From: Acidobacteriaceae bacterium
GTDB lineage: Bacteria > Acidobacteriota > Terriglobia > Terriglobales > Acidobacteriaceae
Length of the DNA stretch: 64,000 nt
Direction: 5' to 3'
NCBI GenBank assembly: GCA_030041435.1
Contig: JASHNW010000040.1
Location: 1-64,000, forward strand
Shown: piece by piece, positions 1 to 64,000 of the stretch
Numbering within the stretch: position 1 is the stretch's first letter
How the letters are laid out: every line of letters begins with the position of its first letter
Translations under genes and position numbers: made by a program
Notes under the pieces: generated by a model
Seen by the model: only the letters and a program-made list of their open reading frames with translations
Database searches by the model: none
What the model was told of the DNA's origin: nothing

Positions 1-1
1 G

Positions 2-253
2 ACGTGGGAGAAGGGGCTGGTGCGACCGCGGGTGGCGCTGCTGGACTCGAAGATGGGCAAGCTGCAGGACATGCCGAAGTGGCGGTATCCGGCGCCGGAG
101 CCGGGTCCGGTGGCGGCGAAGCCGGCGGTGGGCGAGGAATTCGAACGCGGGATGGCGGCGGCGGAGGCGCGGCTGCGGCAGATGGATGCGGAGAGGAACG
201 AGGCGGCGGAGAGCGGCGAGCTGGCGGTGGCGCGGGCTTGCGGGGAGGGGTAG
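2..253 (+). CDS. 3' end of an unrecognised protein (5' truncated by window edge)
   Basis: An open frame enters from the left edge and ends at a TAG at 251-253. The 83 visible residues have the high GC3 of the host genes and are rich in Ala, Glu and Arg, with a charged, probably helical C-terminal part (residues about 45-75). I do not recognise the family. The stop codon sits inside the GGGTAG motif that recurs just beyond the far end of the neighbouring mobile cassette, so the cassette inserted at, or just after, this gene's end and left it apparently intact. Confidence 0.5.
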   Translation, partial: TWEKGLVRPRVALLDSKMGKLQDMPKWRYPAPEPGPVAAKPAVGEEFERGMAAAEARLRQMDAERNEAAESGELAVARACGEG

Positions 254-264
254 TGGGTAGTGTC

Positions 265-1224
265 CTAAGTTGCCTTCTCTTCTGCCTGTTTTACTTCGTA
301 TTCGCTGATTCCTCCGGTATTCCACCACATGCCTTGCGTAATCAACTCCACGGAGGTCTTGGGGCTAGCGTTCGGATGGAGCATGTCGGTCAGAGAAGTA
401 GGGGTTTTAGTGTAGTAAAAATTGAGGCGCATAGTCTTTCCGGGAAATTCGTATTCAACAAATCCGAAAAGACGGATCACCAATTGGTCCTCCTCCAGGT
501 TTTGAGCCAGTGTGCTCAAGGTATCGGGGTACCCGTCCATCCTTGGCCAACTGTAGATGTAGGCTGGCGTCGGTTCGGAACTTGGGTCGATGAAACTGTC
601 TGGCAGGTTGAGACTCATAACCTCTTCAATTTTAGGAGGAGGAGTCGATGGCGGGACTACGCTTATTCTCCCTCCGCATCTCTTGATGAAAGCGCGGGAC
701 GATCCTATATTCCTGAGTTTTACAGAACCTACCAAGTTCCAAAAATCGCTGTCTGGAGAACCAATATCGATTTCTCCGGGTTGGATTTCGATCCTCGCTC
801 GCTCTCTATCGATCATGACTCGCATTTGTTCTCGCGCAAGCTCGCTAGCCACTTTCATTTCTCCGAGTTGTCCTTCCATGAGGCCAACCTGCCCGAGCGC
901 GGCTTCAGCGGCTCGCTTAGTTTGGCTAGTCTGTTCGGCAATCACCATGAGGGTGAGCAATATCGCCCAAGTGGTTATTCCACCGGGCCACGAGAAAACT
1001 CGATACCAACGTGGCAGATGCCGCTCGGCGTCCTTCTCGCATTCGTCGCAGTTTTCAGCATGAGCCGATGGGGTAACCATCCTGCCGTTGAACTGGGTGC
1101 ATTCCTTCTCGCATTGCTTGCTGGCGTTCTGATACTGACGGGATACGTAGGCGGACCCCAGGAGGATCAACAACACAACGGCGGGATATTTCCAGCGTAT
1201 CAATACAGCCAGTCTCTTCAGCAT
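265..1224 (-). CDS. Membrane-anchored coiled-coil hypothetical protein (cassette passenger)
   Basis: A 319-residue protein with a transmembrane segment near residues 12-28, a Cys-containing loop (five Cys between about 38 and 62) and a second hydrophobic segment near 78-95. A charged stretch at about 97-145 looks like a coiled coil, followed by a beta-rich soluble C-terminal domain. Such two-helix anchored proteins of unknown function are common in bacterial accessory DNA. It is divergent from the next membrane-protein gene, with 65 bp between the starts. Its codon use is less GC-rich than that of the flanking host genes. Function unknown. Confidence 0.6.
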   Translation of the reverse strand: MLKRLAVLIRWKYPAVVLLILLGSAYVSRQYQNASKQCEKECTQFNGRMVTPSAHAENCDECEKDAERHLPRWYRVFSWPGGITTWAILLTLMVIAEQTSQTKRAAEAALGQVGLMEGQLGEMKVASELAREQMRVMIDRERARIEIQPGEIDIGSPDSDFWNLVGSVKLRNIGSSRAFIKRCGGRISVVPPSTPPPKIEEVMSLNLPDSFIDPSSEPTPAYIYSWPRMDGYPDTLSTLAQNLEEDQLVIRLFGFVEYEFPGKTMRLNFYYTKTPTSLTDMLHPNASPKTSVELITQGMWWNTGGISEYEVKQAEEKAT

Positions 1225-1289
1225 GATGGCGAAAATGTATCACAGAAATATGAAAACATGGCAGCATCTCCACAAGGAGGTTTAGCGCT

Positions 1290-2003
1290 ATGTTCAGACG
1301 TTGGGCCGAAGGAACTCTCCAATCCATCCTTGGTGCCGTCATCCTCGCACTCATTCCGGGGGTGGCTGTGACCTATCTGGCGCATGTTCAATCAGTCTGG
1401 ACCAAACCGCTGCTGCTCGGTCTGACGGCGTTCGCCTTGGCCGCTTTCATCGTATTGGCTATTGATGCAATCCGAAGGCTTCCGCCGCGCCGCGTCATAC
1501 CGAATGTCAAAAACATTGAAATATGCGTTCGGGATTGGCTGAATAATTTTCAGTATGCGGTGAAAAAATCCCCTGTGGAGACAGCCTATTTTCGCTACCT
1601 CGTTACTGTGGACAGCGGGACGAAGATGTTTATCGGACGCCCAAAGGGAGATTTTCAGGATTACGTGCTCATTCGATCCGATCTAATTCCGGGGCCCCAG
1701 GACTTGGAGCACATAGCCACTCTCACGACACTGCAAACCGCCGTAATTGTGGGAAACATCAGATTGGAACTCGCCCGTCATCACGTTGGGTATTTGAATA
1801 TCTCGATTCCAATCAAGGATGCCCACATTTTCAAGCGAATCCCGATTAGGGAAACGCTTACGGAACATGACTTCGTCGCCGCCATCGAAGAAGTGGAAGC
1901 TGCTGCGCATAGCGTCGCGTTCGTCTTTGCCCTAGAAATGGTCCAGGCTGGAAAACTTATCGATCCGCAGCGGGATCAGAGGGCGCTTGACTTCGGTGGA
2001 TAA
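1290..2003 (+). CDS. Two-helix membrane protein of unknown function (cassette passenger)
   Basis: 237 residues. Two hydrophobic segments at about 12-32 and 40-62 form an N-terminal hairpin, followed by a soluble alpha/beta domain of about 170 residues that probably faces the cytoplasm. A good ribosome site (AAGGAGG, about 1273-1279) precedes the ATG. The gene ends 30 bp before the transposase start, so the two are probably co-transcribed. No catalytic motif was recognised. The topology resembles that of the divergent neighbour, which may mean the two act together, but that is only inferred from layout. Confidence 0.6.
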   Translation: MFRRWAEGTLQSILGAVILALIPGVAVTYLAHVQSVWTKPLLLGLTAFALAAFIVLAIDAIRRLPPRRVIPNVKNIEICVRDWLNNFQYAVKKSPVETAYFRYLVTVDSGTKMFIGRPKGDFQDYVLIRSDLIPGPQDLEHIATLTTLQTAVIVGNIRLELARHHVGYLNISIPIKDAHIFKRIPIRETLTEHDFVAAIEEVEAAAHSVAFVFALEMVQAGKLIDPQRDQRALDFGG

Positions 2004-2033
2004 TTGTATTACAGTTATTGTACTGAGGCTTTT

Positions 2034-2855
2034 ATGGCGAGCGTCCTGAACAAAGACAAGCAGATCGCGGTAATCGCGGCACTGGCTGAGGGGTCCAGCA
2101 TCCGGTCTATTGGGCGCATGACAGGCATCCATCGGGATACGATCATGCGGCTCGGGGTTCGCGTGGGGCAGGGCTGCACGGCCCTGATGGACGGCACGAT
2201 GCGCGATTTGCCCTGCGAACGGCTGGAGCTAGATGAGATTTGGGGCTACATCGGCAAGAAGGATGCGAACGTCCGGCCCGGCGACGATCCGCAATTCGGC
2301 AACGTCTGGACGTGGTGTGCGATTGACTCGGACACCAAGCTGGTTCCCGCGTTCAAAGTAGGGGATCGCACCCCAAAGTCCGCCATTGATTTCGTGGACG
2401 ATCTGGCCCTGCGGATGCGGAACCGGGTGCAAATCTCCACCGATGGTCTGCGGGCCTACGTGGACGCCATTGACCAGGCTTTCGGGGTCAACGTGGACTA
2501 CGGCCAGATTGTGAAGGTCTACGGAAGCCAGTTGACCGATCAACGGCGGTACAGCCCTCCCGAAGTCATTTCGAGCGAGAAGAAGGTCATTTGCGGCAAT
2601 CCCAACATGGACCTGATTTCGACCAGCTATGTCGAGCGTCTGAACGCGACCACGCGGCTGCACGTGCGGCGGCTCACCCGGCTTACCCACGCCTTCAGCA
2701 AGAAGCGCGAGAACTTCGAGGCGGCGGTAGGGCTGCATTTCGCCTATTACAATTTCTGCCGCCGTCACAATACCCTCCGCTGCACCCCGGCAATGGCGGC
2801 TGGCGTCACGCAGGATTTCTGGAGCGTGGGAGATTTGGTGGAGGCGGCGGTATGA
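2034..2855 (+). CDS. IS1-like family DDE transposase
   Basis: 273 residues from the ATG that follows TGAGG. An N-terminal helix-turn-helix (residues about 8-45) precedes a DDE catalytic domain. Candidate catalytic residues are D67 in LELDEIWGYIG, D137 in STDGLRAY and E201 in SYVERLN, followed by the YYNFCRRH region typical of these transposases. It is one uninterrupted frame, unlike classical IS1, which needs a -1 frameshift to make its transposase. It should mobilise the element bounded by the repeats at 257 and 3898. Longer upstream starts (2004) exist but lack a ribosome site. Confidence 0.85.
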   Translation: MASVLNKDKQIAVIAALAEGSSIRSIGRMTGIHRDTIMRLGVRVGQGCTALMDGTMRDLPCERLELDEIWGYIGKKDANVRPGDDPQFGNVWTWCAIDSDTKLVPAFKVGDRTPKSAIDFVDDLALRMRNRVQISTDGLRAYVDAIDQAFGVNVDYGQIVKVYGSQLTDQRRYSPPEVISSEKKVICGNPNMDLISTSYVERLNATTRLHVRRLTRLTHAFSKKRENFEAAVGLHFAYYNFCRRHNTLRCTPAMAAGVTQDFWSVGDLVEAAV

Positions 2856-2914
2856 ATCTCCGGGTGGCGTTTGAAGTATCTGCTACATATGGAACAGGTG
2901 AGGGAGGCTTGTGT

Positions 2915-3376
2915 ATGGCATTGGATTGGGGACAAAAGGCCGCAGAGCGGTTACGCAGCAGAACGATCAACAAAAAGCGTGATGACGACATTCTGTCGGA
3001 GAAGAGAAGGCTTCTTCAAGAGCAGAGTCCGGCGTTATGGATAGCTTTGTGCGAGCGCGTTAAGAAATCCGCCATCTCTCTCAACGAAAACTATCGCATG
3101 GTTATCATGCGAGTTAAGGATGTCGTTGCAAATCGCTTGGAAGTCCGATTTGAATTTGAGGGTCGCGTCACCGATCTCACAGCAGAGTTCTCTGCAACAA
3201 CATCCCCAGATGCTCTGAAGTGGCGTTACAGCGGTGATGTAGGAGCCCACGTAACAGATGGTAGTTGCGCTCTCTTCGTAAAACCAGATGGGAAAGTTGT
3301 CTTTCAGCAGACTTTGATCGCACGGGCACCGGAGAGTTTGGCGGATGAAATGCTCGATGGTCTTCTCGCGGAATAG
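2915..3376 (+). CDS. Hypothetical soluble protein (cassette passenger)
   Basis: 153 residues. The ATG at 2915 is chosen because AGGGAGG (2901-2907) sits 7 bp before it; an ATG at 2852, overlapping the transposase stop, would add 21 residues. The N-terminal 40 residues are strongly charged (KKRDDDILSEKRR) and probably helical; the rest alternates short strands. No domain was recognised. It follows the transposase in the same orientation and belongs to the same cassette transcript. Confidence 0.55.
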   Translation: MALDWGQKAAERLRSRTINKKRDDDILSEKRRLLQEQSPALWIALCERVKKSAISLNENYRMVIMRVKDVVANRLEVRFEFEGRVTDLTAEFSATTSPDALKWRYSGDVGAHVTDGSCALFVKPDGKVVFQQTLIARAPESLADEMLDGLLAE

Positions 3377-3380
3377 ACCC

Positions 3381-3695
3381 ATGAGAACCAGAGAAATCGT
3401 TGAGTTGTGCGATGTGATCTACAAACTCCACGGAGCGAGAGCGAGGCACATTCACAGCGTGCCTGTGTGCGAGGAGTTCCAGGGGCGAGTTGTCTGGGAT
3501 GGAATCGTCGAAGTCTTCGGCCTGAGCGGACATCCCAAGGCGAACAGGATTTACGCCTGGGCGCATGAGACGGGCGACCCATCGAATCCGATGCGATATG
3601 TGACCGTCTTGCACATCCCGCCCGTAGTCTCGCCCCAAACTGCGGTTCAGGCCGCAATCCTTCAGGAGTATAAGAGCCGTGCCAAGAGCAATTGA
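3381..3695 (+). CDS. Hypothetical protein, possible partner of the downstream RHH protein
   Basis: 104 residues beginning MRTREIVEL, starting 4 bp after the preceding stop. It is a compact alpha/beta protein with a conserved-looking core (WDGIVEVFGLSGHPKANRIY). I do not recognise the family. Its 3' end overlaps the next, ribbon-helix-helix-like gene by 17 bp, an arrangement often seen in toxin-antitoxin pairs. The order (candidate toxin first) and the lack of a known toxin motif make that only a guess. Confidence 0.5.
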   Translation: MRTREIVELCDVIYKLHGARARHIHSVPVCEEFQGRVVWDGIVEVFGLSGHPKANRIYAWAHETGDPSNPMRYVTVLHIPPVVSPQTAVQAAILQEYKSRAKSN

Positions 3696-3870
3696 GAAGA
3701 AGCGGAAACCGGGAAGGCCGAAGCTGCCCAAAGGCGCAGCCAAGGGGAGCATCGTGCCGGTACGATTCAGCCCGGAGGATCGTAAGCGGGTGGAGGGAGC
3801 GGCGAAGGCCAGTGGCCAAACCGTCTCCGAATGGGTCCGCAGCACGTTGTCTGCTGCAATCGGAGACTGA
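3679..3870 (+). CDS. Small ribbon-helix-helix-like DNA-binding protein
   Basis: 63 residues starting at GTG 3679. A basic, AT-hook-like N-terminus (KKRKPGRPKLPKG) is followed by a strand-helix-helix pattern (IVPVRFSPEDRKRVEGAAKA then GQTVSEWVRSTL), as in Arc/MetJ-type antitoxins and plasmid regulators. It probably binds DNA as a dimer and may regulate the cassette. It is translationally coupled by overlap with the gene before it and is the last gene before the right inverted repeat at 3887. Confidence 0.6.
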   Translation: MPRAIEKKRKPGRPKLPKGAAKGSIVPVRFSPEDRKRVEGAAKASGQTVSEWVRSTLSAAIGD

Positions 3871-4028
3871 GCCTGTGGATTTCAAATTAGGACACTACTG
3901 GGTAGGTGAGGGGTGGGGGCGAGGGCGAGGCTGAAGGTTGTTTTGTAGGGGTAGGGGCGGTTGGCGGGGCTTAATTCCTTTTTTCCGGCCGGCTACTCTC
4001 AATGATCGCATTGGCCTGAATGCGTCAA

Positions 4029-4811
4029 TCAGGTTCGACGGTCTGTTGAACCCCGCCTCGCAAGAACGATCGGCTGATAATAGCCGCTGTCGCCTGGCAG
4101 CAGCCACTGCACGTCTCTAAAGCCAGCAGCCTCCAGCTCATCGCATAGTTCGCTGCGCAAGATGCAGCGGTATTCAGAGGCGAAGTGATGTGCCGTCCAC
4201 GCCCGAGTCGATTGCAGCGTGATGTAAAGGTGAACGACATATCTTCTCTCATCGATCCAGTCCCAGACCTGATGAACGATGCGCCGAGTGCCCGAATCCC
4301 CGTAGAACGCGGGCTGTTGCATTGCCGGCCTTTGCTTCAGAACCTCGTCATAATCCCGTATACTCGCGATGAACAAGGCATTGGGTGCGAGTTTCGAGGC
4401 AATGGTCGTGAGTGCGCTCCGAACCTGAGCCTCGCAAAGGTGCGGCAGAGCGTTGTCCAGCACGGCGATCACATCGAAATCGGTTCCAGGAATTTCCGAC
4501 ATCGACGTCATGTCTGACACGGCGAATGTAATATCCAGACCGCGAACTCCAGCCTCGTGTCTGGCACGCGTCACGGCTGCTGCGCTCAGATCCGAAGCAG
4601 TGACCATGTGGCCAGACTTTGCGAATCCCAAAGCCTGGGTTCCGATACCACAGGCGGGATCCAGAATCCTGAGGCGCTGATTCGCGAACTGCTCCGCCAA
4701 GAGCTTATTGAGCACCTTCGCCTGGCGGTCAATTGCTCGGTCCCAGTCCTCGAAGATCAGGTGATAGTGGGCGGCAAGTGGTTCATAGAATCCAAGAACT
4801 GAATGGTCCAG
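4029..4811 (-). CDS. Class I SAM-dependent methyltransferase with a non-canonical start
   Basis: The Rossmann-type methyltransferase core is clear: motif I ILDPACGIGTQALGFA, acidic motif II ASDLS, and the DVIAVLDNALPHL stretch. The first ATG/GTG/TTG in frame is GTG at 4715, giving 228 residues. The frame upstream of it still encodes family-typical sequence (GFYEPLAAHYHLIFEDWDRAI, four residues short of the motif I region), and a perfect AGGAGG lies at 4821-4816. I therefore extend to CTG at 4811 (260 aa); ATT at 4814 is another possibility. The substrate is unknown; relatives include glycine/sarcosine-type and small-molecule methyltransferases. Confidence 0.7.
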   Translation of the reverse strand: MDHSVLGFYEPLAAHYHLIFEDWDRAIDRQAKVLNKLLAEQFANQRLRILDPACGIGTQALGFAKSGHMVTASDLSAAAVTRARHEAGVRGLDITFAVSDMTSMSEIPGTDFDVIAVLDNALPHLCEAQVRSALTTIASKLAPNALFIASIRDYDEVLKQRPAMQQPAFYGDSGTRRIVHQVWDWIDERRYVVHLYITLQSTRAWTAHHFASEYRCILRSELCDELEAAGFRDVQWLLPGDSGYYQPIVLARRGSTDRRT

Positions 4812-4815
4812 AATG

Positions 4816-4821
4816 CCTCCT
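4816..4821 (-). promoter_or_regulatory. Shine-Dalgarno AGGAGG without a standard start codon after it
   Basis: AGGAGG on the reverse strand is followed after 4 nt by CTG in the methyltransferase frame, and no ATG, GTG or TTG lies in frame until 4715. Either CTG/ATT is used or the start codon has mutated. Confidence 0.5.
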
Positions 4822-4900
4822 TTTACCTTCGTACAAAGGAGCTGATCGATCTGGTCATCATTCTATCGCGCGTAATGGTTCACTTATCTGAGCGGAACCC

Positions 4901-5212
4901 TAGAGGCTGTTATTAACTTTCCCACGACCGGCGCTGGGAGCCCATTTTTCTCAGTTCGAGGAGCGAGGAGCGACAGATACCGGGTGTATCTTAGCGACGA
5001 GCGACGACGAAATGAGGAAAATGGGCCCCAGCCCCCTGGGTTGCGGGGAAAATGGGCCATACTTCATTCTCGCCCTCGACAGTGGACCCGCCACAGCCTT
5101 CGGGCTCGGCTTCGTCTGGCCCGATTTTCGTCCGCAGTGGGGTCCCCGGTACGCCAGTTTTTGGCGCACTGGGGCAGAACGCCGGCCGCGCGAAAGTTAA
5201 TAACAGCCTCTA
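4901..5212. mobile_element. MITE-like element, long copy (312 bp)
   Basis: It begins TAGAGGCTGTTATTAACTTT and ends with the exact reverse complement (5192-5212), a perfect 21-bp terminal inverted repeat. The outermost TA on both sides fits a TA target duplication, as made by IS630/Tc1-type transposases. No convincing ORF is inside. A second, shorter copy with the same ends and much of the same interior lies at 10024-10237, so the element is non-autonomous and dispersed. Confidence 0.8.
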
Positions 5213-5518
5213 AGGACACTCAAGCACTGCAAGTGCCAGTTGATGCTAAATCGCCGAGTCGCGCATTGGCGGCGGATTTGCATCGGCAAGTCGATTTGTA
5301 TTCACGGGCGGACTTTTGGGTAAGTCTTCGGATGACGTCCGAGGGGGCTGTCGCCTGATGTTGTGGAGCGATGGCCGGCAGACGGGAAACTGAGCCGTCA
5401 CCCACCCGGGCGTGCGGCGGGCTCCCACCCTGTCGCTCGAAAAGCCGAGCGACAAGGGTGGGGCACCCGGATTTGTTCCGGAAGTTCAGGATTCGCGCGC
5501 GACGACGATCCGGACTTC
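5213..5518. other. Intergenic stretch with a long hairpin
   Basis: About 300 bp without a supported gene. It contains a strong inverted repeat, CCCACCCTGTCGCTCG at 5424-5439 against CGAGCGACAAGGGTGGG at 5446-5462 (one bulged A, 6-nt loop). It lies downstream of the reverse-strand AHSA1 gene, so it could terminate or stabilise that transcript; it has no T-run and could equally be a dispersed palindrome. Confidence 0.5.
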
Positions 5519-6034
5519 TTATTTCGCCTGCGCCAGCCCCGCGATCACCGCAGCAAGTTTATCGAGTATCTGGTTCCAGCCCTCCATTTGACCGCTGTTT
5601 TTCGCGCTCTCCATGGGCTCGTTTCCAATGAAGGTAAGTTTCGTCCGGCCGTTTCCGAGATCCTCAAAGATGGTCACGTCGTACGCACCGTCGATCGCCT
5701 CGTGTTCGATTCCTAATTGCTCAGGCTCGATCTTGTTTCCCTTCGAGTCGGCAAAGTACATCAGGGAGACGATCTTCTCGTACGGAACAATCTCGTGGTA
5801 TTCCACCGCATTCCAGAACTCCTGCCCATCCGGCGCTCTCATGCAGCAGAGGAGTCTTCCTCCCACGCGAAAATCCATCTCGCAAACGGGCGCAGTAAAG
5901 CCCTTCGGTCCCCACCACTGCATCACGTACTTCGGGTCTGTCCACGCCTTCCAGACCAGTTCGCGTGGGGCATCGAAAACCCGCGTCACAACCATCCGCT
6001 CAGTCTCATTCACCGTGCTGTTTGCCATGTCCAT
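5519..6034 (-). CDS. SRPBCC/AHSA1-family protein
   Basis: 171 residues covering one complete AHSA1 (activator of Hsp90 ATPase homology 1-like) domain. Family hallmarks are visible: the VTRVFDAPRELVWKAWTDP start, WWGPKGFT, and the C-terminal WNQILDKLAAVI helix that closes the hydrophobic cavity. Such proteins bind small hydrophobic ligands; the ligand is unknown. Its start overlaps the end of the upstream ArsR-type gene by 29 bp, so it is translated from the same message and presumably repressed by that regulator. Confidence 0.85.
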   Translation of the reverse strand: MDMANSTVNETERMVVTRVFDAPRELVWKAWTDPKYVMQWWGPKGFTAPVCEMDFRVGGRLLCCMRAPDGQEFWNAVEYHEIVPYEKIVSLMYFADSKGNKIEPEQLGIEHEAIDGAYDVTIFEDLGNGRTKLTFIGNEPMESAKNSGQMEGWNQILDKLAAVIAGLAQAK

Positions 6035-6362
6035 CCTCCGTTTTTTTCATTTGAGTTACAACTGCATCCAGTTTGTCGAAACTCTCTTCCCAGAATTGCC
6101 GATAACTCATCGCCCAGTCGCTGACGGCCTTGATGGCCTGTGGCCTGAGCGTGCAGATACTCTCTCGTCCACGCTTCTTCCTGATCACGATCCGCGCCCG
6201 CACCAGGCAGGCGATATGTTTTGAGATCATTTGCTGCGAGAGCGCAAACGGCTCCGTCAGTCCATGCACTGCAGCAGGCCCGCGGGCGAGGCGCCGGACG
6301 ATCGCCCGGCGGGTCGGATCGGACAAAGCCGCAAATGTTGCACCCAGTCTATCCACAACCAC
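6006..6362 (-). CDS. ArsR/SmtB-family winged-helix regulator
   Basis: 118 residues with the ArsR signature TFAALSDPTRRAIVRRLARG, then a helix-turn-helix (LSQQMISKHIACLVRARIV) and a wing (KKRGRESICTL). There is no obvious Cys metal site. ArsR genes coupled to AHSA1 genes form a common bacterial pair in which the regulator represses its own operon. Start is GTG at 6362; GTG at 6356 is possible. Hardly any leader separates the promoter-like elements from the start, so translation may be nearly leaderless. Confidence 0.85.
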   Translation of the reverse strand: MVVDRLGATFAALSDPTRRAIVRRLARGPAAVHGLTEPFALSQQMISKHIACLVRARIVIRKKRGRESICTLRPQAIKAVSDWAMSYRQFWEESFDKLDAVVTQMKKTEDGHGKQHGE

Positions 6363-6391
6363 ATGGTTGTGTATTTTCCCCGGAATGTCAA
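6354..6391 (-). promoter_or_regulatory. Promoter -35 and palindromic operator for the arsR-AHSA1 pair
   Basis: Read on the reverse strand, TTGACA lies at 6391-6386. A perfect 8-bp-arm palindrome (CACAACCA, 2-bp centre, TGGTTGTG, 6354-6371) covers the expected -10 region and the start codon. The position is ideal for ArsR-type autorepression. The -10 box itself is weak. Confidence 0.55.
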
Positions 6392-6600
6392 CTGGAATTT
6401 TCGCGAATCCCGATTTTTCTTTCCCGATTCATGAACCTGAGGATGAGAGTGGGCGCCACCATGTGCGCAGCAGCGCGAGCCGCCACGGTTGCGTCGCTGC
6501 GATCAGCAGCCGGAGCCAATGAGCTGCCGAAGCGAGGCCAGGATGGTGCGGAACGAGTGTCGATCCTGCCGGCAATGCACTATCCACTGCCCCGGGTCTG
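6363..6600. other. Intergenic region upstream of arsR
   Basis: Apart from the arsR promoter elements at its left end and the palindromic element that follows on its right, I see no gene or motif here; ORFs across it have no codon bias or ribosome site. Confidence 0.4.
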
Positions 6601-6734
6601 TGACCGCATGAAGTTTTCCGGGCCTGAAGGCCGGGGAGTTTGCGACCGCCCGTTCCCCGGCCTGAAGGCCGGGGCTTCTACCGCAGTGCCGCGGGCGGCA
6701 CGCGCTTCGCGCCAGGCCCCGGATCATGCGGTCA
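6601..6734. repeat. 134-bp palindromic dispersed element, copy 1
   Basis: It opens with TGACCGCATGA and closes with the exact reverse complement TCATGCGGTCA (6724-6734). Inside are nested hairpins (GGGCCTGAAGGCC and CCCCGGCCTGAAGGCCGGGG, and GTGCCGCGGGCGGCAC). An almost identical copy of the same length is at 26337-26470. It is non-coding. It lies between the arsR promoter and the 3' end of a methyltransferase gene. Confidence 0.75.
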
Positions 6735-7328
6735 GGGGCCCAGAGGCCGTTTGCGCGCCAGGCAGAACCACGCTTTCGCACCGTGACGGTGGAACTCAGC
6801 GCTGCGCAGTTCGACAATTTCGAGGGCTGGTTCGATGGACTGAACGACCTCCCGCGCCGAGCGTCGCGGCGGACCAACCTCTCGTGGCGGACCTTCTGCC
6901 GAGCCGATGAGGCTCAGCCACAGGCCTTCCGGCGCGAGCGCGGTCGCGACCTGGGCGGCAAAACGCGCTCTCTCCCCGGGTTCATCGAAGACATGGAAGC
7001 AGCCACGGTCAAAAACGAACTGAAACGGTCCCCCGCTCGGGGAGGTGGCCAAAAAGTCGACGGTGGCGAAACGGCAACCGAGGCCGCGGCCCTCCAGCCT
7101 GGCGCTGGCTCGTTCGACCGCAAGCGGGGCCACATCGATGCCGAGTACGTCGAAGCCGCGCTCGGCCAGCCAGAGGGAATTCGTTCCAGTACCCGCGCCG
7201 ACCTCGAGCGTCCGGGTGGGCTGAATGCGACCCGAAGCGATGAATTCGACGAGCAGCGGATCCGGCTCGCCGGTATCCCAGGGAAGCTCTCCCGCTGCGT
7301 AGCTGTCATTCCAGGAGGGATGCGACAT
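6732..7328 (-). CDS. Class I SAM-dependent methyltransferase (TehB/TPMT-like)
   Basis: 198 residues. It begins with WNDSYAAGELPWDTGEPDPLL, a segment typical of thiopurine-methyltransferase-like and TehB-like enzymes. Motif I is TLEVGAGTGTNSLWLAERG, then an acidic residue in GIDVAPLAV, and FDRGCFHVFDEPGER in the acceptor region. It probably methylates a small, perhaps chalcogen-containing, molecule; the substrate cannot be read from sequence. The last 3 bp touch the end of the adjoining palindromic element, so the repeat supplies DNA right at the stop. Confidence 0.75.
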   Translation of the reverse strand: MSHPSWNDSYAAGELPWDTGEPDPLLVEFIASGRIQPTRTLEVGAGTGTNSLWLAERGFDVLGIDVAPLAVERASARLEGRGLGCRFATVDFLATSPSGGPFQFVFDRGCFHVFDEPGERARFAAQVATALAPEGLWLSLIGSAEGPPREVGPPRRSAREVVQSIEPALEIVELRSAEFHRHGAKAWFCLARKRPLGP

Positions 7329-7473
7329 TACTCCACGAGTGTAGCGCTACAAAACCTTCGGGGATCGCGGCCGGGGAAAGTTGGGGCAGCCGCGATGGAT
7401 TTGAAATTTGGCCGTCGGTTGATTGGCTGCACCCGGCGAATATCCGGTCGGACACGGTATTCGTAGAAGCGAT

Positions 7474-7743
7474 CTAAGCGCCGAAGCGGACGGCGGCGCG
7501 GGCTTTGGCTTTGGCGGCTTCTTCGTCGCGGTTCTTCGGCGGGGCGGCGGTGGCGAGCGATTGCAGCAGGCGCGTGGAGCTGGCGGCGACTTCTTCGACG
7601 GCGGCGAGGAACGCGGCTTCGTTGGCCTGGGAGGGTTTGGTGAAGCCGCTGATCTTGCGCACGAACTGCAGCGAGGCGGCGCGAATTTCGTCGTCCGTCA
7701 CCGGGGGATCGAAGTTGAAAAGGGTTTTGATGTTTCTGCACAT
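7474..7743 (-). CDS. DUF2277 domain protein
   Basis: 89 residues beginning MCRNIKTLFNFDPPVTDDEI, the conserved DUF2277 opening, with the conserved QFVRKISGFTKPSQANEAAF core. It is a small, all-helical conserved protein of unknown function found singly in many Proteobacteria, Actinobacteria and Acidobacteria. It is monocistronic here. Confidence 0.85.
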   Translation of the reverse strand: MCRNIKTLFNFDPPVTDDEIRAASLQFVRKISGFTKPSQANEAAFLAAVEEVAASSTRLLQSLATAAPPKNRDEEAAKAKARAAVRFGA

Positions 7744-7811
7744 GGTGTGCGACCTCGCAGGCTCGGTCGTTGCGATCGTTTTCGCCTGGTTTGGGCAATA
7801 CCAGCATAGCT

Positions 7812-7909
7812 CAGAGCGCAGAGCTCAGAGCTCAGAGCGCAGGGCTCAAAGTACAGAGCGCAGGGCACAGAGCGCAGGGCACAGAGCACAGGGCACAGGG
7901 CGCAGGGCG
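7812..7909. repeat. Heptanucleotide tandem array, left (14 units)
   Basis: Fourteen consecutive 7-bp units of the form CAG(A/G)GC(T/A/G) run in perfect 7-bp register, with one decayed unit (CAAAGTA). Because 7 is not a multiple of 3, all frames stay open through it. It ends 70 bp before the start of the DnaC-like gene; a matching array follows that gene at 8751-8902. Confidence 0.9.
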
Positions 7910-7979
7910 CCCGCGTCTCGCTTCCCCACACTGGCGGCGTCTTTTCCACGGCGGCGAAGCTGCGATACTGGGGTTTCCG

Positions 7980-8744
7980 ATGAGTGCGATTTGTCCCATG
8001 TGCGGCGGGATGGGAGTGCGGGAGGTGGTGCGCCCGGGCGGCGTGCGTTCCGTCGAGGCGTGCGCGTGCCAGGCGGAGCAGCGCGCGGCGCGGCTGCTGC
8101 GGCGGGCGGGGATTCCGGCGCGGTACGAGCACTGCTCGCTGGACAGCTACCATACCGGTTTCGAAAAGGCGGACCCTTCTCTTGAAGCTGCTCTGTTCCA
8201 TGCCCGATGTTTTGTGGAAGGCTACCCGGTCACGACGGGCGGGCGCGGGCTGCTGCTGACCGGGTCGGTCGGGGTGGGCAAGACGCATCTGGCGGTGGGC
8301 ATTCTGCATGCGCTCATCGTGGAGAAGGGCGTGGAGGGACTGTTCTGCGATTATCGCGAGCTGCTGAAGCAGATCCAGCACTCGTGGAATCCGCAGGTGG
8401 CGACGACGGAGATGGAGATTCTGCGGCCGGTGTTCGACGCCGAGGTGCTGGTGCTGGACGAGCTGGGCGCGGCGCGGCCGACGGACTGGGTGTGGGACAT
8501 GGTGGCGCTGGTGCTGAACACGCGCTACAACGACAAGCGCACCACGCTGATCACGACGAACTATGCGGACGCGCCTCCGGCGGGCAACGGCAACGGAAAT
8601 GCGGCGGGGCGCGCGGCGCGCGAGGAGACGCTGGGGGACCGGATCGGCGAGCGGATGCGCTCGCGGCTGGCGGAGATGTGCGTGGTGGTGGAGATGCGCG
8701 GCGAGGATTTCCGGCGGACGGTGGGGCGGGCGCGGTTCGGGTGA
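7980..8744 (+). CDS. DnaC-like helicase-loader ATPase with N-terminal zinc-finger-like motif
   Basis: 254 residues from ATG 7980, a start preferred because the frame upstream is only tandem-repeat DNA. Cys5, Cys8, Cys28 and Cys30 may form a metal site. An AAA+ core follows: Walker A GSVGVGKT (95-102), Walker B VLVLDE (156-161), sensor TTN (192-194) and a GERMRSRL arginine-finger region near the C-terminus. Relatives (DnaC, DnaI, IstB) load replicative helicase or help transposases; no istA neighbour is present, so a replication or repair loader is likelier. It is flanked on both sides by heptamer arrays. Confidence 0.8.
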   Translation: MSAICPMCGGMGVREVVRPGGVRSVEACACQAEQRAARLLRRAGIPARYEHCSLDSYHTGFEKADPSLEAALFHARCFVEGYPVTTGGRGLLLTGSVGVGKTHLAVGILHALIVEKGVEGLFCDYRELLKQIQHSWNPQVATTEMEILRPVFDAEVLVLDELGAARPTDWVWDMVALVLNTRYNDKRTTLITTNYADAPPAGNGNGNAAGRAAREETLGDRIGERMRSRLAEMCVVVEMRGEDFRRTVGRARFG

Positions 8745-8750
8745 CGGTTA

Positions 8751-8902
8751 GGGCACAGAGCTCAGGGCACAGAGCACAGAGCTCAGGGCACAGAGCACAG
8801 AGCTCAGGGGTCAGGGGTCAGAGCACAGAGCACAGAGCTCAGAGCTCAGAGCACAGAGCTCAGGGGTCAGAGCACAGAGCTCAGAGCACAGAGCTCAGGG
8901 CG
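8751..8902. repeat. Heptanucleotide tandem array, right (21 units)
   Basis: A partial unit at 8751-8755 is followed by 21 units of CAGAGCT, CAGAGCA, CAGGGCA or CAGGGGT (8756-8902) in unbroken 7-bp phase. It starts 7 bp after the stop codon of the DnaC-like gene. The unit type is the same as in the left array, but the variant order differs, pointing to independent slippage or unequal exchange. Confidence 0.9.
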
Positions 8903-8942
8903 TTCGGGATGACAACGGCCAGGAGAGTTCGGCGGCACCGCG

Positions 8943-9980
8943 CTAGCTGCGGCGTTTGAGCCTGGAGGCGGTTGCGACGTTGTCGCGGGTGGTGCCTTTC
9001 ACGGAGTACATGGCGGCATCGGCTTTGCGGATGAGCTCGTTGACGTCGGCGGAGTCTGAGGGCCAGGCGGCGACGCCGTAGCTGGCGCGGATGGAGACTT
9101 CCCTGCCCTCGGCGGCGAGGAAGGTGCGCCGGCGCAGGGTCTTGTGGAGATAGCGCGCCATGCGCTCGGCTTCTTCAGGGCCGGCGCCGTGCAGGAGCAC
9201 GATGAATTCGTCGCCGCCGTAGCGAAAGACGGAGTCGCCGGAGCGGACGAGGGAGCGGACGGCCTGGCCGAATTCGGCGAGCACGCGGCTGCCGGCGAGG
9301 TGGCCATGCTCGTCGTTGACGCGCTTGAAGCGATCGAGGTCGATAAAGACGAGGCTGAATGCGCCGCCGGCGGCGCCGGCCTGCTCGCTCTCGGTCCTGA
9401 GCACGCGGTATAACTGGCGCTGGTTATAGAGGCCGGTGCAGTCGTCGGTGACGGTGAGCTCCTGAATGCGCTCGACGGCGCGCGCATTCTCGATGGCGAT
9501 GGCGCCGTAGTCGCAGAGCAGGTGGAGAAAGGAGATGGTGTCGTCGGCGAGGTTCTCCACCTGGCAGTTGAAGAGCTGGATGACGCCGAGGGTGCGGTGG
9601 CGGGAGCGCAGGGGCATGCAGATGGCGGAGCGGATGCGGAAGCGGCGCTCGCTTTTGAGGCGGGGATCGTCCTGGGCCTCGGGGATGATGAGGGTTTCGC
9701 CGTGCTGGGCGACCCAGCCGGCGAGGCCTTCGCCCATTTTCACGCGGACTTCGCGCAGGCCGGCTTCGGAGTGGCCGACGATGACGGCGTAGAAGAGCTC
9801 CTGGCGGGCTTCGTCGACGATGAGCAGGGACCACTGCTCGGGGCGGAAGAACTGTTCCATCTGGCGCATAATGGCGCGGAGAACGGAATCGAGGTCGAGC
9901 TCTGAGGTGAGGGCGCGCGCCACATTGTGCAAGACGAGGAGATCGTTCTGACTGGGGCCGGGCGCGGGCGGTGGATTCAT
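8943..9980 (-). CDS. GAF-GGDEF diguanylate cyclase
   Basis: 345 residues. A GAF sensor domain (about 12-168) precedes a GGDEF domain (about 178-338). The catalytic motif GGDEF is intact at 255-259, and an inhibitory-site RxxD (RSGD, 246-249) sits exactly five residues before it, so the enzyme should make c-di-GMP from two GTP and be product-inhibited. No transmembrane segment or receiver is present, so the signal is probably a cytoplasmic small ligand bound by GAF. It stands alone, between a heptamer array and a MITE. Confidence 0.92.
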   Translation of the reverse strand: MNPPPAPGPSQNDLLVLHNVARALTSELDLDSVLRAIMRQMEQFFRPEQWSLLIVDEARQELFYAVIVGHSEAGLREVRVKMGEGLAGWVAQHGETLIIPEAQDDPRLKSERRFRIRSAICMPLRSRHRTLGVIQLFNCQVENLADDTISFLHLLCDYGAIAIENARAVERIQELTVTDDCTGLYNQRQLYRVLRTESEQAGAAGGAFSLVFIDLDRFKRVNDEHGHLAGSRVLAEFGQAVRSLVRSGDSVFRYGGDEFIVLLHGAGPEEAERMARYLHKTLRRRTFLAAEGREVSIRASYGVAAWPSDSADVNELIRKADAAMYSVKGTTRDNVATASRLKRRS

Positions 9981-10023
9981 CGCGTTGAAGATATTTTAAC
10001 CTTAGTCCGCGGAGATATTCACT

Positions 10024-10237
10024 TAGAGGCTGTTATTAACTTTCGCGCGGATGGCGCTGCGAGCCCATTTTTCGCAGTTCGAGGAGCGAGGAGCGGCAGA
10101 TACCGGGTGTATCTCAGCGACGAGCGACGACGAAATGGGGAAAATTGGCCCCAGCCCGCAGGCTTCCACCGCAGCGCGCCAGCTTTTGGCGCACTGGGGC
10201 AGAACGCCGGCCGCGGGAAAGTTAATAACAGGCTCCA
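10024..10237. mobile_element. MITE-like element, short copy (about 214 bp)
   Basis: Its left end is identical to that of the element at 4901, its right end (GAAAGTTAATAACAGGCTCCA, given here as ending at 10237) differs at a few positions. Outer and inner portions match the long copy; the middle about 100 bp are missing, so this is an internal deletion derivative. The left flank keeps the TA; the right has decayed to CA. The next repeat family begins 2 bp further on. Confidence 0.75.
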
Positions 10238-10239
10238 GC

Positions 10240-10405
10240 GTCCCGAGTCTGAAGTTCCTTTCGCTGATCGACGCATCGAAGTGGGTCGAAGAAGACCCCT
10301 CAGGGGCTAAAGCCCAACGTATTTTCGGCCGCTTACGGCACGACAGAAGTCGTGCCCTGATACAAAGACGAAGACAATTCCTTGACGAAATTAATGACTC
10401 AGGAC
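10240..10405. repeat. Dispersed palindromic element, family A (full copy)
   Basis: It starts GTCCCGAGTC and ends GACTCAGGAC, an imperfect terminal inverted repeat. Inside are the hairpin-forming GGGGCTAAAGCCC and GGCACGACAGAAGTCGTGCC and the constant tail CTGATACAAA. Other copies or parts lie near 14767, 14975, 20348, 20738, 26084, 37010, 48271, 51111, 51283 and 53256, always between genes. Confidence 0.75.
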
Positions 10406-10586
10406 GCTGGCTGTTACTTAGGGGTTTGCCGGATTCGCTGCGCTATCTCAGGCGGGGACGGAGGAGCGGAAGACAACGGGGGCGGGATGCCAGGAGAATC
10501 GGGAACAGGCGCGAAACTGAGATGATCGTTTCGGCGCGGCGCGCATCTGTTTTAACAGGGGCAGGAGCCTGGAAAGCGAGGAGCCG
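10406..10586. other. Upstream region of the NDH-2 gene
   Basis: No gene is seen. A GAGGAG ribosome site lies just before the ATG at 10587. No clear promoter hexamers were found. Confidence 0.35.
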
Positions 10587-11927
10587 ATGGCGACAGACAG
10601 ACTGCATCGCAGGCCTCGGGTGCTGATTATCGGGGGCGGCTTTGCCGGCACGCATGCGGCGAAGGCGCTGGCGAAGCTGCCGGTGGACGTGACGATCGTG
10701 GATCGGCGCAATCACTTCACGTTTCAGCCGCTGCTGTATCAGGTGGGGCTGGCAGTGCTGTCGCCGGGAGATATCGCGTCGCCGATCCGGACGATGGTGC
10801 GGCACAACGCGCATACCGAAGTGCTGATGGACGAGGCGGTGGGCTTCGACCTGGAGCGGCGGCGGGTGCGCTTCGCGAGCGGCGCGGAGATAGGGTACGA
10901 CTACCTGATGCTGGCCACGGGCGCGACGCATTCGTATTTTGGGCACGACGAATGGGAGCCGCTGGCGCCGGGGCTGAAGACGATCGAGGACGCGATCGAG
11001 ATCCGGCGGCGGGTGCTGCTGGCCTTTGAGCTGGCGGAGCGGGAGATGCTGGAGACGGGGACGCATCATCCGCTGAACTTTGTGGTGATCGGCGGGGGCC
11101 CTACGGGGGTGGAGCTGGCGGGGGCGATCTGCGACATCGCGCGGCGGTACATGCGGCGGGATTTTCGGCACATCAATCCGGCGGAGGCGCGGGTGCTGCT
11201 GATCGAGGGCAGCGCGCGAGTGCTGGGGGCATATCCGGCGGACTTATCGAAGAAAGCCGAAGAGCAGCTGACGCGGCTGGGCGTCGAGGTACACACGAAC
11301 AAACAGGTGACCGAGCTGGGGCCGGGCTACGTGATGGCGGGCGATCTGCGCATCGAGGCGGCGGTAACGCTGTGGGCTGCGGGGGTGCAGGCTTCGCCGC
11401 TGGGGAAGATGCTGGGCGTCGAGACGGACAAGCGCGGGTGCGTGCTGGTGAACGGCACGCTCAATCCGGAGGGGCACGGAGAGATTTTCGTTTGCGGCGA
11501 CCTGGCGCACTTCGAGCAGGAGGGCCGCCAGGTGCCGGGGGTGGCGCAGCCGGCGATGCAGATGGGCGACCACGTGGCGAGGATGATCGCGGCCGACCTG
11601 AGCCACGAGCCGCGGCGGCCGTTTCACTATTTCGACAAAGGGGACATGGCGACGATTGGGCGGCAGGCTGCGGTGGCGAAGGTGGAGTGGCCGTTCAGGG
11701 CGCACTGGAGCGGGTTTCCGGCGTGGGTAACGTGGCTGACGGTGCACATCTATTTTCTGATTGGATTTCGCAACCGGCTGGCGGTGCTGTCGCAGTGGGT
11801 GTGGGCGTACTTTATGTACACCAGCGGCGTGCGGCTGATCTACGGCAGCCAGAAACTGCCGGGGTGGCCGACGCAGGATGGGGTGGACGAACGGGAGGCA
11901 GTGAAACCGGGCGCGGCGGCGGATTGA
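10587..11927 (+). CDS. ndh: Type II NADH:quinone oxidoreductase (NDH-2)
   Basis: 446 residues, the usual NDH-2 length. The N-terminal FAD dinucleotide fold is VLIIGGGFAGTHAAKAL, followed by the family segment NHFTFQPLLYQVGLAVLSPGDIASPIR; a second, NADH-binding fold is VVIGGGPTGVELAGAI. The FAD-contacting motif is EIFVCGDLA, then the quinone-site region GVAQPAMQMGDHVA. A C-terminal hydrophobic stretch (about 385-425) anchors it to the inner membrane. It passes electrons from NADH to quinone without pumping protons and keeps NAD turnover going alongside complex I. It is monocistronic. Confidence 0.92.
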   Translation: MATDRLHRRPRVLIIGGGFAGTHAAKALAKLPVDVTIVDRRNHFTFQPLLYQVGLAVLSPGDIASPIRTMVRHNAHTEVLMDEAVGFDLERRRVRFASGAEIGYDYLMLATGATHSYFGHDEWEPLAPGLKTIEDAIEIRRRVLLAFELAEREMLETGTHHPLNFVVIGGGPTGVELAGAICDIARRYMRRDFRHINPAEARVLLIEGSARVLGAYPADLSKKAEEQLTRLGVEVHTNKQVTELGPGYVMAGDLRIEAAVTLWAAGVQASPLGKMLGVETDKRGCVLVNGTLNPEGHGEIFVCGDLAHFEQEGRQVPGVAQPAMQMGDHVARMIAADLSHEPRRPFHYFDKGDMATIGRQAAVAKVEWPFRAHWSGFPAWVTWLTVHIYFLIGFRNRLAVLSQWVWAYFMYTSGVRLIYGSQKLPGWPTQDGVDEREAVKPGAAAD

Positions 11928-12097
11928 GGGGGTCGCCGCGATGCGAATCGAGTTTGTCGGCAGGCTGTGAGGTTGTGGGCTTCTGCAACGGGCTGTCGCG
12001 CTGGCGCGCGATTTCACCCACCCCAACGCCAGTGTGAGGCACCCGGCAGGGGCTACCCTGCTCCCGCCGGTTCGTTTGCCGTGAGCGATCCATCATA

Positions 12098-13150
12098 ATG
12101 AGGACGATGTTCGTCAAGCCGTTTCTCCGTCTGCTGCGCGATGGCCGGCTACCCGCACTTCTGGGCGTGGGCGCCGAGCTCAAATCTTTCTATAAGCTCA
12201 CCTGGCTGGCCGCGGCCGGAGAGGCCGGTCTGTTCAGCCGGCTGGCCGATGGGCCGGCCACTTTCGATTCTCTGGCGGCGTTCTTTGCTGCTGACGGCCA
12301 GGGAAGAGAGGCGCTGGAGGCGTGGCTGCAGATGGGGGTCCGCCTGCGGCTGCTGCGCCTGGGGCCGAGCGGCTACGCGTTGCGCGGGCTGGCCCAAGCA
12401 CTGGCCCGGCCGGAGAACGACCCCGCACTGGCGATGGTGGAGGAGGTTGCCGGGCTGCACCACAAGCTGCTGTGCGCGACCCTGCCGAAGCTGCGCAGCG
12501 GGGAGCTGTGGAGCCTGGCCGACCAGGACGGAGAGCTGATTGCCCGCTCCTCTCGCGTGCTCGAAGCCTTCCAGGCGGAAGCGATTCGGCGTACCTTCCC
12601 GGCGCAGGGGGCGCTGCGTCTGCTCGAGATCGGCTGCGGCTCCGGAATCTATCTGCGCTACGCGGCCAGCAGAAATCCTTCGCTGACCGCGCTTGGGGTG
12701 GAGTTACAGCCAGCGGTGGCTGAAGTGGCGCGGACGAATCTCCGCGGCTGGGGGCTGGAGAGCCGCGTCAGGATCGAGGATGGCGACATGCGCGCGAAGG
12801 CGCCGGGCGAACTGTTCGACGTGGCGACGCTTTACAACAACATCTACTACTTCCCGGTCGAAGAGCGCGTGGCGCTGCTCGAACATATCGGAAGCTTTCT
12901 CAGACGGGGCGGATTTCTGCTTTTGACCACGTGCTGCCAGGGAGGCAGCCCAGCCGCGGAGGCGCTGAACCTGTGGGGCGCGGCCACCCGCGGGGCCGGG
13001 CGGCTGCCGGCCGAGGATGAACTTGTGAGCCAGTTGCGCCAGGCTGGCTACGGCAGGGTAAAAAGAACGAAGCTATTTCCCGGAGACCGCTTCATGGCTT
13101 TCCAGGCGTTTCGCGAGTCAGGTGCGGTCTCGCGGCGCGTCGCAGTGTAG
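12098..13150 (+). CDS. Class I SAM-dependent methyltransferase with N-terminal winged-helix-like domain
   Basis: 350 residues. The first about 130 residues (FYKLTWLAAAGEAGLFSRLADGPATFDSLAAFF) resemble the dimerisation/winged-helix part of plant- and bacterial-type O-methyltransferases. The Rossmann core follows: LRLLEIGCGSGIYLRYAA, ALGVELQPAVAEVA, then IEDGDMR and FDVATLYNNIYYF. The reaction is methyl transfer to a small, possibly secondary-metabolite, substrate that I cannot name. There is no pathway context: NDH-2 lies upstream and a phosphoesterase downstream. Confidence 0.75.
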   Translation: MRTMFVKPFLRLLRDGRLPALLGVGAELKSFYKLTWLAAAGEAGLFSRLADGPATFDSLAAFFAADGQGREALEAWLQMGVRLRLLRLGPSGYALRGLAQALARPENDPALAMVEEVAGLHHKLLCATLPKLRSGELWSLADQDGELIARSSRVLEAFQAEAIRRTFPAQGALRLLEIGCGSGIYLRYAASRNPSLTALGVELQPAVAEVARTNLRGWGLESRVRIEDGDMRAKAPGELFDVATLYNNIYYFPVEERVALLEHIGSFLRRGGFLLLTTCCQGGSPAAEALNLWGAATRGAGRLPAEDELVSQLRQAGYGRVKRTKLFPGDRFMAFQAFRESGAVSRRVAV

Positions 13151-13232
13151 CTTTCGTTTCATCGAAGGTGTGTTACAACGGACCATCGCGGAGTTATGAG
13201 ACTCCAGATTCCCCTGCGAGGAGGCATCCGCC

Positions 13233-14693
13233 ATGGCGACAAGCCCGCTGAGTTCCATCAACAACATCGTGGTTCTGATGCTGGAGAACCGCTCGTTCGA
13301 CCACATGCTGGGCTTTCTCTACACCGCGCAGGGAAATGTGTCTCCGACGGGTGCGCCGTTCGATGGACTGACGGGGAAGGAGAGCAATCCCGACAGCAGT
13401 GGGAACGCGGTTCCCGTGGCGCAGATTCAGGCGAGCGACGCGAACGCTTACTATATGCCCGGCTCGGATCCCGGAGAAGGCTACTCGGCCACGAACTCGC
13501 AGTTATTCGGCACCACGACCGCTCCATCGCCAGCCAACGCGACCAACCAGGGATTCGTGACGGACTACTCGTACACGCTGGGATGGGAGGCGCAGGAGAA
13601 CTGGTCGATCTTGCCGGGCACGACGGCGAACGACATCATGAACATGTTCACGCCGGCGACGCTTCCCGTGCTTTCAGGCCTGGCGACGGGCTTTGCGGTC
13701 TGCGACCAGTGGTTCGGATCGGTTCCCACCGAGACGCTGCCCAATCGCGCGTTTGTGAACGCGGGGACATCGCAAGGCCACATGGACGACAAGACGGAGA
13801 AGTACACCTGCCCAACGATCTACAGCGCGCTCTCGAACGCCAACGTGAGCTGGTCGATCTACGGTTACAGCGAGCCGCCGCTCACACGGCAGGATTTTAC
13901 GGATACGGTGGATGCCGACGACAGCCACTTCGGCCTGTTCACGGACTTTCAGGCCGCGGCGGCGAATGGCACGCTGGCGTCCTACGTGTTTCTGGAGCCG
14001 AGCTGGGGCGCGGCAGGAAACAGCCAGCACCCGAACTACAACGTGGCGCTGGGCGAGCAGCTCATTCACGATGTGTACTACGCGCTGCGCAACGGCCCGA
14101 ACTGGAAGCAGACACTTTTGATCGTTACTTACGACGAACACGGCGGCTGCTACGATCATGTTCCGCCGCCGCTGGGCGCAACGCCGCCGGACGACTCCGT
14201 GGGCGAGTACGGCTTCGACTTCACGCGGTTCGGTCCGCGGGTGCCGACAGTGCTGGTATCGCCGCTGATTGCGGCGGGTACGGTGTTTCGCGTAGCCGCA
14301 GGAACGACGCCGCTCGATCACACCTCCATCCTGAAGACAGTTGAGAACCGATGGGGAGTGGCGAACCTGACCGCACGCGATGCCGCGGCCCAGGACGTGA
14401 GCGCGGTGCTGACGCTGGCGACGCCGCGCACGGACGATCCACTGGCCGGGGTGACGGTTCCGGTCGCGGCTGCGGCTGCCGACGTGAAGCTCGACACGAC
14501 TATCCCGTCGCACCTGCAGCAGGTTCATGCCGACCTGCTTTCGCAGTTGCCGGTTCCCGACGAGAGAGGCGGCGTCCATTCGACCCTGCCGGAGATGAAG
14601 ACGAGCCAGGAGTACAGCGAGTACATCCGGCGGCGCACGGCGGCGTGGATTGCGGCCAAGCAATCGCATGCGGGAGCGACAAAGGTTCGCTGA
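13233..14693 (+). CDS. Phosphoesterase-family protein (phospholipase C / acid phosphatase AcpA type)
   Basis: 486 residues with the phosphoesterase-family landmarks: NNIVVLMLENRSFDHMLGF near the N-terminus (metal/nucleophile region), an internal NQGFVTDYSYTL stretch, LIVTYDEHGGCYDHVPPP (metal-binding Asp, Glu and His) and DHTSILKTVENRWG (His). Relatives hydrolyse phospholipids or phosphomonoesters. No signal peptide is evident from this ATG, which has a GAGGAGGC-like ribosome site, whereas many family members are exported; it may be cytoplasmic or leave by another route. Confidence 0.85.
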   Translation: MATSPLSSINNIVVLMLENRSFDHMLGFLYTAQGNVSPTGAPFDGLTGKESNPDSSGNAVPVAQIQASDANAYYMPGSDPGEGYSATNSQLFGTTTAPSPANATNQGFVTDYSYTLGWEAQENWSILPGTTANDIMNMFTPATLPVLSGLATGFAVCDQWFGSVPTETLPNRAFVNAGTSQGHMDDKTEKYTCPTIYSALSNANVSWSIYGYSEPPLTRQDFTDTVDADDSHFGLFTDFQAAAANGTLASYVFLEPSWGAAGNSQHPNYNVALGEQLIHDVYYALRNGPNWKQTLLIVTYDEHGGCYDHVPPPLGATPPDDSVGEYGFDFTRFGPRVPTVLVSPLIAAGTVFRVAAGTTPLDHTSILKTVENRWGVANLTARDAAAQDVSAVLTLATPRTDDPLAGVTVPVAAAAADVKLDTTIPSHLQQVHADLLSQLPVPDERGGVHSTLPEMKTSQEYSEYIRRRTAAWIAAKQSHAGATKVR

Positions 14694-14766
14694 TGAGCGA
14701 ATTTGAAGGCAGGGCCTGGTCAGCGCTGGATCGACATCGACAGGCATTTACCGGGAACTCGTACCG

Positions 14767-15066
14767 GGTTTCCTGTCTCTGAAATTCACTCAACAATGCG
14801 ACGAATCGAGATGGTTCGAAGAACAACCCGCAGGGGCTGAAGCCCGGCGCATTTTCAGCGGCTTACGGCACGACTCGTACCCCAGCGAGCAAGCTCGCCG
14901 GGGACCCCGCTGAAGTCGTGCCCCGATACAAAAACGAAGACCATTCCCTAACGAAATTGATGACTCAGGAAACTGGAAAAACGTCCTTCAGGGGCTAAAG
15001 CCCAACGATTTTTCGGCCGCTTACGGCACGACTGAAGTCGTGCCCTGATACAAAATCAAAGAACAG
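14767..15066. repeat. Two tandem family A elements (one with an insert, one partial)
   Basis: Copy 1 (about 14767-14974) runs from TTTCCTGTCTC to GACTCAGGAAACT, with the hairpin CGGCTTACGGCACGACT interrupted by a 33-bp insert (ACCCCAGCGAGCAAGCTCG onward) before CTGAAGTCGTGCC. Copy 2 (about 14975-15066) has the intact GGGGCTAAAGCCC and CGGCACGACTGAAGTCGTGCC hairpins and abuts the stop codon of the esterase gene. The same insert type recurs at 37547-37620. Confidence 0.7.
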
Positions 15067-16428
15067 TTATTTAACGTACTTCCGGTACACCACGTTGGGT
15101 TTCACCCAGGTGTTGCAAAAACGCAGATACTGCTCCCAGTCAAAGTCCGTCACACTGTGTTCCCCGCTGCGAACGTGGTAGCTGACCCGGCCCAGGACGG
15201 GGTGGTTGACCGGCGGCCATGCGGTCGTGGGCAGACCTGTGCTTCCGAGGAAGCGATACACGCGGGTGACCGCGAGCGCCCCGAGGAACTCGGCCTGCGG
15301 GTCGGCGTTTTCATCGAGGATGGCGCTGGCGATGTAGAGGGGCCGGGGAGCGATGAGGGCCAGCACCTCATTCTGATCGAAGGGCAACTCGGCGTCGCGG
15401 CCGTTGTACTGGCTGAAGTTCCGGCAGAACCAGTACGGGAACCGCGTATTCAGCAGTTGCACGGTCTCGCCGTGCACGTCGTGGAATACTTTGGCTCCGC
15501 CGGCGCCGGACTCGTTGCTGATGACTGCGGCAAAACGCGGGTCGGTGGCCCCGGCCCAGATGGCGGCCTTGCCGAGCCGCGACCATCCGAAGGCGACGAC
15601 ACGATGGGCATCGACGAGGGGATCGCGCTCAAGGTAGTCGAGGGCGCGGCTCATGGCCCAGGCCCAGGCGGCAATGGTGGAGAAGTTATCGCCTCCCTGC
15701 GCCAGTTGCGGCCAGGCACTGCGGATGCTCTCGTTGTAGCCGTCTTTCCGGTCAGGATCCAGATCGCCGCGATACGCGGTGGCTAACGCATACCCGGCAT
15801 CGAGAATCTTCCCGACCGGCCAGCGCCCGGCGTCGATGCCGCGGCACGCCGCGGTGGCGCGGTTGTTGCTGACACACGACAAATCGAGGTAAGAAGTGGG
15901 CCCGGACTCCACCCAGCGGTCGGAGATACGTATCCCGGGATCGGAGCCGATGGTTTCGTTGCCCCAGAAATTGAACCCCAGAATAACCGGCGGCCGCGGC
16001 ACCCGATTGGGAATGTAGAGCAGCAGGTCCATGCGCGGCCCGTCTTCCTCGCCGGTAAAGAGAAGGGAAACCTGCTCGCGCGTAGCTTTGCCACCCAGCG
16101 CGTGCCGGTCGAGATCGAAAACGTGGAAGCGCATGTGCGCGGGAGGCCCCGGCATGCGTCCATACATTTGCTCGGTCAGGAGCTGGAGCAGTTCCTGCCT
16201 TCGCCGGGGCCACTGGGCCGGCGTGGCGACCGGCGTTCCGTCGGCAAATAGCAGCGGATCGGGCAGGTTGGCGGGCATGACGGGCTGCCGGTTCCGGTCA
16301 GGGTTGGTCTGCGCAGGAGCAGCAGCGGTTGCGACGAGCGCGCACAGGGCAAGAACCAGCGCCCGGGCTGCGTAGCTTCTGTGTCTGCGGGATGCGGCGT
16401 TGCATTCATGCATGGGAGTGCGTTTCAT
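15067..16428 (-). CDS. CE15-like glucuronoyl esterase (secreted alpha/beta hydrolase)
   Basis: 453 residues with a signal peptide (basic start, hydrophobic core about 20-38, AAAPAQ cleavage region). The CE15 signature is present: nucleophile Ser283 in GWSRLGKAA (GxSRxGK), Glu306 in NESGAGGA and His424 in GEHSVTDFDW. It also has the family GFNFWGNETI and LIAPRPLYIASA segments. CE15 enzymes cleave the ester between glucuronoxylan 4-O-methylglucuronate and lignin alcohols, so the protein probably works in the periplasm or outside on plant biomass. No other CAZyme neighbours it. A less specific acetylxylan-esterase role remains possible. Confidence 0.8.
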   Translation of the reverse strand: MKRTPMHECNAASRRHRSYAARALVLALCALVATAAAPAQTNPDRNRQPVMPANLPDPLLFADGTPVATPAQWPRRRQELLQLLTEQMYGRMPGPPAHMRFHVFDLDRHALGGKATREQVSLLFTGEEDGPRMDLLLYIPNRVPRPPVILGFNFWGNETIGSDPGIRISDRWVESGPTSYLDLSCVSNNRATAACRGIDAGRWPVGKILDAGYALATAYRGDLDPDRKDGYNESIRSAWPQLAQGGDNFSTIAAWAWAMSRALDYLERDPLVDAHRVVAFGWSRLGKAAIWAGATDPRFAAVISNESGAGGAKVFHDVHGETVQLLNTRFPYWFCRNFSQYNGRDAELPFDQNEVLALIAPRPLYIASAILDENADPQAEFLGALAVTRVYRFLGSTGLPTTAWPPVNHPVLGRVSYHVRSGEHSVTDFDWEQYLRFCNTWVKPNVVYRKYVK

Positions 16429-16606
16429 CGGCCTGTGCCGCAGTATCCCACAGACAAGCTGAGTTGATCGGGGTGAAGCAGGCGCGACTCGGAATTAATT
16501 GGGGGGTGTGAACGCGGGCCGAGTAGGGGGGATTCGTATTGGAGCAGGCGACAATCGCGTGCGCTATACTCCCGCGCATCCGGAATTCCGCACAACGGAG
16601 CCGCCC

Positions 16607-17944
16607 ATGTCTACCCCCGCCCCCCGGCCATCCACCGACACTCACGCCAAGGCCCTGGCCATCAATCTGGAGGCTTGCTACTACGGGACGTTTGCCGAGA
16701 TTGGAGCGGGTCAGGAAGTGGCGCGCTGGTTTCTGAGCGTGGGCGCGGCTTCGGGAACGGTGGCGCAGGCCATCTCAGCCTACGACAAGACGGTGAGCGA
16801 CGACACGTACGGCGCGGGCACGCGCTACGTCTCGAGGGAGCGGCTGGTGGCGATGCTGGATCGCGAATATCGGCTGCTGCTCGACCGGCTGGCCGAGGCG
16901 CGTGGCGCCCATACCCGATTTTTCGTTTTTGCGGACACCGTCGCCACGCGGAATTACCAGGGAACGAATGAGCAACACGGCTGGCTCGGTTTCCGTTTCC
17001 AGGCTGAACCGGAGGGCCAGCCCAATCAGATTGTTCTGCACATCAATCTCGGCGATTCGACCGCGCAGCTGCAGCAGCAGGCCATTGGCACGCTGGGCGT
17101 CAATCTGATCTATGCCTCGCTGCGCCAGCGGTCTTCGCGGGCGATGTTTCTTGCCGGCCTGTTCGACGATTTGTCCCGCGAACGGATCGAAATCGACGTT
17201 CTCGAAGTAACGGGCCCCGTTTTCGCCGGTGAAGACTCGCGCCTGTGGTGCCTGGAGTTGCTGCGCGCCGGCATGTGCCGAGCTCTGGTCTTCGACTCCA
17301 GCGTTCAGGTGGTGGAGCCGGCCACTCCTCTGCGCAAGCGTCCCCTCATCGTGCAGCGCACTTTACGCGGCCATCCCGGCCCCTCTGCCGCCGAGGCCAT
17401 TCAGGCCGCGCGGCAGAAGTTCCTGGCTGAAGGGATTCCCTCCGACCGTGAACCTTTAGCCGTCCTCGATGTGACCACTCCCAGTCTCGAAGGCGCGGCT
17501 GCTTCCGATAACGCGGAACTGCTGGCGCTGGTGGAACAGCTTGCTCCTTTAGGCACGGTTGTGGTCACCGACTACGCGGAGGGCTATGAGGTTCTGAACT
17601 ACCTTCGCCGCTACACCGCTGCGCCGATCCGGGTGATTCTGTGGCTCTCGATGATTCTTCAGAACATGGAAGAGAGGGTGTATGTGTCGCTGCCCGGCGC
17701 CGTGCTGGAGAGCTTCGGCCGATTGCTCTACACCGACGTGACCATTTTTGTGGCTCCCATGCGCAGAGAAACGCTGGTTGCGGCGCTGGGCCGCCTGCCG
17801 GAGAGCCTTTTGCCGGAGTCTCGCGACCACGACCTGCTGACGCTGGGCGATTTCCTTCCCAAGTCTCCGCTGGACCACCTTGTCCGGTATCTTCGCGCCG
17901 CAGGCCGCGTCGTTCCTCTGGAGGAAACGCAAACCGGGGCCTGA
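16607..17944 (+). CDS. Conserved hypothetical protein, two Rossmann-like halves
   Basis: 445 residues from ATG 16607 (an earlier in-frame start at 16499 would add 36 residues of poor composition). The protein looks soluble. The first half contains HGWLGFRFQAEPEGQPNQIV and GVNLIYASLRQRS; the second contains ALVFDSSVQVV, plus several beta-alpha units ending in LTLGDFLPKSPLDHLVRYLR. Proteins of this type occur in cyanobacteria, planctomycetes and acidobacteria without an agreed function. It is transcribed alone, convergent with the acyltransferase gene. Confidence 0.6.
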   Translation: MSTPAPRPSTDTHAKALAINLEACYYGTFAEIGAGQEVARWFLSVGAASGTVAQAISAYDKTVSDDTYGAGTRYVSRERLVAMLDREYRLLLDRLAEARGAHTRFFVFADTVATRNYQGTNEQHGWLGFRFQAEPEGQPNQIVLHINLGDSTAQLQQQAIGTLGVNLIYASLRQRSSRAMFLAGLFDDLSRERIEIDVLEVTGPVFAGEDSRLWCLELLRAGMCRALVFDSSVQVVEPATPLRKRPLIVQRTLRGHPGPSAAEAIQAARQKFLAEGIPSDREPLAVLDVTTPSLEGAAASDNAELLALVEQLAPLGTVVVTDYAEGYEVLNYLRRYTAAPIRVILWLSMILQNMEERVYVSLPGAVLESFGRLLYTDVTIFVAPMRRETLVAALGRLPESLLPESRDHDLLTLGDFLPKSPLDHLVRYLRAAGRVVPLEETQTGA

Positions 17945-17976
17945 CACCTGCGCTGCCAGCCGCATGCCGATGCGGT

Positions 17977-18876
17977 CTAGTAGATCGGCGGTTCGCCTGC
18001 GGGGCGGGTTTTCCAGCGGCGATGGACCCAGAGCCATTGGTCGGGGTAGCGGCGGACGGCGTCTTCGATGGCGGCGGTGCAGCGGGCGGTGTTCTCGACG
18101 GTGTCGCTTTCGTCGTCGCCGCTGTGGACGAGGGGGATTTCTGCGCCGAAGCGGAGGACGTATTTCTTTTCCGCGGGCTCCCAGAGCATGAAGCCGGGCA
18201 GGACGGCGGCGCCGGTGCGGAGGGCGACGCGGGCGAGGCCGGAGGCGGTGCAGGCGGGGACGCCGAAGAAGGGGACAAAGACGCCCTGGGGCGGGGTCAT
18301 GTTGGTGTCCATGAGGATACCGACAGTGTCGCCGCGGCGCATGGCGGAGAGCAGGGCGCGGGCGAAGTCGTCTTTGTGGACGACGCGATTGCCGTGCAGG
18401 CAGCGGATGCGGTTGACGAGGCGATCGACGCGGGGATTGTCGAGGCGGCGGATGACCATGGTCATGGGGTAGCCCATGAGGGAGTGCCAGAAGCTGGAGA
18501 GCTCCCAGGAGCCGAGGTGGGCGGTGACGATGAAAACGCCGTGGCCGCGGCCGGCGGCGTTGAGGTAGTGGTCGAGGCCATCGTAGCGGATGCGTTTGCG
18601 GGTGTTGTCGCGGGTGTAGCGGCGCATGTGGCTGAACTCGGCGAGCTGCCAGCCGAGGTGGCGGTAGAGGCGGCGCAGGATGCGCCGGCGCTCGGGGAGG
18701 GGCATCGCGGGGAAGGCCAGCTCGAGGTTGCGCAGGCCGGTTTGGCGCAGGCGCGGGAGCAGCAGCCAGGCGAGGGCGCCGATGGCGGCTCCGGCGGCGC
18801 GGGCGAGGGGACGGGGCAGGATGCCGAGCAGGTTCAGCAGCGTCCACGCAAAGACAAATTCGAGGGCTTCACGCAT
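17977..18876 (-). CDS. LpxL/HtrB-family lipid A acyltransferase-like protein
   Basis: 299 residues. An N-terminal membrane anchor (about 5-40) precedes the lysophospholipid/lipid A acyltransferase domain with the catalytic HxxxxE box (TAHLGSWELSS), the substrate segment GDTVGILMDTNMTPPQGVFVPFFG, and the C-terminal PDQWLWVHRRWKTRP signature. The family transfers a secondary acyl chain from acyl-ACP to Kdo-lipid A at the inner membrane, which implies an outer membrane with lipid A. It is monocistronic. Confidence 0.88.
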   Translation of the reverse strand: MREALEFVFAWTLLNLLGILPRPLARAAGAAIGALAWLLLPRLRQTGLRNLELAFPAMPLPERRRILRRLYRHLGWQLAEFSHMRRYTRDNTRKRIRYDGLDHYLNAAGRGHGVFIVTAHLGSWELSSFWHSLMGYPMTMVIRRLDNPRVDRLVNRIRCLHGNRVVHKDDFARALLSAMRRGDTVGILMDTNMTPPQGVFVPFFGVPACTASGLARVALRTGAAVLPGFMLWEPAEKKYVLRFGAEIPLVHSGDDESDTVENTARCTAAIEDAVRRYPDQWLWVHRRWKTRPAGEPPIY

Positions 18877-19214
18877 CGATCGGTTGCGGCTGGATCACGC
18901 CCGGTTCACTCATGCCTGCATCCATTCTGCATTCGATGCGGAGGAATCGACAGTGTCAATGGAGGGTCATCTGAGGCCAGCGGATGGCGCCGCAGCTGCA
19001 AGGAGCCAGGTTCTTTCGCCTGGGATTGGAAAACCCTGCCTCAGGGGAAGCCCCCTGGATTCCGGGGCTCTTGCGGCACGGCTGAAGCCGTGCCCCTGCA
19101 AAGCTGGGAAACCCGATGCGGCTTCGTTTTGGGATTGCGTGGCGGAGCCCGCGGCGGTGGACTGCGCGGGCTCGCTCAGGCGATACGGTTCAGGCGGAAG
19201 CGCGGGATGCGCTG
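18877..19214. other. Intergenic region with a degenerate family A repeat
   Basis: About 19033-19105 contains CTCAGGGGAAGCCCCC and GGCACGGCTGAAGCCGTGCC, the two internal hairpins of the family A repeat in degraded form. The rest shows no gene. Confidence 0.5.
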
Positions 19215-19901
19215 CTACTGGACGGAGTGGAAGTACTTGGCGACGGTGCGGACGAAGGGACGGGCGGGATCGGGCACGGGAACGCCGCCATCGAGAATGG
19301 TCTGGAAGGAGTGGGGCGTGTTGCCATAGAGGGAATCGGTGTCGCCGATATTCTGGCTGACCGAAACGCCGCTGAGATCGACGCCGGCAAAGAGGCCCTT
19401 GGTGCGCGACCAGGTGAGCAGCTCGGACTGGAGCTTCCAGTTGGTGGAAGCGCTGGTGTCGCGGCCGACGGGGCCGGCGGCGGCGGAGGCTCCGGCGCCA
19501 ATCTTAAACTGGCTCTGGAGCAGGTCCTGCATGCCGCGCTGGTTGACGGCGACGAGGACGAGGTCGGTGCCCTGGCCGCCGATCTGGAAGCCCCAGGATC
19601 CGCCGGCCATGCGGATGAAGACGGGGGCGCTCCAGCCGTGACCGGTGCGGCAGGTGACGACGCCCTGGCCGTATTCAGCGCCGAAGATGAAGGCGCCTTT
19701 GACCAGGCCGGGGACAACGCCGACGCAGGTGGCCTGGGCGAGGATGGAATTGGGGATGGCCCGGTCGGGGACAGCCATGATTTCGGTGATGGTGTTGCGG
19801 GCAGCATCGAGGCGCTGCAAAATCTTCTGGCTCTGAGCGAATCCGGGGACGGTGAGAGCCAACATGCAAGCAGCAATCAAAAGTCTTTTCATTTCTGTCA
19901 T
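19215..19901 (-). CDS. SYLF/Ysc84-domain lipid-binding protein
   Basis: 228 residues with a Sec signal peptide (MKRLLIAACMLALTVPGFAQ). It carries the SYLF domain: RAIPNSILAQATCVGVVPGLVKGAF, then the GQGVVTCR and WSAPVFIRMAGGSWGFQIGGQ segments, LVLVAVNQRGMQDLL, and the C-terminal WSRTKGLFAGVDLSG. Bacterial SYLF proteins are periplasmic or envelope lipid-binding proteins of ill-defined role. It is monocistronic. Confidence 0.88.
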   Translation of the reverse strand: MTEMKRLLIAACMLALTVPGFAQSQKILQRLDAARNTITEIMAVPDRAIPNSILAQATCVGVVPGLVKGAFIFGAEYGQGVVTCRTGHGWSAPVFIRMAGGSWGFQIGGQGTDLVLVAVNQRGMQDLLQSQFKIGAGASAAAGPVGRDTSASTNWKLQSELLTWSRTKGLFAGVDLSGVSVSQNIGDTDSLYGNTPHSFQTILDGGVPVPDPARPFVRTVAKYFHSVQ

Positions 19902-20347
19902 TCTCCCGTTGAAAAAATGCGATCACGGTAACCCACGCTATGCTACCGCAATCTGGTTACAAGCCGTGGCTTGCGGGCCTGGATAGTTCGCGATTCTGGC
20001 TAGGGCGACACGGAAACAGAGGATTCTCCAAGGCTGGGTGGGCCGGCGCTCCACGCGGCGTTTCGGTTGCCGGAACCGCACGCGGCCCCGACAGTACGAT
20101 GCGGGGCGGGCGGGGAAGGTTGAGAGGGAATCTGCAGAGGGGAGTTCCGGCGGATCCGCAAGAAACACAAAAAATGGGGGCTGTGGACGCAGTTGCCCGC
20201 CTCCGGTCAGCCCCGTTCCCCAGATCTGCGTTGTTAACTGCGTCCATTTGTAGTGGTCCGAGCCAGGGGGGAACAAGATAACGGAAGTAGTGTGACCTTT
20301 CGTAACCGGCACTTGCAAACTATTACAAAACATTACAGGAAGCTACT
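19902..20347. other. Intergenic region with a wide inverted repeat
   Basis: No credible gene; reading frames through it lack codon bias and ribosome sites. TGGACGCAGTT at 20184-20194 is matched by AACTGCGTCCA at 20236-20246, an 11-bp perfect inverted repeat with a 41-bp loop, of unknown meaning. Confidence 0.4.
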
Positions 20348-20833
20348 GTCCCGAGTCTGAAGTTCCTTTTAGAGATTGACGCATGAGGTGGGTCGAAGAA
20401 CACTTCTCAGGGGATCAAGCCCGACGTATTTTCGGCCGCTTACGGCACGACTGAAGTCGTGCCCTGATACGAAAATCCCTTGCTCCTGGTGTTTTTCCGG
20501 GGTGTGTCGTGAGAACCCTCCCAGGCAGAACCAGCCTCAGTGGGGCGCCCGCTACGCCCACCCGAGCAACACCGGCTCGGATGGGGCACCCGCATGGTTT
20601 TGCGAGCCGGGGCTGAAGCCCCTGTTTTTGAACCGGCGCGATTTCCCCGGCTTAAAAGCCGGGGCTTCTACCGTCGATGCGCTGCGCGCATCCCGCTGCG
20701 CGGACAGGGGCTGCAGCCCTTTTTTCTTTTGCGGTTTTTCGACACGACTGAAGTCGTGGCCCGATACAAAAACGAAGACCATTCCTTAACGAAATCAATG
20801 ATTCAGGGAACTAATAATTAGTGACTCAGGAAA
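20348..20833. repeat. Composite of broken family A repeats
   Basis: A 5' part of family A (GTCCCGAGTC at 20348 to the CCTGATAC at about 20469) and a 3' part (about 20738-20812, ending in ATGATTCAGGGAAC) are separated by about 260 bp. That interior carries other palindromes (GGGGCTGAAGCCCC at about 20607, CCCCGGCTTAAAAGCCGGGG at about 20645) and resembles the interior of the 134-bp element. It lies downstream of the DUF151 gene. Confidence 0.6.
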
Positions 20834-21322
20834 CTACATTTTGTATTTGCCCATGTCCTCGTCGCCGAGGTTTTCGAGCCAGCGGCGGAGGTCCTGTTCG
20901 TTGGGCTGGGCATCGGCGGGGCTGGGCAGCACCTTCGCGGCCTGCAGCACTTCTTCGGCAACGAAAATAGGGCAGTCGGAGCGGAGGGCGAGGGCGAGGG
21001 CGTCGGAGGGGCGGGCATCGAGGGCGACGACTTCGCCATTCTGCTCCATCCAGATAACGGCGTAGAAGGTGTCGCCGCGGAGTTCGGAGACGACCACGCG
21101 CTGCACCTGGGCGTTGAGGCCGGCAACGAGATTTTTGAGCAGGTCGTGGGTGAGGGGGCGGGCGGTGGAGGATTTCTCGATTTCCATCCAGATGGCGGTG
21201 GCCTCGTAGGGGCCGACCCAGATGGGGAGGACGGCTTCGCTGTTGGGGTCTTTGAGGATGAGCACGGGCGTGTTGGTCGAGGGGTCGACCATGAGACCGC
21301 GGATTTTCATTTCGACTTCCAT
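20834..21322 (-). CDS. DUF151 bifunctional nuclease-family protein
   Basis: 162 residues from the ATG at 21322, 7 bp after the miaB stop. The DUF151 fold is covered fully: IRGLMVDPSTNTPVLILKD, LPIWVGPYEATAIWMEIE, LTHDLLKNLVAGL, FYAVIWMEQNG and ALDARPSDALALALR. Family members bind DNA and are described as bifunctional (DNase/RNase) nucleases; the physiological substrate is uncertain. Its close spacing after miaB indicates co-transcription, as is common in Acidobacteria. Confidence 0.88.
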   Translation of the reverse strand: MEVEMKIRGLMVDPSTNTPVLILKDPNSEAVLPIWVGPYEATAIWMEIEKSSTARPLTHDLLKNLVAGLNAQVQRVVVSELRGDTFYAVIWMEQNGEVVALDARPSDALALALRSDCPIFVAEEVLQAAKVLPSPADAQPNEQDLRRWLENLGDEDMGKYKM

Positions 21323-21329
21323 GAGACCC

Positions 21330-22655
21330 TCACTGCACAACCGCTTCTCCAACCAGACTGTTCGGGAAGGCTTTTGTCACCCGCACGGGCAGGTAGACGC
21401 CGGGCGCGGGGGCGATGGGCTGCGACGTGGTGAAATTGAGCGTTTTGTTCTGCGAGGTGCGGCCGATGATCTGGGCGCGGGCAGGATTGAGGCCTTCGAC
21501 CATGGTCTCCAGCACCTGGCCGAGATGCTTTTCGTAATTGACGCGCTGGATTTCGCGCTGGCGATCGAGGAGGATCTGGAGGCGGCGGGATTTCTCCTCT
21601 TCGGGGACGGAATCGGGCATGGAGAGCGAAGGAGTGTTGGGGCGCGGCGAATATTTGAAGGCGAAGACGCCGTCGTACTGGACTTCGCTGAGCAGGTCGA
21701 TGGTGGCCTCGAAGTCCTGGGGAGTTTCGCCGGGAAAGCCGGCAATGATGTCGGTGGTCATGCTGATGGGGCGCTTCGCGGCCTTGATCCATGCGATGCG
21801 TTCCAGGTACTGGTCGCGGGTATATTCGCGCGCCATGAGATGCAAAACCCGGGATGAGCCGCTCTGAACGGGCAGGTGGACGTGGTCGCAGAGGGAGGGG
21901 ACGGCGTCGATGGCGTCGACGATGTCGCGGGTGAAGTCGCGGGGATGGGAGGTGGTGAAGCGGACGCGGCGGATGCCGGGGACCTGGCCGACGGCGGCGA
22001 GCAGCTCGGCGAAGGTGCAGAGGCGGTCGGGGTCGCGGTACGAATTGACGTTCTGGCCGAGGAGCTGGATCTCGGTAAAGCCGGAGTCGGCCATGCGGCG
22101 GGCTTCAGCGAGGACGGAGGCGGAGCGGCGGCTGCGCTCTTTGCCGCGGGTGTAAGGGACGACGCAGTAGGCGCAGAATTTGTCGCAGCCCTCGATGATG
22201 GTGATGTAGCCGCGGTGGGGATTGGAGCGGGCGGTGAACTCGGTCTCGAAGGTTTCGCTGGTCTGGCGGTCGTCGAGGCCGGTGACGCGGGTAGCGCCCT
22301 GCTCGATCTGGACCAGCATTTCGGGCAGCCGGCGGTAGGAGGCGGAGCCGGAGACGAGGGAGACGAAGGGGGCGCGCTCGAAGATGCGCTCGCCTTCCTG
22401 CTGGGCGACGCAGCCGAGGACGCCGAAGCGCTTGCCCTGTTTGTAGAGGGCTTTGTAGTCGTTGAGGCGGTGAAAGACCTTCTGCTCGGCCTTGTCGCGG
22501 ATGGAGCAGGTGTTGTAGAGGATGAGGTCGGCGGCGTCTTCCGTCTCCACCCGGGCGTAGCCCTGCTGCTCGAGCGTGCCGATGACTTTTTCGGAGTCAT
22601 GGACGTTCATCTGGCAGCCGAAGGTTTCGATATAGAAGGTTTTTTGCGGCGCCAT
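21330..22655 (-). CDS. miaB: tRNA-2-methylthio-N6-dimethylallyladenosine synthase MiaB
   Basis: 441 residues from ATG 22655. The N-terminal MTTase domain has its three cluster cysteines (C14 in FGCQMN, C50, C82); the radical SAM CxxxCxxC is C157, C161 and C164 (CDKFCAYC); a C-terminal TRAM domain starts at about 375. It adds the 2-methylthio group to N6-isopentenyl-adenosine-37 of tRNAs reading UNN codons, using SAM and an auxiliary 4Fe-4S cluster. It is divergent from a small methyltransferase gene, with a 45-bp gap that must hold both promoters. Confidence 0.95.
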   Translation of the reverse strand: MAPQKTFYIETFGCQMNVHDSEKVIGTLEQQGYARVETEDAADLILYNTCSIRDKAEQKVFHRLNDYKALYKQGKRFGVLGCVAQQEGERIFERAPFVSLVSGSASYRRLPEMLVQIEQGATRVTGLDDRQTSETFETEFTARSNPHRGYITIIEGCDKFCAYCVVPYTRGKERSRRSASVLAEARRMADSGFTEIQLLGQNVNSYRDPDRLCTFAELLAAVGQVPGIRRVRFTTSHPRDFTRDIVDAIDAVPSLCDHVHLPVQSGSSRVLHLMAREYTRDQYLERIAWIKAAKRPISMTTDIIAGFPGETPQDFEATIDLLSEVQYDGVFAFKYSPRPNTPSLSMPDSVPEEEKSRRLQILLDRQREIQRVNYEKHLGQVLETMVEGLNPARAQIIGRTSQNKTLNFTTSQPIAPAPGVYLPVRVTKAFPNSLVGEAVVQ

Positions 22656-22700
22656 GCACTTCTGAGTATAACGAAGGACGCGGTGGCGGCGGAGAGAACG

Positions 22701-23276
22701 ATGGGCGACGCGAACGAGGAGCGGGAGCGGTGGAACGCGAAGTTTCTGGCGGGTGAGGCGCAGCTGACGGAGCCGGATTCGCTGGTGGTGGAGGCGTGCG
22801 CGGGGCTGGCGGCGGGGAGCGCGCTGGATTTGGCGGGCGGCGCGGGACGGCATGCGCTGTGGCTGGCGGAGCGGGGATGGCGCGTGATGCTGGCGGACGT
22901 GGCCGACGAGGGGCTGGCGCTGGCGGCGCGGCGGGCGGTGGAGCGGGGAGTGGTGCTGACCTTGCGGCGGGAAGGGGTGGGCGAGACGGTGGCGTGGGCT
23001 CTACAGGGTGGCGCTTCCGGCAAGGTGCGCTTCGATCTGATTGTGGTGGTGTGGTTCCTGGCGCGGGAATATTTTGCGGCGCTGCCGCAGATGCTGGCTC
23101 CGGGCGGGGTGCTGGTCTACAAGACGTATACGTCGGAGCATGTGCGGTTCACGCAGGGGCATTCGCTGCGGTATGCGCTCGCGCCGGGGGAGCTGCGCGA
23201 TGCGTTTCCGGGGCTGGAGAGGATTTTGTATCGGGAGCGGGATGGGGTTGCGGAGCTAGTGGCTCGCGCCGGATAA
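22701..23276 (+). CDS. Class I SAM-dependent methyltransferase (TehB-like)
   Basis: 191 residues. It opens with ERERWNAKFLAGEAQLTEPDSLV, as in many small TehB-like enzymes. Motif I is ALDLAGGAGRHALWLAERG (the usual GxGxG becomes GGAG), then MLADVADEGLALAA and FDLIVVVWFLAREYFAAL. The substrate is unknown. Its 3' end overlaps the end of the convergent GT39 gene by about 20 bp. Confidence 0.75.
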   Translation: MGDANEERERWNAKFLAGEAQLTEPDSLVVEACAGLAAGSALDLAGGAGRHALWLAERGWRVMLADVADEGLALAARRAVERGVVLTLRREGVGETVAWALQGGASGKVRFDLIVVVWFLAREYFAALPQMLAPGGVLVYKTYTSEHVRFTQGHSLRYALAPGELRDAFPGLERILYRERDGVAELVARAG

Positions 23277-24851
23277 GAGCGCGCGGCGGGGGCCGGCGGT
23301 GCGGTCGAAGCGGAGGACGGCGACCCACTGGCCTTTGTGGGACTCGCCCCAGACGACCGTTCCGCCGAGGACGCGGGCGATGAGGCCGGCGGGCAGATCG
23401 CGATGGAAGTCGAAGTAGCGCGTGTCCCACGCCTGGCTGTGGCGGCCGAAGAGGAAGGGCAGGCGGGGCGGGTCGTATTTGGTGGAGAAGACGACGGCGG
23501 CGGAGTAGTCGTCGGGCAGCGACTCGGCTTTTTGAATTTGCGCGGCGGAGAAGTTGTCGATTTCGATGACGGGGACGGGCTGGGTGACGTAGCCCAGCTC
23601 GGGCTTGCGCAGCTCGTCGCTGACGGGCCATGCGGTGAGCACCGTGGCGCCGTGGAAATGGGAGAGGACTTCGCCGACGGCGGCCTGGTGGAGGCGCACG
23701 ACGGTGACGTACTGCAGATTGTCTTCGGGGGCGAAGCGGTAAGGCGGATTGATAAAGAGGCCGACGACGAAGGCCGCGGCGCTGAGCGCGACCAGAGCCG
23801 ACCATTCGCGGAGACGGCGGCGGAAGGTGTTGACGGCGAGCAGCAGCACCAGCGGATAGAGAGGCAGCAGATAACGGGTGAGCAGCGCTCCGCCAAGGAT
23901 GGAGAAGAGGACGAGGTTGGCGGCGATGGTGACGTAAAAGATGGCCTGATCGGCGAAGGCAATGCGCTGGCGCAGGCGAGGCGATTTATCCGTATGCGGG
24001 GCGTCGCGCTCCAGGACCGGCGGCAGCAGGAGGCAGGCGAGCATGAGCACGACCGGGACGAAGAGGTTCATGTGCACGGTGATGTGCATGACGCGATAGG
24101 CGAGGGCGAGGAGGATGCGCTCGGGGGTGAGGGTGGCGGTGGCGTTGTAGCGCAGGTAGGCGGGATTGCCGAAGATGAAGCCGGTTTTCGTCCAGTGGAA
24201 GAGGTACCAGGCGGCGAGGGGCAGGACGGGGGCAAGAAGCGCGAGCACGGTTTGGATGCGGCCGTGGCGCGGACGCGGGCGCCAGCTTTCCCAGACGGCG
24301 AGGGCGACGGGGGTGACGATGGCGGTTTCTTTGGAGAGCGCGGCGAGCGAAAAGCAGAGAGCGGCCAGCCAGATTTTTTCTTCGAGGAGAAAGGCGAGGG
24401 CCCACAGGGTGGCGGCGGCGGCGAAGAGGTCAGCGTGGGCGAGGGAGCTTTGCGCGAAGAAGACGGGATAGATGGCGGTGAGCAGCACCGTGGCTGCGGC
24501 GACCGCGGTGCGGCCGGTGGCGATGAGGGCGAGACGCCACACGGCGGTAAGAGCGACGGCGGCGACGACGCACATGGCAGCGCGCGTGACGATGGGGGCG
24601 AAGTGGAAGAGCTTCCAGCAGAGCGCGAGATAGACGGAGGGCAGCGGGGGGTGGGCGTTGGAGAGCGTGGAGAAGGGGATGAGCGTGCCGGTGCGGAAGA
24701 AGTCCCAGGCGGCGGGGATGTAGTAGCCGGCCTCGTCCCAGTAATAGGGCAGGCGCAGGAGCGGGGCGTGCAGGGCGAGGACCGCGGCGAGGGCGGCGAG
24801 AAAAACGGCCCAGAGGGGAAAACGCTGAGCGCGTTGGGCGGTCGCCGCCAT
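23256..24851 (-). CDS. GT39/ArnT-like polytopic glycosyltransferase
   Basis: 531 residues with about ten hydrophobic segments. The first periplasmic loop carries YYWDEAGYYIPAAWDF, the acidic-pair motif expected in GT39/GT83-type enzymes that use polyprenyl-phosphate sugars. The C-terminal part is soluble and periplasmic. Start ATG 24851 is chosen because the frame upstream overlaps the DUF3467 gene. It probably glycosylates lipids or proteins at the outer face of the inner membrane; acceptor and sugar are unknown. Stop lies 8 bp after the DUF3467 stop to gene start interval, so the two are likely one operon. Confidence 0.8.
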   Translation of the reverse strand: MAATAQRAQRFPLWAVFLAALAAVLALHAPLLRLPYYWDEAGYYIPAAWDFFRTGTLIPFSTLSNAHPPLPSVYLALCWKLFHFAPIVTRAAMCVVAAVALTAVWRLALIATGRTAVAAATVLLTAIYPVFFAQSSLAHADLFAAAATLWALAFLLEEKIWLAALCFSLAALSKETAIVTPVALAVWESWRPRPRHGRIQTVLALLAPVLPLAAWYLFHWTKTGFIFGNPAYLRYNATATLTPERILLALAYRVMHITVHMNLFVPVVLMLACLLLPPVLERDAPHTDKSPRLRQRIAFADQAIFYVTIAANLVLFSILGGALLTRYLLPLYPLVLLLAVNTFRRRLREWSALVALSAAAFVVGLFINPPYRFAPEDNLQYVTVVRLHQAAVGEVLSHFHGATVLTAWPVSDELRKPELGYVTQPVPVIEIDNFSAAQIQKAESLPDDYSAAVVFSTKYDPPRLPFLFGRHSQAWDTRYFDFHRDLPAGLIARVLGGTVVWGESHKGQWVAVLRFDRTAGPRRALLSGASH

Positions 24852-24859
24852 GGCCGGGG

Positions 24860-25162
24860 CTAGTGGACGGGCCCTTTGGGAAGCAGCTGCGGTTCGAGGG
24901 CGAGAGTCCCGAAGGTCTGCTCGTACTGGGCGAGGTTCTGGCCGAGGATGTTCCAGAGGGCCTTGGCCTGCTGCGGGCTGAGGTAGACGCCGGCGGAGTT
25001 CTGCACGGTGACCTGCTCGGGCGTTTCCTGATGGATGAGGCCGAAGACGAGGAAGAAATCCCAGACACTGACCCGCACCTGCACGCTGTTGGCGTAGACT
25101 TCGCGGTACTCCGGGGACTGGCTGAGCTGAATTTTGGGCTGCGGATGGGCAGGAGTCGTCAT
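24860..25162 (-). CDS. DUF3467 domain protein
   Basis: 100 residues with the DUF3467 pattern YREVYANSVQVRVSVWDFFLVFG followed by VYLSPQQAKALWNILGQNL. DUF3467 proteins are small, conserved and uncharacterised, often near regulatory or metabolic genes. It ends 8 bp before the GT39 start, which suggests co-transcription. Confidence 0.85.
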   Translation of the reverse strand: MTTPAHPQPKIQLSQSPEYREVYANSVQVRVSVWDFFLVFGLIHQETPEQVTVQNSAGVYLSPQQAKALWNILGQNLAQYEQTFGTLALEPQLLPKGPVH

Positions 25163-25471
25163 CAGGACAAGAGTAACGCATCAGGGCGGGGAAGAAAGCG
25201 GTGCGATTGGTGTATAGACATTGTGCGCACGTGTGCGTAGATGCGGATGCTCTGGCTGCCCTGGCGCGCACGTGTCGACAAGGGTGATTTGGATCACTGG
25301 CGGATGGCTGGGACCGGGTTACTCTGCCGGAATACGAGTGGTTCCGGAGTGGCCACCCGCAAGCGTCCCAACCGGTGACCGCAGCGGCGGCTGAGCAGTA
25401 CAGAGCGGCATGGCAGGTTTCTGATCCTCATCTCCTGGGTCGCATACCTAACTGACTGGAAGGAACTTCCC
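25163..25471. other. Intergenic region with a spaced direct repeat
   Basis: No gene. GCGCACGTGT occurs twice in direct orientation, at 25225-25234 and 25266-25275, 41 bp apart (close to four helical turns). This could be a pair of regulator sites serving either flanking gene, but there is no further support. Confidence 0.35.
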
Positions 25472-25870
25472 GTGTCGAATGCTGCGGATGACCGCGTCCC
25501 TCCCTTTGTGTTTGTCGCCGACAGTGAGCTCGAAGTTGCAAACACGCTTGCCGCCATCCTTAACGAGAATGGATACGAAGCCGTCGCTTTTTCGAGCGGC
25601 GAACAACTTGTGGAAGCAGCGACGGTCATCAAGCCACACGTCGTCGTGAGCGCTGTATCGATGCAGGGCATGACGGGCACCGAGGCCGCGCTGCAAATTC
25701 GCCAGAGCATACCTGAGTGCAAGGTGGTGCTTTGGGCCGCGCCGGATTCCACCGACACACGTCTTCGCCGTATCGCCTCGGCGCATCGATTCGTCATCCT
25801 TCCCAGGTTGGCGGAGACCTCGACGCTGCTCCGATGCCTGGACAGAATCACCAGCCTGGCGGCCGCGTGA
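25472..25870 (+). CDS. Stand-alone receiver-like protein lacking the phosphoacceptor Asp
   Basis: 132 residues from GTG 25472, with GGAAGG before it. The CheY-like fold is readable: VFVADSELEVANTLAAILNENGY, then the beta3 region VVVSAVSMQGMTG aligning with the usual LLDVMMPGMDG, and a C-terminal LPRLAETSTLLRCL. The phosphorylated Asp is replaced by Ala and the conserved Lys appears to be Arg. It therefore cannot be phosphorylated in the usual way and is probably a protein-interaction module. A second protein with the same Asp-to-Ala change is encoded at 48650. Confidence 0.75.
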   Translation: MSNAADDRVPPFVFVADSELEVANTLAAILNENGYEAVAFSSGEQLVEAATVIKPHVVVSAVSMQGMTGTEAALQIRQSIPECKVVLWAAPDSTDTRLRRIASAHRFVILPRLAETSTLLRCLDRITSLAAA

Positions 25871-25936
25871 GGGCGGAGATTCTATGGATGGCGCGGCGGT
25901 GAGCGATCCCGAGAGGACGGTGAACAGCGTCCATCG

Positions 25937-26021
25937 TGGTGCGAAAGGGGGGACTCGAACCCCCATGGGTTGCCCCGCCAGATCCTAAGTCTGGTGCGTC
26001 TGCCAGTTCCGCCACTTTCGC
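25937..26021 (-). tRNA. tRNA-Leu (anticodon UAG)
   Basis: An 85-nt class II tRNA read on the reverse strand. The acceptor stem is GCGAAAG pairing with CTTTCGC, followed by discriminator A and an encoded CCA. The anticodon stem-loop is CCAGA-CTTAGGA-TCTGG, with anticodon TAG. There is a long variable arm, and the T-arm is GGGGGTTCGAGTCCCCC. Leu identity follows from the anticodon and the long variable arm. Confidence 0.95.
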
Positions 26022-26083
26022 ACGCAGTTGGATTGTACTGTGATGCAGGCGGCGGAGGACAGTGCGGAGGTCGTGTCGTGGTG

Positions 26084-26328
26084 TCGTGTCTCTGAAGTTC
26101 CTTTCACAATTCGACCAATGGAAGTGGGCGAGGAACGTCCCTCAGGGGCTAAAGCCCAACGTATTTTGAGCCGGGGACGGCACGGCTCAAGCCGTGCCCC
26201 TTCAAAGCGGGGAAATGTTTGCGCGGGGCTTTGACGCTGTGGCAATTCAAAGCGGGAAAAGTTTCCGCGGGAGCGTGAAGCCGTGCCCTGATACAAAACC
26301 ATTCATTAACGAACTTGTGAGACAGGGC
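26084..26328. repeat. Family A element, expanded copy beside the tRNA gene
   Basis: It opens TCTCTGAAGTTCC and closes near GTGAGACAGGGC. It has the GGGGCTAAAGCCC hairpin, then GGCACGGCTCAAGCCGTGCC and an extra about 90 bp with a second GAAGCCGTGCCCTGATACAAAA. The core hairpin block thus seems duplicated. Confidence 0.6.
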
Positions 26329-26336
26329 TAGTTCCG

Positions 26337-26470
26337 TGACCGCATGAAGTTTTCCGGGCCTGAAGGCCGGGGAGTTTGGGGCCGCCCGTTCCCCGGCCTG
26401 AAGGCCGGGGCTTCTACCGCAGTGCCGCAAGCGGCACGCGCTTCGCACCAGGTCCCGGTTCAGGCGGTCA
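26337..26470. repeat. 134-bp palindromic dispersed element, copy 2
   Basis: Same length and nearly the same sequence as the copy at 6601-6734, from TGACCGCATGA to TCAGGCGGTCA. The high identity and equal length over a distance of 20 kb suggest recent spread or strong constraint. It is non-coding. Confidence 0.75.
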
Positions 26471-26608
26471 GGGGCCTGGTATGGTGTCCCGGAGACTCGT
26501 GGCGCACGGCCAGGGACGGCGCCATCATTGCGGCAACGCGCTGCCAGGACACTACTGATCGGCGGGGCGAGGGCGTGGCGTGAAGGGTGGAGTGCGGGGT
26601 TGAGTGCA

Positions 26609-26630
26609 GCTTCCACCTTTCGGTGGAGGC
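26609..26630 (+). promoter_or_regulatory. Leader hairpin upstream of the ABC operon
   Basis: GCTTCCACC and GGTGGAGGC (9-bp stem with one G-U pair, loop TTTC) lie about 90 bp before the first permease start. I could not match the leader to a known riboswitch class. The surrounding 26471-26720 shows no other feature. Confidence 0.35.
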
Positions 26631-26720
26631 GCAGCGCCGCCGGGAGTGCGTAAGATCGTCGAGCAGGAAAATCCCGGAAGAAAGCCCCAGCCTGTTGTCT
26701 TGATTAAGAATGAGCGAACA

Positions 26721-27575
26721 ATGAGTCCCGGCTCCGCACGCGGGGAAGGCGGCGAGGAGCAGCGGCCGGCGGTGAGCACTGGGCCGGTGCACGACAGCCA
26801 CGCGGCGACCATGAACTGGCGGGTGCAGTGGCGCCCGCTGGCGTTCATTGCGTTTCTGCTGGTGCTGTGGCACTACGGGGTGAAGCACGAGCCGTCGCAT
26901 CTGCTGCCCGGACCGTGGGGCGTGGTGGGCGGCCTGGTGGATCTGCTGCACCACGGGCTGCTGCTGAAGTATGTGGTGGCGTCGCTGTACCGGGTGACGT
27001 GGGGATTCGTGCTGGCGGTGGTGACGGCGATTCCGCTGGGGCTGGCGGCGGGCTGGTACCGCCGCGCGGAGATGGCGCTGAACCCGATCGTGCAGCTGCT
27101 GCGGCCGATTTCTCCGCTGGCGTGGATACCGATCGCGATTCTGTGGTTCGGAGTGGGCGATCTGGCGGCGATTTTCCTCATTTATCTGGGCTGCTTTTTC
27201 CCGCTCATGCTGACGGCGATGGGAGCGGTGGAGAACGTTCCCTCGGTCTACATCCGGGCGGGGCGCAATTTCGGGCTGAGCCAGAGCGAGGTGATCTGGC
27301 GGGTGGTGTATCCGGCGGTGATTCCGCAGCTGATCGTGGGGCTGAGGATCACGCTGGGCATCGCGTGGCTGGTGGTGGTGGCCGCGGAGATGATCGCGGT
27401 GGATTCCGGGCTGGGCTTTCTGATTGTGGACGCGCGCAACGCCGGCAACCGCTACGACCTGGTGGTGGCGGGGATGGTGGCGATCGGAGTGATCGGATTG
27501 CTGCTGGACCTGGGGATGCGGTCACTCGAGAAGGCGCAGTCGTTTCGCTGGGGATATACGGAGGATGAGGCGTGA
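26721..27575 (+). CDS. ABC importer permease (SsuC/TauC-like), first subunit
   Basis: 284 residues from ATG 26721; ATG 26811 (MNWRVQ) would remove 30 unstructured residues and is equally possible, as neither has a strong ribosome site. Five to six transmembrane helices carry the nitrate/sulfonate/taurine-permease pattern, with the EAA loop (VYIRAGRNFGLSQSEVIWRV, then PAVIPQLIVGLRITLG) and AWLVVVAAEMIAVDSGLGFL. It pairs with the second, closely similar permease at 28351 around the ATPase encoded between them. The gene overlaps the ATPase gene by 4 bp. Confidence 0.85.
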   Translation: MSPGSARGEGGEEQRPAVSTGPVHDSHAATMNWRVQWRPLAFIAFLLVLWHYGVKHEPSHLLPGPWGVVGGLVDLLHHGLLLKYVVASLYRVTWGFVLAVVTAIPLGLAAGWYRRAEMALNPIVQLLRPISPLAWIPIAILWFGVGDLAAIFLIYLGCFFPLMLTAMGAVENVPSVYIRAGRNFGLSQSEVIWRVVYPAVIPQLIVGLRITLGIAWLVVVAAEMIAVDSGLGFLIVDARNAGNRYDLVVAGMVAIGVIGLLLDLGMRSLEKAQSFRWGYTEDEA

Positions 27576-28354
27576 CGCTGATCGAACCGATGGAGGTGGC
27601 GGTGAAGGCGAAGCTGTGCGTCGAGCAGGTGGGGATGGTGTTCGAGCGCGACGGCAAGAGCACGCACGTGCTGGAGAACATCGACCTGGAGGTGGGCGAT
27701 GGGGAGTTTGTGTGCCTGCTGGGCCCGTCGGGATGCGGGAAGACGACGCTGCTGAACGCCATGGCGGGATTTCTGGCGCCGACCAGCGGGACGATCCGGG
27801 TGGATGGGGAGCCGGTGCGCAGGCCGGACCCGCGGCGCATCTTCGTTTTCCAGGAGCGGGGCGTGTTTCCGTGGCTGACGGTGGAGGGGAACATCGAGTT
27901 CGGGCTGTTCAAACTGACGCGCGCCGAACGCGCTGCGCGGGTGGCGCAGTACATCAGGATGGTGGGGCTCAAGGGATTCGAGAAGAGCTATCCGCACGAT
28001 CTCTCGGGCGGGATGAAGCAGCGGCTGGAAGTGGCGCGGGCGCTGGCGGTGAATCCGGACATGCTGTTTCTGGACGAGCCGTTCGGGGCGCTGGATTCGA
28101 TCACGCGGCTGATTATGCGGGGAGAGCTGCTGAGGATCTGGGAGGCGGAGCGGAAGACGATTGTGTTTGTGACGCACGACATCGACGAGGCGGTGCAGCT
28201 GGCGGACCGGGTGGTGGTGATGAGCGCGCGGCCGGCGACGATCCAGCAGATTGTGCCGATCGACATCGCGCATCCCAGGGACATCAGCTCGGCCCGCTAC
28301 CTGGAGCTGCGGGACGGAATCTTTAAGCAGATCGGGCTGGCGCACCGCATATGA
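27572..28354 (+). CDS. ABC importer ATPase (SsuB/TauB-like)
   Basis: 260 residues from GTG 27572. Walker A is GPSGCGKTT, the Q-loop lies in FVFQERGVFPWLTV, the signature motif is LSGGMKQR, Walker B is MLFLDEP, and the switch His is in FVTHDIDEA. It energises import through the permeases encoded on either side. Both gene junctions overlap by 4 bp, so subunit production is translationally coupled. Confidence 0.92.
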   Translation: MTLIEPMEVAVKAKLCVEQVGMVFERDGKSTHVLENIDLEVGDGEFVCLLGPSGCGKTTLLNAMAGFLAPTSGTIRVDGEPVRRPDPRRIFVFQERGVFPWLTVEGNIEFGLFKLTRAERAARVAQYIRMVGLKGFEKSYPHDLSGGMKQRLEVARALAVNPDMLFLDEPFGALDSITRLIMRGELLRIWEAERKTIVFVTHDIDEAVQLADRVVVMSARPATIQQIVPIDIAHPRDISSARYLELRDGIFKQIGLAHRI

Positions 28355-29133
28355 ACACGCTGACGGAGCCGAGAAAGTGGGAGGCGTATTTCTGGCCGAC
28401 GCTGACGGCGGCGCTGTTTCTGGCGCTGTGGTATTTCTCGGTGGCGTGGACGAAGACCAATATTTTTCCATCGCCGCGGGAGGTGGTGCGGGGGATGGCG
28501 GAGCTGGTGCGGCAGCACGCACTGTGGGGAGACATCGTCGACTCGCTGCGGCGGGTGGCGATCGGCTTCGGCACGGCGGCGGTGCTGGGCATTCCCATCG
28601 GGCTGACGCTGGGCTGGTATCCGGCGGCGGACCAGGTGGTGAATCCGGTGATGCAGCTGCTGCGGCCGATCAGCCCGATTGCGTGGATTCCGGTGGCGAT
28701 CATCTTTTTCGGGGTGGGAGACAAGGCGGCGATCTTCCTGATTTTTATGGGCGCGTATTTTCCCATCGTGGTGGCGTGCGCGAGCGGGGTAACGAACGTG
28801 CCGGCGATGTACCGGCGGGCGGGACACAATTTCGGCCTGACGCCGGTGCAGGTTCTGGCGCGGGTGGTTTTTCCGGCGGCGCTGCCGCGCATCCTGATGG
28901 GGCTGCGGATCGCTCTGGGCATCGCGTGGCTGGTGGTGGTGGCGGCGGAGATGATCGCGGTGGATTCGGGGCTGGGGTATCTGGTGATCGACTCGCGCAA
29001 CTCCGGCAAGCGCTACGACCTGGTGGTGGCGGCCATGCTGATGATCGGGGTGATCGGGCTGATTCTGGATACGGCGTTCCGCAGCCTCGAAAAGATCCAA
29101 TCGGTTCGCTGGGGGTTCCGCAATGAGTCTTAA
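28351..29133 (+). CDS. ABC importer permease (SsuC/TauC-like), second subunit
   Basis: 260 residues, a clear paralogue of the permease at 26721. They share LNPIVQLLRPISP-like and AWIPVAIIFFGVGDKAAIF segments, the EAA loop (RRAGHNFGLTPVQVLARVVF) and the block AWLVVVAAEMIAVDSGLGYL almost unchanged. Two distinct permeases suggest a heterodimeric channel, whereas SsuC and TauC normally act as homodimers. It overlaps the ATPase gene upstream by 4 bp and the binding-protein gene downstream by 11 bp. Confidence 0.87.
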   Translation: MNTLTEPRKWEAYFWPTLTAALFLALWYFSVAWTKTNIFPSPREVVRGMAELVRQHALWGDIVDSLRRVAIGFGTAAVLGIPIGLTLGWYPAADQVVNPVMQLLRPISPIAWIPVAIIFFGVGDKAAIFLIFMGAYFPIVVACASGVTNVPAMYRRAGHNFGLTPVQVLARVVFPAALPRILMGLRIALGIAWLVVVAAEMIAVDSGLGYLVIDSRNSGKRYDLVVAAMLMIGVIGLILDTAFRSLEKIQSVRWGFRNES

Positions 29134-30181
29134 GGGGAAAGCCCTGCTGGTGGCGTGCGGATGGCTGGTGCTGATTACTGGGCTGCACATGTGGCTGAAC
29201 GTGAACTGGGCGGCGGTGCTGAACGATTTTCGGCCACCGGACCAGCGCAAGATCGTGGTGGCCTATATTCCGGTGACCTGCCAGCTGACCTGCCCGGTGA
29301 CGGATTACATCACGAAATTCTCAGAGAGCGGGGAGATGTATCTGCCGCGCATGTTCCAGGATTTCGCGTCGCTGAAGGAAGCGCTGATATCGAACAAGGT
29401 GCAGGCGGCGTTCATTGTGGCGCCGATGGCGATTGCGCTGGTGGCGCAGGGGGTGCCCATCAAGGTGGTTTACCTGGGGCACCGCAACGGGAGCTCGCTG
29501 GTGGTGAGGAAGAACGGACCGATTAAGAGCTTCACCGACCTGCGCGGCAAGACGATAGCGATACCGAGCCGGTTTTCCGACGAGCGGCTGCTGGTGTACC
29601 GGGCGGAACAGATTTTTCACATGCAGCCGACGGACATCAAGATGGTGGAAATGGCGCCGCCGGACGTGGCGGGGGCGCTGGCATCGGGAGCCATCGACGG
29701 ATTCGTGATGGGGGAGCCGTTCCCGGCGCAGGCGGAGATGGCGGGATACGGGCGGGTGCTGATCAGGGCGAAGAACTACTGGCCGAATTACATGTCGTGC
29801 ATTCTGGTGGTGCGGCAGGACCTGATCGACAAGCGGCCAGAGGTGGTGCAGACGCTGGTGGACGGCATAGCGCGCTCGGGACTGTGGCTGGACACGAGCC
29901 TGCCGCATCGCGACGACGCGGCGGATTTTGTAGGGCGGCTGTACTACCACCAGAACCCGTCGCTGCTGCGCTGGGCGCTGACGAAGCCGATGGACCGGAT
30001 CCGCTACACGCCGCTGGCGCCGAACCAGGCCGACTTCGATCTGGTGCGCGATTTGATGTTCGAGACCGGCCTGCTGAAGAAGAAGATTCCTTTCAGCGCC
30101 TATACGGATACGCGTTTCGCGGACGGGGCGAGCACGCAGACAGCATGGAAATACGACGCGGGCGACGCGGTTGCCCGCTGA
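29123..30181 (+). CDS. ABC importer substrate-binding protein (SsuA/THI5-like) with a CxxxC motif
   Basis: 352 residues. An N-terminal hydrophobic segment (about 8-26) with no lipobox probably tethers it to the membrane. A NMT1/THI5-like periplasmic binding fold follows, with VQAAFIVAPMAIALVAQGVPIKVV, FTDLRGKTIAIPSRFSD and ASGAIDGFVMGEPFPAQAE. Near the start of the mature domain is AYIPVTCQLTCPVTD, giving Cys53 and Cys57, unusual for sulfonate or nitrate binders and possibly a metal or thiol ligand site. The substrate is unknown; the next two genes hint at a metal or thiol-reactive compound. Confidence 0.82.
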   Translation: MSLKGKALLVACGWLVLITGLHMWLNVNWAAVLNDFRPPDQRKIVVAYIPVTCQLTCPVTDYITKFSESGEMYLPRMFQDFASLKEALISNKVQAAFIVAPMAIALVAQGVPIKVVYLGHRNGSSLVVRKNGPIKSFTDLRGKTIAIPSRFSDERLLVYRAEQIFHMQPTDIKMVEMAPPDVAGALASGAIDGFVMGEPFPAQAEMAGYGRVLIRAKNYWPNYMSCILVVRQDLIDKRPEVVQTLVDGIARSGLWLDTSLPHRDDAADFVGRLYYHQNPSLLRWALTKPMDRIRYTPLAPNQADFDLVRDLMFETGLLKKKIPFSAYTDTRFADGASTQTAWKYDAGDAVAR

Positions 30182-30232
30182 AGCCGCGCCGGACGGGGCG
30201 GGGGAAGCGAACCGGAAAAAGGGGGAAAGCAG

Positions 30233-30538
30233 ATGTACCGCAGACGATTCATACAAATGATGACGCTGGCGGGCGCGGGAAGCCTGGCGACGGTGGGAGC
30301 GATGGAGACCCGGGAGACGAAAACCGTGACGTGGCGGGTGAAGGGATTCACCTGCGTGACGTGCGCGGTGGGACTGGAAACCTTGCTGCGGCAGGAGAAG
30401 GGAGTGCGCTGGGCCAAAGCTTCCTGGCCGGATGCGTCGGTGGAGATCCGCTACGAGCCGTCGGAGGTGAGCGAGGCGCGGCTGAAGGGGTTTATCGAAG
30501 AGATGGGGTTCCGTGCGGAGCCGCAGCAGAAGGGATAA
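30233..30538 (+). CDS. MerP-like heavy-metal-associated (HMA) domain protein
   Basis: 101 residues. A twin-Arg-like hydrophobic N-terminus (RRRFIQMMTLAGAGSLATVG) suggests export. An HMA domain follows with the metal-binding loop GFTCVTCAVGLE (Cys41, Cys44), then the usual second strand VRWAKASWPDASVEIRYEP and a C-terminal FIEEMGF. Such domains bind Hg(II), Cu(I) or similar soft metals and hand them to partners. It begins 51 bp after the binding-protein stop, in the same direction, and no metal-ATPase gene is near. Confidence 0.85.
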   Translation: MYRRRFIQMMTLAGAGSLATVGAMETRETKTVTWRVKGFTCVTCAVGLETLLRQEKGVRWAKASWPDASVEIRYEPSEVSEARLKGFIEEMGFRAEPQQKG

Positions 30539-30728
30539 CGGCGCGGGCTCGCCGCTTCCCTGCCGGCGCTTCCCTGCCGGTGCTTCGCTGGCGACTCTTC
30601 CCTGCTGCCGGGGGGCGAAGGGCGGAACGCGAGAGGAAGACGGGTGAGGACGGCAGCATCCACGCGTCCAGGACGATGAGAGACCCAGCAGCATTCAAGC
30701 CACAGGCAGGAGCAACAGGAACACAGCG

Positions 30729-31493
30729 ATGAGCAGCACCGAATATCGAGAAATTGCACGGAGTTTGTCCGAGGCTCTGCATCTGCAGCAGCCGCCGGTG
30801 GCGGTGTCGTTTGCGGATACGCTGCCCGAGGGAATTCCCGGGCATGCGGGGCGCGTGCCGGCGGGATGCCGGTTCTGGGAAGACGCCGCGACGGCGACGT
30901 TTGCGACGCGGTCGGCGGATCACGAGAGCTGCGCGATCGGGGTGTACACGCATCATCTCGAGCCCACGCCGCAGCAGCAGACCGACCTGATGGACGCGCT
31001 GAAGGTGTTCGGCGAGCTGGGGTACGTGCGCGAGGAAGATGTGCCGCTGATCCCGGTGCTAGAGGCGCAGCCGCGGTACGTGGTGTATGCGCCGCTCGAG
31101 AGCGCGCCTTTGCCGCCGGACGTGGCGATCCTGTTCGTCGATGCGGGGCAGACGCTGATCCTGAGCGAAGCGACGCAGCAGGTGGAAAACCAAACGCCGC
31201 CGGCGATGGGCAGGCCGGCCTGCGCGGTGGTGCCGCAGGTGATGAATACGGGACGGGCGGCGCTGAGCCTGGGATGCTGCGGGGCGCGCGCCTATCTGGA
31301 CGTGCTGGGGGATTCGGTGGCGGTGTTCGCGATTCCGGGCGCGAAGCTGGCGGCGTATGCGGAGCGCATTGCGACGCTGGCCAAAGCGAACGCGGTGCTG
31401 GCGCAGTTCCACCATCTGCGGCGGCGCGCGGTGGAAGCGGGCGAGAGCCCTACGGTGCAGGATTCGCTGGCGGCGCTGACGGGCAGCCGCTGA
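30729..31493 (+). CDS. DUF169 family protein
   Basis: 254 residues with the DUF169 (COG2043) pattern: PPVAVSFADTLPEGIP, GCRFWEDAATATFAT, HESCAIGVYTH, YAPLESAPLPPDVAILFVDAGQTLIL and LGCCGARAYLDV. Several Cys (GCRF, ESCAI, RPACAV, GCC) could form a metal or cofactor site; the biochemical role of the family is not established. It is 190 bp downstream of the HMA gene and may share its promoter. It converges on rpsA, with 8 bp between stops. Confidence 0.85.
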   Translation: MSSTEYREIARSLSEALHLQQPPVAVSFADTLPEGIPGHAGRVPAGCRFWEDAATATFATRSADHESCAIGVYTHHLEPTPQQQTDLMDALKVFGELGYVREEDVPLIPVLEAQPRYVVYAPLESAPLPPDVAILFVDAGQTLILSEATQQVENQTPPAMGRPACAVVPQVMNTGRAALSLGCCGARAYLDVLGDSVAVFAIPGAKLAAYAERIATLAKANAVLAQFHHLRRRAVEAGESPTVQDSLAALTGSR

Positions 31494-31501
31494 CGCAGAG
31501 G

Positions 31502-33205
31502 CTACGCCAGCGCCAGCTCGATGCTGCCCGATTCGCGATCGAGCTTTGCGATGCGGAAGGTGCGGACTTCGCCGGCGCGCAGTGCGGCGGGCTGAGGCGT
31601 TGCGGGCGAGGCTCCGCCTTTCCAGCGCGCCTGCAGCATGGAAGTGAGGGACGAGAGGTCGGCCTTTGCCGGTGACTGCTGCGCGGCGGCCGCGGGCGCG
31701 TGGCTGGCGACGGGGCAGGTGGCGCGGATGCCGTCGCCCAGCTCGACGGTGAGGCTGGCGGCGGACTGCTCGACGATGCGGCCGGAGACGGTGTCGCCGA
31801 CGTTGTGCTCGGCGAGATATTCGTCGCGGCTGGTGGGCACGGCCTGCCTGATGCTGAGTTTGAGCTGACGCTTCTCCGGGTCGACAGCGAGGACCTGGGC
31901 GCGGACCACCTGGCCCACTTTGAGCACGTCCTGGGGGTGGTGGAGATGGCGGTCGGCGACGATTTCGCTGATGTGGACGAGGCCTTCGACGCCCTCGGCG
32001 ACCTGGACGAAGGCGCCGAACTTCATCATGCGGGTGACGGGGCCCTCGATCGCGGAACCGACGAGATATTTTTTTGCGGCGTCAGCCCAGGGATCGCCGA
32101 GCGCCTGCTTGAGGCCGAGGGAGATGCGCTTTTCAGCGGGGTTGACGGAGAGGATGACGGTTTCGACGATGTCGCCGGTATGGAGAAGGTCGCTGGGGCG
32201 GCGGACTTTTTTCACCCAGGACATTTCTGAGACGTGGATGAGGCCTTCGATGCCTGGCTCCAGCTCGACGAAGGCGCCGAAATCCGTCAGGCGGGTGACG
32301 GTACCGGCGATGCGCTGGCCGGCTTTGTATTTTTCGGGGGCGGCGTCCCAGGGCTCGGGCTGGAGTTGTTTGAGGCCGAGGGAGATGCGGCGGGATTCGG
32401 GATCGACTTTGAGGATTTTGACCTGGAGGGTCTGGCCGACGGTGAGGACGTCTTCGGGTTTGTCGACGCGGCTCCACGCGATGTCGCTGATGTGGAGGAG
32501 GCCGTCGATGCCGCCGAGATCGACGAAGGCGCCGTAAGGGGTGAGGCTGCGCACGGCGCCGCTGACCACCTCGCCGGGTGCGAGCGCGGCGAACTGGCTC
32601 TGCTGCTGGGCGAAGGCTTCTTCTTCGGCGATGGCGCGGCGATCGACGACGACGTCTTCCTCAGCGGAGTCGAGCTTGATGATGCGGCAGGTGATTTCCT
32701 GGCCGACGAGCTTCTCCATTTCGGCGGCGTCGCGAACGCCGCTGCGGGAGGCGGGCATGAAGGCGCGGACGCCGACGTCGACACTGAGGCCGCCTTTGAC
32801 GACGGCGGTGACGGTGCCGGCGATGGCGGATTTCTGCGCGAAGGCTTCTTCGAGGGAGGCCCAGTCGGTGGGCTGGCTGACTCGGGAGAGCGAGAGCAGG
32901 TAATAGCGCTCCTCGTTGCGGCCCTTGACGGAGACGAAAAATTTGTCGCCGGGCTGGACGGCGTCGGCGTTGTTGCGGAACGCGGAGCGGGGCAGGATGC
33001 CTTCGACTTTGTAGCCGATGTCGAGGAAGACCGATTCGGCATCGAGGGAAACGACGATGCCCTGGAGCTGACGGGCCGCGCTGTCGGGCTTGTGGCTCTG
33101 CTCGAATTCAGAGAGCAGAGCGCCGAAGGATTCGGTGGATTCGGCTGTGGGTTCGGCGGTGAGTTCGGCTGGGGAGGGCGATTCCGGAGTGTTCTGATTT
33201 TGCAT
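31502..33205 (-). CDS. rpsA: 30S ribosomal protein S1
   Basis: 567 residues with six S1/OB-fold repeats; clear ones begin near LQGIVVSLDAESVFLDIGYKV, VSGAVRSLTPYGAFVDLGG, IAGTVTRLTDFGAFVELEP, IEGPVTRMMKFGAFVQVAE and VSGRIVEQSAASLTVELGD. S1 binds mRNA leaders on the 30S subunit and helps initiation on structured or weak Shine-Dalgarno messages. The N-terminus has an acidic low-complexity stretch (SPAELTAEPTAESTES). It is divergent from recN with a 107-bp gap. Confidence 0.95.
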   Translation of the reverse strand: MQNQNTPESPSPAELTAEPTAESTESFGALLSEFEQSHKPDSAARQLQGIVVSLDAESVFLDIGYKVEGILPRSAFRNNADAVQPGDKFFVSVKGRNEERYYLLSLSRVSQPTDWASLEEAFAQKSAIAGTVTAVVKGGLSVDVGVRAFMPASRSGVRDAAEMEKLVGQEITCRIIKLDSAEEDVVVDRRAIAEEEAFAQQQSQFAALAPGEVVSGAVRSLTPYGAFVDLGGIDGLLHISDIAWSRVDKPEDVLTVGQTLQVKILKVDPESRRISLGLKQLQPEPWDAAPEKYKAGQRIAGTVTRLTDFGAFVELEPGIEGLIHVSEMSWVKKVRRPSDLLHTGDIVETVILSVNPAEKRISLGLKQALGDPWADAAKKYLVGSAIEGPVTRMMKFGAFVQVAEGVEGLVHISEIVADRHLHHPQDVLKVGQVVRAQVLAVDPEKRQLKLSIRQAVPTSRDEYLAEHNVGDTVSGRIVEQSAASLTVELGDGIRATCPVASHAPAAAAQQSPAKADLSSLTSMLQARWKGGASPATPQPAALRAGEVRTFRIAKLDRESGSIELALA

Positions 33206-33312
33206 AGCGGCCTAAGGACCATTGTGGCATGGCGCAGCGCCGGGGCGTGGCGGGGCGGTCGGCGCGCTCTGATATTCTGCCCGACAGAACCACCACGCAG
33301 ACGGGGCCAGCC

Positions 33313-35025
33313 ATGCTGCTCGAACTCCGAGCCGAGAATTACGCGGTCATCGATCACGCCATTGCCGGCTTCGGCCCCGGCCTTAATCTGCTGACCGGCG
33401 AAACGGGCGCGGGCAAGTCGATTCTGGTGGACGCGCTGGCGCTGCTGATGGGGCAGAAGGCGTCGACGGAGATCATCCGGCACGGCGCGGAACGGGCGGT
33501 GCTTTCGTGCGTGTTCGAGTCGACGCCGGGGGCGGAGCTGATCCTCGAAGCGAACGGGATCGATGCGGAGGGCGAGGAGATCATCCTGCGCCGGGAAATT
33601 CTGGACAACGGGAAGGGGCGCGTGTACGTGAACAACCAGCCGGCGACGGTGGCGGTGCTGCGCGCGCTGGCGCCGGAGCTGGCGCTGATCCACGCGCAGA
33701 GCGAGACGCTGGCGGGGTTCGATGGGGCGCAACAGCGGCTGCTGGTGGATCGGTTTGGGGGCGTTGCGACGGAAGCGGTTGAGGAGGCGTTTGCGCGCTG
33801 GCGGGAGATTCAGGAGCGGCTGGCGGAGCTGGAGCGCGACGAGCAGGACCGGCTGCGGCTGGCGGATTTGTGGAGCTTTCAGGCGCGAGAGATTGAGGCG
33901 GCTGCGCCGGAGCGGGGCGAAGACGAGGCGCTGGCGACGGAGAAGCGCGTGCTGGCTAACGCGGAGAAGCTGTACGCGGCCGCGATGAGCGCCAACGGTC
34001 TGCTGTATGAGGACAGCGCGTCGGCGGAAGCGGCGCTGGTGGCGGCGCAGAAACATATCGAGGACCTGGCGCGCTACGACACGAAGTTTGCGGAGGCGGT
34101 GCAGCAACTGGCGTCGGCGCGGGCTGCGGTGGAAGACGTGAGCGCGACGGTGCGGGACTACGCTGAGGGGATCGATGCATCGCCCGAGCGGCTGGCGGAG
34201 ATTGAGGATCGCCTGGCGGTGCTGGATCGGCTGAAGCGGAAGTACGGGGCGACGCTGGATGAGGTAATTGCGTTCGGCGAGGAAGCGGCGCGGAAGCTGC
34301 GGGAGATTGAGAATCGCGACGAAATTCTGAAGGGGCTGCGGGCGGATCTGGGCAAGGCGGCAGCGGCGTACGAGGCGGCGGCACGGGCGCTGACGGCGGA
34401 ACGCGCGGCGGCGGCGAAGAAGCTGGAGAAGCTGGCCGAGGCGCAGATAAACGATCTGGCGATGAAGGCGCGGTTTGCGATTGCCGTGACGCCGAAGGAA
34501 GATGTGGCGGCGTGGACCGCGCATGGGTGGGACACGGTGGAGTGCCGCATTGCGACGAATCCGGGCGAGCCGCTGGCGCCGCTGGACGAGATTGCGTCGG
34601 GGGGCGAGATGTCGCGGGTGCTGCTGGCGCTGAAGGTGAGCGTGGAGGACGGGGCGGCGGCCGGAGCGAAGAGTCGGGGCCGGGCGCGGAGGGTGCAGAC
34701 GCCGCGGACGCTGGTGTTCGACGAGATCGACATCGGGATCGGCGGGCGGGCGGCGGAGGCGGTGGGGCAGAAGCTGAAGGCGCTCTCAAAGGCGCAGCAG
34801 GTGCTGTGCGTGACGCATCTGCCGCAGATTGCGGCCTTCGCGGATCAGCATTTTCTGGTTGAGAAGCAGGAGAAGCAGCGGCGGACGCAGACCCAGGTGC
34901 GGCTGCTGACGGCGCAGGAGCGCGCGGAGGAGATTGCGCGGATGATCAGCGGGGCGACGGTGACGGAGACGAGCCTGCGGCATGCGGAGCAGATGCTGAA
35001 GGCGAGCGGGGCGCTAGCCGGTTAG
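33313..35025 (+). CDS. recN: DNA repair protein RecN
   Basis: 570 residues from ATG 33313. SMC-like organisation: Walker A GETGAGKS (29-36) near the N-terminus, a long coiled coil (about 150-370), then the ABC signature region EIASGGEMSRVLLALK, Walker B TLVFDEIDIGIGGR and the D/H loop CVTHLPQIAAFADQH. RecN tethers DNA ends and supports recombinational repair of double-strand breaks. No LexA-type operator was recognised upstream. Confidence 0.95.
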   Translation: MLLELRAENYAVIDHAIAGFGPGLNLLTGETGAGKSILVDALALLMGQKASTEIIRHGAERAVLSCVFESTPGAELILEANGIDAEGEEIILRREILDNGKGRVYVNNQPATVAVLRALAPELALIHAQSETLAGFDGAQQRLLVDRFGGVATEAVEEAFARWREIQERLAELERDEQDRLRLADLWSFQAREIEAAAPERGEDEALATEKRVLANAEKLYAAAMSANGLLYEDSASAEAALVAAQKHIEDLARYDTKFAEAVQQLASARAAVEDVSATVRDYAEGIDASPERLAEIEDRLAVLDRLKRKYGATLDEVIAFGEEAARKLREIENRDEILKGLRADLGKAAAAYEAAARALTAERAAAAKKLEKLAEAQINDLAMKARFAIAVTPKEDVAAWTAHGWDTVECRIATNPGEPLAPLDEIASGGEMSRVLLALKVSVEDGAAAGAKSRGRARRVQTPRTLVFDEIDIGIGGRAAEAVGQKLKALSKAQQVLCVTHLPQIAAFADQHFLVEKQEKQRRTQTQVRLLTAQERAEEIARMISGATVTETSLRHAEQMLKASGALAG

Positions 35026-35102
35026 TCCATCGGCTCCGTGCTTGCGTCACAAGACAGCCTGTCGTGAGTGAACCCACGTCTGTATTCTTGCCGCAGCCGC
35101 GC

Positions 35103-35128
35103 TATAATGAACCCAAGCGGCTTGGGTT
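35103..35128 (+). promoter_or_regulatory. Promoter -10 box followed by a perfect palindrome
   Basis: TATAAT at 35103-35108 is directly followed by AACCCAAG-CGG-CTTGGGTT (35110-35128), an 8-bp-arm palindrome at the expected transcription start. It could be an operator for autoregulation of the DUF2442 gene or a 5' mRNA hairpin. No good -35 was seen. Confidence 0.5.
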
Positions 35129-35173
35129 ATTGCAACCATGGGCTCGCTGTGGTCGCGCTTTGGGAGTCCATTC

Positions 35174-35608
35174 ATGGCAAAGCATAAGGTCGTCACCACG
35201 GACGCAGAAATCGATCGAGCCATCCAGGCAGCAGCGAACCTGCCGGACGAGCCCCGCGTTGTCGCGGCGGACTACAAACCGGGTCCGGGTCTGAACCTGC
35301 TCATCCTCAAACTGAACAACGGTCAGCGCCGCGCCATCCCTGTTGAGGACATTCAGGGGCTGCAGCACGCCTCGAAGGCACAAATTGGCGAGGTGAGGAT
35401 TGCCGGGAATGGAAGCGGGCTCCACTGGCCCACATTGAACCTGGATCATTCCGTGCCGAGGCTGCTGGACGAAATCTACGGAACGAAGCAATGGATGGCG
35501 GAGTTGGGCCGGCGCGGTGGCGGCGTGACCAGCGCGGCGAAGCGCAGATCGGCGCGCGCCAACGGGCGCAAAGGCGGACGGCCGCGCAAACTGGCGATTG
35601 CCGGCTGA
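35174..35608 (+). CDS. DUF2442 domain protein with basic C-terminal tail
   Basis: 144 residues from ATG 35174 (GGGAG before it). The DUF2442 domain is LLILKLNNGQRRAIPVEDIQGL, preceded by a predicted helix and followed by a long basic tail (AAKRRSARANGRKGGRPRKL) that looks DNA-binding. DUF2442 proteins are often the second gene of a DUF4160-DUF2442 pair thought to be toxin-antitoxin-like; no DUF4160 partner is seen here, so this is an orphan. Confidence 0.75.
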   Translation: MAKHKVVTTDAEIDRAIQAAANLPDEPRVVAADYKPGPGLNLLILKLNNGQRRAIPVEDIQGLQHASKAQIGEVRIAGNGSGLHWPTLNLDHSVPRLLDEIYGTKQWMAELGRRGGGVTSAAKRRSARANGRKGGRPRKLAIAG

Positions 35609-36018
35609 TCCCACGGTCGTCGCTTCCGCTGACGTTGCGTTCAGGCCGCCATGCCGTGCTGAAAGAGTGTGGAGACGATGAGGCAGCGCGGGGCCACGGT
35701 TTAAAGCCGTGCCCGGATACAAACCCCCTTGCGTCTGGCGTTTTTCGCGCGCTGGAAGCCGCGCCCTTCGAAAACGTGTTTTTGAAGCGTGCTGCAGGAC
35801 GGCGGGCGGACCGGCAAAAACGGCTGCAACTGATTGACTTTGCAAGCCGAACGGAATGCATCTACTATGTTCAAAAGGGGCTGGACCGTTTCCCCAATCG
35901 CCACACCCCAACGATGGAGCTGTGCGGCAGCTGGTTCGCCGCAGGGCGTGCGCACAGCAAATGCTGCCTGGGCCGGCAATTGTGGAAACGGATAACTTAC
36001 CCAGGAGCGACGCCTTTT
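35609..36018. other. Intergenic region upstream of the HU gene
   Basis: About 35694-35730 has a remnant of the family A tail (CACGGTTTAAAGCCGTGCCC then GGATACAAAC). An ORF continues in frame from upstream into the HU gene but has no ribosome site. Nothing else is recognised; the HU promoter must be here. Confidence 0.4.
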
Positions 36019-36351
36019 ATGACGAAAGCCGACCTTGTTGAGGAAGTGACCAAGCTAGGCGACCTGACCCGCCGCGACAGCGAAGTGATCGTCGAGACCA
36101 TCTTCGACTCGGTGATTGGCGCGCTCCGTTCGGGCGATAAGATCGAAATCCGCGGATTCGGCAGCTTCCGCATTCGCCAGCGCAAGCCGCGCATTGGGCG
36201 CAACCCGAAGACGGGGACGCGCGTGGAAGTACCGGCGAAGAAGGTTCCCTACTTCAAGCCCAGCAAGGAGCTGCGCGATCTGGTGAATCCGGGAGCCCGG
36301 GCGCCGGAGACGCCGACGCCGACGCCGCAGGCGGGGAACACGGCAGCGTAA
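36019..36351 (+). CDS. HU/IHF-family nucleoid protein
   Basis: 110 residues. It begins MTKADLVEEVTKLGDLTRRDSE, followed by the DNA-arm sequence RQRKPRIGRNPKTGTRVEVPAKKVPYFKP with the intercalating Pro (RNPKTG), spanning the standard 90-residue HU fold. A Pro/Thr/Ala-rich tail of about 20 residues is added. It bends and compacts DNA in the nucleoid. HU versus IHF-alpha cannot be settled from sequence alone. Confidence 0.93.
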   Translation: MTKADLVEEVTKLGDLTRRDSEVIVETIFDSVIGALRSGDKIEIRGFGSFRIRQRKPRIGRNPKTGTRVEVPAKKVPYFKPSKELRDLVNPGARAPETPTPTPQAGNTAA

Positions 36352-36388
36352 CGCAACCGCTTGCCGTGGAGCGCACGCTCGGCGGCAA

Positions 36389-36916
36389 TCAGCGTCCTAA
36401 TTTGTAGATGAGGTGAATCTCGATCTGCGTGAGCGGGCAGCTCACCTGGATGGCTGCGGTTTGAAACGGCGGCGCAGAGAACAGGACTTTTGGATTGTTG
36501 GCGAATCCGAAGCCCTCTTTGGGGATGCCGAGGAAGTTGCGATCGAGCTTGTGATTGCCGTTTTCGTCGTGGATGACGGCGACGGCGTATTTGCCGGGCG
36601 GGATCTGGAATTCCTCAGTGGCCTGATTGCCGTCAATAGGAAAGCCGCCGTGGACGAGGGCCTTGCTGTTATTTTCGGGCCAGCCGTCGGGCGTGGCGAA
36701 GACGGTGCCGCCGGCCTTGCCCTTTTCGTTGCGAAAACCGGTGACGTGAATCTGGAGGGTGCAGAGCGGCTTGCCGGCCTCGGGTGCGGCATAGCGGGCG
36801 GAGGGATCCTGCTGGGCGCGCGCATTCGTCGCAAAGAGAAGCAGCACGACCGGCAGAAGCGGCGACGAGTTCTTCAGGAGATTCCTGAGTGGAGCGCGAG
36901 AGCCGACGCGGAGCAT
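36389..36916 (-). CDS. DUF2141 secreted protein
   Basis: 175 residues with a signal peptide (hydrophobic core about 18-32, NARAQ cleavage). The DUF2141 domain follows: LQIHVTGFRNEKGKAGGTVFATPDGWP, PPGKYAVAVIHDENGNHKLDRNFLGIPKEGFGFANN. It is a small periplasmic or outer-membrane-associated beta protein whose DENGNHKLD segment looks like a Ca-binding loop. Function unknown. It is monocistronic and convergent with HU. Confidence 0.85.
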   Translation of the reverse strand: MLRVGSRAPLRNLLKNSSPLLPVVLLLFATNARAQQDPSARYAAPEAGKPLCTLQIHVTGFRNEKGKAGGTVFATPDGWPENNSKALVHGGFPIDGNQATEEFQIPPGKYAVAVIHDENGNHKLDRNFLGIPKEGFGFANNPKVLFSAPPFQTAAIQVSCPLTQIEIHLIYKLGR

Positions 36917-37096
36917 GTGTTCAGGCTAAACCGTTTCTACAAATATTGTGCCTGGATTGGCTGCGTTCAGCGTGCGGCTCCCGGGTACACCGTTTGTAGA
37001 AACGGTCCAGCGTCCTGCTGCTGAAGTTCCCTGAAGAATTGGATGGATGGAAGTGCGCGAAGAACAGCCCTCGGGGGCTGAAGCGTGTGCGTGAGA

Positions 37097-37138
37097 ACCG
37101 GGAATGGAGGACCAGGAATGGAGGACCGGGAATGGAGG
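37097..37138. repeat. Three tandem 14-bp units
   Basis: ACCGGGAATGGAGG, ACCAGGAATGGAGG, ACCGGGAATGGAGG lie head to tail, within a family A repeat that has been split. Confidence 0.85.
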
Positions 37139-37243
37139 AGGAGTTGATGTTTCAAATCGGTTCTGCGTGGGGTACTTCGGGCGGAATCCAGGGAAGAAGT
37201 GGTTTGACCCTCCGGCGCGAAAAGAGTTCGCTTCTTGCTGTGG

Positions 37244-37490
37244 GGTGAACCTGGCTGTCGCGCCGCGCGGTCCTTTCCCCGCGCATCGATGGCCGGGGAG
37301 AGCGCGGTGTGGGGCTGGGGGCGAGGGTGAACCTGGCCGCCGCGCTTCACTGTCCGTTCCCCGCGCATCGATGGCCGGGGAGAGCGCGGTGTGGGGCTGG
37401 GCGCGAGGGTGAACCTGGCTGTCGCGCCGCGCGGCCCTTCCCCCCGCGCATCGATGGCCGGGGAGAGCCCGGTGTAGGGCTGGGCGCGAG
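37244..37490. repeat. Three tandem 82-bp units
   Basis: Units begin at 37244, 37326 and 37408, each opening GGTGAACCTGGC and containing CGCATCGATGGCCGGGGAGA and GTGTGGGGCTGGG (37408 unit: GTGTAGGGCTGGG). Lengths are 82, 82 and 83 bp. No protein family is recognisable in any frame. Confidence 0.88.
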
Positions 37491-37829
37491 TACTCACGCA
37501 GACACTGGAGCCCATTTGATTTTGGGCTTTTTGCGGCACGACTCCCACGTCAGCGAGCACGCTCGCCGGAGTCCCCGGTCTACCACCCCAGCGAGCACGC
37601 TCGCCGGGGTCCCGGGTTAAAGTCGTGCCCTGATACAAAACCAAAAAACAATTCCTGAACGAACTTCAGCGACACCACACTGGAGTGAAGCGCGCGCGAC
37701 GCGGAATCGTGTGAACGGCTCTTCGTGCGCTGGAGATTTCCGCGGGATTTCACGCAGAGACCGGACAAAACCGCCGCAAATCGGATAGCTTGATGGGTTG
37801 GCTTTCCAGGCCTGGGAGGGAATCGACCG

Positions 37830-40265
37830 ATGCAAGCCGCAACTGTCGCCGAAGCCGCTGCCGCGTCCACGCGCGCAACTGATTATCCGATACGCCGCGT
37901 GGCCGTACTGGGCGCGGGCACCATGGGCTCGCGGATCGCTGCGCACCTGGCGAACGCGGGGTTGCCGGTGCTGCTGCTGGACATGGCGCAGGCGGGCGAG
38001 CGGAATGCGCTGGCAGCGAAGGCGCTGGAAGGGCTGAAGAAGTCGAAGCCGGCGGCGCTGGCGGCGCCGGAGTTTCTGGGGCGCATTGCGATCGGGAATT
38101 TCGACGACGATCTCGAGAAGCTGCAGCAGTGCGACTGGGTGATTGAAGCGGTTGCGGAGGATCTGGAGATCAAGCGCGGGCTGCTGGCGCGGGTGGCGCC
38201 GCATTTGCGGGCGGATGCGCTGCTGACCACGAACACGAGCGGGCTGCCGGTGGGCGCGATTGCGGAGACGCTGCCCGCGGAGGTGCGGCGGCGCTGGTTC
38301 GGCACGCACTTTTTCAATCCGCCGCGCTACATGCAGCTGGTGGAGACGATTGCGACGCCGGAGAGCGATCCGGCAGCGGTGGCGGCGGTGGCGCGGTTTG
38401 TCGCAGTGCATCTGGGCAAGACCGTTGTGCCGGCCAACGACCGGCCGAACTTCATCGCCAACCGCATTGGCGCATTTTCTCTGCTGAACACGCTGCGGGT
38501 GATGCAGCAGCAGGGGCTGAGCATCGAGGAAGTGGACGCGCTGACGGGCCGGCCGCTGGGCTGGCCGAAGACGGGGACGTTCCGACTGGCGGACATGGTG
38601 GGGCTGGACGTGCTGGGTGGCGTGGTGCGGAATTTCGCGGCGAACACGAAAGACGAACGCGGCGACGTGCAGCTGCCGGGATTTCTGGAGCAGATGCTGG
38701 AGCGGAAGTGGTTCGGCGATAAAACCGGGCAGGGGTTTTATCGCAAACAAAAGGGCGCGGAAGGCGACGAGCGGCTGGTGCTGGACGTGGCGACGCTGGA
38801 GTATCGCGCGGCACAGAAGCCGCGGATTCCGGCGCTGGACCTCGCGAAGAATATCGAATCGCTGCCGGAGCGGATTCGCGCGCTGCTGGGGGGCAATCCG
38901 GAAAAGGACAGGGCGGCGGCGTTCTACGGGGAGATTCTGCCGGATCTGTGGCTCTACGCGGCGAACCGGATTGGGGAGATCAGCGACAGCGTGGCGGACA
39001 TCGACCGCGCGATGCGCGCCGGGTTCAACTGGGAGCTGGGGCCCTTTGAGATGTGGGACGCGGCGGGCGTGGCGGAGACGGTGGCGAAGATGCGCGCGGC
39101 GGGGAGAGCGATTCCTGGCGTGGTGGAGAAGCTGCTGAGCGCCGGGGCGACGGGGTGGTATGGCAACGGCGGCGCGGAGGTTTTCGATGCCCGGGCGGGC
39201 GCTTATGTTCCGGTGGAATCGCCGACGGCGGTGGTGACGCTGAGCCGGGCGAAACGGTCGGGCGGCGTGGTGGCGGAGAATCCGGGCGCGTCGCTGATCG
39301 ACGTGGGCGACGGGATCGGCTGCATCGAGTTCCACACCAAGATGAACGCGCTGGGCGGCGACATTGTGAACTTTGTGCGGGAGACGCTGCGGCCGGAGAG
39401 CGAGGCGGTGCGGGATTTTCGCGGGTTCGTCGTCACGAACGACGCAACGAATTTCTCCGCGGGCGCGAACCTGGTGCAGCTGCTGCTGGCGGCGCAGGAC
39501 GAAGAGTGGGACGAGATCGATTTCTATATTCGCGGCTTTCAGGAGATGACGCAGGCGATCAAGTTCTGCCCGCGGCCGGTGGTGACGGCGCCGTTTGGGA
39601 TGACGCTGGGCGGCGGCTGCGAAGTCGCGCTGCACGCGGCTAAGAGGCAGGCGCATCTGGAGCTCTACATGGGGCTGGTGGAGACGGGGGTGGGGCTGAT
39701 CCCCGCAGGCGGCGGGTGCAAGGAGATGACGCTGCGGGCGATGGAGATTGCAGCGGCGGCGGCGCCTGCCGGCTCACGGAGCGATTCCGTGGAGCTGCAC
39801 CACACGATGCGGACGATCTTCGAGAACATGGCGCTGGCGAAGGTGTCGACGTCGGCTTATGAGGCGCGGAGCCTGCGGCTGCTGCGGGAGTGGGACGGGA
39901 TCACGATGAATCGCGACCGGCTGCTGCACGATGCGAAGGCGCAGGCGGTTGCGCTGGCCGAGTCAGGCTATGGTCCGCCGCTGCCGGTGACGGACATTGC
40001 GGCACCGGGAGAGAGCGTGCTGGCTGCGCTGAAGCTGGGGGTCCACATGCTGCACGAAGGCGGCTACGCGAGCGACCACGACGTGACGGTGGCGACGCAC
40101 CTAGCCACCGTGCTGTGCGGCGGCAACGTGACGCCGGGGACGCCGGTGAGCGAACAGCACCTGCTGGAGGTAGAGCGGGAGCATTTTCTGTCGCTGTGCG
40201 GGGAGCGCAAATCGCAGGAGCGGATTGCGCACACGCTGAAGACGGGCAAGCCGCTGCGGAATTAG
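37830..40265 (+). CDS. fadN: FadN-type 3-hydroxyacyl-CoA dehydrogenase / enoyl-CoA hydratase
   Basis: 811 residues in the FadN order: an NAD-binding 3HCDH domain first ([17 protein letters not shown], residues 24-40, then [16 protein letters not shown] and [15 protein letters not shown]), a 3HCDH C-terminal domain, then a crotonase domain (about 470-700) with oxyanion-hole segments NFSAGANL and [14 protein letters not shown] and a Glu in [15 protein letters not shown]. It would hydrate enoyl-CoA and oxidise the 3-hydroxyacyl-CoA with NAD. It lies 19 bp before the thiolase gene, as in fadNA operons. FadB has the opposite domain order. Confidence 0.9.
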
Positions 40266-40284
40266 GAAAGGGTTGGAATTGACG

Positions 40285-41466
40285 ATGAGAGACGCCGTTA
40301 TTGTCAGCGCCGTTCGCACGCCGGTGGGGAAGGCTCCGCGGGGAGCGCTGCGGTCGACGCGCCCGGATGAGCTGGGCGCGGTGGCGGTGCGCGGGGCGCT
40401 GGAGCGCGTGCCGCAGCTGGATACGCGGGAGATCGACGATGTGATCGTGGGCTGCGCGATGCCGGAGGCCGAGCAGGGCATGAACGTAGCGCGGGTGATT
40501 GCGCTGCGCGCGGGGCTGCCGGTGGAAGCGGCGGCGATGACCATCAACCGCTTCTGCGCGTCGGGACTGCAGGCGATTGCGCTGGCGGCGGAGCGGATTC
40601 GGGGCGGAGGGGCTGAGGCGATCGTGGCCGGCGGAGCGGAGTCGATGTCGATGGTGCCGATGGGCGGCAACAAAATCGCGGCGAATCCGTGGCTGGTGGA
40701 GAATTATCCGGGGTCGTACCTGACTATGGGGCTGACGGCGGAGCGGGTGGCGCAGCACTACGGGATTTCGCGGGAGGACGCGGACCGATTTTCGCTGGAA
40801 AGCCACAGGAAGGCGCTGGCGGCGATGGAAGGCGGGAAGTTTGACGGCGAAATTGTGCCTGTTGCTGTGACAAGTACGTCTGCGAATGGAAACGGCAGGC
40901 CGCAGGCGGCAACGACGGAATTTCGCGTCGACGAAGGGCCGCGCAGCGACACGACCTACGAGGCGCTGGCGAAACTGCCGGCGGTGTTTCACGCGAAGGG
41001 CACGGTGACGGCGGGCAATTCGTCGCAGACGTCGGACGGGGCGGCGGCGGCGGTGGTGATGTCGGCGGAGCAGGCGGAGCAGCTGGGCATCCGGCCGCTG
41101 GCGCGGTTTGTTTCCTACGCGTATGCCGGGTGCGATCCCGAAGAGATGGGGATGGGCCCGGTCTACGCGGTGCCGAAGGCGCTGAAGCTGGCGGGGCTGA
41201 CGCTGGAGGAGATTGACCTGATTGAACTGAACGAGGCGTTCGCGGCACAGGCGCTGGCGGTGATGCGGGCGCTGGGGCTCGATGCGGGGAAAGTCAACGT
41301 GAACGGCGGAGCGATTGCGCTGGGGCATCCGCTGGGCTGCACCGGGGCGAAGCTGACGGCGACGATACTGACGGAGCTGGCGCGGAGAAAGGGCCGCTAC
41401 GGGCTGGTGACGATGTGCGTGGGCGGGGGCATGGGGGCGGCGGGGGTGTTCGAGAGGCTGGGCTGA
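40285..41466 (+). CDS. fadA: Acetyl-CoA acyltransferase (beta-ketothiolase)
   Basis: 393 residues from ATG 40285 (GGAA 8 bp upstream; a TTG at 40273 is less likely). The acylated nucleophile is Cys91 in NRFCASGLQ. The C-terminal catalytic loops are [28 protein letters not shown] (His) and [13 protein letters not shown] (Cys). It thiolyses 3-ketoacyl-CoA to acetyl-CoA plus the shortened acyl-CoA, completing the cycle with the upstream fusion enzyme. It is in the same operon. Confidence 0.92.
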
Positions 41467-41477
41467 AGGCGGCTTGC

Positions 41478-41502
41478 AATGTGTCACATAATGTGGCACA
41501 TT
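41478..41502. promoter_or_regulatory. Palindromic operator upstream of vapB
   Basis: AATGTGTCACAT and ATGTGGCACATT form a 25-bp near-palindrome centred on an A, with one mismatched pair per arm, 6 bp before the antitoxin ATG. TTGCAA at 41474-41479 could be a -35. This placement is standard for autorepression by an antitoxin or toxin-antitoxin complex. Confidence 0.7.
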
Positions 41503-41508
41503 GGATCG

Positions 41509-41751
41509 ATGCGGACCATTAACATGCGCCAACTCCGCGATACTCGCCAGATCGAAGCCTGGCTGAAGGCTGGGGAGACGCTGCGCCTGCAGAAGCGGAA
41601 TCGGCCCCTCGCCGAAATTACGCCCATCGACAAGCCTGCGCCAAAGGAAAAGGTGTGGCCGGATTTCGCGGCGCGCCAGCGAGAGATCTTCGGCGACCGC
41701 GTCCTCAACGTCGTCGATGAATTCATCAAGGACCGCCACGGACGCTATTGA
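41509..41751 (+). CDS. vapB: Phd/YefM-like (VapB-type) antitoxin
   Basis: 80 residues from ATG 41509. The N-terminal Phd-like fold is MRTINMRQLRDTRQIEAWLKAGETLRLQKRNRPLAEITPI, and a flexible C-terminal tail (WPDFAARQREIFGDRVLNVVDEF) should wrap the toxin. It overlaps the toxin gene by 4 bp. It should neutralise the PIN toxin and repress its own promoter through the palindrome just upstream. Confidence 0.82.
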   Translation: MRTINMRQLRDTRQIEAWLKAGETLRLQKRNRPLAEITPIDKPAPKEKVWPDFAARQREIFGDRVLNVVDEFIKDRHGRY

Positions 41752-42173
41752 CTATCTACGCCGATTCCAGTTTTTTCGTGTCGGTCTACATCCCCGACCA
41801 GCACAGTGCGGAAGCAATCCGCCGCATGTCGACGCGCCCGCGGATTTGGTTTACGCCATTCCACAAACTGGAATTTGCGCACGCGGTCGCACGAGGCGTC
41901 TTTTATCGGCTGATTTCCGCGGCCACTGCCGATGCAGTCCAAAAAGACCTTGAGCGAGACTGCCGCGCGGGATTGTGGGAGCTCGCAGATTTTCCGTTCG
42001 CCGCGTTTGAGACCGGAGTTGTGCTGGCGCGGCGGCACGTCGCCACGCTGGGCACGCGCACGCTCGATTCGCTCCACGTGGCCTGTGCGCTGGAACTGAA
42101 GGCGGACCGATTCTGGACCTTTGACGATCGTCAGGCGAAGCTGGCCAAAGCTGCGGGCCTGAAGGCTACCTGA
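41748..42173 (+). CDS. vapC: PIN-domain toxin (VapC-like ribonuclease)
   Basis: 141 residues starting at TTG 41748 in a TTGA overlap with the antitoxin stop. The PIN acidic residues are in place: D6 (IYADSSF), E42 (HKLEFAHA), D107 (TLDSLHVA) and D126 (FWTFDDRQ), so the Mg-dependent ribonuclease site looks intact. VapC toxins cleave tRNA or rRNA when freed from the antitoxin. The pair sits between the thiolase and acyl-CoA dehydrogenase genes of a beta-oxidation run. Confidence 0.88.
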   Translation: MTIYADSSFFVSVYIPDQHSAEAIRRMSTRPRIWFTPFHKLEFAHAVARGVFYRLISAATADAVQKDLERDCRAGLWELADFPFAAFETGVVLARRHVATLGTRTLDSLHVACALELKADRFWTFDDRQAKLAKAAGLKAT

Positions 42174-42224
42174 TTCGTCGAATGCTCGTCCAATCGGCGT
42201 AGGATGGTGGGTCGGAGACGTCGC

Positions 42225-43994
42225 ATGGCCACGGCTACAGTACCGAAAATCGTTCCTGGCGGGAGCTTTCTGATCGCGGATGCCGCGCCGGAAGAGATCT
42301 TTACCCCGGAAGATTTTTCCGAAGAGCAGCAGGAGATTGCGCGGACCACGGCGGAGTTTGCGGAGAAGGCGATTCTGCCGCGGGTTGCCGAGATCGAGGC
42401 GAAGAATTTCGCGGTGACACGCGAGCTGATGCGGGAAGCGGGCGGCCTGGGCCTGCTGGCGGTGGATGTGCCGGAGCAGTATGGCGGGCTGGCGCTCGAC
42501 AAGGTGACGTCGGCATTGGTGTCGGACCGGATTGCGGTGTCGGCCAGCTTTTCGGTGAGCTTCAGCGCGCACACGGGCATCGGCACGCTGCCGGTGATCT
42601 GGTACGGGACACCGGCGCAGAAGGCGAAGTATCTGCCCAGGCTGGCGTCGGGTGAGTGGATTGCGGCGTATGCGCTGAGCGAGTCGTCGTCCGGCTCGGA
42701 TGCGATGAACATTCGGGCGCAGGCAAAGCTTTCGGCGGATGGGAAGCAGTACATCCTGAACGGCGAGAAGATGTGGATCTCGAATGCGGGATTCGCGGAT
42801 CTGTTCATCGTGTTTGCCAAGGTGGATGGCGAGCAGTTCTCGGCGTTTCTGGTGGAGCGCGGCACGCCGGGGCTGACCATTGGAGCGGAGGAACACAAGC
42901 TGGGCATCCGCGGATCGTCGACGTGCCCGCTGGTGCTTGCGGACTGCGCGGTGCCGGTGGAGAACCTGCTGGGCGAAGCGGGCAAGGGGCACCGCATCGC
43001 GTTCAATATTCTGAACGTCGGCCGTTACAAACTGGGGGCGGCGACGCTGGGCGGGGCGCGCCACACGCTGCGCAACGCGGTGCGCTACGGCAAGCAGCGC
43101 ATGGCGTTCGGCAAGCCGATTACGTCGTTTGGGCTGGTGCAGGAAAAGATTGCCGAGACCGCTGCGGGCATTTTTGCCGGCGAGGCGCTGGTGTACCGGG
43201 TGGTGGGCGCGATTGACGCGGCGCTGGCTGCGCTGGCACCCGATGCGCCCGCGGCCGAAGTGCAGAAGCGGATTGAGGATTACGCGGTCGAGTGCTCCAT
43301 TGTGAAGGTGTGGTGCTCGGAGATGCTGGATCGCGCCGTGGATGCCTGCCTGCAGATTCACGGCGGGTACGGCTACGTGGAGGAGTATGCGGCGGAGCGC
43401 AGCTATCGCGATGCGCGCATCAATCGCATCTTCGAGGGGACGAACGAGATCAACCGGCTGATCATCACCGGGTTCACGCTGAAGCGGGCGATGCAGGGGC
43501 GGCTGGCGCTGCTGCCGGCGATCGGCAAGTTGATGGACGAAGCGATGGCGGGGCCGAGTGCGCGCGCAGAAGCGACCGGGCCGCTGGCGGCGGAGAAGGC
43601 GCTGCTGGCGAGCGCGAAAAAGCTGGGGCTGTTCTGCGCGGGCGCGGCGAGCCGGAAATATCCGACGAACCTCGAGGATCAGCAGGAGATTATGGGGGCG
43701 CTGGCCGATATGCTGATCGAAATTCTGACGATGGAGTCGGCCATTCTGCGCGCGGAGAAGTTTGGCGGGCGCAGCCAGACGGCGGTGGAGCTGGCGCAAC
43801 TGGCGGCGGCGCGCTCGTTCGGCATTATCCAGGCGGCGGGCGAGCGAATCCTGGGCGCGATCGCAGAGGGAGACATGCTGCGCACGCAGATGGCGATCTT
43901 TCGCCGCCTGGCGAAGCACGATCCGGCGAACACCGTCGCGATTGGGCGGGCGGTTGCGGAAGAAGTGATTGCGGCTGAGCGCTACACGCTTTAA
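42225..43994 (+). CDS. Acyl-CoA dehydrogenase, long form with C-terminal extension
   Basis: 589 residues. The flavin-dependent core (about 40-430) has ALSESSSGSDAMNI and MWISNAGFADLFIVF for FAD and substrate contacts, and the catalytic base region IFEGTNEINRLI. The last about 150 residues form an extra helical domain as in VLCAD/ACAD9-type enzymes. It introduces the alpha-beta double bond into acyl-CoA, the first step before the FadN and FadA reactions encoded upstream. Start ATG 42225 is 51 bp after the toxin stop. Confidence 0.9.
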   Translation: MATATVPKIVPGGSFLIADAAPEEIFTPEDFSEEQQEIARTTAEFAEKAILPRVAEIEAKNFAVTRELMREAGGLGLLAVDVPEQYGGLALDKVTSALVSDRIAVSASFSVSFSAHTGIGTLPVIWYGTPAQKAKYLPRLASGEWIAAYALSESSSGSDAMNIRAQAKLSADGKQYILNGEKMWISNAGFADLFIVFAKVDGEQFSAFLVERGTPGLTIGAEEHKLGIRGSSTCPLVLADCAVPVENLLGEAGKGHRIAFNILNVGRYKLGAATLGGARHTLRNAVRYGKQRMAFGKPITSFGLVQEKIAETAAGIFAGEALVYRVVGAIDAALAALAPDAPAAEVQKRIEDYAVECSIVKVWCSEMLDRAVDACLQIHGGYGYVEEYAAERSYRDARINRIFEGTNEINRLIITGFTLKRAMQGRLALLPAIGKLMDEAMAGPSARAEATGPLAAEKALLASAKKLGLFCAGAASRKYPTNLEDQQEIMGALADMLIEILTMESAILRAEKFGGRSQTAVELAQLAAARSFGIIQAAGERILGAIAEGDMLRTQMAIFRRLAKHDPANTVAIGRAVAEEVIAAERYTL

Positions 43995-44308
43995 GGAGGC
44001 GTGGAGCCGCCTGATACAGGCGCGCCGAGCAAACCTTCCACGAGCGCCTGCCACTCGTCTTCGAGAGCGGGGCGGCAGAACTGGCGGCCGGCGCGGTCGT
44101 ACCAGTAGCTGGCGTTCCAGTCGGTGCCTTCTTTGCGATGCAGGTAGGCGTGGACGGCCATGCCTTCCCTGCTCTCCAGCTCGTCGACGAGGCCGTGAGC
44201 GCGGGCCCAGTCTCCTTTTGCGTCCCACCACAGTGCGGTCAGCGGCGCGGTCAACATCTGCGGGGGAGAATCCAGCGTCAGCGAGGTGCGAAACTCCTCA
44301 GGTGACAT
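43991..44308 (-). CDS. Conserved hypothetical small protein
   Basis: 105 residues, with conserved-looking WWDAKGDWARAHGLVDE and AYLHRKEGTDWNASYWYDRAG segments, suggesting a known but unnamed helical family. The C-terminus overlaps the convergent acyl-CoA dehydrogenase by 4 bp. It lies downstream of, and in line with, another acyl-CoA dehydrogenase gene (22-bp gap), so it may be co-expressed with it. Function unknown. Confidence 0.65.
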   Translation of the reverse strand: MSPEEFRTSLTLDSPPQMLTAPLTALWWDAKGDWARAHGLVDELESREGMAVHAYLHRKEGTDWNASYWYDRAGRQFCRPALEDEWQALVEGLLGAPVSGGSTPP

Positions 44309-44330
44309 GATGGTCCTCTCCGGGGGAGGA

Positions 44331-45497
44331 TCATTGCAAAATCAGCTTGCCGATGGTGGCGAGCTGCATGTTGGAGGTGCCTTCGTAGATGGCACCGATT
44401 TTGGCGTCGCGGTAGAACTTCTCGACGGGGTAATCCTTGACGAAGCCGTAGCCGCCGTAGATCTCCACGGCTTTGCTGGCGGCTTCTTCAGCCACGCGGG
44501 AGGCGAAGAGCTTGGCCATGGCGGCTTCCTTCACGAAGGGAACGCCGGCGCCCTTCATGCGGGCGGCGTTGTAGACCAGCATGCGCGCGGCTTCGATCTG
44601 GGTGGCCATTTCCGCCAGCGCAAACTGGACGGACTGAAACTCGGCGATGGGCTTGCCGAACTGTTTGCGCTCCTTCGCATATTTCACGGCGCAGGACCAC
44701 GCGCCCTCGGCGAGGCCGAGCATCTGCGCGGCGATGCCGATGCGGCCCTCGTTCAGGGTCTCGATGGCGATCTTGTAGCCCTTGCCGACTTCGCCGAGCA
44801 CGCTGGATGCAGGGACGCGGCAGTCGTCGAAGAGCAGCTCGCAGGTGGAGGAGGCGCGGATGCCCATTTTGTCTTCCTTGTGGCCGACGGTGAATCCTTC
44901 GGCGCCGCGCTCGACCAGGAAAGCGGTGATGCCTTTGTAGCCGGCCTCGAGATTGACGGTGGCGAAGACGAGAAAGAGGTCGGCTTCGATGGCGTTGGAA
45001 ATCCAGAGCTTGCGGCCGCTGAGAATGTAGCTGTCGCCGGAGGGGCGCGCCTGAGTGGTGAGAGAGAAGGCGTCGGAACCGGAGCCGGCCTCGCTGAGGG
45101 CGTAGGCGCAGACGGTTTGCCGGGCGAGGCGCGGCAGCCACAGGCTCTGCTGAGCGGGCGTGGCCCAGCGCAGGAGGGCGTTGACGGCGAGGGTGTTCTG
45201 AACATCGACGATGACGGCGACGGCGGGATCGACGCGGGCGATCTCTTCGACGGCGAGGACGGCGGAGAAGAACGAAGCGCCGGCGCCGCCGAGCTCAAGA
45301 GGGGCTTCAATGGCCATGAGGCCGAGCGCGAAGAGCTGGCGCAGGATTTCCGGATCGAGCTTCTGCGCTTCGTCCATGGCGCGGACGCGGGGCGCGATCT
45401 CCTGCTGGGAAAACTGGCGCACGGTGTCGCGCAGCATGGTTTCTTCTTCGTTCAGCGAAGTGAGCGGCATTGCGATGCCGGCATCGGTCTCGATCAT
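44331..45497 (-). CDS. Acyl-CoA dehydrogenase (short/medium-chain type)
   Basis: 388 residues from ATG 45497 with AAGGGGA before it (an earlier start at 45536 is less likely). It has the standard ACAD architecture: an N-terminal helical domain, YALSEAGSGSDAFSL and KLWISNAIEADLFLVFA in the middle, and the C-terminal QIYGGYGF-like (EIYGGYGFVKDYPVEKFYRD) and catalytic IYEGTSNMQ. It is likely specific for short- or branched-chain acyl-CoA. It is convergent with the longer paralogue, separated by the small hypothetical gene. Confidence 0.92.
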   Translation of the reverse strand: MIETDAGIAMPLTSLNEEETMLRDTVRQFSQQEIAPRVRAMDEAQKLDPEILRQLFALGLMAIEAPLELGGAGASFFSAVLAVEEIARVDPAVAVIVDVQNTLAVNALLRWATPAQQSLWLPRLARQTVCAYALSEAGSGSDAFSLTTQARPSGDSYILSGRKLWISNAIEADLFLVFATVNLEAGYKGITAFLVERGAEGFTVGHKEDKMGIRASSTCELLFDDCRVPASSVLGEVGKGYKIAIETLNEGRIGIAAQMLGLAEGAWSCAVKYAKERKQFGKPIAEFQSVQFALAEMATQIEAARMLVYNAARMKGAGVPFVKEAAMAKLFASRVAEEAASKAVEIYGGYGFVKDYPVEKFYRDAKIGAIYEGTSNMQLATIGKLILQ

Positions 45498-45599
45498 GCA
45501 GTCCCCTTCTTCGGTGAGGCGCGGGCTGAGCGGCACCGCGGGTGCGGGCGCGTGCGGGTTCAGCTCCTCAGAAAGGGTCTACGCGGGGGCGTTGCGCTG

Positions 45600-46706
45600 T
45601 CAATCGGTAGTGAAGGCGGCGAGGTCAAATTCCCGGTCCGCATCGGGGGCGAGCTCGCCGACGATGACGGTGGGGCCAGCGCCGGAGTAGCCGGGCATGA
45701 CGCGGAGGCGCTTGAGGACCTTGAGAGCGAGGCCGGTGAGGGGCCGCTGCTGCAGATCGCGCACGGGGACCCAGGCGCGCTCGCCGAGGGGGGCGGCGAG
45801 GAACTTCTGCTCGGTGCCGCCGAGTCCGTAGACGGAGACGTAGTAGTTGGTGTTGGTGATGGAGTGGCGGACGGTGAGCAGGAGAGCGTCTTCGCTTTCT
45901 TTGCCATCCTTCAGCTGGGGCAGCTCCCACATGCCGGGCATCTGGGCGGCGTCGACGGGACGGCGATCGAGGAGGACTTCGGCTTTGGGCCACTGTTTGC
46001 GCTGCAACAGACCGAGCGCGGCTTTGCGGCTGAGCATTCTTTTGGTGCGGGGGGCGGCGTGCTCGCCCTGGGTGGAGCAGCCTTCGCGCAGGGGGCAGGC
46101 AGGACAGAGGGGCGCGCGGGGCAGGCAGACGGTTGCGCCGAGCTCCATCATGGCCTGGTTGAAGTCGCCGGGGCGGAGGGGATCGACGAGAAGCATGGTT
46201 TCGCGGCGGAGGCGTCCGCTGCGGGCCGCGCCGACCACCGGCTCGTGGCCGAGATAGCGGGTGAGCACGCGCTCCACGTTGCCGTCGACGGCGGCGACGG
46301 GCTCGTTGAAAGCGATGCTGGCGACAGCGGCGGCGGTGTAGACGCCGACGCCGGGCAGGCGGCTGAGGCCCGCAGCGGTGTTGGGGATTGCGCCGGCGTA
46401 CTCGGCCATGACGGCCCGCGCGGACTCATGCAGGGCACGCGCGCGGCGGTAGTAGCCGAGGCCGCTCCACTGCGTGAGCACGTCCGCTTCGCTGGCGCCG
46501 GCCAGCGATTCCAGGGTGGGAAAGCGGATCATGAAGCGGGTGTAGTAATCGATGACCACGGCGACGCGGGTCTGCTGCAGCATGGTCTCGGAGACCCAGA
46601 TGGCATAAGGATCGCGGGTCTGCCGCCAGGGGAGGTCCCTTGCGCCTTCATCAAACCACCTCAGCAACTTGCGACGGAACTCAGCAACCAGCGGTGTTGA
46701 CAGCAT
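45600..46706 (-). CDS. mutY: A/G-specific adenine DNA glycosylase MutY
   Basis: 368 residues. The helix-hairpin-helix glycosylase domain has DPYAIWVSETMLQQTRV and LPGVGVYTAAAVASIAF with the catalytic Asp in VAAVDGNVERVL. The 4Fe-4S cluster Cys are in the C-x6-C-x2-C-x5-C pattern of VCLPRAPLCPACPLREGC. A C-terminal NUDIX-like 8-oxoG recognition domain starts at about 235. It removes adenine mispaired with 8-oxoguanine. It is divergent from the adenosine deaminase gene. Confidence 0.95.
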   Translation of the reverse strand: MLSTPLVAEFRRKLLRWFDEGARDLPWRQTRDPYAIWVSETMLQQTRVAVVIDYYTRFMIRFPTLESLAGASEADVLTQWSGLGYYRRARALHESARAVMAEYAGAIPNTAAGLSRLPGVGVYTAAAVASIAFNEPVAAVDGNVERVLTRYLGHEPVVGAARSGRLRRETMLLVDPLRPGDFNQAMMELGATVCLPRAPLCPACPLREGCSTQGEHAAPRTKRMLSRKAALGLLQRKQWPKAEVLLDRRPVDAAQMPGMWELPQLKDGKESEDALLLTVRHSITNTNYYVSVYGLGGTEQKFLAAPLGERAWVPVRDLQQRPLTGLALKVLKRLRVMPGYSGAGPTVIVGELAPDADREFDLAAFTTD

Positions 46707-46817
46707 GCGAGGATTGTAACGGCATATGGCCGGCCGGCGACGCGCATCTTAGGTAACCGCTTTGCAACGGTGCGCCGGGGAGCAACAGCGCGATCGGATA
46801 CGCTGGACGGTTACCCT

Positions 46818-47822
46818 ATGGAGATTCTGCGGTACATCAGAAAGCTGCCCAAAGCGGAACTGCACCTGCATCTGGAAGGCGCGGTGACGGCGGAGACGCT
46901 GGTGGAGCTGAGCGCACGGCACGAGGGCGGGCGGATGGATCTGGCCGCGGCGCGCGCGCTGTTCCATTACACGGACTTCAGCGGCTTTCTGATGGCGTTT
47001 AAGGCGGTGACCGAGCACCTGCGCACGGCCGAGGACTACGAGCTGGCGACGTGGCGGATGCTGCAGGCGCTGGCGCGGCAGGGGGTGGTGCACGCCGAGG
47101 TGTACGTGTCGGTGGGGGTGGTGTACTACTGGCGGCGCTGCGAGTTCGAGCCGTTGTTCGTGGGCATGGAGCGGGCGCGGACGCGCGCGGAGGCGGAGCT
47201 GGGGATTTCGCTGTACTGGATTTTCGACGCGGTGCGGCACTTCGGGCCGGAGGAGGCAGCGCGGGTCTTCCGCAAGGCGGCGGAGCTGCGCGGGCAGTTC
47301 CCTTCTATCGTGGGGATCGGCATCGGGGGCGACGAGCGGCGCACGGGGGCGGAGCCGTTTCGCGAGCTGTATGAGGAGGCGCGCGCGGCCGGGCTGCGGC
47401 TGACGGCGCACGCGGGCGAGACGGTGGGAGCGGAGGGGATTTGGGGCGCACTGAACATCGGAGCGGAACGGCTGGGGCACGCGCTGTCGGCGATCGACGA
47501 TGCGGAGCTGATGGAGCTGCTGGCGGAGCGGCAGGTGCCGCTGGAAATCTGCATGACATCGAATCTGCGCACCGGGTGCTGCCTGCGGCTGGAGGATCAT
47601 CCGGTGCGGCGGTACTTCGACGCGGGGCTGATGGTGACGCTGAACTCGGACGATCCGGCACTGTTCGGGAGCGCGCTCGAGAACGAGTACCGGCTGGGGC
47701 AGGAGCACTTCGGATTCACGCGGGAGCATCTGCGGGAGCTGGCGGCGAACTCGATTGAGGCGAGTTTTCTGCCGGGAGAGCGGAAGGTGGCACTGCTGCG
47801 GGGGATGGAGTCCCTCGAATGA
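46818..47822 (+). CDS. Adenosine deaminase-family enzyme
   Basis: 334 residues from ATG 46818. The TIM-barrel metal ligands are visible: KAELHLHLEGAV (HxH), LTAHAGET (His and the following Glu environment), the SxxxN-type pocket ICMTSNLRTG, and LNSDDPALFG (Asp pair). It deaminates adenosine or a related purine (adenine or aminofutalosine deaminases share the fold, so specificity is open). It is transcribed away from mutY. Confidence 0.88.
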   Translation: MEILRYIRKLPKAELHLHLEGAVTAETLVELSARHEGGRMDLAAARALFHYTDFSGFLMAFKAVTEHLRTAEDYELATWRMLQALARQGVVHAEVYVSVGVVYYWRRCEFEPLFVGMERARTRAEAELGISLYWIFDAVRHFGPEEAARVFRKAAELRGQFPSIVGIGIGGDERRTGAEPFRELYEEARAAGLRLTAHAGETVGAEGIWGALNIGAERLGHALSAIDDAELMELLAERQVPLEICMTSNLRTGCCLRLEDHPVRRYFDAGLMVTLNSDDPALFGSALENEYRLGQEHFGFTREHLRELAANSIEASFLPGERKVALLRGMESLE

Positions 47823-48008
47823 CGTATAGACGGAAGCGGAATGGCCGATATAGAACAGCAGACACGAATGGGACCGGCGCGTCCTGGGCTATCATGGAGC
47901 CAGGCGGCGGACTCGCAGGATGGACTCATGGCGCACGGGGGGAAGCGCATGTTTTGTCGTTGCAGCAGGGGGAAGAGGGCTGAGGTGAGGGGGAGCGAAG
48001 ACCCGGAA

Positions 48009-48197
48009 ATGGGCGAGTCGCCCTTGCGCGCGCTGCGGGCGGTGGGATGGACGTCGGTTGCGCTGGGAGTCACGGCTCTGGGCCTCTACATTGGCCGCGA
48101 ACTGCGTCTGCGGTACAAGATCAGCCATCGCACGCCATCGGGGCTGTATTCCCATGCGGGTGAAGAGCTGGGCACGGAATACGGGATGGGGATTTAG
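48009..48197 (+). CDS. Short single-helix membrane protein, hypothetical
   Basis: 62 residues from ATG 48009: one transmembrane helix (VGWTSVALGVTALGLYIG), then a basic stretch (RELRLRYKISHRTPSGLY) and an acidic Gly-rich end. Longer in-frame starts exist (47841) but give unlikely composition. I do not recognise it; it is 186 bp downstream of the adenosine deaminase gene. Confidence 0.4.
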   Translation: MGESPLRALRAVGWTSVALGVTALGLYIGRELRLRYKISHRTPSGLYSHAGEELGTEYGMGI

Positions 48198-48649
48198 GAT
48201 CCCGCCGCTATCGCGCTGTTTGGGGATGACCGTTGGTTGGCCGGAGTCCGCCCTGGAGCTCCAGGCCTGACCTGAAGAACGGCGCTCAGAGAATGAAGCC
48301 CGAGGTAATTTTGGGTTCTGTGCGGCAGCGTTCGGCTCGCGTCGCTCGCTCAGGAGAGGCTGCTTCTACTTCGCTCCGGGCAGGCTTTAGAGTCGTGCCC
48401 TGATACAAGGCCGGGCCGGTAACCGCTTCGAATTCAGAGATCAACAAGAGCGCCGGGAAATTCTTGTGCGTATTTTGTGCGGCGGGCGATCGCGAAGATG
48501 AGGGCGCGGTCTCCTGCAATCGAAACTTCCGAGTTGCGGGTTAACCTGCCGCCAATTGTCCGAGTTGCCGGATATACTGCCGTTACGCGCCTGCCGCGAG
48601 GCAACCGGTGGGAGATTTCTGCGCCTCAACGCAGCACAGGGGTCTGCGT
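48198..48649. other. Intergenic region with a degenerate family A repeat
   Basis: About 48271-48410 shows CTGAAGAACGGCG, ATGAAGCCCGAGGTAATTTTGGG-like and GTCGTGCCCTGATACAAG elements of family A, with the central hairpin replaced by other sequence. The remaining about 240 bp upstream of the pseudo-receiver gene have no recognisable gene. Confidence 0.45.
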
Positions 48650-49039
48650 ATGGAGAACGCAAAGAAAATCCTGCTCATTGATCAGGACGACCACCGCCGT
48701 GAATCGAGAGTGAGCCTTCTCACCCATACCGGTTATCTGGTTTCCGTCAGAACCGATCACGTCGAAGCCTACCAGCTTGGCCATGAGGGCTCTTTCGATT
48801 TGATCATTGTCGCGCTGCACGGAGACCCCGCGAAGGCAACCCATTACAGCGATCAGTTGAGCAAGCTCAAACCAAAGCTGCCAGTCTTGTTGCTGGCCGA
48901 CGTGGGAGTCTTCGTTCCACCAGGCACTCTCGGCCACAGCATCGAAACAGGAAGCCCAGCAAGCCTGATTGAGGAGATCGCGAGAATCCTTGCGGGCACC
49001 ACGCACGTTCGTGAGCTGCCGATTCCGCCGCTGGACTGA
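48650..49039 (+). CDS. Receiver-like protein lacking the phosphoacceptor Asp (second copy)
   Basis: 129 residues. It starts ENAKKILLIDQDDHRRESRV, keeping the acidic pair of a CheY fold, but the beta3 position reads FDLIIVALHGDP with Ala for the phosphorylated Asp. It ends with a short Pro-rich tail (RELPIPPLD). It should therefore be phosphorylation-independent. It is convergent with an AAA ATPase gene (145-bp gap). It is analogous to the protein at 25472, though sequence similarity is modest. Confidence 0.75.
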   Translation: MENAKKILLIDQDDHRRESRVSLLTHTGYLVSVRTDHVEAYQLGHEGSFDLIIVALHGDPAKATHYSDQLSKLKPKLPVLLLADVGVFVPPGTLGHSIETGSPASLIEEIARILAGTTHVRELPIPPLD

Positions 49040-49184
49040 GGTCGATTGGCAATGTCGCTACGCTGAGGCGAGTCGCCGATTCGGATATTCCCGAGTGGCC
49101 GGCCATACTTCCCTTTCGGGCGCCGGCCTCGTGCGCGGCCGGCGGTGGAAGGCGTGGCATCCGGGCCGAGGACCGATGTGAGTT

Positions 49185-50663
49185 TCAGGCTGGTTGCGGC
49201 TGCGGCTGATGCGCAGGCTGCTGCGTGGCGCCGCGGTGGACGCGCAGGTTGTCGAGCGCGTAATCGAGGTAGCGGGGCTCCATCTGCGGAACCTGCTCCA
49301 TGAAACGACAGGTTGCGATGACCTGATCGACGATGAATTTGGGCTGATAGGCGGCCAGCTCGAGGCCTTTGTCGATTTCGATCCTGCAGACGATGGAGTC
49401 GAAGGTCTCGCTGGAAAGGGTGAGGCCCACTTTGGCGCACTCGGTCTCGAAGATGCGGCGGAAGGCGTCGAGACTGGGCGCGCCCACCTCGATTTTGTAG
49501 GGCAGGCGACGGAGAAAGGCGGGGTCCATCAGATCTTCCGGCTCGATGTTGGTGGAGAAGATGACGAGCTCTTCAAAGGGAACGCTGAAGCTTTTGCCGG
49601 TGTGGAGTTTGAGGTAGTCGATGCGGTTTTCGAGGGGGACGATCCAGCGGTTGAGGAGGGCGGTGGGGCTGACGATCTGACGGCCAAAGTCGTCGATGAT
49701 GAAGCAGCCGCCCAGGGCCTTGATATGGAGGGGCGCCTCGTAATAGTGGCCGATGGGGTTGTAGAGGAGGTCGAGCATCTCGAGGGTGAGCTCGCCGCCG
49801 GCAACGAGAAACGGCCTGCGGCAGGGAACCCAGCGGGCGTCGAGAATATCGTGGCGAACCGCGGGGAGACGGCCATCGTCGCTGAGGCCGGCGGGATCGA
49901 CGGCGACGTGAATGGCGGGGTCGAAGACGCGGATGATCTGGCCCTCGACGGCGATGGCGTAAGGCACGTAGACGATGTCGCTGAAGACGCTGGCGAGGCA
50001 GCGGGCGATGGAGGTTTTTCCGTTGCCGGGGGGACCGTAGAGCAGCATGGCGCGGCCGGAGTTCAGCCCCGGCCCGCACTTCTCGATGAGAGCGTCGTCG
50101 AAGGTGAGCGAGCCGATGGATTTGCGGATGCGGTCGAAGGTGATGACTTCGTTGGTGAGCTTCTGGTGGAGCACCTGGCCGTTGAACTGATCGAGCGGGA
50201 CAGGCGCGGGACCGACATAGCCCACCTGCCCGAGGGCGTCGAGCGCCCAGCGCGTTCCGCCTTCGGTGAAGCCATAGCTGGCGCCGCCAACCTTGTCGGC
50301 GCCGCGCACGCCCAGCGACTGCAGCAGCTTGCGATCGACGGCCATCTGCACCAGCTCGGTCACCATGCGAGCGGGGAGCATGATGGCGTCGGAGATCTGG
50401 CGGACGGTCTGCAAACGGGCGGAGTAGATGAGCTTCATCATGAGGCCCATGAGATCGACACAGTCGATTCCGGTGGCGGCAATATCGGCGGGCTCGGTGG
50501 GAAAGTGGTGCAGAAATGCATCCAGCGCGTTCTGGGTGAGCGCTCCCATGGCGACGAGGTTCTCGCCCAGGCGGCCGCCGTGGCTGGCCTGATGTTCGAG
50601 CGCCGTGGCCAGGTCGGCGGCCGTGACCAGTTTGGCCTGGACGAGCAGATCTCCCAACTGCAA
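49185..50663 (-). CDS. AAA-family ATPase with MshEN-like N-terminal domain
   Basis: 492 residues from TTG 50663; the true start is unclear. The N-terminal LQLGDLLVQAKLVTAADLATALEHQASHGGRLGENLV-type region (residues 1-40) resembles the MshEN/T2SS-E N-domain seen in secretion and c-di-GMP-binding ATPases. A middle helical domain precedes the ATPase: Walker A LLYGPPGNGKTSIA, Walker B-like GGCFIIDDFG, sensor VIFSTNI, and DPAFLRRLPYKIEVG. The tail is Pro/Gln-rich. The best ribosome site, AGGAGG at 50686-50681, fits ATC at 50675 in frame. Function unknown; it may act in envelope or pilus-related processes. Confidence 0.75.
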   Translation of the reverse strand: MQLGDLLVQAKLVTAADLATALEHQASHGGRLGENLVAMGALTQNALDAFLHHFPTEPADIAATGIDCVDLMGLMMKLIYSARLQTVRQISDAIMLPARMVTELVQMAVDRKLLQSLGVRGADKVGGASYGFTEGGTRWALDALGQVGYVGPAPVPLDQFNGQVLHQKLTNEVITFDRIRKSIGSLTFDDALIEKCGPGLNSGRAMLLYGPPGNGKTSIARCLASVFSDIVYVPYAIAVEGQIIRVFDPAIHVAVDPAGLSDDGRLPAVRHDILDARWVPCRRPFLVAGGELTLEMLDLLYNPIGHYYEAPLHIKALGGCFIIDDFGRQIVSPTALLNRWIVPLENRIDYLKLHTGKSFSVPFEELVIFSTNIEPEDLMDPAFLRRLPYKIEVGAPSLDAFRRIFETECAKVGLTLSSETFDSIVCRIEIDKGLELAAYQPKFIVDQVIATCRFMEQVPQMEPRYLDYALDNLRVHRGATQQPAHQPQPQPA

Positions 50664-50675
50664 TCGCGTGGCGAT

Positions 50676-51110
50676 GACATCCTCCTGAAATCGGTTGGCG
50701 TGGTCGTCGTACCGGGGAGCGCCGCGCGCCAAGACCGCACGGAGCAAAAAAATGCAATGCAATGTCCGTCGGTAACCAGGCTTTATTCCGGCAGTACCCG
50801 ATCGACGTGCAAGGTCGCCGCTCCCTGGGGGTCGCGTCGACCTGAGTGCAGCGGCCTTGGGGTACACCGACTCAGGAATTGCTATGGCCCGACGAACTGA
50901 GCCTACCGTGGCGGCTGACGATCAGCCCATCCCTCTTCCGTGGTGTGGCGCTGGGATCGATATCTGGCGTAGCGCCGGAAAAACGCCAAACGCGACCGGC
51001 ATCAGGGAAAAGCAAACGCGGATCCTTTGTCGCTCCGCTCCTCAGGATGACAGCGCGGGAAATTGTCTTTATGCGTTGGCTATGGTGGGCGTCGTGGCAA
51101 GCCGGGCCTG
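50676..51110. other. Intergenic region, no gene recognised
   Basis: The frame of the AAA ATPase stays open to 50867 but without family-like sequence or a suitable start. About 50995-51060 (GGATCCTTTGTCGCTCCGCT, then CAGGATGACAG) is like the GATCCCTCGC...GGGATGACA repeat at about 52978-53041. Confidence 0.4.
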
Positions 51111-51280
51111 GTGTCCCGCGTCTGAAGTTCCTTTTACAGATTGACGCATCGAAGTGGGTCGAAAGACACGCCGCAGGGGCTAAAGCCCAGTTTATTTTCG
51201 GCCGTATCGGCACGACTGAAGTCGTGCCCTGATACAAAAACGAAGACAGTTCCTTGACGAAAATTAACGACTCAGGACAC
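51111..51280. repeat. Family A element (full copy, 170 bp)
   Basis: It runs from GTGTCCCGCGTC to GACTCAGGACAC, a 12-bp terminal inverted repeat with two mismatches. Inside are GGGGCTAAAGCCC and CGGCACGACTGAAGTCGTGCC. A second, 3'-truncated copy follows at 51283-51405. Confidence 0.8.
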
Positions 51281-51282
51281 GA

Positions 51283-51405
51283 GTGTCGCGAGTCTGAAGT
51301 TGCTTTTCAGATTGACGCATGGAGGTGGGTCGGAGAACACGCCGCAGGGGCTGAAGCCCAGTTTATTTTCGGCCGTATCGGCACGACTGAAGTCGTGCCC
51401 TGATT
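51283..51405. repeat. Family A element, truncated tandem copy
   Basis: GTGTCGCGAGTCTGAAGTTG to GTCGTGCCCTGATTT, 2 bp after the preceding copy and in the same orientation; it lacks the right terminal repeat. The following 51406-51747 holds no gene I can support except a promoter-like TATAGT at 51735-51740. Confidence 0.7.
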
Positions 51406-51747
51406 TAAGAGCGTACCTGGAAGTAGTTCAGGATCATGTAGTTAGAAGATTGGCACAAATTTCTGTGGCAATTTTGTGGCTTCCATAACTGCCGAGCTTG
51501 TATACGTAGCTCTCACGCAATCGAACTTTCCGTATTGCCGGTGATCCGCTCGGAAAGCGTGTGGGCCCGCGCGGCACTGGTCGTCGATGAGCGCATTGGC
51601 GGACGTAGCAAAACAGGCAGGGGACCACTGCTGAAGCTCGCTTCCATGTTCGGGCGCAGCAAGCCCTCGAATGTGATCCAGTTCGCGAAAAAAACGGTCT
51701 GATAGGAACCGTCACGCGTGCTGATGGAAGGCGGTATAGTAGCCGCA

Positions 51748-52266
51748 ATGAACGGCAACTTCAGCAACCTGACCGAAGACGAACTCCGCTCCCTCTACGA
51801 AAGCCCGGGTTCTCTCAGCGAGGAAGATCATGAGACGGTCACAATTGAGCTTGGGGCTCGCGTGATGCGCCGGGAGCGGAGGGAAGAGTGGAGCCGAAGA
51901 TGGCGTCAACTTCGCGCTCTTGCTGTTCTGGCAGCGCTCGCAGGAGGTGCGGCTTGGGCCTACCAGCAACTCGATCAAAGCGGCATGATTTCTCACGAAG
52001 AAGACAGCACCATCACTGCGGCGAATGACTGGATCGTCGGTGAGAGTAAGGACTGCACATCGCCAGTACTCGACGCCGATACCGCTGCCGCTGTTCAGAA
52101 GGAGACGGGATACGCCTTCTCTGAAGTGTCCTGTGACGATGGGCCAGAGCACCAGATTAAAATTCGTTTCTACGGCCAACAATCGCAGCCAGAGCATCGC
52201 GTCGTACTATGGCACTGCACCCGAGCGGAGGACTCATTCACATGCAAGGAGACTGGTGCCCGCTGA
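51748..52266 (+). CDS. Single-pass membrane protein of unknown function
   Basis: 172 residues from ATG 51748. An N-terminal cytoplasmic segment (FSNLTEDELRSLYESPGSLSEEDHETV) precedes one transmembrane helix (about 59-75, LAVLAALAGGAAWAYQQL) and a periplasmic domain with four Cys (CTS, SCDD, HCTR, TCKE), which probably form two disulfides. The family was not recognised. It is followed 39 bp later by an HTH regulator gene in the same direction. Base composition is lower in GC than the core genes, suggesting acquired DNA. Confidence 0.6.
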   Translation: MNGNFSNLTEDELRSLYESPGSLSEEDHETVTIELGARVMRRERREEWSRRWRQLRALAVLAALAGGAAWAYQQLDQSGMISHEEDSTITAANDWIVGESKDCTSPVLDADTAAAVQKETGYAFSEVSCDDGPEHQIKIRFYGQQSQPEHRVVLWHCTRAEDSFTCKETGAR

Positions 52267-52283
52267 TTGATTGCAAGGCGTAA

Positions 52284-52296
52284 TTACACAGTGTAA
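52284..52296. promoter_or_regulatory. Palindromic operator before the HTH gene
   Basis: TTACACAGTGTAA is a perfect 13-bp palindrome (6-bp arms, central A) ending 9 bp before the ATG at 52306. It is well placed for autoregulation by the HTH protein. Confidence 0.6.
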
Positions 52297-52305
52297 GATT
52301 GCTGC

Positions 52306-52800
52306 ATGCCCATCCCTATGCTTTCTGTCCCTATCAGCAACCCAGAAGAGATGAAGCGCTACCGGAATTTTCTGGGTCTTACTCAGTCAGAGCTTGCATC
52401 GGAGCTTCAGACAACCACTACCTCGGTCAGTCGGTGGGAATCGGAAATCGTCCCCATCGCACCAATGACCATGGCGCATCTGCGCGAAATGATCGTCGTG
52501 AGGCTACAGCAGGAGATCAAGGGCCTTGTTGCGGCGCTGGTTCCGAAGCTCACAATCTCGCGGTATCACAGCCTCTTCAGCGTGCCCGACGCCCGCTTCA
52601 CCAAGGATCGCGACGGTCACCTGTATCTCGGTTCGGTTTATATCGATCCCGGTTACAAAAGACATGTGCTCTACCTTCGGGTCGATGATCGCAAGTGGTA
52701 CGGCCTTGACCGGGATGAGAGAGCCACCGAGGTTGACGAAGAATTTCTTCGCGGGGTGATTGCGTCGTCGTATAACTCACTCGCCAGGATACCCACTTGA
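52306..52800 (+). CDS. XRE-type helix-turn-helix regulator with C-terminal domain
   Basis: 164 residues. The HTH is EMKRYRNFLGLTQSELASELQTTTTSVSRWESE (about 14-46), a classic XRE/Cro fold. The remaining about 110 residues include a helix (MAHLREMIVVRLQQEIKGLVAAL) and a beta-rich part (YLGSVYIDPGYKRHVLYLRVDDRKWYGL) of unknown role. It is probably an autorepressor via TTACACAGTGTAA upstream and may also control the membrane protein gene. Confidence 0.78.
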   Translation: MPIPMLSVPISNPEEMKRYRNFLGLTQSELASELQTTTTSVSRWESEIVPIAPMTMAHLREMIVVRLQQEIKGLVAALVPKLTISRYHSLFSVPDARFTKDRDGHLYLGSVYIDPGYKRHVLYLRVDDRKWYGLDRDERATEVDEEFLRGVIASSYNSLARIPT

Positions 52801-53335
52801 TGCGTCAGTTCGAGCGGATTCGAGAGGCGCTGCGCCGATTGCTGCAATCTGACCGGAGGGATATCTGCAGCGTGCAAAGTCAACTTTTTGCCTTCAGAGC
52901 GAATCACTCGTTGACCGGTTCTGGCCGCAATGTCGGCCATACGGAAGTTTCGAGGCGGTGGAAAGCAAAAGGCAACCACAGATCCCTCGCTCGCCTACCC
53001 CATCTGCGATGGGGACCCGGGGCGCTCGCTTCGGGATGACAACTCGAAGGTGAGGGTGATGTCCGGACGGTCGGCAGTATGGAAGTGTCGACCGGCGTTT
53101 GAGGAACGCGCACAGGTCTGGGAAGCGTGTCGGGGCATCCTCCCCCAGGCCTCGTTTTTTCTGTGGCATATTGTGGCACCGCTTTGCGAATCTGGGGCTT
53201 CCTGGGCTTCTCGGACATTGGAGAATCATTAACTTACATAGAATCAGAAGCATTTTGAGCCGTGCCCTGATGCAAAAACAGGGAACGATTCCGGAACGAA
53301 GGTGTGGGACAGGCCGTTCATCCTTGTTTGCGGAG
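52801..53335. other. Intergenic region with repeat fragments
   Basis: No gene is supported. About 52978-53041 contains CACAGATCCCTCGCTCGCC and CGCTTCGGGATGACAAC around a CCCATCTGCGATGGGG hairpin, a dispersed palindrome type. About 53256-53310 has the family A tail (GAGCCGTGCCCTGATGCAAA then GGAACGAAGGTGTGGGACAGG). Confidence 0.45.
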
Positions 53336-54241
53336 TTAGTTCGTTCTTTCCACCAGGTAGCGGGCGAGGGCTTTGAGCCCTGCGGCGGCGTCGCCGCAGG
53401 GTTCGAGGGCGGCGAAGGCTTCCGCGATGAGCCGGTTTGCGTCGCGGCGCGAGGCCTCCATGCCGAAGACAGCGGGCCAGGTGGCTTTGTCGCTGGCTAC
53501 GTCTTTGCCGGCGGTCTTGCCGAGGTGCTCGGAATCCTGGGTCAGGTCGAGAATGTCGTCGACGATCTGGAAGGCGAGGCCGGCTTTGCTGCCGAACTCG
53601 GTGAGACGCTTCTGGTCCTCGGCATCGGCGCCGGCGTAGACGCCGCCCGCGACGATGCTGACGCGGATGAGGGCGCCGGTCTTGGCGCGGTGAATGGCCT
53701 GGACCATTTCCGCGGTGGGTTTGGTGTGCTCGCCTTCGAGGTCGAGGACCTGGCCGCCGATCATGCCTTCCACGGTGCCAGTGGCGTCGGCGATGAGGCC
53801 GACGATTTTGACGGCGCGGTCGGCGGGGCATGGCATGGCGGCCAGCGTCTGGTAAGCGAGCGTCTGCAGGGCATCGCCGGCCAGGATGGCGATGGCTTCG
53901 CCGAAAGCGACGTGGCAGGTGGGCTTGCCGCGGCGCAGGTCGTCGTTGTCGAGAGCGGGGAGGTCGTCGTGGATGAGGGAGTAGGTGTGGAGCATCTCGA
54001 TGGCCGCGCCGAGGTCTTCGATGCCTGGCGGGAAGCCGGAGGCGCCGTGGGCGGTGCGGATGGTGCGCGCGGCTTCCATGGCCAGGATCGGCCGCAGCCG
54101 CTTGCCGCCGGCGAAGACGCTGTGGCGCATGGCTCCGTGAATGGACGCAGGAACCTGTGCGACCGGCGGGAGCAGGCGCTCGAGCGCACGGTCGGTACGC
54201 TCCACGCCCTCGCGGATGAGGGATTTCACGTCGACTGACAT
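53336..54241 (-). CDS. ispA: Farnesyl diphosphate synthase (polyprenyl synthetase)
   Basis: 301 residues from ATG 54241. The first Asp-rich motif is DDLPALD (92-98), the second DDILD (228-232), with GGKRLRP and the residues MLHTYSLIH before the first motif, the pattern of bacterial IspA-type FPP synthases. It condenses IPP with DMAPP and GPP to farnesyl diphosphate for quinone, hopanoid and undecaprenyl lipid synthesis. It begins 5 bp after the membrane-protein gene upstream, so it is the last gene of that operon. Confidence 0.92.
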   Translation of the reverse strand: MSVDVKSLIREGVERTDRALERLLPPVAQVPASIHGAMRHSVFAGGKRLRPILAMEAARTIRTAHGASGFPPGIEDLGAAIEMLHTYSLIHDDLPALDNDDLRRGKPTCHVAFGEAIAILAGDALQTLAYQTLAAMPCPADRAVKIVGLIADATGTVEGMIGGQVLDLEGEHTKPTAEMVQAIHRAKTGALIRVSIVAGGVYAGADAEDQKRLTEFGSKAGLAFQIVDDILDLTQDSEHLGKTAGKDVASDKATWPAVFGMEASRRDANRLIAEAFAALEPCGDAAAGLKALARYLVERTN

Positions 54242-54246
54242 TCCCA

Positions 54247-56007
54247 TCATGATAGCCGAGCGACGGGGAGCTTCCGCTCGAGGAAGCCGAGCGCGGCGAG
54301 GAGCAAAAGGGCCAGGGCACTGATGCAGCGGCCGGCGATGACGTCGCGGGTGGTGGTCCAGTCGACGGTGACGTCGACTTTGCCCGCATGCACGGGAACC
54401 GCGGTCAGGCCGTAGGTGCGCTCGGCAAGCGCGGTTGCAGGCTGGCCGTTGACGGCAACTTTCCAGGCGGGATAGCTGCGCAGACGGAGGACGAGGTAGC
54501 CGTCGCGATCCGCGACGCCGGAGAACTGCTTGTGCTCGGGCAGGTAGAGATTGGCAGCAAAGCGGCCGGAGCAGCGGCTCGCATCGCCATCCCAGGCGGG
54601 AGCGATGGCGGCGCCGCTTTGGCCGGACTGATGCGGAGGAGTGTCGAGGAGGCAGGTGGCCGGAATTCTGCGATCGACGAGCGCGTACTGGACGCCCGGC
54701 GGACCGTACTCACGCATTCCGTCCAGCCCTGCGTCCGCGTAAAAGGCATCGATGGTTCTGGCCAGGTTGCGGTGGCATTCCAGGTACCAGTAACGGCCCG
54801 CGGCCATGCTGGTGAGCAGACAGGCAGCGGCGCAGGCGGCCACGACGGCGATGCGGAAGCCGGGCCTGTCGACCCAAACGGCCGCGGCAAAGAAGATGGC
54901 CATGGGCGGTTCGAGAACCAGCAGCCAGCGCCAGGGAAACTGCAGAAGCCTCCATTGGGGCAGTGCGTTCCAGAGGGGCAGCGAAATGGGGAGCTGCAGC
55001 AGCAGAACGGCGATGGGGATGAGGAGGAGCGGCAGGGACCAGCGGAGTTCGCGCGGGAATGTGCCGCGCAGCAGCGCGACGAGGGCGCCGGCGAGGGCGA
55101 CTCCGAGCATGAGGACGGCCAGCCAGGAGATTTGCCGCAGCATGACGTCGTGAGCGAAGAGGGTCTTGTCTGCGTGGCGGGCGAAGAGCCAGCCGTTTTC
55201 GATGAGGTAGTGGTAGTTGGTTGTCGCGTAACGGAGATCGATCCAGCGCCGCTCCCACACGGCAGGCAGCAGATAGATGGCGGCCAGGCCATAACCCAAT
55301 GCCGCAGCAGCGCCGGCGCGGACGAGGGGAGCCGGCGACTTTTGAAGGAACGCAGCCAGCAGCGCGACGGTCGAGAGCAGATAGCCAGCCATGACGCCGA
55401 CCGGTCCGTTGCTGAGACAAGCTCCCGCAAAGACGAGGGCGAGGGGCAGGGTGGATCCGTCGAAGGCGCGCTTCCAGAGCGGGCCGGAGGGGTTGCGGCT
55501 GCGCAGCAGAAAGAGGAGCAGGAGGGGAATCCAGAAGCCGCCGGTGAGCTCGGCGTACGCGCCACGGCGGTATGCGGTGAAGAGCGCGTAGCCGAGAAAG
55601 ATGGAGGCGCAGCCGGCCAGGGTGGCCGGACCTTCAGCAAGCATGGCGCGGGCCAGCATGCGGTTGGCGAGGCCGGTGGCGGCCAGCTGGAGGAAGACGA
55701 AAGCGACGGGGACCCAAAGCCACGGGAGCAGCAAACCGAGGATGGCTCCTTCGACCCAGGTGAGCGGGGGATAGAACATGAAGCGGGGCTCGCCGGCGCC
55801 GAGGTTGGGAGCGTTGGCCCAGTGCGGGTTGGGCACGCCGAGGACGATGGAGCGCTGCGCATCGAGCCAGGAGACGAAGTGGAAATAGAAATCGCCGGCG
55901 CAGGAGGGGCCGCGCGCGACCATGGGAGCGACGGCGATGGCGGCGGCCAGCACGACGACGGCCGGTCCTCGGCACTTCTTCCATCGCCGCGAAGACTTCT
56001 GCTCCAT
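54247..56007 (-). CDS. Polytopic membrane protein, paralogue 1 (YfhO-like / GT-C-type)
   Basis: 586 residues with about eleven hydrophobic segments. Near the N-terminus is GPSCAGDFYFHFVSWLDAQRS and PHWANAPNLGAGEPRFMFYP, in the position of the acidic first periplasmic loop of GT-C glycosyltransferases. The C-terminal about 150 residues are periplasmic and beta-rich (LVLRLRSYPAWKVAVNGQPA), as in YfhO-like proteins. It probably moves sugar from a polyprenyl carrier; the exact reaction is unknown. The next gene upstream encodes a clear paralogue. Confidence 0.72.
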   Translation of the reverse strand: MEQKSSRRWKKCRGPAVVVLAAAIAVAPMVARGPSCAGDFYFHFVSWLDAQRSIVLGVPNPHWANAPNLGAGEPRFMFYPPLTWVEGAILGLLLPWLWVPVAFVFLQLAATGLANRMLARAMLAEGPATLAGCASIFLGYALFTAYRRGAYAELTGGFWIPLLLLFLLRSRNPSGPLWKRAFDGSTLPLALVFAGACLSNGPVGVMAGYLLSTVALLAAFLQKSPAPLVRAGAAAALGYGLAAIYLLPAVWERRWIDLRYATTNYHYLIENGWLFARHADKTLFAHDVMLRQISWLAVLMLGVALAGALVALLRGTFPRELRWSLPLLLIPIAVLLLQLPISLPLWNALPQWRLLQFPWRWLLVLEPPMAIFFAAAVWVDRPGFRIAVVAACAAACLLTSMAAGRYWYLECHRNLARTIDAFYADAGLDGMREYGPPGVQYALVDRRIPATCLLDTPPHQSGQSGAAIAPAWDGDASRCSGRFAANLYLPEHKQFSGVADRDGYLVLRLRSYPAWKVAVNGQPATALAERTYGLTAVPVHAGKVDVTVDWTTTRDVIAGRCISALALLLLAALGFLERKLPVARLS

Positions 56008-56144
56008 GCGCGTAGCCCCGTGAAGGCTCCGAGTCAGCTCCCGGCACGTTTGTCAGGGAGCGAACAGGCAGCGGACAAAGCCGCCCTGAGACACGAGCGA
56101 ACTCGTGGCCTGACACGCAACAGGTGCGTCCGGGTGTGCTGCGA

Positions 56145-57929
56145 TCAGGGTAGCGAAAGCTTGCGGCGGCGGCTGATCTGGCGCCAGCGAAAACCCACCA
56201 TGGTAACCAATGCGGCGAGGGACAAAGCGATGCCCGCAGCCTGGTCGCGCGTGGTGTGCCAGCGGACATCGATGCGGTTGGCTCCGGAGTTCAGGGGGAT
56301 GGCCATGAGGCCGTCGGAGCGATGGATGCGGTTCGCGATGACCGAGCCGTTGACGGTGACGCGCCAGGCAGGATAATCCGTGAGGAGGAGGACTGCGTAG
56401 CCGGGCTGGGGAGTGGTGACCACGGCGGTTCGGCGCTCTGCCTGCCAGCACAGGATCTTCACGTGGGCGGGAATCTGCTTCCAGCTTGAGAGAGTGGGAG
56501 ACATCTCATCCGGAAATGACGGCGGAACTTCCGGCACATTCATGACGACGATGGGGCCGGTTTCACCCTCGATTCCCGTGGCGATTCCTGCCGCGGCAGC
56601 GAGATTCACACCTTGCAGCGAGTACTCGTCGGTTCCCTGAAAACCTGAGGAGCGGAAGGTGTCGATCTGGGCCTGCACGTTATCCTCCTCGTCGCAGGCC
56701 TGCCAGAAGAGGGCTGAGGAGAGCGCGGCGGCGGCAGCGGCGAGCACGAGGAGGATGAGAGCGCGGAGGGCAATGGCGCGGCGTGTGGGCGGCCCGGGAC
56801 GCAGGGCCAGGGCAGCCAGCGCGGGGAAGATGAGGGCGAGAATCAGCATCCATCGCCAGGGAAACTGGAGAAACTGCAGCCAGGGGGCATGGCGCCAGAC
56901 GAAATCGCTGAGGGGAAACTGCAGGGCACAGATGGCCGCGGCCGCGACGACCAGGGGCGGCCAGAGAGCGCTGCGGCGGCGGCGCGACAGCCAGGCAGCC
57001 GCCAGGGTGGGAACCATGAGCGAAACCACGATCCACGAAGCCATGCGCAGGATCTGGTTGTGATAGCTGAGGGCGAACAGCTCATCGGGGGAGCGGGGGA
57101 GACCGGCGAGCGAGCCGTGGCCAAACAGGAAGCTGTCCTGGACGCGCATGAGGGGGCCGATGGCGCGGCCGATCTGGACCCACTTCTGTTCGACGATGGC
57201 CGGCACCAGCCAGAAGCCGGCGAGGGCCAGGCCCAGGGGTACGGCGAGGGCAGCGCGCAGGAGCAGGGCCCACGAGCGCTGGCGGATGGCAGCGACGGCG
57301 ACAATGACGGCCAGCATGTAGCAGCCCATGACTCCCGCGGGCGGGTCGCTGAGCCAGGTGGCGGCGACGGCGAGCGCCAGAGGCAGCAACGAGGGGGTGC
57401 GCCGCAGCCCATAGAGCACGAGGAGGGGAATCCAGACGGCAGCGAGCAGCTCGCCCAGGGCTCCGCGCTCATAGAGGACGAAGATCATGTAGGGATTGAG
57501 CACATAGAGGCAGGCGGCGAGGGCGGCGTTGTCGTCGCCCGCCCACTCGCGGGCCATGGCGCGGCAGCTCCAGGCGGCGGCGAGCAGCACCAGCAGCGTA
57601 AAGGCGAGAGGGGTCCACGACCACGGCAGCACAGAACCGAGCGCGGCGCCGAAGAAGCGGGCGAGGGGCGGATAGAAGACGAAGCGCGGCTCGCCGGCGA
57701 GGAAATTCGGAGAGGCGGCCCAGTGCGGGTAGAAGACGCCCTGGCGCCAGCTGCGGGCTACTTCCAGCCAGTTCTGGAAATGAAAATCGAAGTCCTGGCC
57801 GCAGGAGGGGCCGCGCCACGCGAGGGGCAGGACGGTAATGCCGACGACCGCCAGCATGATGGAGCGCCTGCGGATGGCGCGCGTGGCCTCACTCGAGAGG
57901 GTCGCGGGAAAGCGAAAGGAGAACTTCAC
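56145..57929 (-). CDS. Polytopic membrane protein, paralogue 2 (YfhO-like / GT-C-type)
   Basis: 594 residues from GTG 57929, overlapping the acylase stop by 4 bp (GTGA). It shares GPSCGQDFDFHFQNWLEVARS and PHWAASPNFLAGEPRFVFYPP with the next gene and the same multi-helix plan and periplasmic C-terminal domain (VLLLTDYPAWRVTVNGSVI). The two probably arose by tandem duplication and have diverged. The gap to the paralogue is 137 bp and carries a small hairpin (CACGAGCGAACTCGTG at 56094-56109). Confidence 0.72.
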   Translation of the reverse strand: MKFSFRFPATLSSEATRAIRRRSIMLAVVGITVLPLAWRGPSCGQDFDFHFQNWLEVARSWRQGVFYPHWAASPNFLAGEPRFVFYPPLARFFGAALGSVLPWSWTPLAFTLLVLLAAAWSCRAMAREWAGDDNAALAACLYVLNPYMIFVLYERGALGELLAAVWIPLLVLYGLRRTPSLLPLALAVAATWLSDPPAGVMGCYMLAVIVAVAAIRQRSWALLLRAALAVPLGLALAGFWLVPAIVEQKWVQIGRAIGPLMRVQDSFLFGHGSLAGLPRSPDELFALSYHNQILRMASWIVVSLMVPTLAAAWLSRRRRSALWPPLVVAAAAICALQFPLSDFVWRHAPWLQFLQFPWRWMLILALIFPALAALALRPGPPTRRAIALRALILLVLAAAAAALSSALFWQACDEEDNVQAQIDTFRSSGFQGTDEYSLQGVNLAAAAGIATGIEGETGPIVVMNVPEVPPSFPDEMSPTLSSWKQIPAHVKILCWQAERRTAVVTTPQPGYAVLLLTDYPAWRVTVNGSVIANRIHRSDGLMAIPLNSGANRIDVRWHTTRDQAAGIALSLAALVTMVGFRWRQISRRRKLSLP

Positions 57930-60361
57930 GGCTCCAGCCGCAGGGTGTGCACGGTTGCGGCGGTGACCGCCTGATCGGTGAACGGCAGCACAAAGGTTGT
58001 GCCGCCGTACCAGTACGGCCACTGGTCGCGATAGTACGGGCTGAGCGGATTGCCGGACTGGCCCATGACGATATTCTCGGTGGCCGCGTCCACGCTGCTC
58101 CAGTCGATGGTGAAGCGCTGGGATGGACCAAAAGTGCGGCCCACCTGCTTGACGGTGGTGCCGTCGCCGGACTGCGGCTGCACGCCGGTTCCGGTCCAGT
58201 CTTTAAACCAGGGCAGGAGGCCGAAGAGGGGATGCTCGATGTCGACCGGATGCGCGTAGCCGTAGCGCCACAGGCGCAGGTCAGAGGGCGCATGCGCCTG
58301 ATCGATGCCCTGGCGGACGAGGCCGGCGAGAAAGTCGTCCCAGCTTGCATAGTGCGGGGGGAGCCATGCGGGCGGCTCGTTCATGAGAATCTGCTCGCCG
58401 GCGTAAGTGCTCGCCGCCCAGTTGTAGAGCGTCCATTCGTCGCCGAGTTTGGGGCGCAGGATCATGGGCCAGAAAACGGCTTTGGCGGCGTTGACGATGG
58501 CCGCGGGCGCGGAGTCGATGCTCACCGAGCCGTCCCAGGTGCGCAACAGGTCGGCGGCCTGGCGCAGGCGCGCGTCGGTCTGGCCGGCGTGGTCGATGCC
58601 GTAGGCGAGGCGCTGGGCGATTTCCTGATCGACCTCGGAATAGATGTCGGTCTGCAGGGTCAGCATGTCGTGCTGGGTCAGCTTCTGCTTGGGCTCGAGC
58701 CACTTCCAGATGCGCTCGTTGCGATAAGGCTCGGCCCACTCGAGGGTGAGAGGCGTGGGGTAGTTGTCCGGGGTGACGCGGGCGTTGGCCGTAGCCAGGA
58801 TGCCGTCGGGCGGATCGTACCCGGAGGGGAGCTGATCGAAGGGGATGAATCCCTGCCACTCATGCTGGTTGTCGGCGATGGGCACGCCGGCGAGGCCGCC
58901 GGGGCGCAGAGGAATGAGGCCGACGGCCTGGTAACCGATGTTGCCCTGATCGTCGGCGTAGACGACGTTCTGCGTCGGTCCCCACCACTGGCTGAGGGCA
59001 TTGCGAAAATCGGTCCAGTTCTGCGCGGTGTCGAGAGCGAAGAGGGGAAGGCCGGCGGCCTTTGGGTCGTAGACGGCCCAGCGCAGGACCAGCACGCGCT
59101 GCTCGCCGTGGATGAGCGGCGAGATGACGACGCCGCGATCAGTGCGCTCGACGTCCACGGTGACGTCGCGCCCAAAGCGGACCTGGATGGTCTCCGGGTC
59201 GTGTTCGAAGGCGTGCCAGGCGCCATCGACGCCCTGGTATTCACCCTGTGCGTTGATCTTCTCAACGTAGAGGTCCTGGGTGTCGCCGTAGAGCGCGGTG
59301 AACCCCCAGGCGATGTGCTCGTTGTGGCCGGCGACGACGAGGGGAATGCCGGGCACGCTGACGCCGGTGACGTGCAGGCCGGGAGCTTCGAGGTCATTCT
59401 CGTACCAGAGATCGGGAATCTGATGGGGCAGGTGCATGTCGTTGGAGAGCATGGCCTGGCCGCTGGCGGTGCGCGATCCGGAGACGACCCATTCATTCGA
59501 GCCGGGATTGCAGCCGAGGCACGCGGCGCGCTGGCCGGTAAGCGCGGGCAGACCCAGCAGATTCGTGTTCAGCCAACCGGTTTGCGATTCGTCCAGGGGA
59601 ACGTCTGGGATGGCCTGGCCGGGCGCGGTGATGGGCGGCTGAGTGGAAATGGGGGGATGGTCGCGCCAGGAACCGGTGGGATACAAATCGGCAGCGAGGG
59701 TGGGGCCGAGGCGCCGGGTGATGCGTTCGCGCTCCAGCTTCTCGGGCCACTGGGTGTCGAGCAACTGCACCATGCTCATGGCCACCAGCATGGAATCGAC
59801 GGGCTGCCAGGGTTTGGGCCGGTACATGAGCAGGCGAAATTCGGGGGGAAGATCGTCCTGGTGGGAAGCGATGTAGGCGTTGACGCCGTGCGCGTAGTCG
59901 TCGAGGTAGCGGCGGTCGCGGTCGTCGAGCGTGGAGGTAAGCCGCTCTGCCGTGGCGCGCATAGCGAGGACGCGCTGCATGCGGTCGTGGGCGACGAGCC
60001 GGGGCCCGAGAATTTCCGCGGCCTCGCCGGCGGCCATGCGGCGCGCCATATCCAGCTCCCAGAGGCGGTCCTGGGCGGTGACGTAGCCCTGGGCAAAGAG
60101 GAGATCGTCGAGGTCGGCGGCTTCGATGTGGGGAACGCCGTGCGGGTCGCGGCGCACCATCACGGGCGCGCTGAGGCCGGAGAGGACGATGCGGCCGTCC
60201 AGCTGGGGCAGCGAGGACTGCATTTTGTGCCTGAGCCAGACGCCGGCGGTAAGCGCCGAACCCGCCAGCGCCACGAGCAGCAGCGCCAGCAGGATGAGCA
60301 GCACGCGGAGAACGGGATGCCCGCGCTCCTCTTCGACTTCTACGTTGCGTCCGAGACCCAT
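57926..60361 (-). CDS. Penicillin acylase-family Ntn hydrolase
   Basis: 811 residues. An N-terminal transmembrane or signal segment (about 18-41) leads to an alpha chain with RDPHGVPHIEAADLDDLLFAQGYVTAQDRLWE. The spacer ends at GCNPGS, making Ser288 in GSNEWVV the likely N-terminal nucleophile of the beta chain after self-cleavage. The beta chain has TASGQAMLSNDMHLPHQIP and VAGHNEHIAWGFT. Such periplasmic enzymes hydrolyse amides, including beta-lactam side chains or acyl-homoserine lactones. It is first in a four-gene operon with two membrane proteins and ispA. Confidence 0.88.
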   Translation of the reverse strand: MGLGRNVEVEEERGHPVLRVLLILLALLLVALAGSALTAGVWLRHKMQSSLPQLDGRIVLSGLSAPVMVRRDPHGVPHIEAADLDDLLFAQGYVTAQDRLWELDMARRMAAGEAAEILGPRLVAHDRMQRVLAMRATAERLTSTLDDRDRRYLDDYAHGVNAYIASHQDDLPPEFRLLMYRPKPWQPVDSMLVAMSMVQLLDTQWPEKLERERITRRLGPTLAADLYPTGSWRDHPPISTQPPITAPGQAIPDVPLDESQTGWLNTNLLGLPALTGQRAACLGCNPGSNEWVVSGSRTASGQAMLSNDMHLPHQIPDLWYENDLEAPGLHVTGVSVPGIPLVVAGHNEHIAWGFTALYGDTQDLYVEKINAQGEYQGVDGAWHAFEHDPETIQVRFGRDVTVDVERTDRGVVISPLIHGEQRVLVLRWAVYDPKAAGLPLFALDTAQNWTDFRNALSQWWGPTQNVVYADDQGNIGYQAVGLIPLRPGGLAGVPIADNQHEWQGFIPFDQLPSGYDPPDGILATANARVTPDNYPTPLTLEWAEPYRNERIWKWLEPKQKLTQHDMLTLQTDIYSEVDQEIAQRLAYGIDHAGQTDARLRQAADLLRTWDGSVSIDSAPAAIVNAAKAVFWPMILRPKLGDEWTLYNWAASTYAGEQILMNEPPAWLPPHYASWDDFLAGLVRQGIDQAHAPSDLRLWRYGYAHPVDIEHPLFGLLPWFKDWTGTGVQPQSGDGTTVKQVGRTFGPSQRFTIDWSSVDAATENIVMGQSGNPLSPYYRDQWPYWYGGTTFVLPFTDQAVTAATVHTLRLEP

Positions 60362-60414
60362 TCCGGGTTCATTGTCTCAAAGAGGAGCGCCGGTTGTTGG
60401 CCGTTTGCAGAGGA

Positions 60415-61011
60415 CTACATGGAGCCGGACTGTCGGCTGGCGGGGGGCACGATGCCGTTCATGCGCAGATACTCGACCATCTGGCCGTAGTGATCCATGG
60501 AGTGAGCGATGCAGAAGGCGGCCATCGAGGTGTGGGTCATCTTATACTGCGCGGGGCCGGGCAGGGACATGAAGGCGTTCTCCGGGGTGATGGTGCCGAT
60601 GGCCGCATGCGCGTAGGCGTACGAAGCCTTCAGCGCGGCGACGAGGTCGTCTTTGGTCTTGAGGGCTTCGATGGTTTTGCGGTCGACAGCGCCGGGGACG
60701 CCCCAGCCGTGGAAGAACTCGTAGTTGGATTCGGTGAGGTGCTTTACCTGCTGGGCAAAGGTGCGCACGCCGGTGTACAGACCGATGGTGGGGGACGGCG
60801 CAAAGTCGTATTTGTCGGCGGGCATGGCCTCAGCGGCGCCCACCACCTGGCTCTCCATGATGCTGAGCACGGCGTTGAGCGAATCGGCGGGGGCAATGAG
60901 CGAGGGCGTGAAGGGTTTTTGGCTGCTGGCTGCTCCCTCCTGGGCAAAGGCAATCGCTGGCCCGGCCAGCGCTAAACAAAGTCCCATACACATCAACCGG
61001 CGCAGATGCAT
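60415..61011 (-). CDS. Exported DinB-family protein
   Basis: 198 residues from ATG 61011, with a signal peptide (RRLMCMGLCLALAGPAIAFAQ). The four-helix DinB/YfiT-like domain shows the metal-type His positions in FAQQVKHLTESNYEFFHG and FCIAHSMDHYGQMVEYLRMNG. DinB-fold proteins are often thiol-dependent metalloenzymes; the role of exported versions is unknown. It lies 53 bp before the acylase operon in the same direction and may be its first gene. Confidence 0.82.
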   Translation of the reverse strand: MHLRRLMCMGLCLALAGPAIAFAQEGAASSQKPFTPSLIAPADSLNAVLSIMESQVVGAAEAMPADKYDFAPSPTIGLYTGVRTFAQQVKHLTESNYEFFHGWGVPGAVDRKTIEALKTKDDLVAALKASYAYAHAAIGTITPENAFMSLPGPAQYKMTHTSMAAFCIAHSMDHYGQMVEYLRMNGIVPPASRQSGSM

Positions 61012-61119
61012 AGACGAATCTCCTTGCAGGCGGCTCGTGGCCGCGCGCCCCAAGGCTACCAGAAGTTTGCGAAGGCTTTGTCACCGGGGGGGATGGGAAG
61101 CAGTGCTCATAATGAAGGT

Positions 61120-62061
61120 ATGGCGTCTCTGGTGTCGCGCCCGGAACTGGAATCGATGCTGAGCGCGATGGCACAGCAGGTGGCCGACCCACGCGCCGGG
61201 CTGTTCGGCCCGGGGTCGGTGACGTGGAAGATGAACCGCGAAGCGGCGTTGTTTCTGGGCGCGGGGCGGGCGGCGCTGCTGCAGCTGGCGCATCCGTGGG
61301 TGGCTGCGGCCATCGCCGAACACTCCACGGTGATGGATCGCCCGATTGTGCGCTTTCACAATACGTTCCGCATCGTCTACACGATGGTTTACGGGAGCGT
61401 GGGGCAGGCTTTTGAGGCGGCTCGCCGGCTGCACACGCTGCACACCGGCATCCAGGGAGAATTGCCGGAGGCGGTGGGGGCGTGGCCGCAGTCGGCGCAC
61501 TACGAGGCGAACGAGGTGGCGGCGCTGCGCTGGGTGTGGGCGACGCTGGTTGAGTCCGCGGTGCTGGCCTACACAACGGTGCTGCCGCTCTCTGCCGCCG
61601 AGCGCGAGCGGTACTACGGAGAGATGAAGACGTTTGCCGCGCTGTTCGGGCTGGCCGCCGGCGCGCTGCCGACGGACTGGGAGGCGTTCAACAGCTATTG
61701 CGGGGAGATGTTCGATTCCGGCGAGCTGGGGGTGAGCGCTGCTTCGCGGGGCATGGGCCAGAGGATCCTCTCCGGCGCGGGGTCGTGGATTCGGCCTCCG
61801 CACTGGTATCGCGCGCTGACGGCGGCGTGGATGCCGCCGCGGCTGCGCGAAGGCTTTGGACTGGCGGCGGACGAGGGCGCTGCCGAACGCGCGCGCCGCT
61901 GGCTGCCGCGCGTCTACAGGGCGCTGCCCGGCTCGGTACGGTTTGCGGGGCCGTACCAGGAGGCGCAGGCGCGGTTGCGCGGGCGGCCGGCGAGCTGGCT
62001 GGCGCGACGCAGCAATTGCTTCTGGATCGGACAGCCGGAAATGCCGTTTGCCGGGCAGTAA
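61120..62061 (+). CDS. DUF2236 (MpaB/latex-clearing-type) oxygenase-like protein
   Basis: 313 residues from ATG 61120 (an upstream ATG at 61093 is possible). DUF2236 hallmarks are [40 protein letters not shown], with the axial-type His in QLAHPW, then [24 protein letters not shown] and [20 protein letters not shown]. Relatives are haem-dependent oxygenases (Lcp, MpaB). The substrate is unknown. It lies 77 bp before hutU in the same direction, so it may be co-transcribed with histidine-degradation genes. Confidence 0.8.
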
Positions 62062-62138
62062 TGTGGAGCCTGGCCGCGCAGGCCGGCCAGCGGCGCGGGC
62101 CATTTACCCTGCGTGGTACATTCGGAGCCATCGAGAGC

Positions 62139-63797
62139 ATGAGCCAGACGGAACAACTGATCCGCGCGCCGCGCGGGAATACGCGAACCGCTCGCGGCTG
62201 GATTCAGGAAGCGGCGAAGCGGATGCTGATGAACAATCTCGACCCAGCGGTAGCGGAGAAGCCCGCGGAGCTGATTGTCTATGGCGGACGCGGGAAGGCG
62301 GCACGCAACTGGGAGTGTTTCCACAGGATCGTGGAGACGCTGGATCGGCTCGAAAACAATCAGACGCTGCTCATCCAGTCGGGCAAGCCGGTGGCGGTGC
62401 TGGAGACGCAGCGGCTGGCGCCGCGGGTGCTGATTGCCAACTCGAATCTGGTGCCGCACTGGGCGACGTGGGAAGAATTCGACCGGCTGGATCGCGCGGG
62501 GCTGATGATGTATGGGCAGATGACCGCGGGGTCGTGGATCTATATCGGCACGCAGGGAATTTTGCAGGGCACCTACGAGACTTTTCAGGGCGCGGCGCAG
62601 CGGTACTTCAATAACACGCTGGCGGGAACGATCACGGTGACGGCGGGGCTGGGCGGCATGGGCGGCGCGCAGCCGCTGGCGGTGAAGCTGGCGGGGGGCG
62701 TGAGCATTTGCGTGGAGGTGGATCCGCGGCGCATCGAGCGAAGGCTGGCGACGCGCTATCTGGACCAGGCGACGGGGTCGCTGGAGGAAGCCATCGCCGC
62801 GGCACGCACGGCGAAGGCGGCGCGGCAGGCGGTGTCCATCGGATTGATGGGCAATGCCGCTGAGGTGCTGCCGCGCATGGTGGAACTGGGATTCACACCG
62901 GATCTGGTGACGGACCAGACGAGCGCGCACGATCCGCTGTGGGGCTATCTGCCCATTGCGCGCGCCGATGAGGACCTGAACACGCTGCGCGCGAAGGATC
63001 CCGAGGCGTATACAAGACGCGTGCAAAGCTCCATTGCCGCGCACGTTGAGGCGATGCTGACGATGCAGAAGCGCGGGGCAGTCGCCTTCGATTACGGCAA
63101 CAATCTGCGCACCCAGGCGCAGATTGCGGGCGTGGCGGAGGCATTTTCCTATCCTGGATTTGTGCCCGCGTTTATTCGCGATTCGTTCTGCGAAGGGCGC
63201 GGGCCGTTTCGCTGGGTTGCGCTGTCGGGCGATGCGGCGGACATTGCGGCGACGGACGCCGCGCTGCTGCGGCTCTTCCCGGAAGATGAGCGCCTGCATC
63301 GGTGGCTGACCTACGCTGCCGATCAGATTGCGTTTCAGGGGTTGCCGGCGCGCATCTGCTGGCTGGGCTACGGGCAGCGCGACCGCGCCGGGCTGCTGTT
63401 CAACGAGATGGTGCGCGACGGACGGCTGCAGGCGCCGATCGTGATCGGGCGCGACCATCTGGATGCGGGGTCGGTGGCCAGCCCGTTTCGCGAGACGGAG
63501 GCGATGCTGGACGGGTCGGACGCGGTATCGGACTGGCCGCTGCTGAACTTTGCGACGGGCATCGCCAGCGGCGCTTCGTGGATGAGCTTCCACCACGGGG
63601 GCGGCGTGGGCATGGGCTACAGCCAGCACGCGGGGCTGGTGGCGGTGGCCGACGGCAGCGACGAAGCCGAGGAGCGGCTGCGGCTGTGTTTGCGAAACGA
63701 CCCGGCGCTGGGCGTCGTCCGCCACGCCGACGCCGGGTACGACAGGGCCGTGGCCGTGGCGCGGGAGCGCGGGCTGGATTTGCCGAGTTTGCGATGA
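62139..63797 (+). CDS. hutU: Urocanate hydratase
   Basis: 552 residues, close to the usual 550-560. The NAD-binding signature is [16 protein letters not shown], preceded by [13 protein letters not shown] and [15 protein letters not shown]. The active-site region includes [16 protein letters not shown]-like ([16 protein letters not shown]) and the conserved Cys in that loop, with [15 protein letters not shown] near the end. It hydrates urocanate to 4-imidazolone-5-propanoate, step two of histidine degradation. It overlaps hutI by 4 bp. Confidence 0.96.
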
Positions 63798-64000
63798 AGG
63801 CCGACCTGCTGGTGACGGGAATTTCGCAGCTTGCCACCGCGCAGGGCGCGGGGCCGAAGCGCGGTGCGGCAATGCGGGCGGTGCGGGTGACGGAGCATGC
63901 CGCGCTGGCGGTGGCGGACGGCATGGTGGTGTGGGCCGACCGCGAAGAGGCATGGACCGGCGAAGCGGCGGCGGCGATCGATGTGGGCAATCGCGCCGTG
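63794..64000 (+). CDS. hutI: Imidazolonepropionase, N-terminal part (runs off window)
   Basis: 69 residues are visible from the ATGA overlap with hut[17 protein letters not shown], then [15 protein letters not shown] and AIDVGNRAV, match the N-terminal beta-sandwich of imidazolonepropionase, which precedes the metal-dependent TIM barrel. It opens the imidazolone ring to N-formimino-glutamate, the step after HutU. The metal ligands lie beyond the window. Confidence 0.85.

Follow-up and report, generated by a model that had tools for sequence, protein, structure and literature searches.

A cargo-carrying element in an Acidobacteriaceae genome as a probable member of a "transporter IS" lineage of the IS1 family

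The window analysed here, a 64,000-nucleotide stretch from an Acidobacteriaceae bacterium (contig JASHNW010000040.1), contains an IS1-type element spanning positions 256–3899 (3,644 bp). Judged by comparison with related sequences, this segment is very probably (roughly 0.88) one insertion of a lineage of "transporter ISs" within the IS1 family, whose single-frame DDE transposase would recognise ends starting with GGTAGTG and would have inserted the whole segment with duplication of 8 bp, sometimes 9 bp, of the target. In the subgroup of the window element, a conserved block comprises the transposase, two small genes (E and F) and the right end, with differing cargo around it. In silico, the content of the window element reads as a conserved core joined by exchanged cargo and not as a single fixed module, because E and F are core genes of the subgroup, genes A and D recur in other elements, and gene B was seen within recognised ends in the window element only.

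The left terminal inverted repeat lies at 256–278 on the plus strand, with the core GGTAGTGTCCTAA at 256–268, and the right one at 3877–3899 on the minus strand, with the core AGTAGTGTCCTAA (reverse complement) at 3887–3899. The exact 12-bp inverted repeats of the original prediction were confirmed at 257–268 and 3887–3898, and the outermost G of the right end is changed. An inverted-pair scan scored the two ends as a 16-nt pair of 94% and returned 86 inverted pairs in the 6-kb stretch around the element, so the pair alone is unremarkable and becomes decisive because like ends flank related transposases elsewhere; the 13-mer GGTAGTGTCCTAA is also present at the termini of other elements. Outside the ends, the two unstranded copies of a decayed 8-bp target duplication, GGGTAGTG at 248–255 and GGGTAGGT at 3900–3907, agree at six of eight bases in a register taken from the other elements, a match with a chance of about 0.4% under equal base use and a higher one in a G-rich context. 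The GGGTAG previously taken for the duplication does sit at 248–253 and 3900–3905, but in the 8-bp register the agreement falls to this 6/8. Since both the outermost right base and the duplication are altered, the window copy is considered old or damaged. The G+C content is 0.542 within the element versus 0.595 outside, as expected from the difference in composition noticed earlier, and Rfam gave no match at the gathering threshold in window positions 1–12,000.

Besides the window, 36 complete elements of 2.1–4.9 kb with related IS1-type transposases within GGTAGTG... ends were assembled, of which 30 were chosen because they have an exact duplication and six by their ends alone. Transposase matches defined 82 loci, the window included. 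A repeat-plus-duplication match of at least 11/16 was present in 45 of the 82 loci but also in 23 of 82 chimeric controls, which renders this threshold worthless; the filter used took GG at both ends and at least 12/16, whereby 32 were kept and the window was added by hand, and none of the best matches of the 82 chimeric controls passed it. In one control chimera, L017/L022, the true ends of two elements were matched up by an A-and-G-rich duplication that both share, read in a shifted register. The remaining loci, many with partial transposases or cut by contig ends, were dropped, among them L049 and L083, whose candidates lay below the filter, and the relics L066 and L079 were excluded from the 37.

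Across the 74 ends of the 37 elements, G occupies position 1 in 73 and position 2 in all 74 (GG at both ends being partly a selection criterion), followed by T at position 6 in 73 and G at position 7 in 74. Exact duplications flank 35 of the 37 (31 of 8 bp and four of 9 bp), 30 of the 37 having been selected for just this exactness. When pairs were chosen by exact ends alone, 14 of 21 had an exact duplication and 19 of 21 one at 75% or better, L142 and L145 having none; facing end pairs around a transposase match showed an exact repeat of at least 8 bp in 12 of 13 cases, the thirteenth, L072, having no repeat. A single frame of more than 240 aa is found in 36 of the 37 elements, the window among them, and every one of the 37 holds at least two further called ORFs and more than 1 kb of further genes. 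The lineage was seen mostly in Acidobacteria. Relatives occur in the same genome at C78 (85%), at C106 (49%) and as a fragment at C7, each with such an end, and C106 is a complete 2,681-bp element with an 8/8 duplication. Plasmid copies with 8-bp duplications were found in Hoeflea, Mesorhizobium and Acidiphilium, and three of four plasmid relatives are annotated as "IS1 family transposase"; the element ends were not resolved on a Methylocapsa plasmid and in the Brevundimonas phage vB_BpoS-Gurke.

These comparisons bear on a competing reading, in which a short IS1-like element (the transposase alone or with E and F) lies beside host genes and the outer repeats are due to chance or another origin. 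The imperfect duplication of the window and the fact that a 16-nt inverted pair of 94% is not rare in 6 kb would suit this reading, but in the closest relatives the ends occupy the corresponding outer positions, well away from the transposase gene, and are flanked by 8- or 9-bp duplications, the smallest of the 37 complete elements measures 2,097 bp, and each of the six complete elements with both E and F has them within its ends. Ends tight around the transposase (2004–2855), named beforehand as a refuting observation, were found for none of the closest transposases. By comparison, a short element appears largely refuted and hardly credible, and the predicted IS1-like element with passengers within these ends has held up.

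The ORFs of the window element are as originally described. The transposase (2034–2855, plus strand, 273 aa) is a single-frame protein of the IS1-type DDE class, for which the ATG at 2034 was chosen over the TTG at 2004 because relatives begin there. It matched PF03400 (DDE_Tnp_IS1) with 31.7 bits (cut-off 24.1) and NF033558 with 58.8 bits, under the cut-off of 100, and its D67, D137 and E201 were invariant in 36 of 36 aligned sequences. Gene D (2852–3376, plus strand; 174 aa, or 153 with a start at 2915) is a recurrent gene between the transposase and E. Gene E (3345–3695, plus strand, likely start at 3381) was modelled as an alpha-beta4-alpha fold and matched nothing in Pfam and NCBIfam up to a threshold of 0.1, nor any PDB sequence up to 1. 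The best hits of its model were at an E-value of 0.32 with Foldseek and, with VIA-align, at a Z of 7.0 to a designed protein (66 residues, 3.0 Å), which is read as no identification. Gene F (3679–3870, plus strand) encodes a 63-aa ribbon-helix-helix (RHH) protein that matched PF21983 (NikA-like) with 29.4 bits (cut-off 27). The core conserved in the subgroup of the window consists of the transposase, E and F, and 15 of the 37 elements have a 96-aa left-end protein instead of the E/F core. Its RHH match and position suggest that F, or the 96-aa protein of the second main subgroup, is probably a small DNA-binding regulator or transposition helper.

It has also been proposed that E and F form a toxin-antitoxin pair maintaining the element. 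The two genes are small, adjacent and overlapping, they occur together in six of the 37 complete elements, and the RHH protein F has weak RelB, TacA and HicB matches below their cut-offs; however, L040 and L157 have E but no F, L137 has F but no E, and the searches with E gave neither a family nor a clear fold match. The proposal is not favoured and appears quite improbable, and in silico E and F are no strict toxin-antitoxin pair.

The cargo of the window element comprises A, B and D. Cargo differs between close relatives with sharp borders, and the variable region extends mainly from the left end to about 30–65 bp upstream of the transposase. The transposases of L017 and L019 are 87.5% identical, and the similarity of their DNA is confined to the stretch that begins about 65 bp upstream of the transposase and runs to the right end. 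The window and C78 match at 91% over 44 bp close to the start of A, so their left cargo is not wholly unrelated.

Gene A (265–1224, minus strand) encodes a membrane-anchored protein of 319 aa, and its 3' end adjoins the left end. Its model, of middling confidence (pLDDT 70, pTM 0.50), displays a helix, a long second helix and a beta-sandwich. It had no Pfam match; the best Foldseek hit, at an E-value of 1e-3, was a Kir channel, with TM-scores that were low, and VIA-align gave a best Z of 7.4 (108 residues, 3.9 Å) with many unrelated beta-sandwiches tied, which is taken as no identification. Gene A most likely specifies a membrane-anchored sensor or effector. Gene B (1290–2003, plus strand, 237 aa) combines a hydrophobic N-terminus with DUF2299 (PF10061; 23.1 bits, cut-off 22.8), its hydrophobic stretches having been read by eye from the sequence, and its single match to PDB sequences had an E-value of 0.98. 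The helices in the model of A and the hydrophobic stretches of B fit the divergent pair of membrane proteins noted earlier. No functional match was found for A, B, D or E.

The possibility that the membrane proteins A and B, with or without D, act as a single module for anti-phage defence or abortive infection, so far undescribed, would agree with the recurrence of A as cargo, transposase-less copies included, and with an enrichment of defence-type cargo in the lineage (cargo hand-picked, threshold set afterwards). It is nevertheless unlikely, given that B was absent from the other ten A loci and, in 150-genome samples, from every A-bearing genome except its own, and that A matched no PADLOC family at 1e-5. 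B was seen inside an element in the window only; its two other matches were weak and distant and lacked recognised ends. A, B, D and E were found in none of four congeners. The five-gene set thought to travel as a unit was not found in the same ends at unrelated loci; only parts of it recur.

At below 1e-20, a threshold set after the results were known, PADLOC matched at least 10 of 61 cargo and core proteins, the cargo having been picked by eye among larger genes, versus none of 55 flanking proteins (p 0.001), and the models included AbiD, RmrA/RmrT, PD-Lambda-2_B, methyltransferase, HNH and PDC-S13. At 1e-5, at least 12 of the 61 matched, and the controls matched 14 families with one member each, corresponding to 1 to 14 of the 55 proteins. 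B and D were scanned together with A, with 25 of the 82 matched families listed. A RES/Xre toxin-antitoxin pair on the Acidiphilium plasmid was rejected as cargo, since it sits outside the element ends. Sequence similarity points to anti-phage, restriction or toxin-antitoxin types in the cargo of several members, which may act in such roles and pay for its carriage, although matching a PADLOC model does not amount to a function. The suspected defence or maintenance role of the passengers finds support in the family matches of other lineage members, but not for A, B and D themselves, which had no match among those listed.

Transposase-less copies with A-like genes occur, as do end-only palindromes of 26–39 bp with duplications, and both indicate internal loss. 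At the L020 site, seven of eight congeners have both flanks about 40–415 bp apart without the element, an imprecise comparison in that these relatives also lack about 0.94 kb next to the element. The right flank of the window element (3908–4800) gave short partial matches only, in two of 11 other genomes of the genus; on the left, the contig, which begins at window base 1, provides no more than 255 bp of flank. The left flank of L157 was absent from all 11 other genomes.

Insertion sequences generally pass for selfish elements with few genes. The minimal IS1-type machinery described here is accompanied by additional genes, which vary from one close relative to another and seem to be enriched in families of the defence type. 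Tentatively, and with less than even odds, the lineage may have become an obligate vehicle for exchangeable cargo, sampling anti-phage and toxin-antitoxin genes and shuttling them between soil bacteria. If so, unmatched cargo, for example A, D and the small proteins at the left end, would point to defence or addiction genes not yet described, and A, with its membrane helix, long helix and beta-sandwich, a candidate membrane effector. Because the ends are well defined, lying inside them becomes a direct search method for such genes; cargo could be extracted from many genomes by the ends, as with Tn7-like cargo, and the end-only palindromes would provide a countable record of the loss of such elements.

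The IS1 family is characterised by GGnnnTG ends and 8–9-bp duplications, which the lineage shares together with a transposase matching DDE_Tnp_IS1 above its cut-off. Classical IS1 is about 0.8 kb long and expresses InsA and InsB from overlapping frames by programmed frameshifting, whereas the present elements have one frame without such a frameshift and measure 2.1–4.9 kb with passengers. Single-frame members of the IS1 family exist, so the single frame separates the lineage from classical IS1 and not from the family. One such subgroup is ISMhu11, which includes several-kb elements, and there is an appreciable, somewhat less than even chance that the lineage is already catalogued there in ISfinder and only its cargo is new. 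The size of those elements and the fit of ends and duplications to the IS1 signature agree with this; the name had no match in the open-licence literature, which says little against it, and among the matches listed from that literature none dealt with passenger genes in such IS1-family elements.

The nearly precise excision of Tn10 is a deletion that leaves two ends and the duplication, just what the end-only copies retain, although these are natural palindromes of 26–39 bp. Transporter ISs are known mainly from the IS1595 family, for which the window transposase had no match at E-values up to 0.1 in Pfam and NCBIfam. As defined in PMC9330008, transporter ISs (tIS) resemble the lineage in having an IS-type transposase and ends that enclose unrelated passengers; in contrast, the transposase here is IS1-type and each of the 37 complete elements carries cargo. 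Finally, although the present elements are far smaller, with one transposase gene and no TnsABC-type genes seen, they resemble Tn7-like transposons with defence cargo (PMC8649781) in carrying varied cargo that includes defence genes.

The genome holding the window comprises 5.77 Mb in 134 contigs, and base 1 of the window is base 1 of its contig C105. Re-examination of the sequence, ORFs, inverted repeats and composition bore out the original prediction of a transposase and passenger genes within inverted repeats, in a block that differs in composition from its surroundings. In the register common to its relatives, the element spans 256-3899 (3,644 bp) from the left end GGTAGTGTCCTAA to the right end AGTAGTGTCCTAA and carries gene A (265-1224, minus strand), gene B (1290-2003), the transposase (2034-2855), gene D (2852-3376), gene E (likely 3381-3695) and gene F (3679-3870, an RHH protein). 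D lies between the transposase and E, which begins at the transposase stop in elements without D. The flanks GGGTAGTG and GGGTAGGT are equal at 6/8 positions; because the target duplication has decayed and the outermost base of the right end is altered, this copy may no longer be mobile.

The window also contains other repeats. Miniature inverted-repeat elements with GAGGCTGTTATTAACTTTC ends lie at 4903-5210 and 10026-10235, and this genome holds 49 such end sites (≤1 mismatch; reversed control 0), mostly in facing pairs about 50-350 bp apart. Heptanucleotide arrays at 7804-7910 (GCAGAGC, about 15 copies) and 8756-8898 (CAGAGCT, about 20 copies) are near the two ends of a DnaC-like ATPase gene, named by reading only, and an 82-bp tandem unit occurs in three copies (87% matches) at 37243-37490.

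The ends of this kind of element are real. Transposase relatives are encoded at four places in the same genome, namely C105 itself, C78 (85%), C106 (49%) and a fragment on C7, and one or more sites of the 12-mer of the ends (≤1 mismatch) adjoin each of them; the total of 10 sites is uninformative, the reversed control pattern giving 16 matches, and the informative part is their position beside transposases. The C106 copy is a complete element of 2,681 bp with an 8/8 duplication. A transposase search of genome contigs gave 79 loci, mainly labelled Acidobacteria and including bins labelled Smithellaceae (L028), Gaiellaceae (L032), Akkermansiaceae (L040) and Hydrogenedentota (L054). In these loci, 13 pairs of the 11-mer TAGTGTCCTAA in facing orientation, with up to one mismatch, surrounded a transposase match, and 12 pairs had an exact direct repeat of at least 8 bp immediately outside; L072, the thirteenth, had none. 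A de novo search of 82 loci for an inverted repeat with an exact 8- or 9-bp duplication left 32 after filtering for GG at both ends and ≥12/16 matches, while none of the best hits in 82 chimeric controls passed this filter (23 passed a looser first one).

Sampling by ends alone gave a similar picture. The exact 13-mer GGTAGTGTCCTAA is present in 78/200 genomes of the family, and 21 facing pairs were taken among the places listed, six of them elements already in the collection (G012:C11, G114:C68, G134:C199 and G000:C66, plus L144 and L150, taken to be L024 and L020 since contig and element have the same length). The duplication was exact in 14 pairs and ≥75% in 19, leaving L142 and L145 without one. 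Eight pairs spanned more than 2 kb, each with a transposase inside, eight spanned 157-1,516 bp and five 26-36 bp.

The de novo set, the window element and six ends-only elements, minus two relics, yielded 37 complete transposase-bearing elements of 2,097-4,889 bp (median 3,331), no two with 800 bp in common at >90%. The transposase is a single frame of >240 aa in 36 of them, where D67, D137 and E201 (window numbering) are invariant, and is split in L061. Each element has at least two further ORFs by a simple gene caller. E occurs in 8/37, F in 6/37 and the 96-aa left-end protein of the other main subgroup in 15/37. A family-wide search found E in 5 of 150 genomes: with transposase and ends in the window's genome (C105 and C78), G008 and G134:C199, inside ends lacking a transposase in G114:C68, next to a fragment of a transposase in G137, where no ends were recognised, and broken in G134:C29, with F adjacent, one degenerate end and no transposase. 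In L022, L041, L054, L057 and L149, a motif like GGKARA..LTPERR could be read in small, basic proteins or N-termini close to the left end, which may be counterparts of F and of the 96-aa protein.

Close relatives differ in cargo. The transposases of L017 and L019 are 87.5% identical; DNA similarity between these two elements is confined to the part from ~65 bp upstream of the transposase through the right end, E and F included, with no match at E 1e-3 in the left ~1.0-1.2 kb. For L021/L023 (88.6%) the transposase stretch is the sole common DNA. Similarity between the window and C78 (85%) or L015 (77%) stops ~33-35 bp upstream of the transposase, except for a 44-bp match (91%) to C78 near the start of A. 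Other pairs have more DNA in common; L153/L155 and L023/L026, for instance, also share the left-end gene.

When 50 cargo or core proteins from other elements were scanned one by one, 24 had no Pfam family at 1e-3. Matches above cut-off included SocA_Panacea (L043, L153, L155), IrrE-like peptidase (L032, L037, L041, L155), Abi_2 (L061, 8e-55), an N6_N4 methylase with an Mrr domain (L022), HNH (L028, L035), nucleotidyltransferase (L032), P63C (L054, L149), Bro-N (L057), Clp protease (L020), a proteasome-like protein (L143), DUF1643 (L035), DUF2513 (L026), aspartyl protease (L037) and a glyoxalase/bleomycin-resistance-type gene (L156), the last within a 459-bp element without transposase (402-860) that has an exact 8-bp duplication. 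Against PADLOC defence models, 61 larger proteins picked by eye, the window's five included (30 also run singly), gave at least 10 matches below 1e-20 in nine elements (L022 twice, L032, L035, L037, L041, L057, L061, L153, L155), versus a best match of 1.7e-17 among 55 nearest outside neighbours (≥100 aa); the one-sided Fisher p of 0.0011 is to be read with a threshold chosen post hoc, hand-picked cargo and proteins treated as independent. Relaxing the threshold to 1e-5 gave matches for at least 12/61 proteins, and the controls matched 14 families with one member each, that is, 1 to 14 proteins.

As for the window's own cargo, A, predicted to be membrane-anchored, has ten other relatives among the fetched loci. 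In L015, L129 and L137 it lies between two lineage ends, and in L176 it has such an end on a single side; L134 and L130 have degenerate end-like matches, perhaps by chance, and L131, L132, L133 and L177 show no clear end nearby. L137 (1,500 bp, duplication 8/9) and L129 (1,516 bp, 7/8), in which the A-like gene is accompanied by F or by parts of E and F, would be movable only in trans since the transposase is missing. The predicted structure of A has a helix, a long second helix and a beta-sandwich (pLDDT 70, pTM 0.50), and that of E is alpha-beta4-alpha (pLDDT 82); structure searches returned no convincing relative for A and no identification for E. B matches DUF2299 barely over cut-off and has two weak relatives, neither with clear ends. 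D has eight ORF matches, the window included, one of them in the C7 remnant ~50 bp from an end.

In the searched genome samples, none of the four congeners had A, B, D or E. Seven of eight congeners lack L020 at the site it occupies in G139 and have the two flanks separated by ~40 to ~415 bp, the eighth giving a one-sided match; the comparison is imprecise, as ~0.94 kb beside the element is likewise missing. Copies flanked by 8-bp duplications are also found on plasmids of Hoeflea (4,224 bp), Mesorhizobium (3,370 bp) and Acidiphilium (2,634 bp), which suggests plasmids as a possible vehicle from cell to cell. The 321-kb Brevundimonas phage vB_BpoS-Gurke (L188) encodes a transposase relative (33%) at 4001-4870, where no gene is annotated, with a possible end at 6139 and no end pair resolved.

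A search of 397 genomes of the order, almost all from the family of the window's genome, for two facing ends 0-14 bp apart, a pattern that shorter scars would escape, gave 18 places in 16 genomes and 0 with the reversed control; one of the places (C66:47621-47654; L097, L169) is in the window's own genome. These palindromes of 26-39 bp are flanked by duplications of ≥75% at 15/18 places (8 bp, 9 bp in one case; best of three lengths), against a maximum of 5/8 for shifted flanks. They are either loss scars or end-only insertions of this lineage. Four places have an identical 26-mer, a product to be expected if AATT repeats close to the two ends served as deletion endpoints. Nearly precise excision is known for Tn10, and the palindromes resemble what it would leave.

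Members of up to several kb are known in the single-frame IS1 subgroup of ISfinder (ISMhu11), where part of the lineage may therefore already be catalogued. The name ISMhu11 did not appear in the open-licence literature searched, and nothing on the window's lineage was found among the matches listed. By its transposase, ends and duplication, the lineage belongs to the IS1 family. Its passengers make it a transporter IS in the sense of PMC9330008, the likeness being passenger genes carried inside IS ends.
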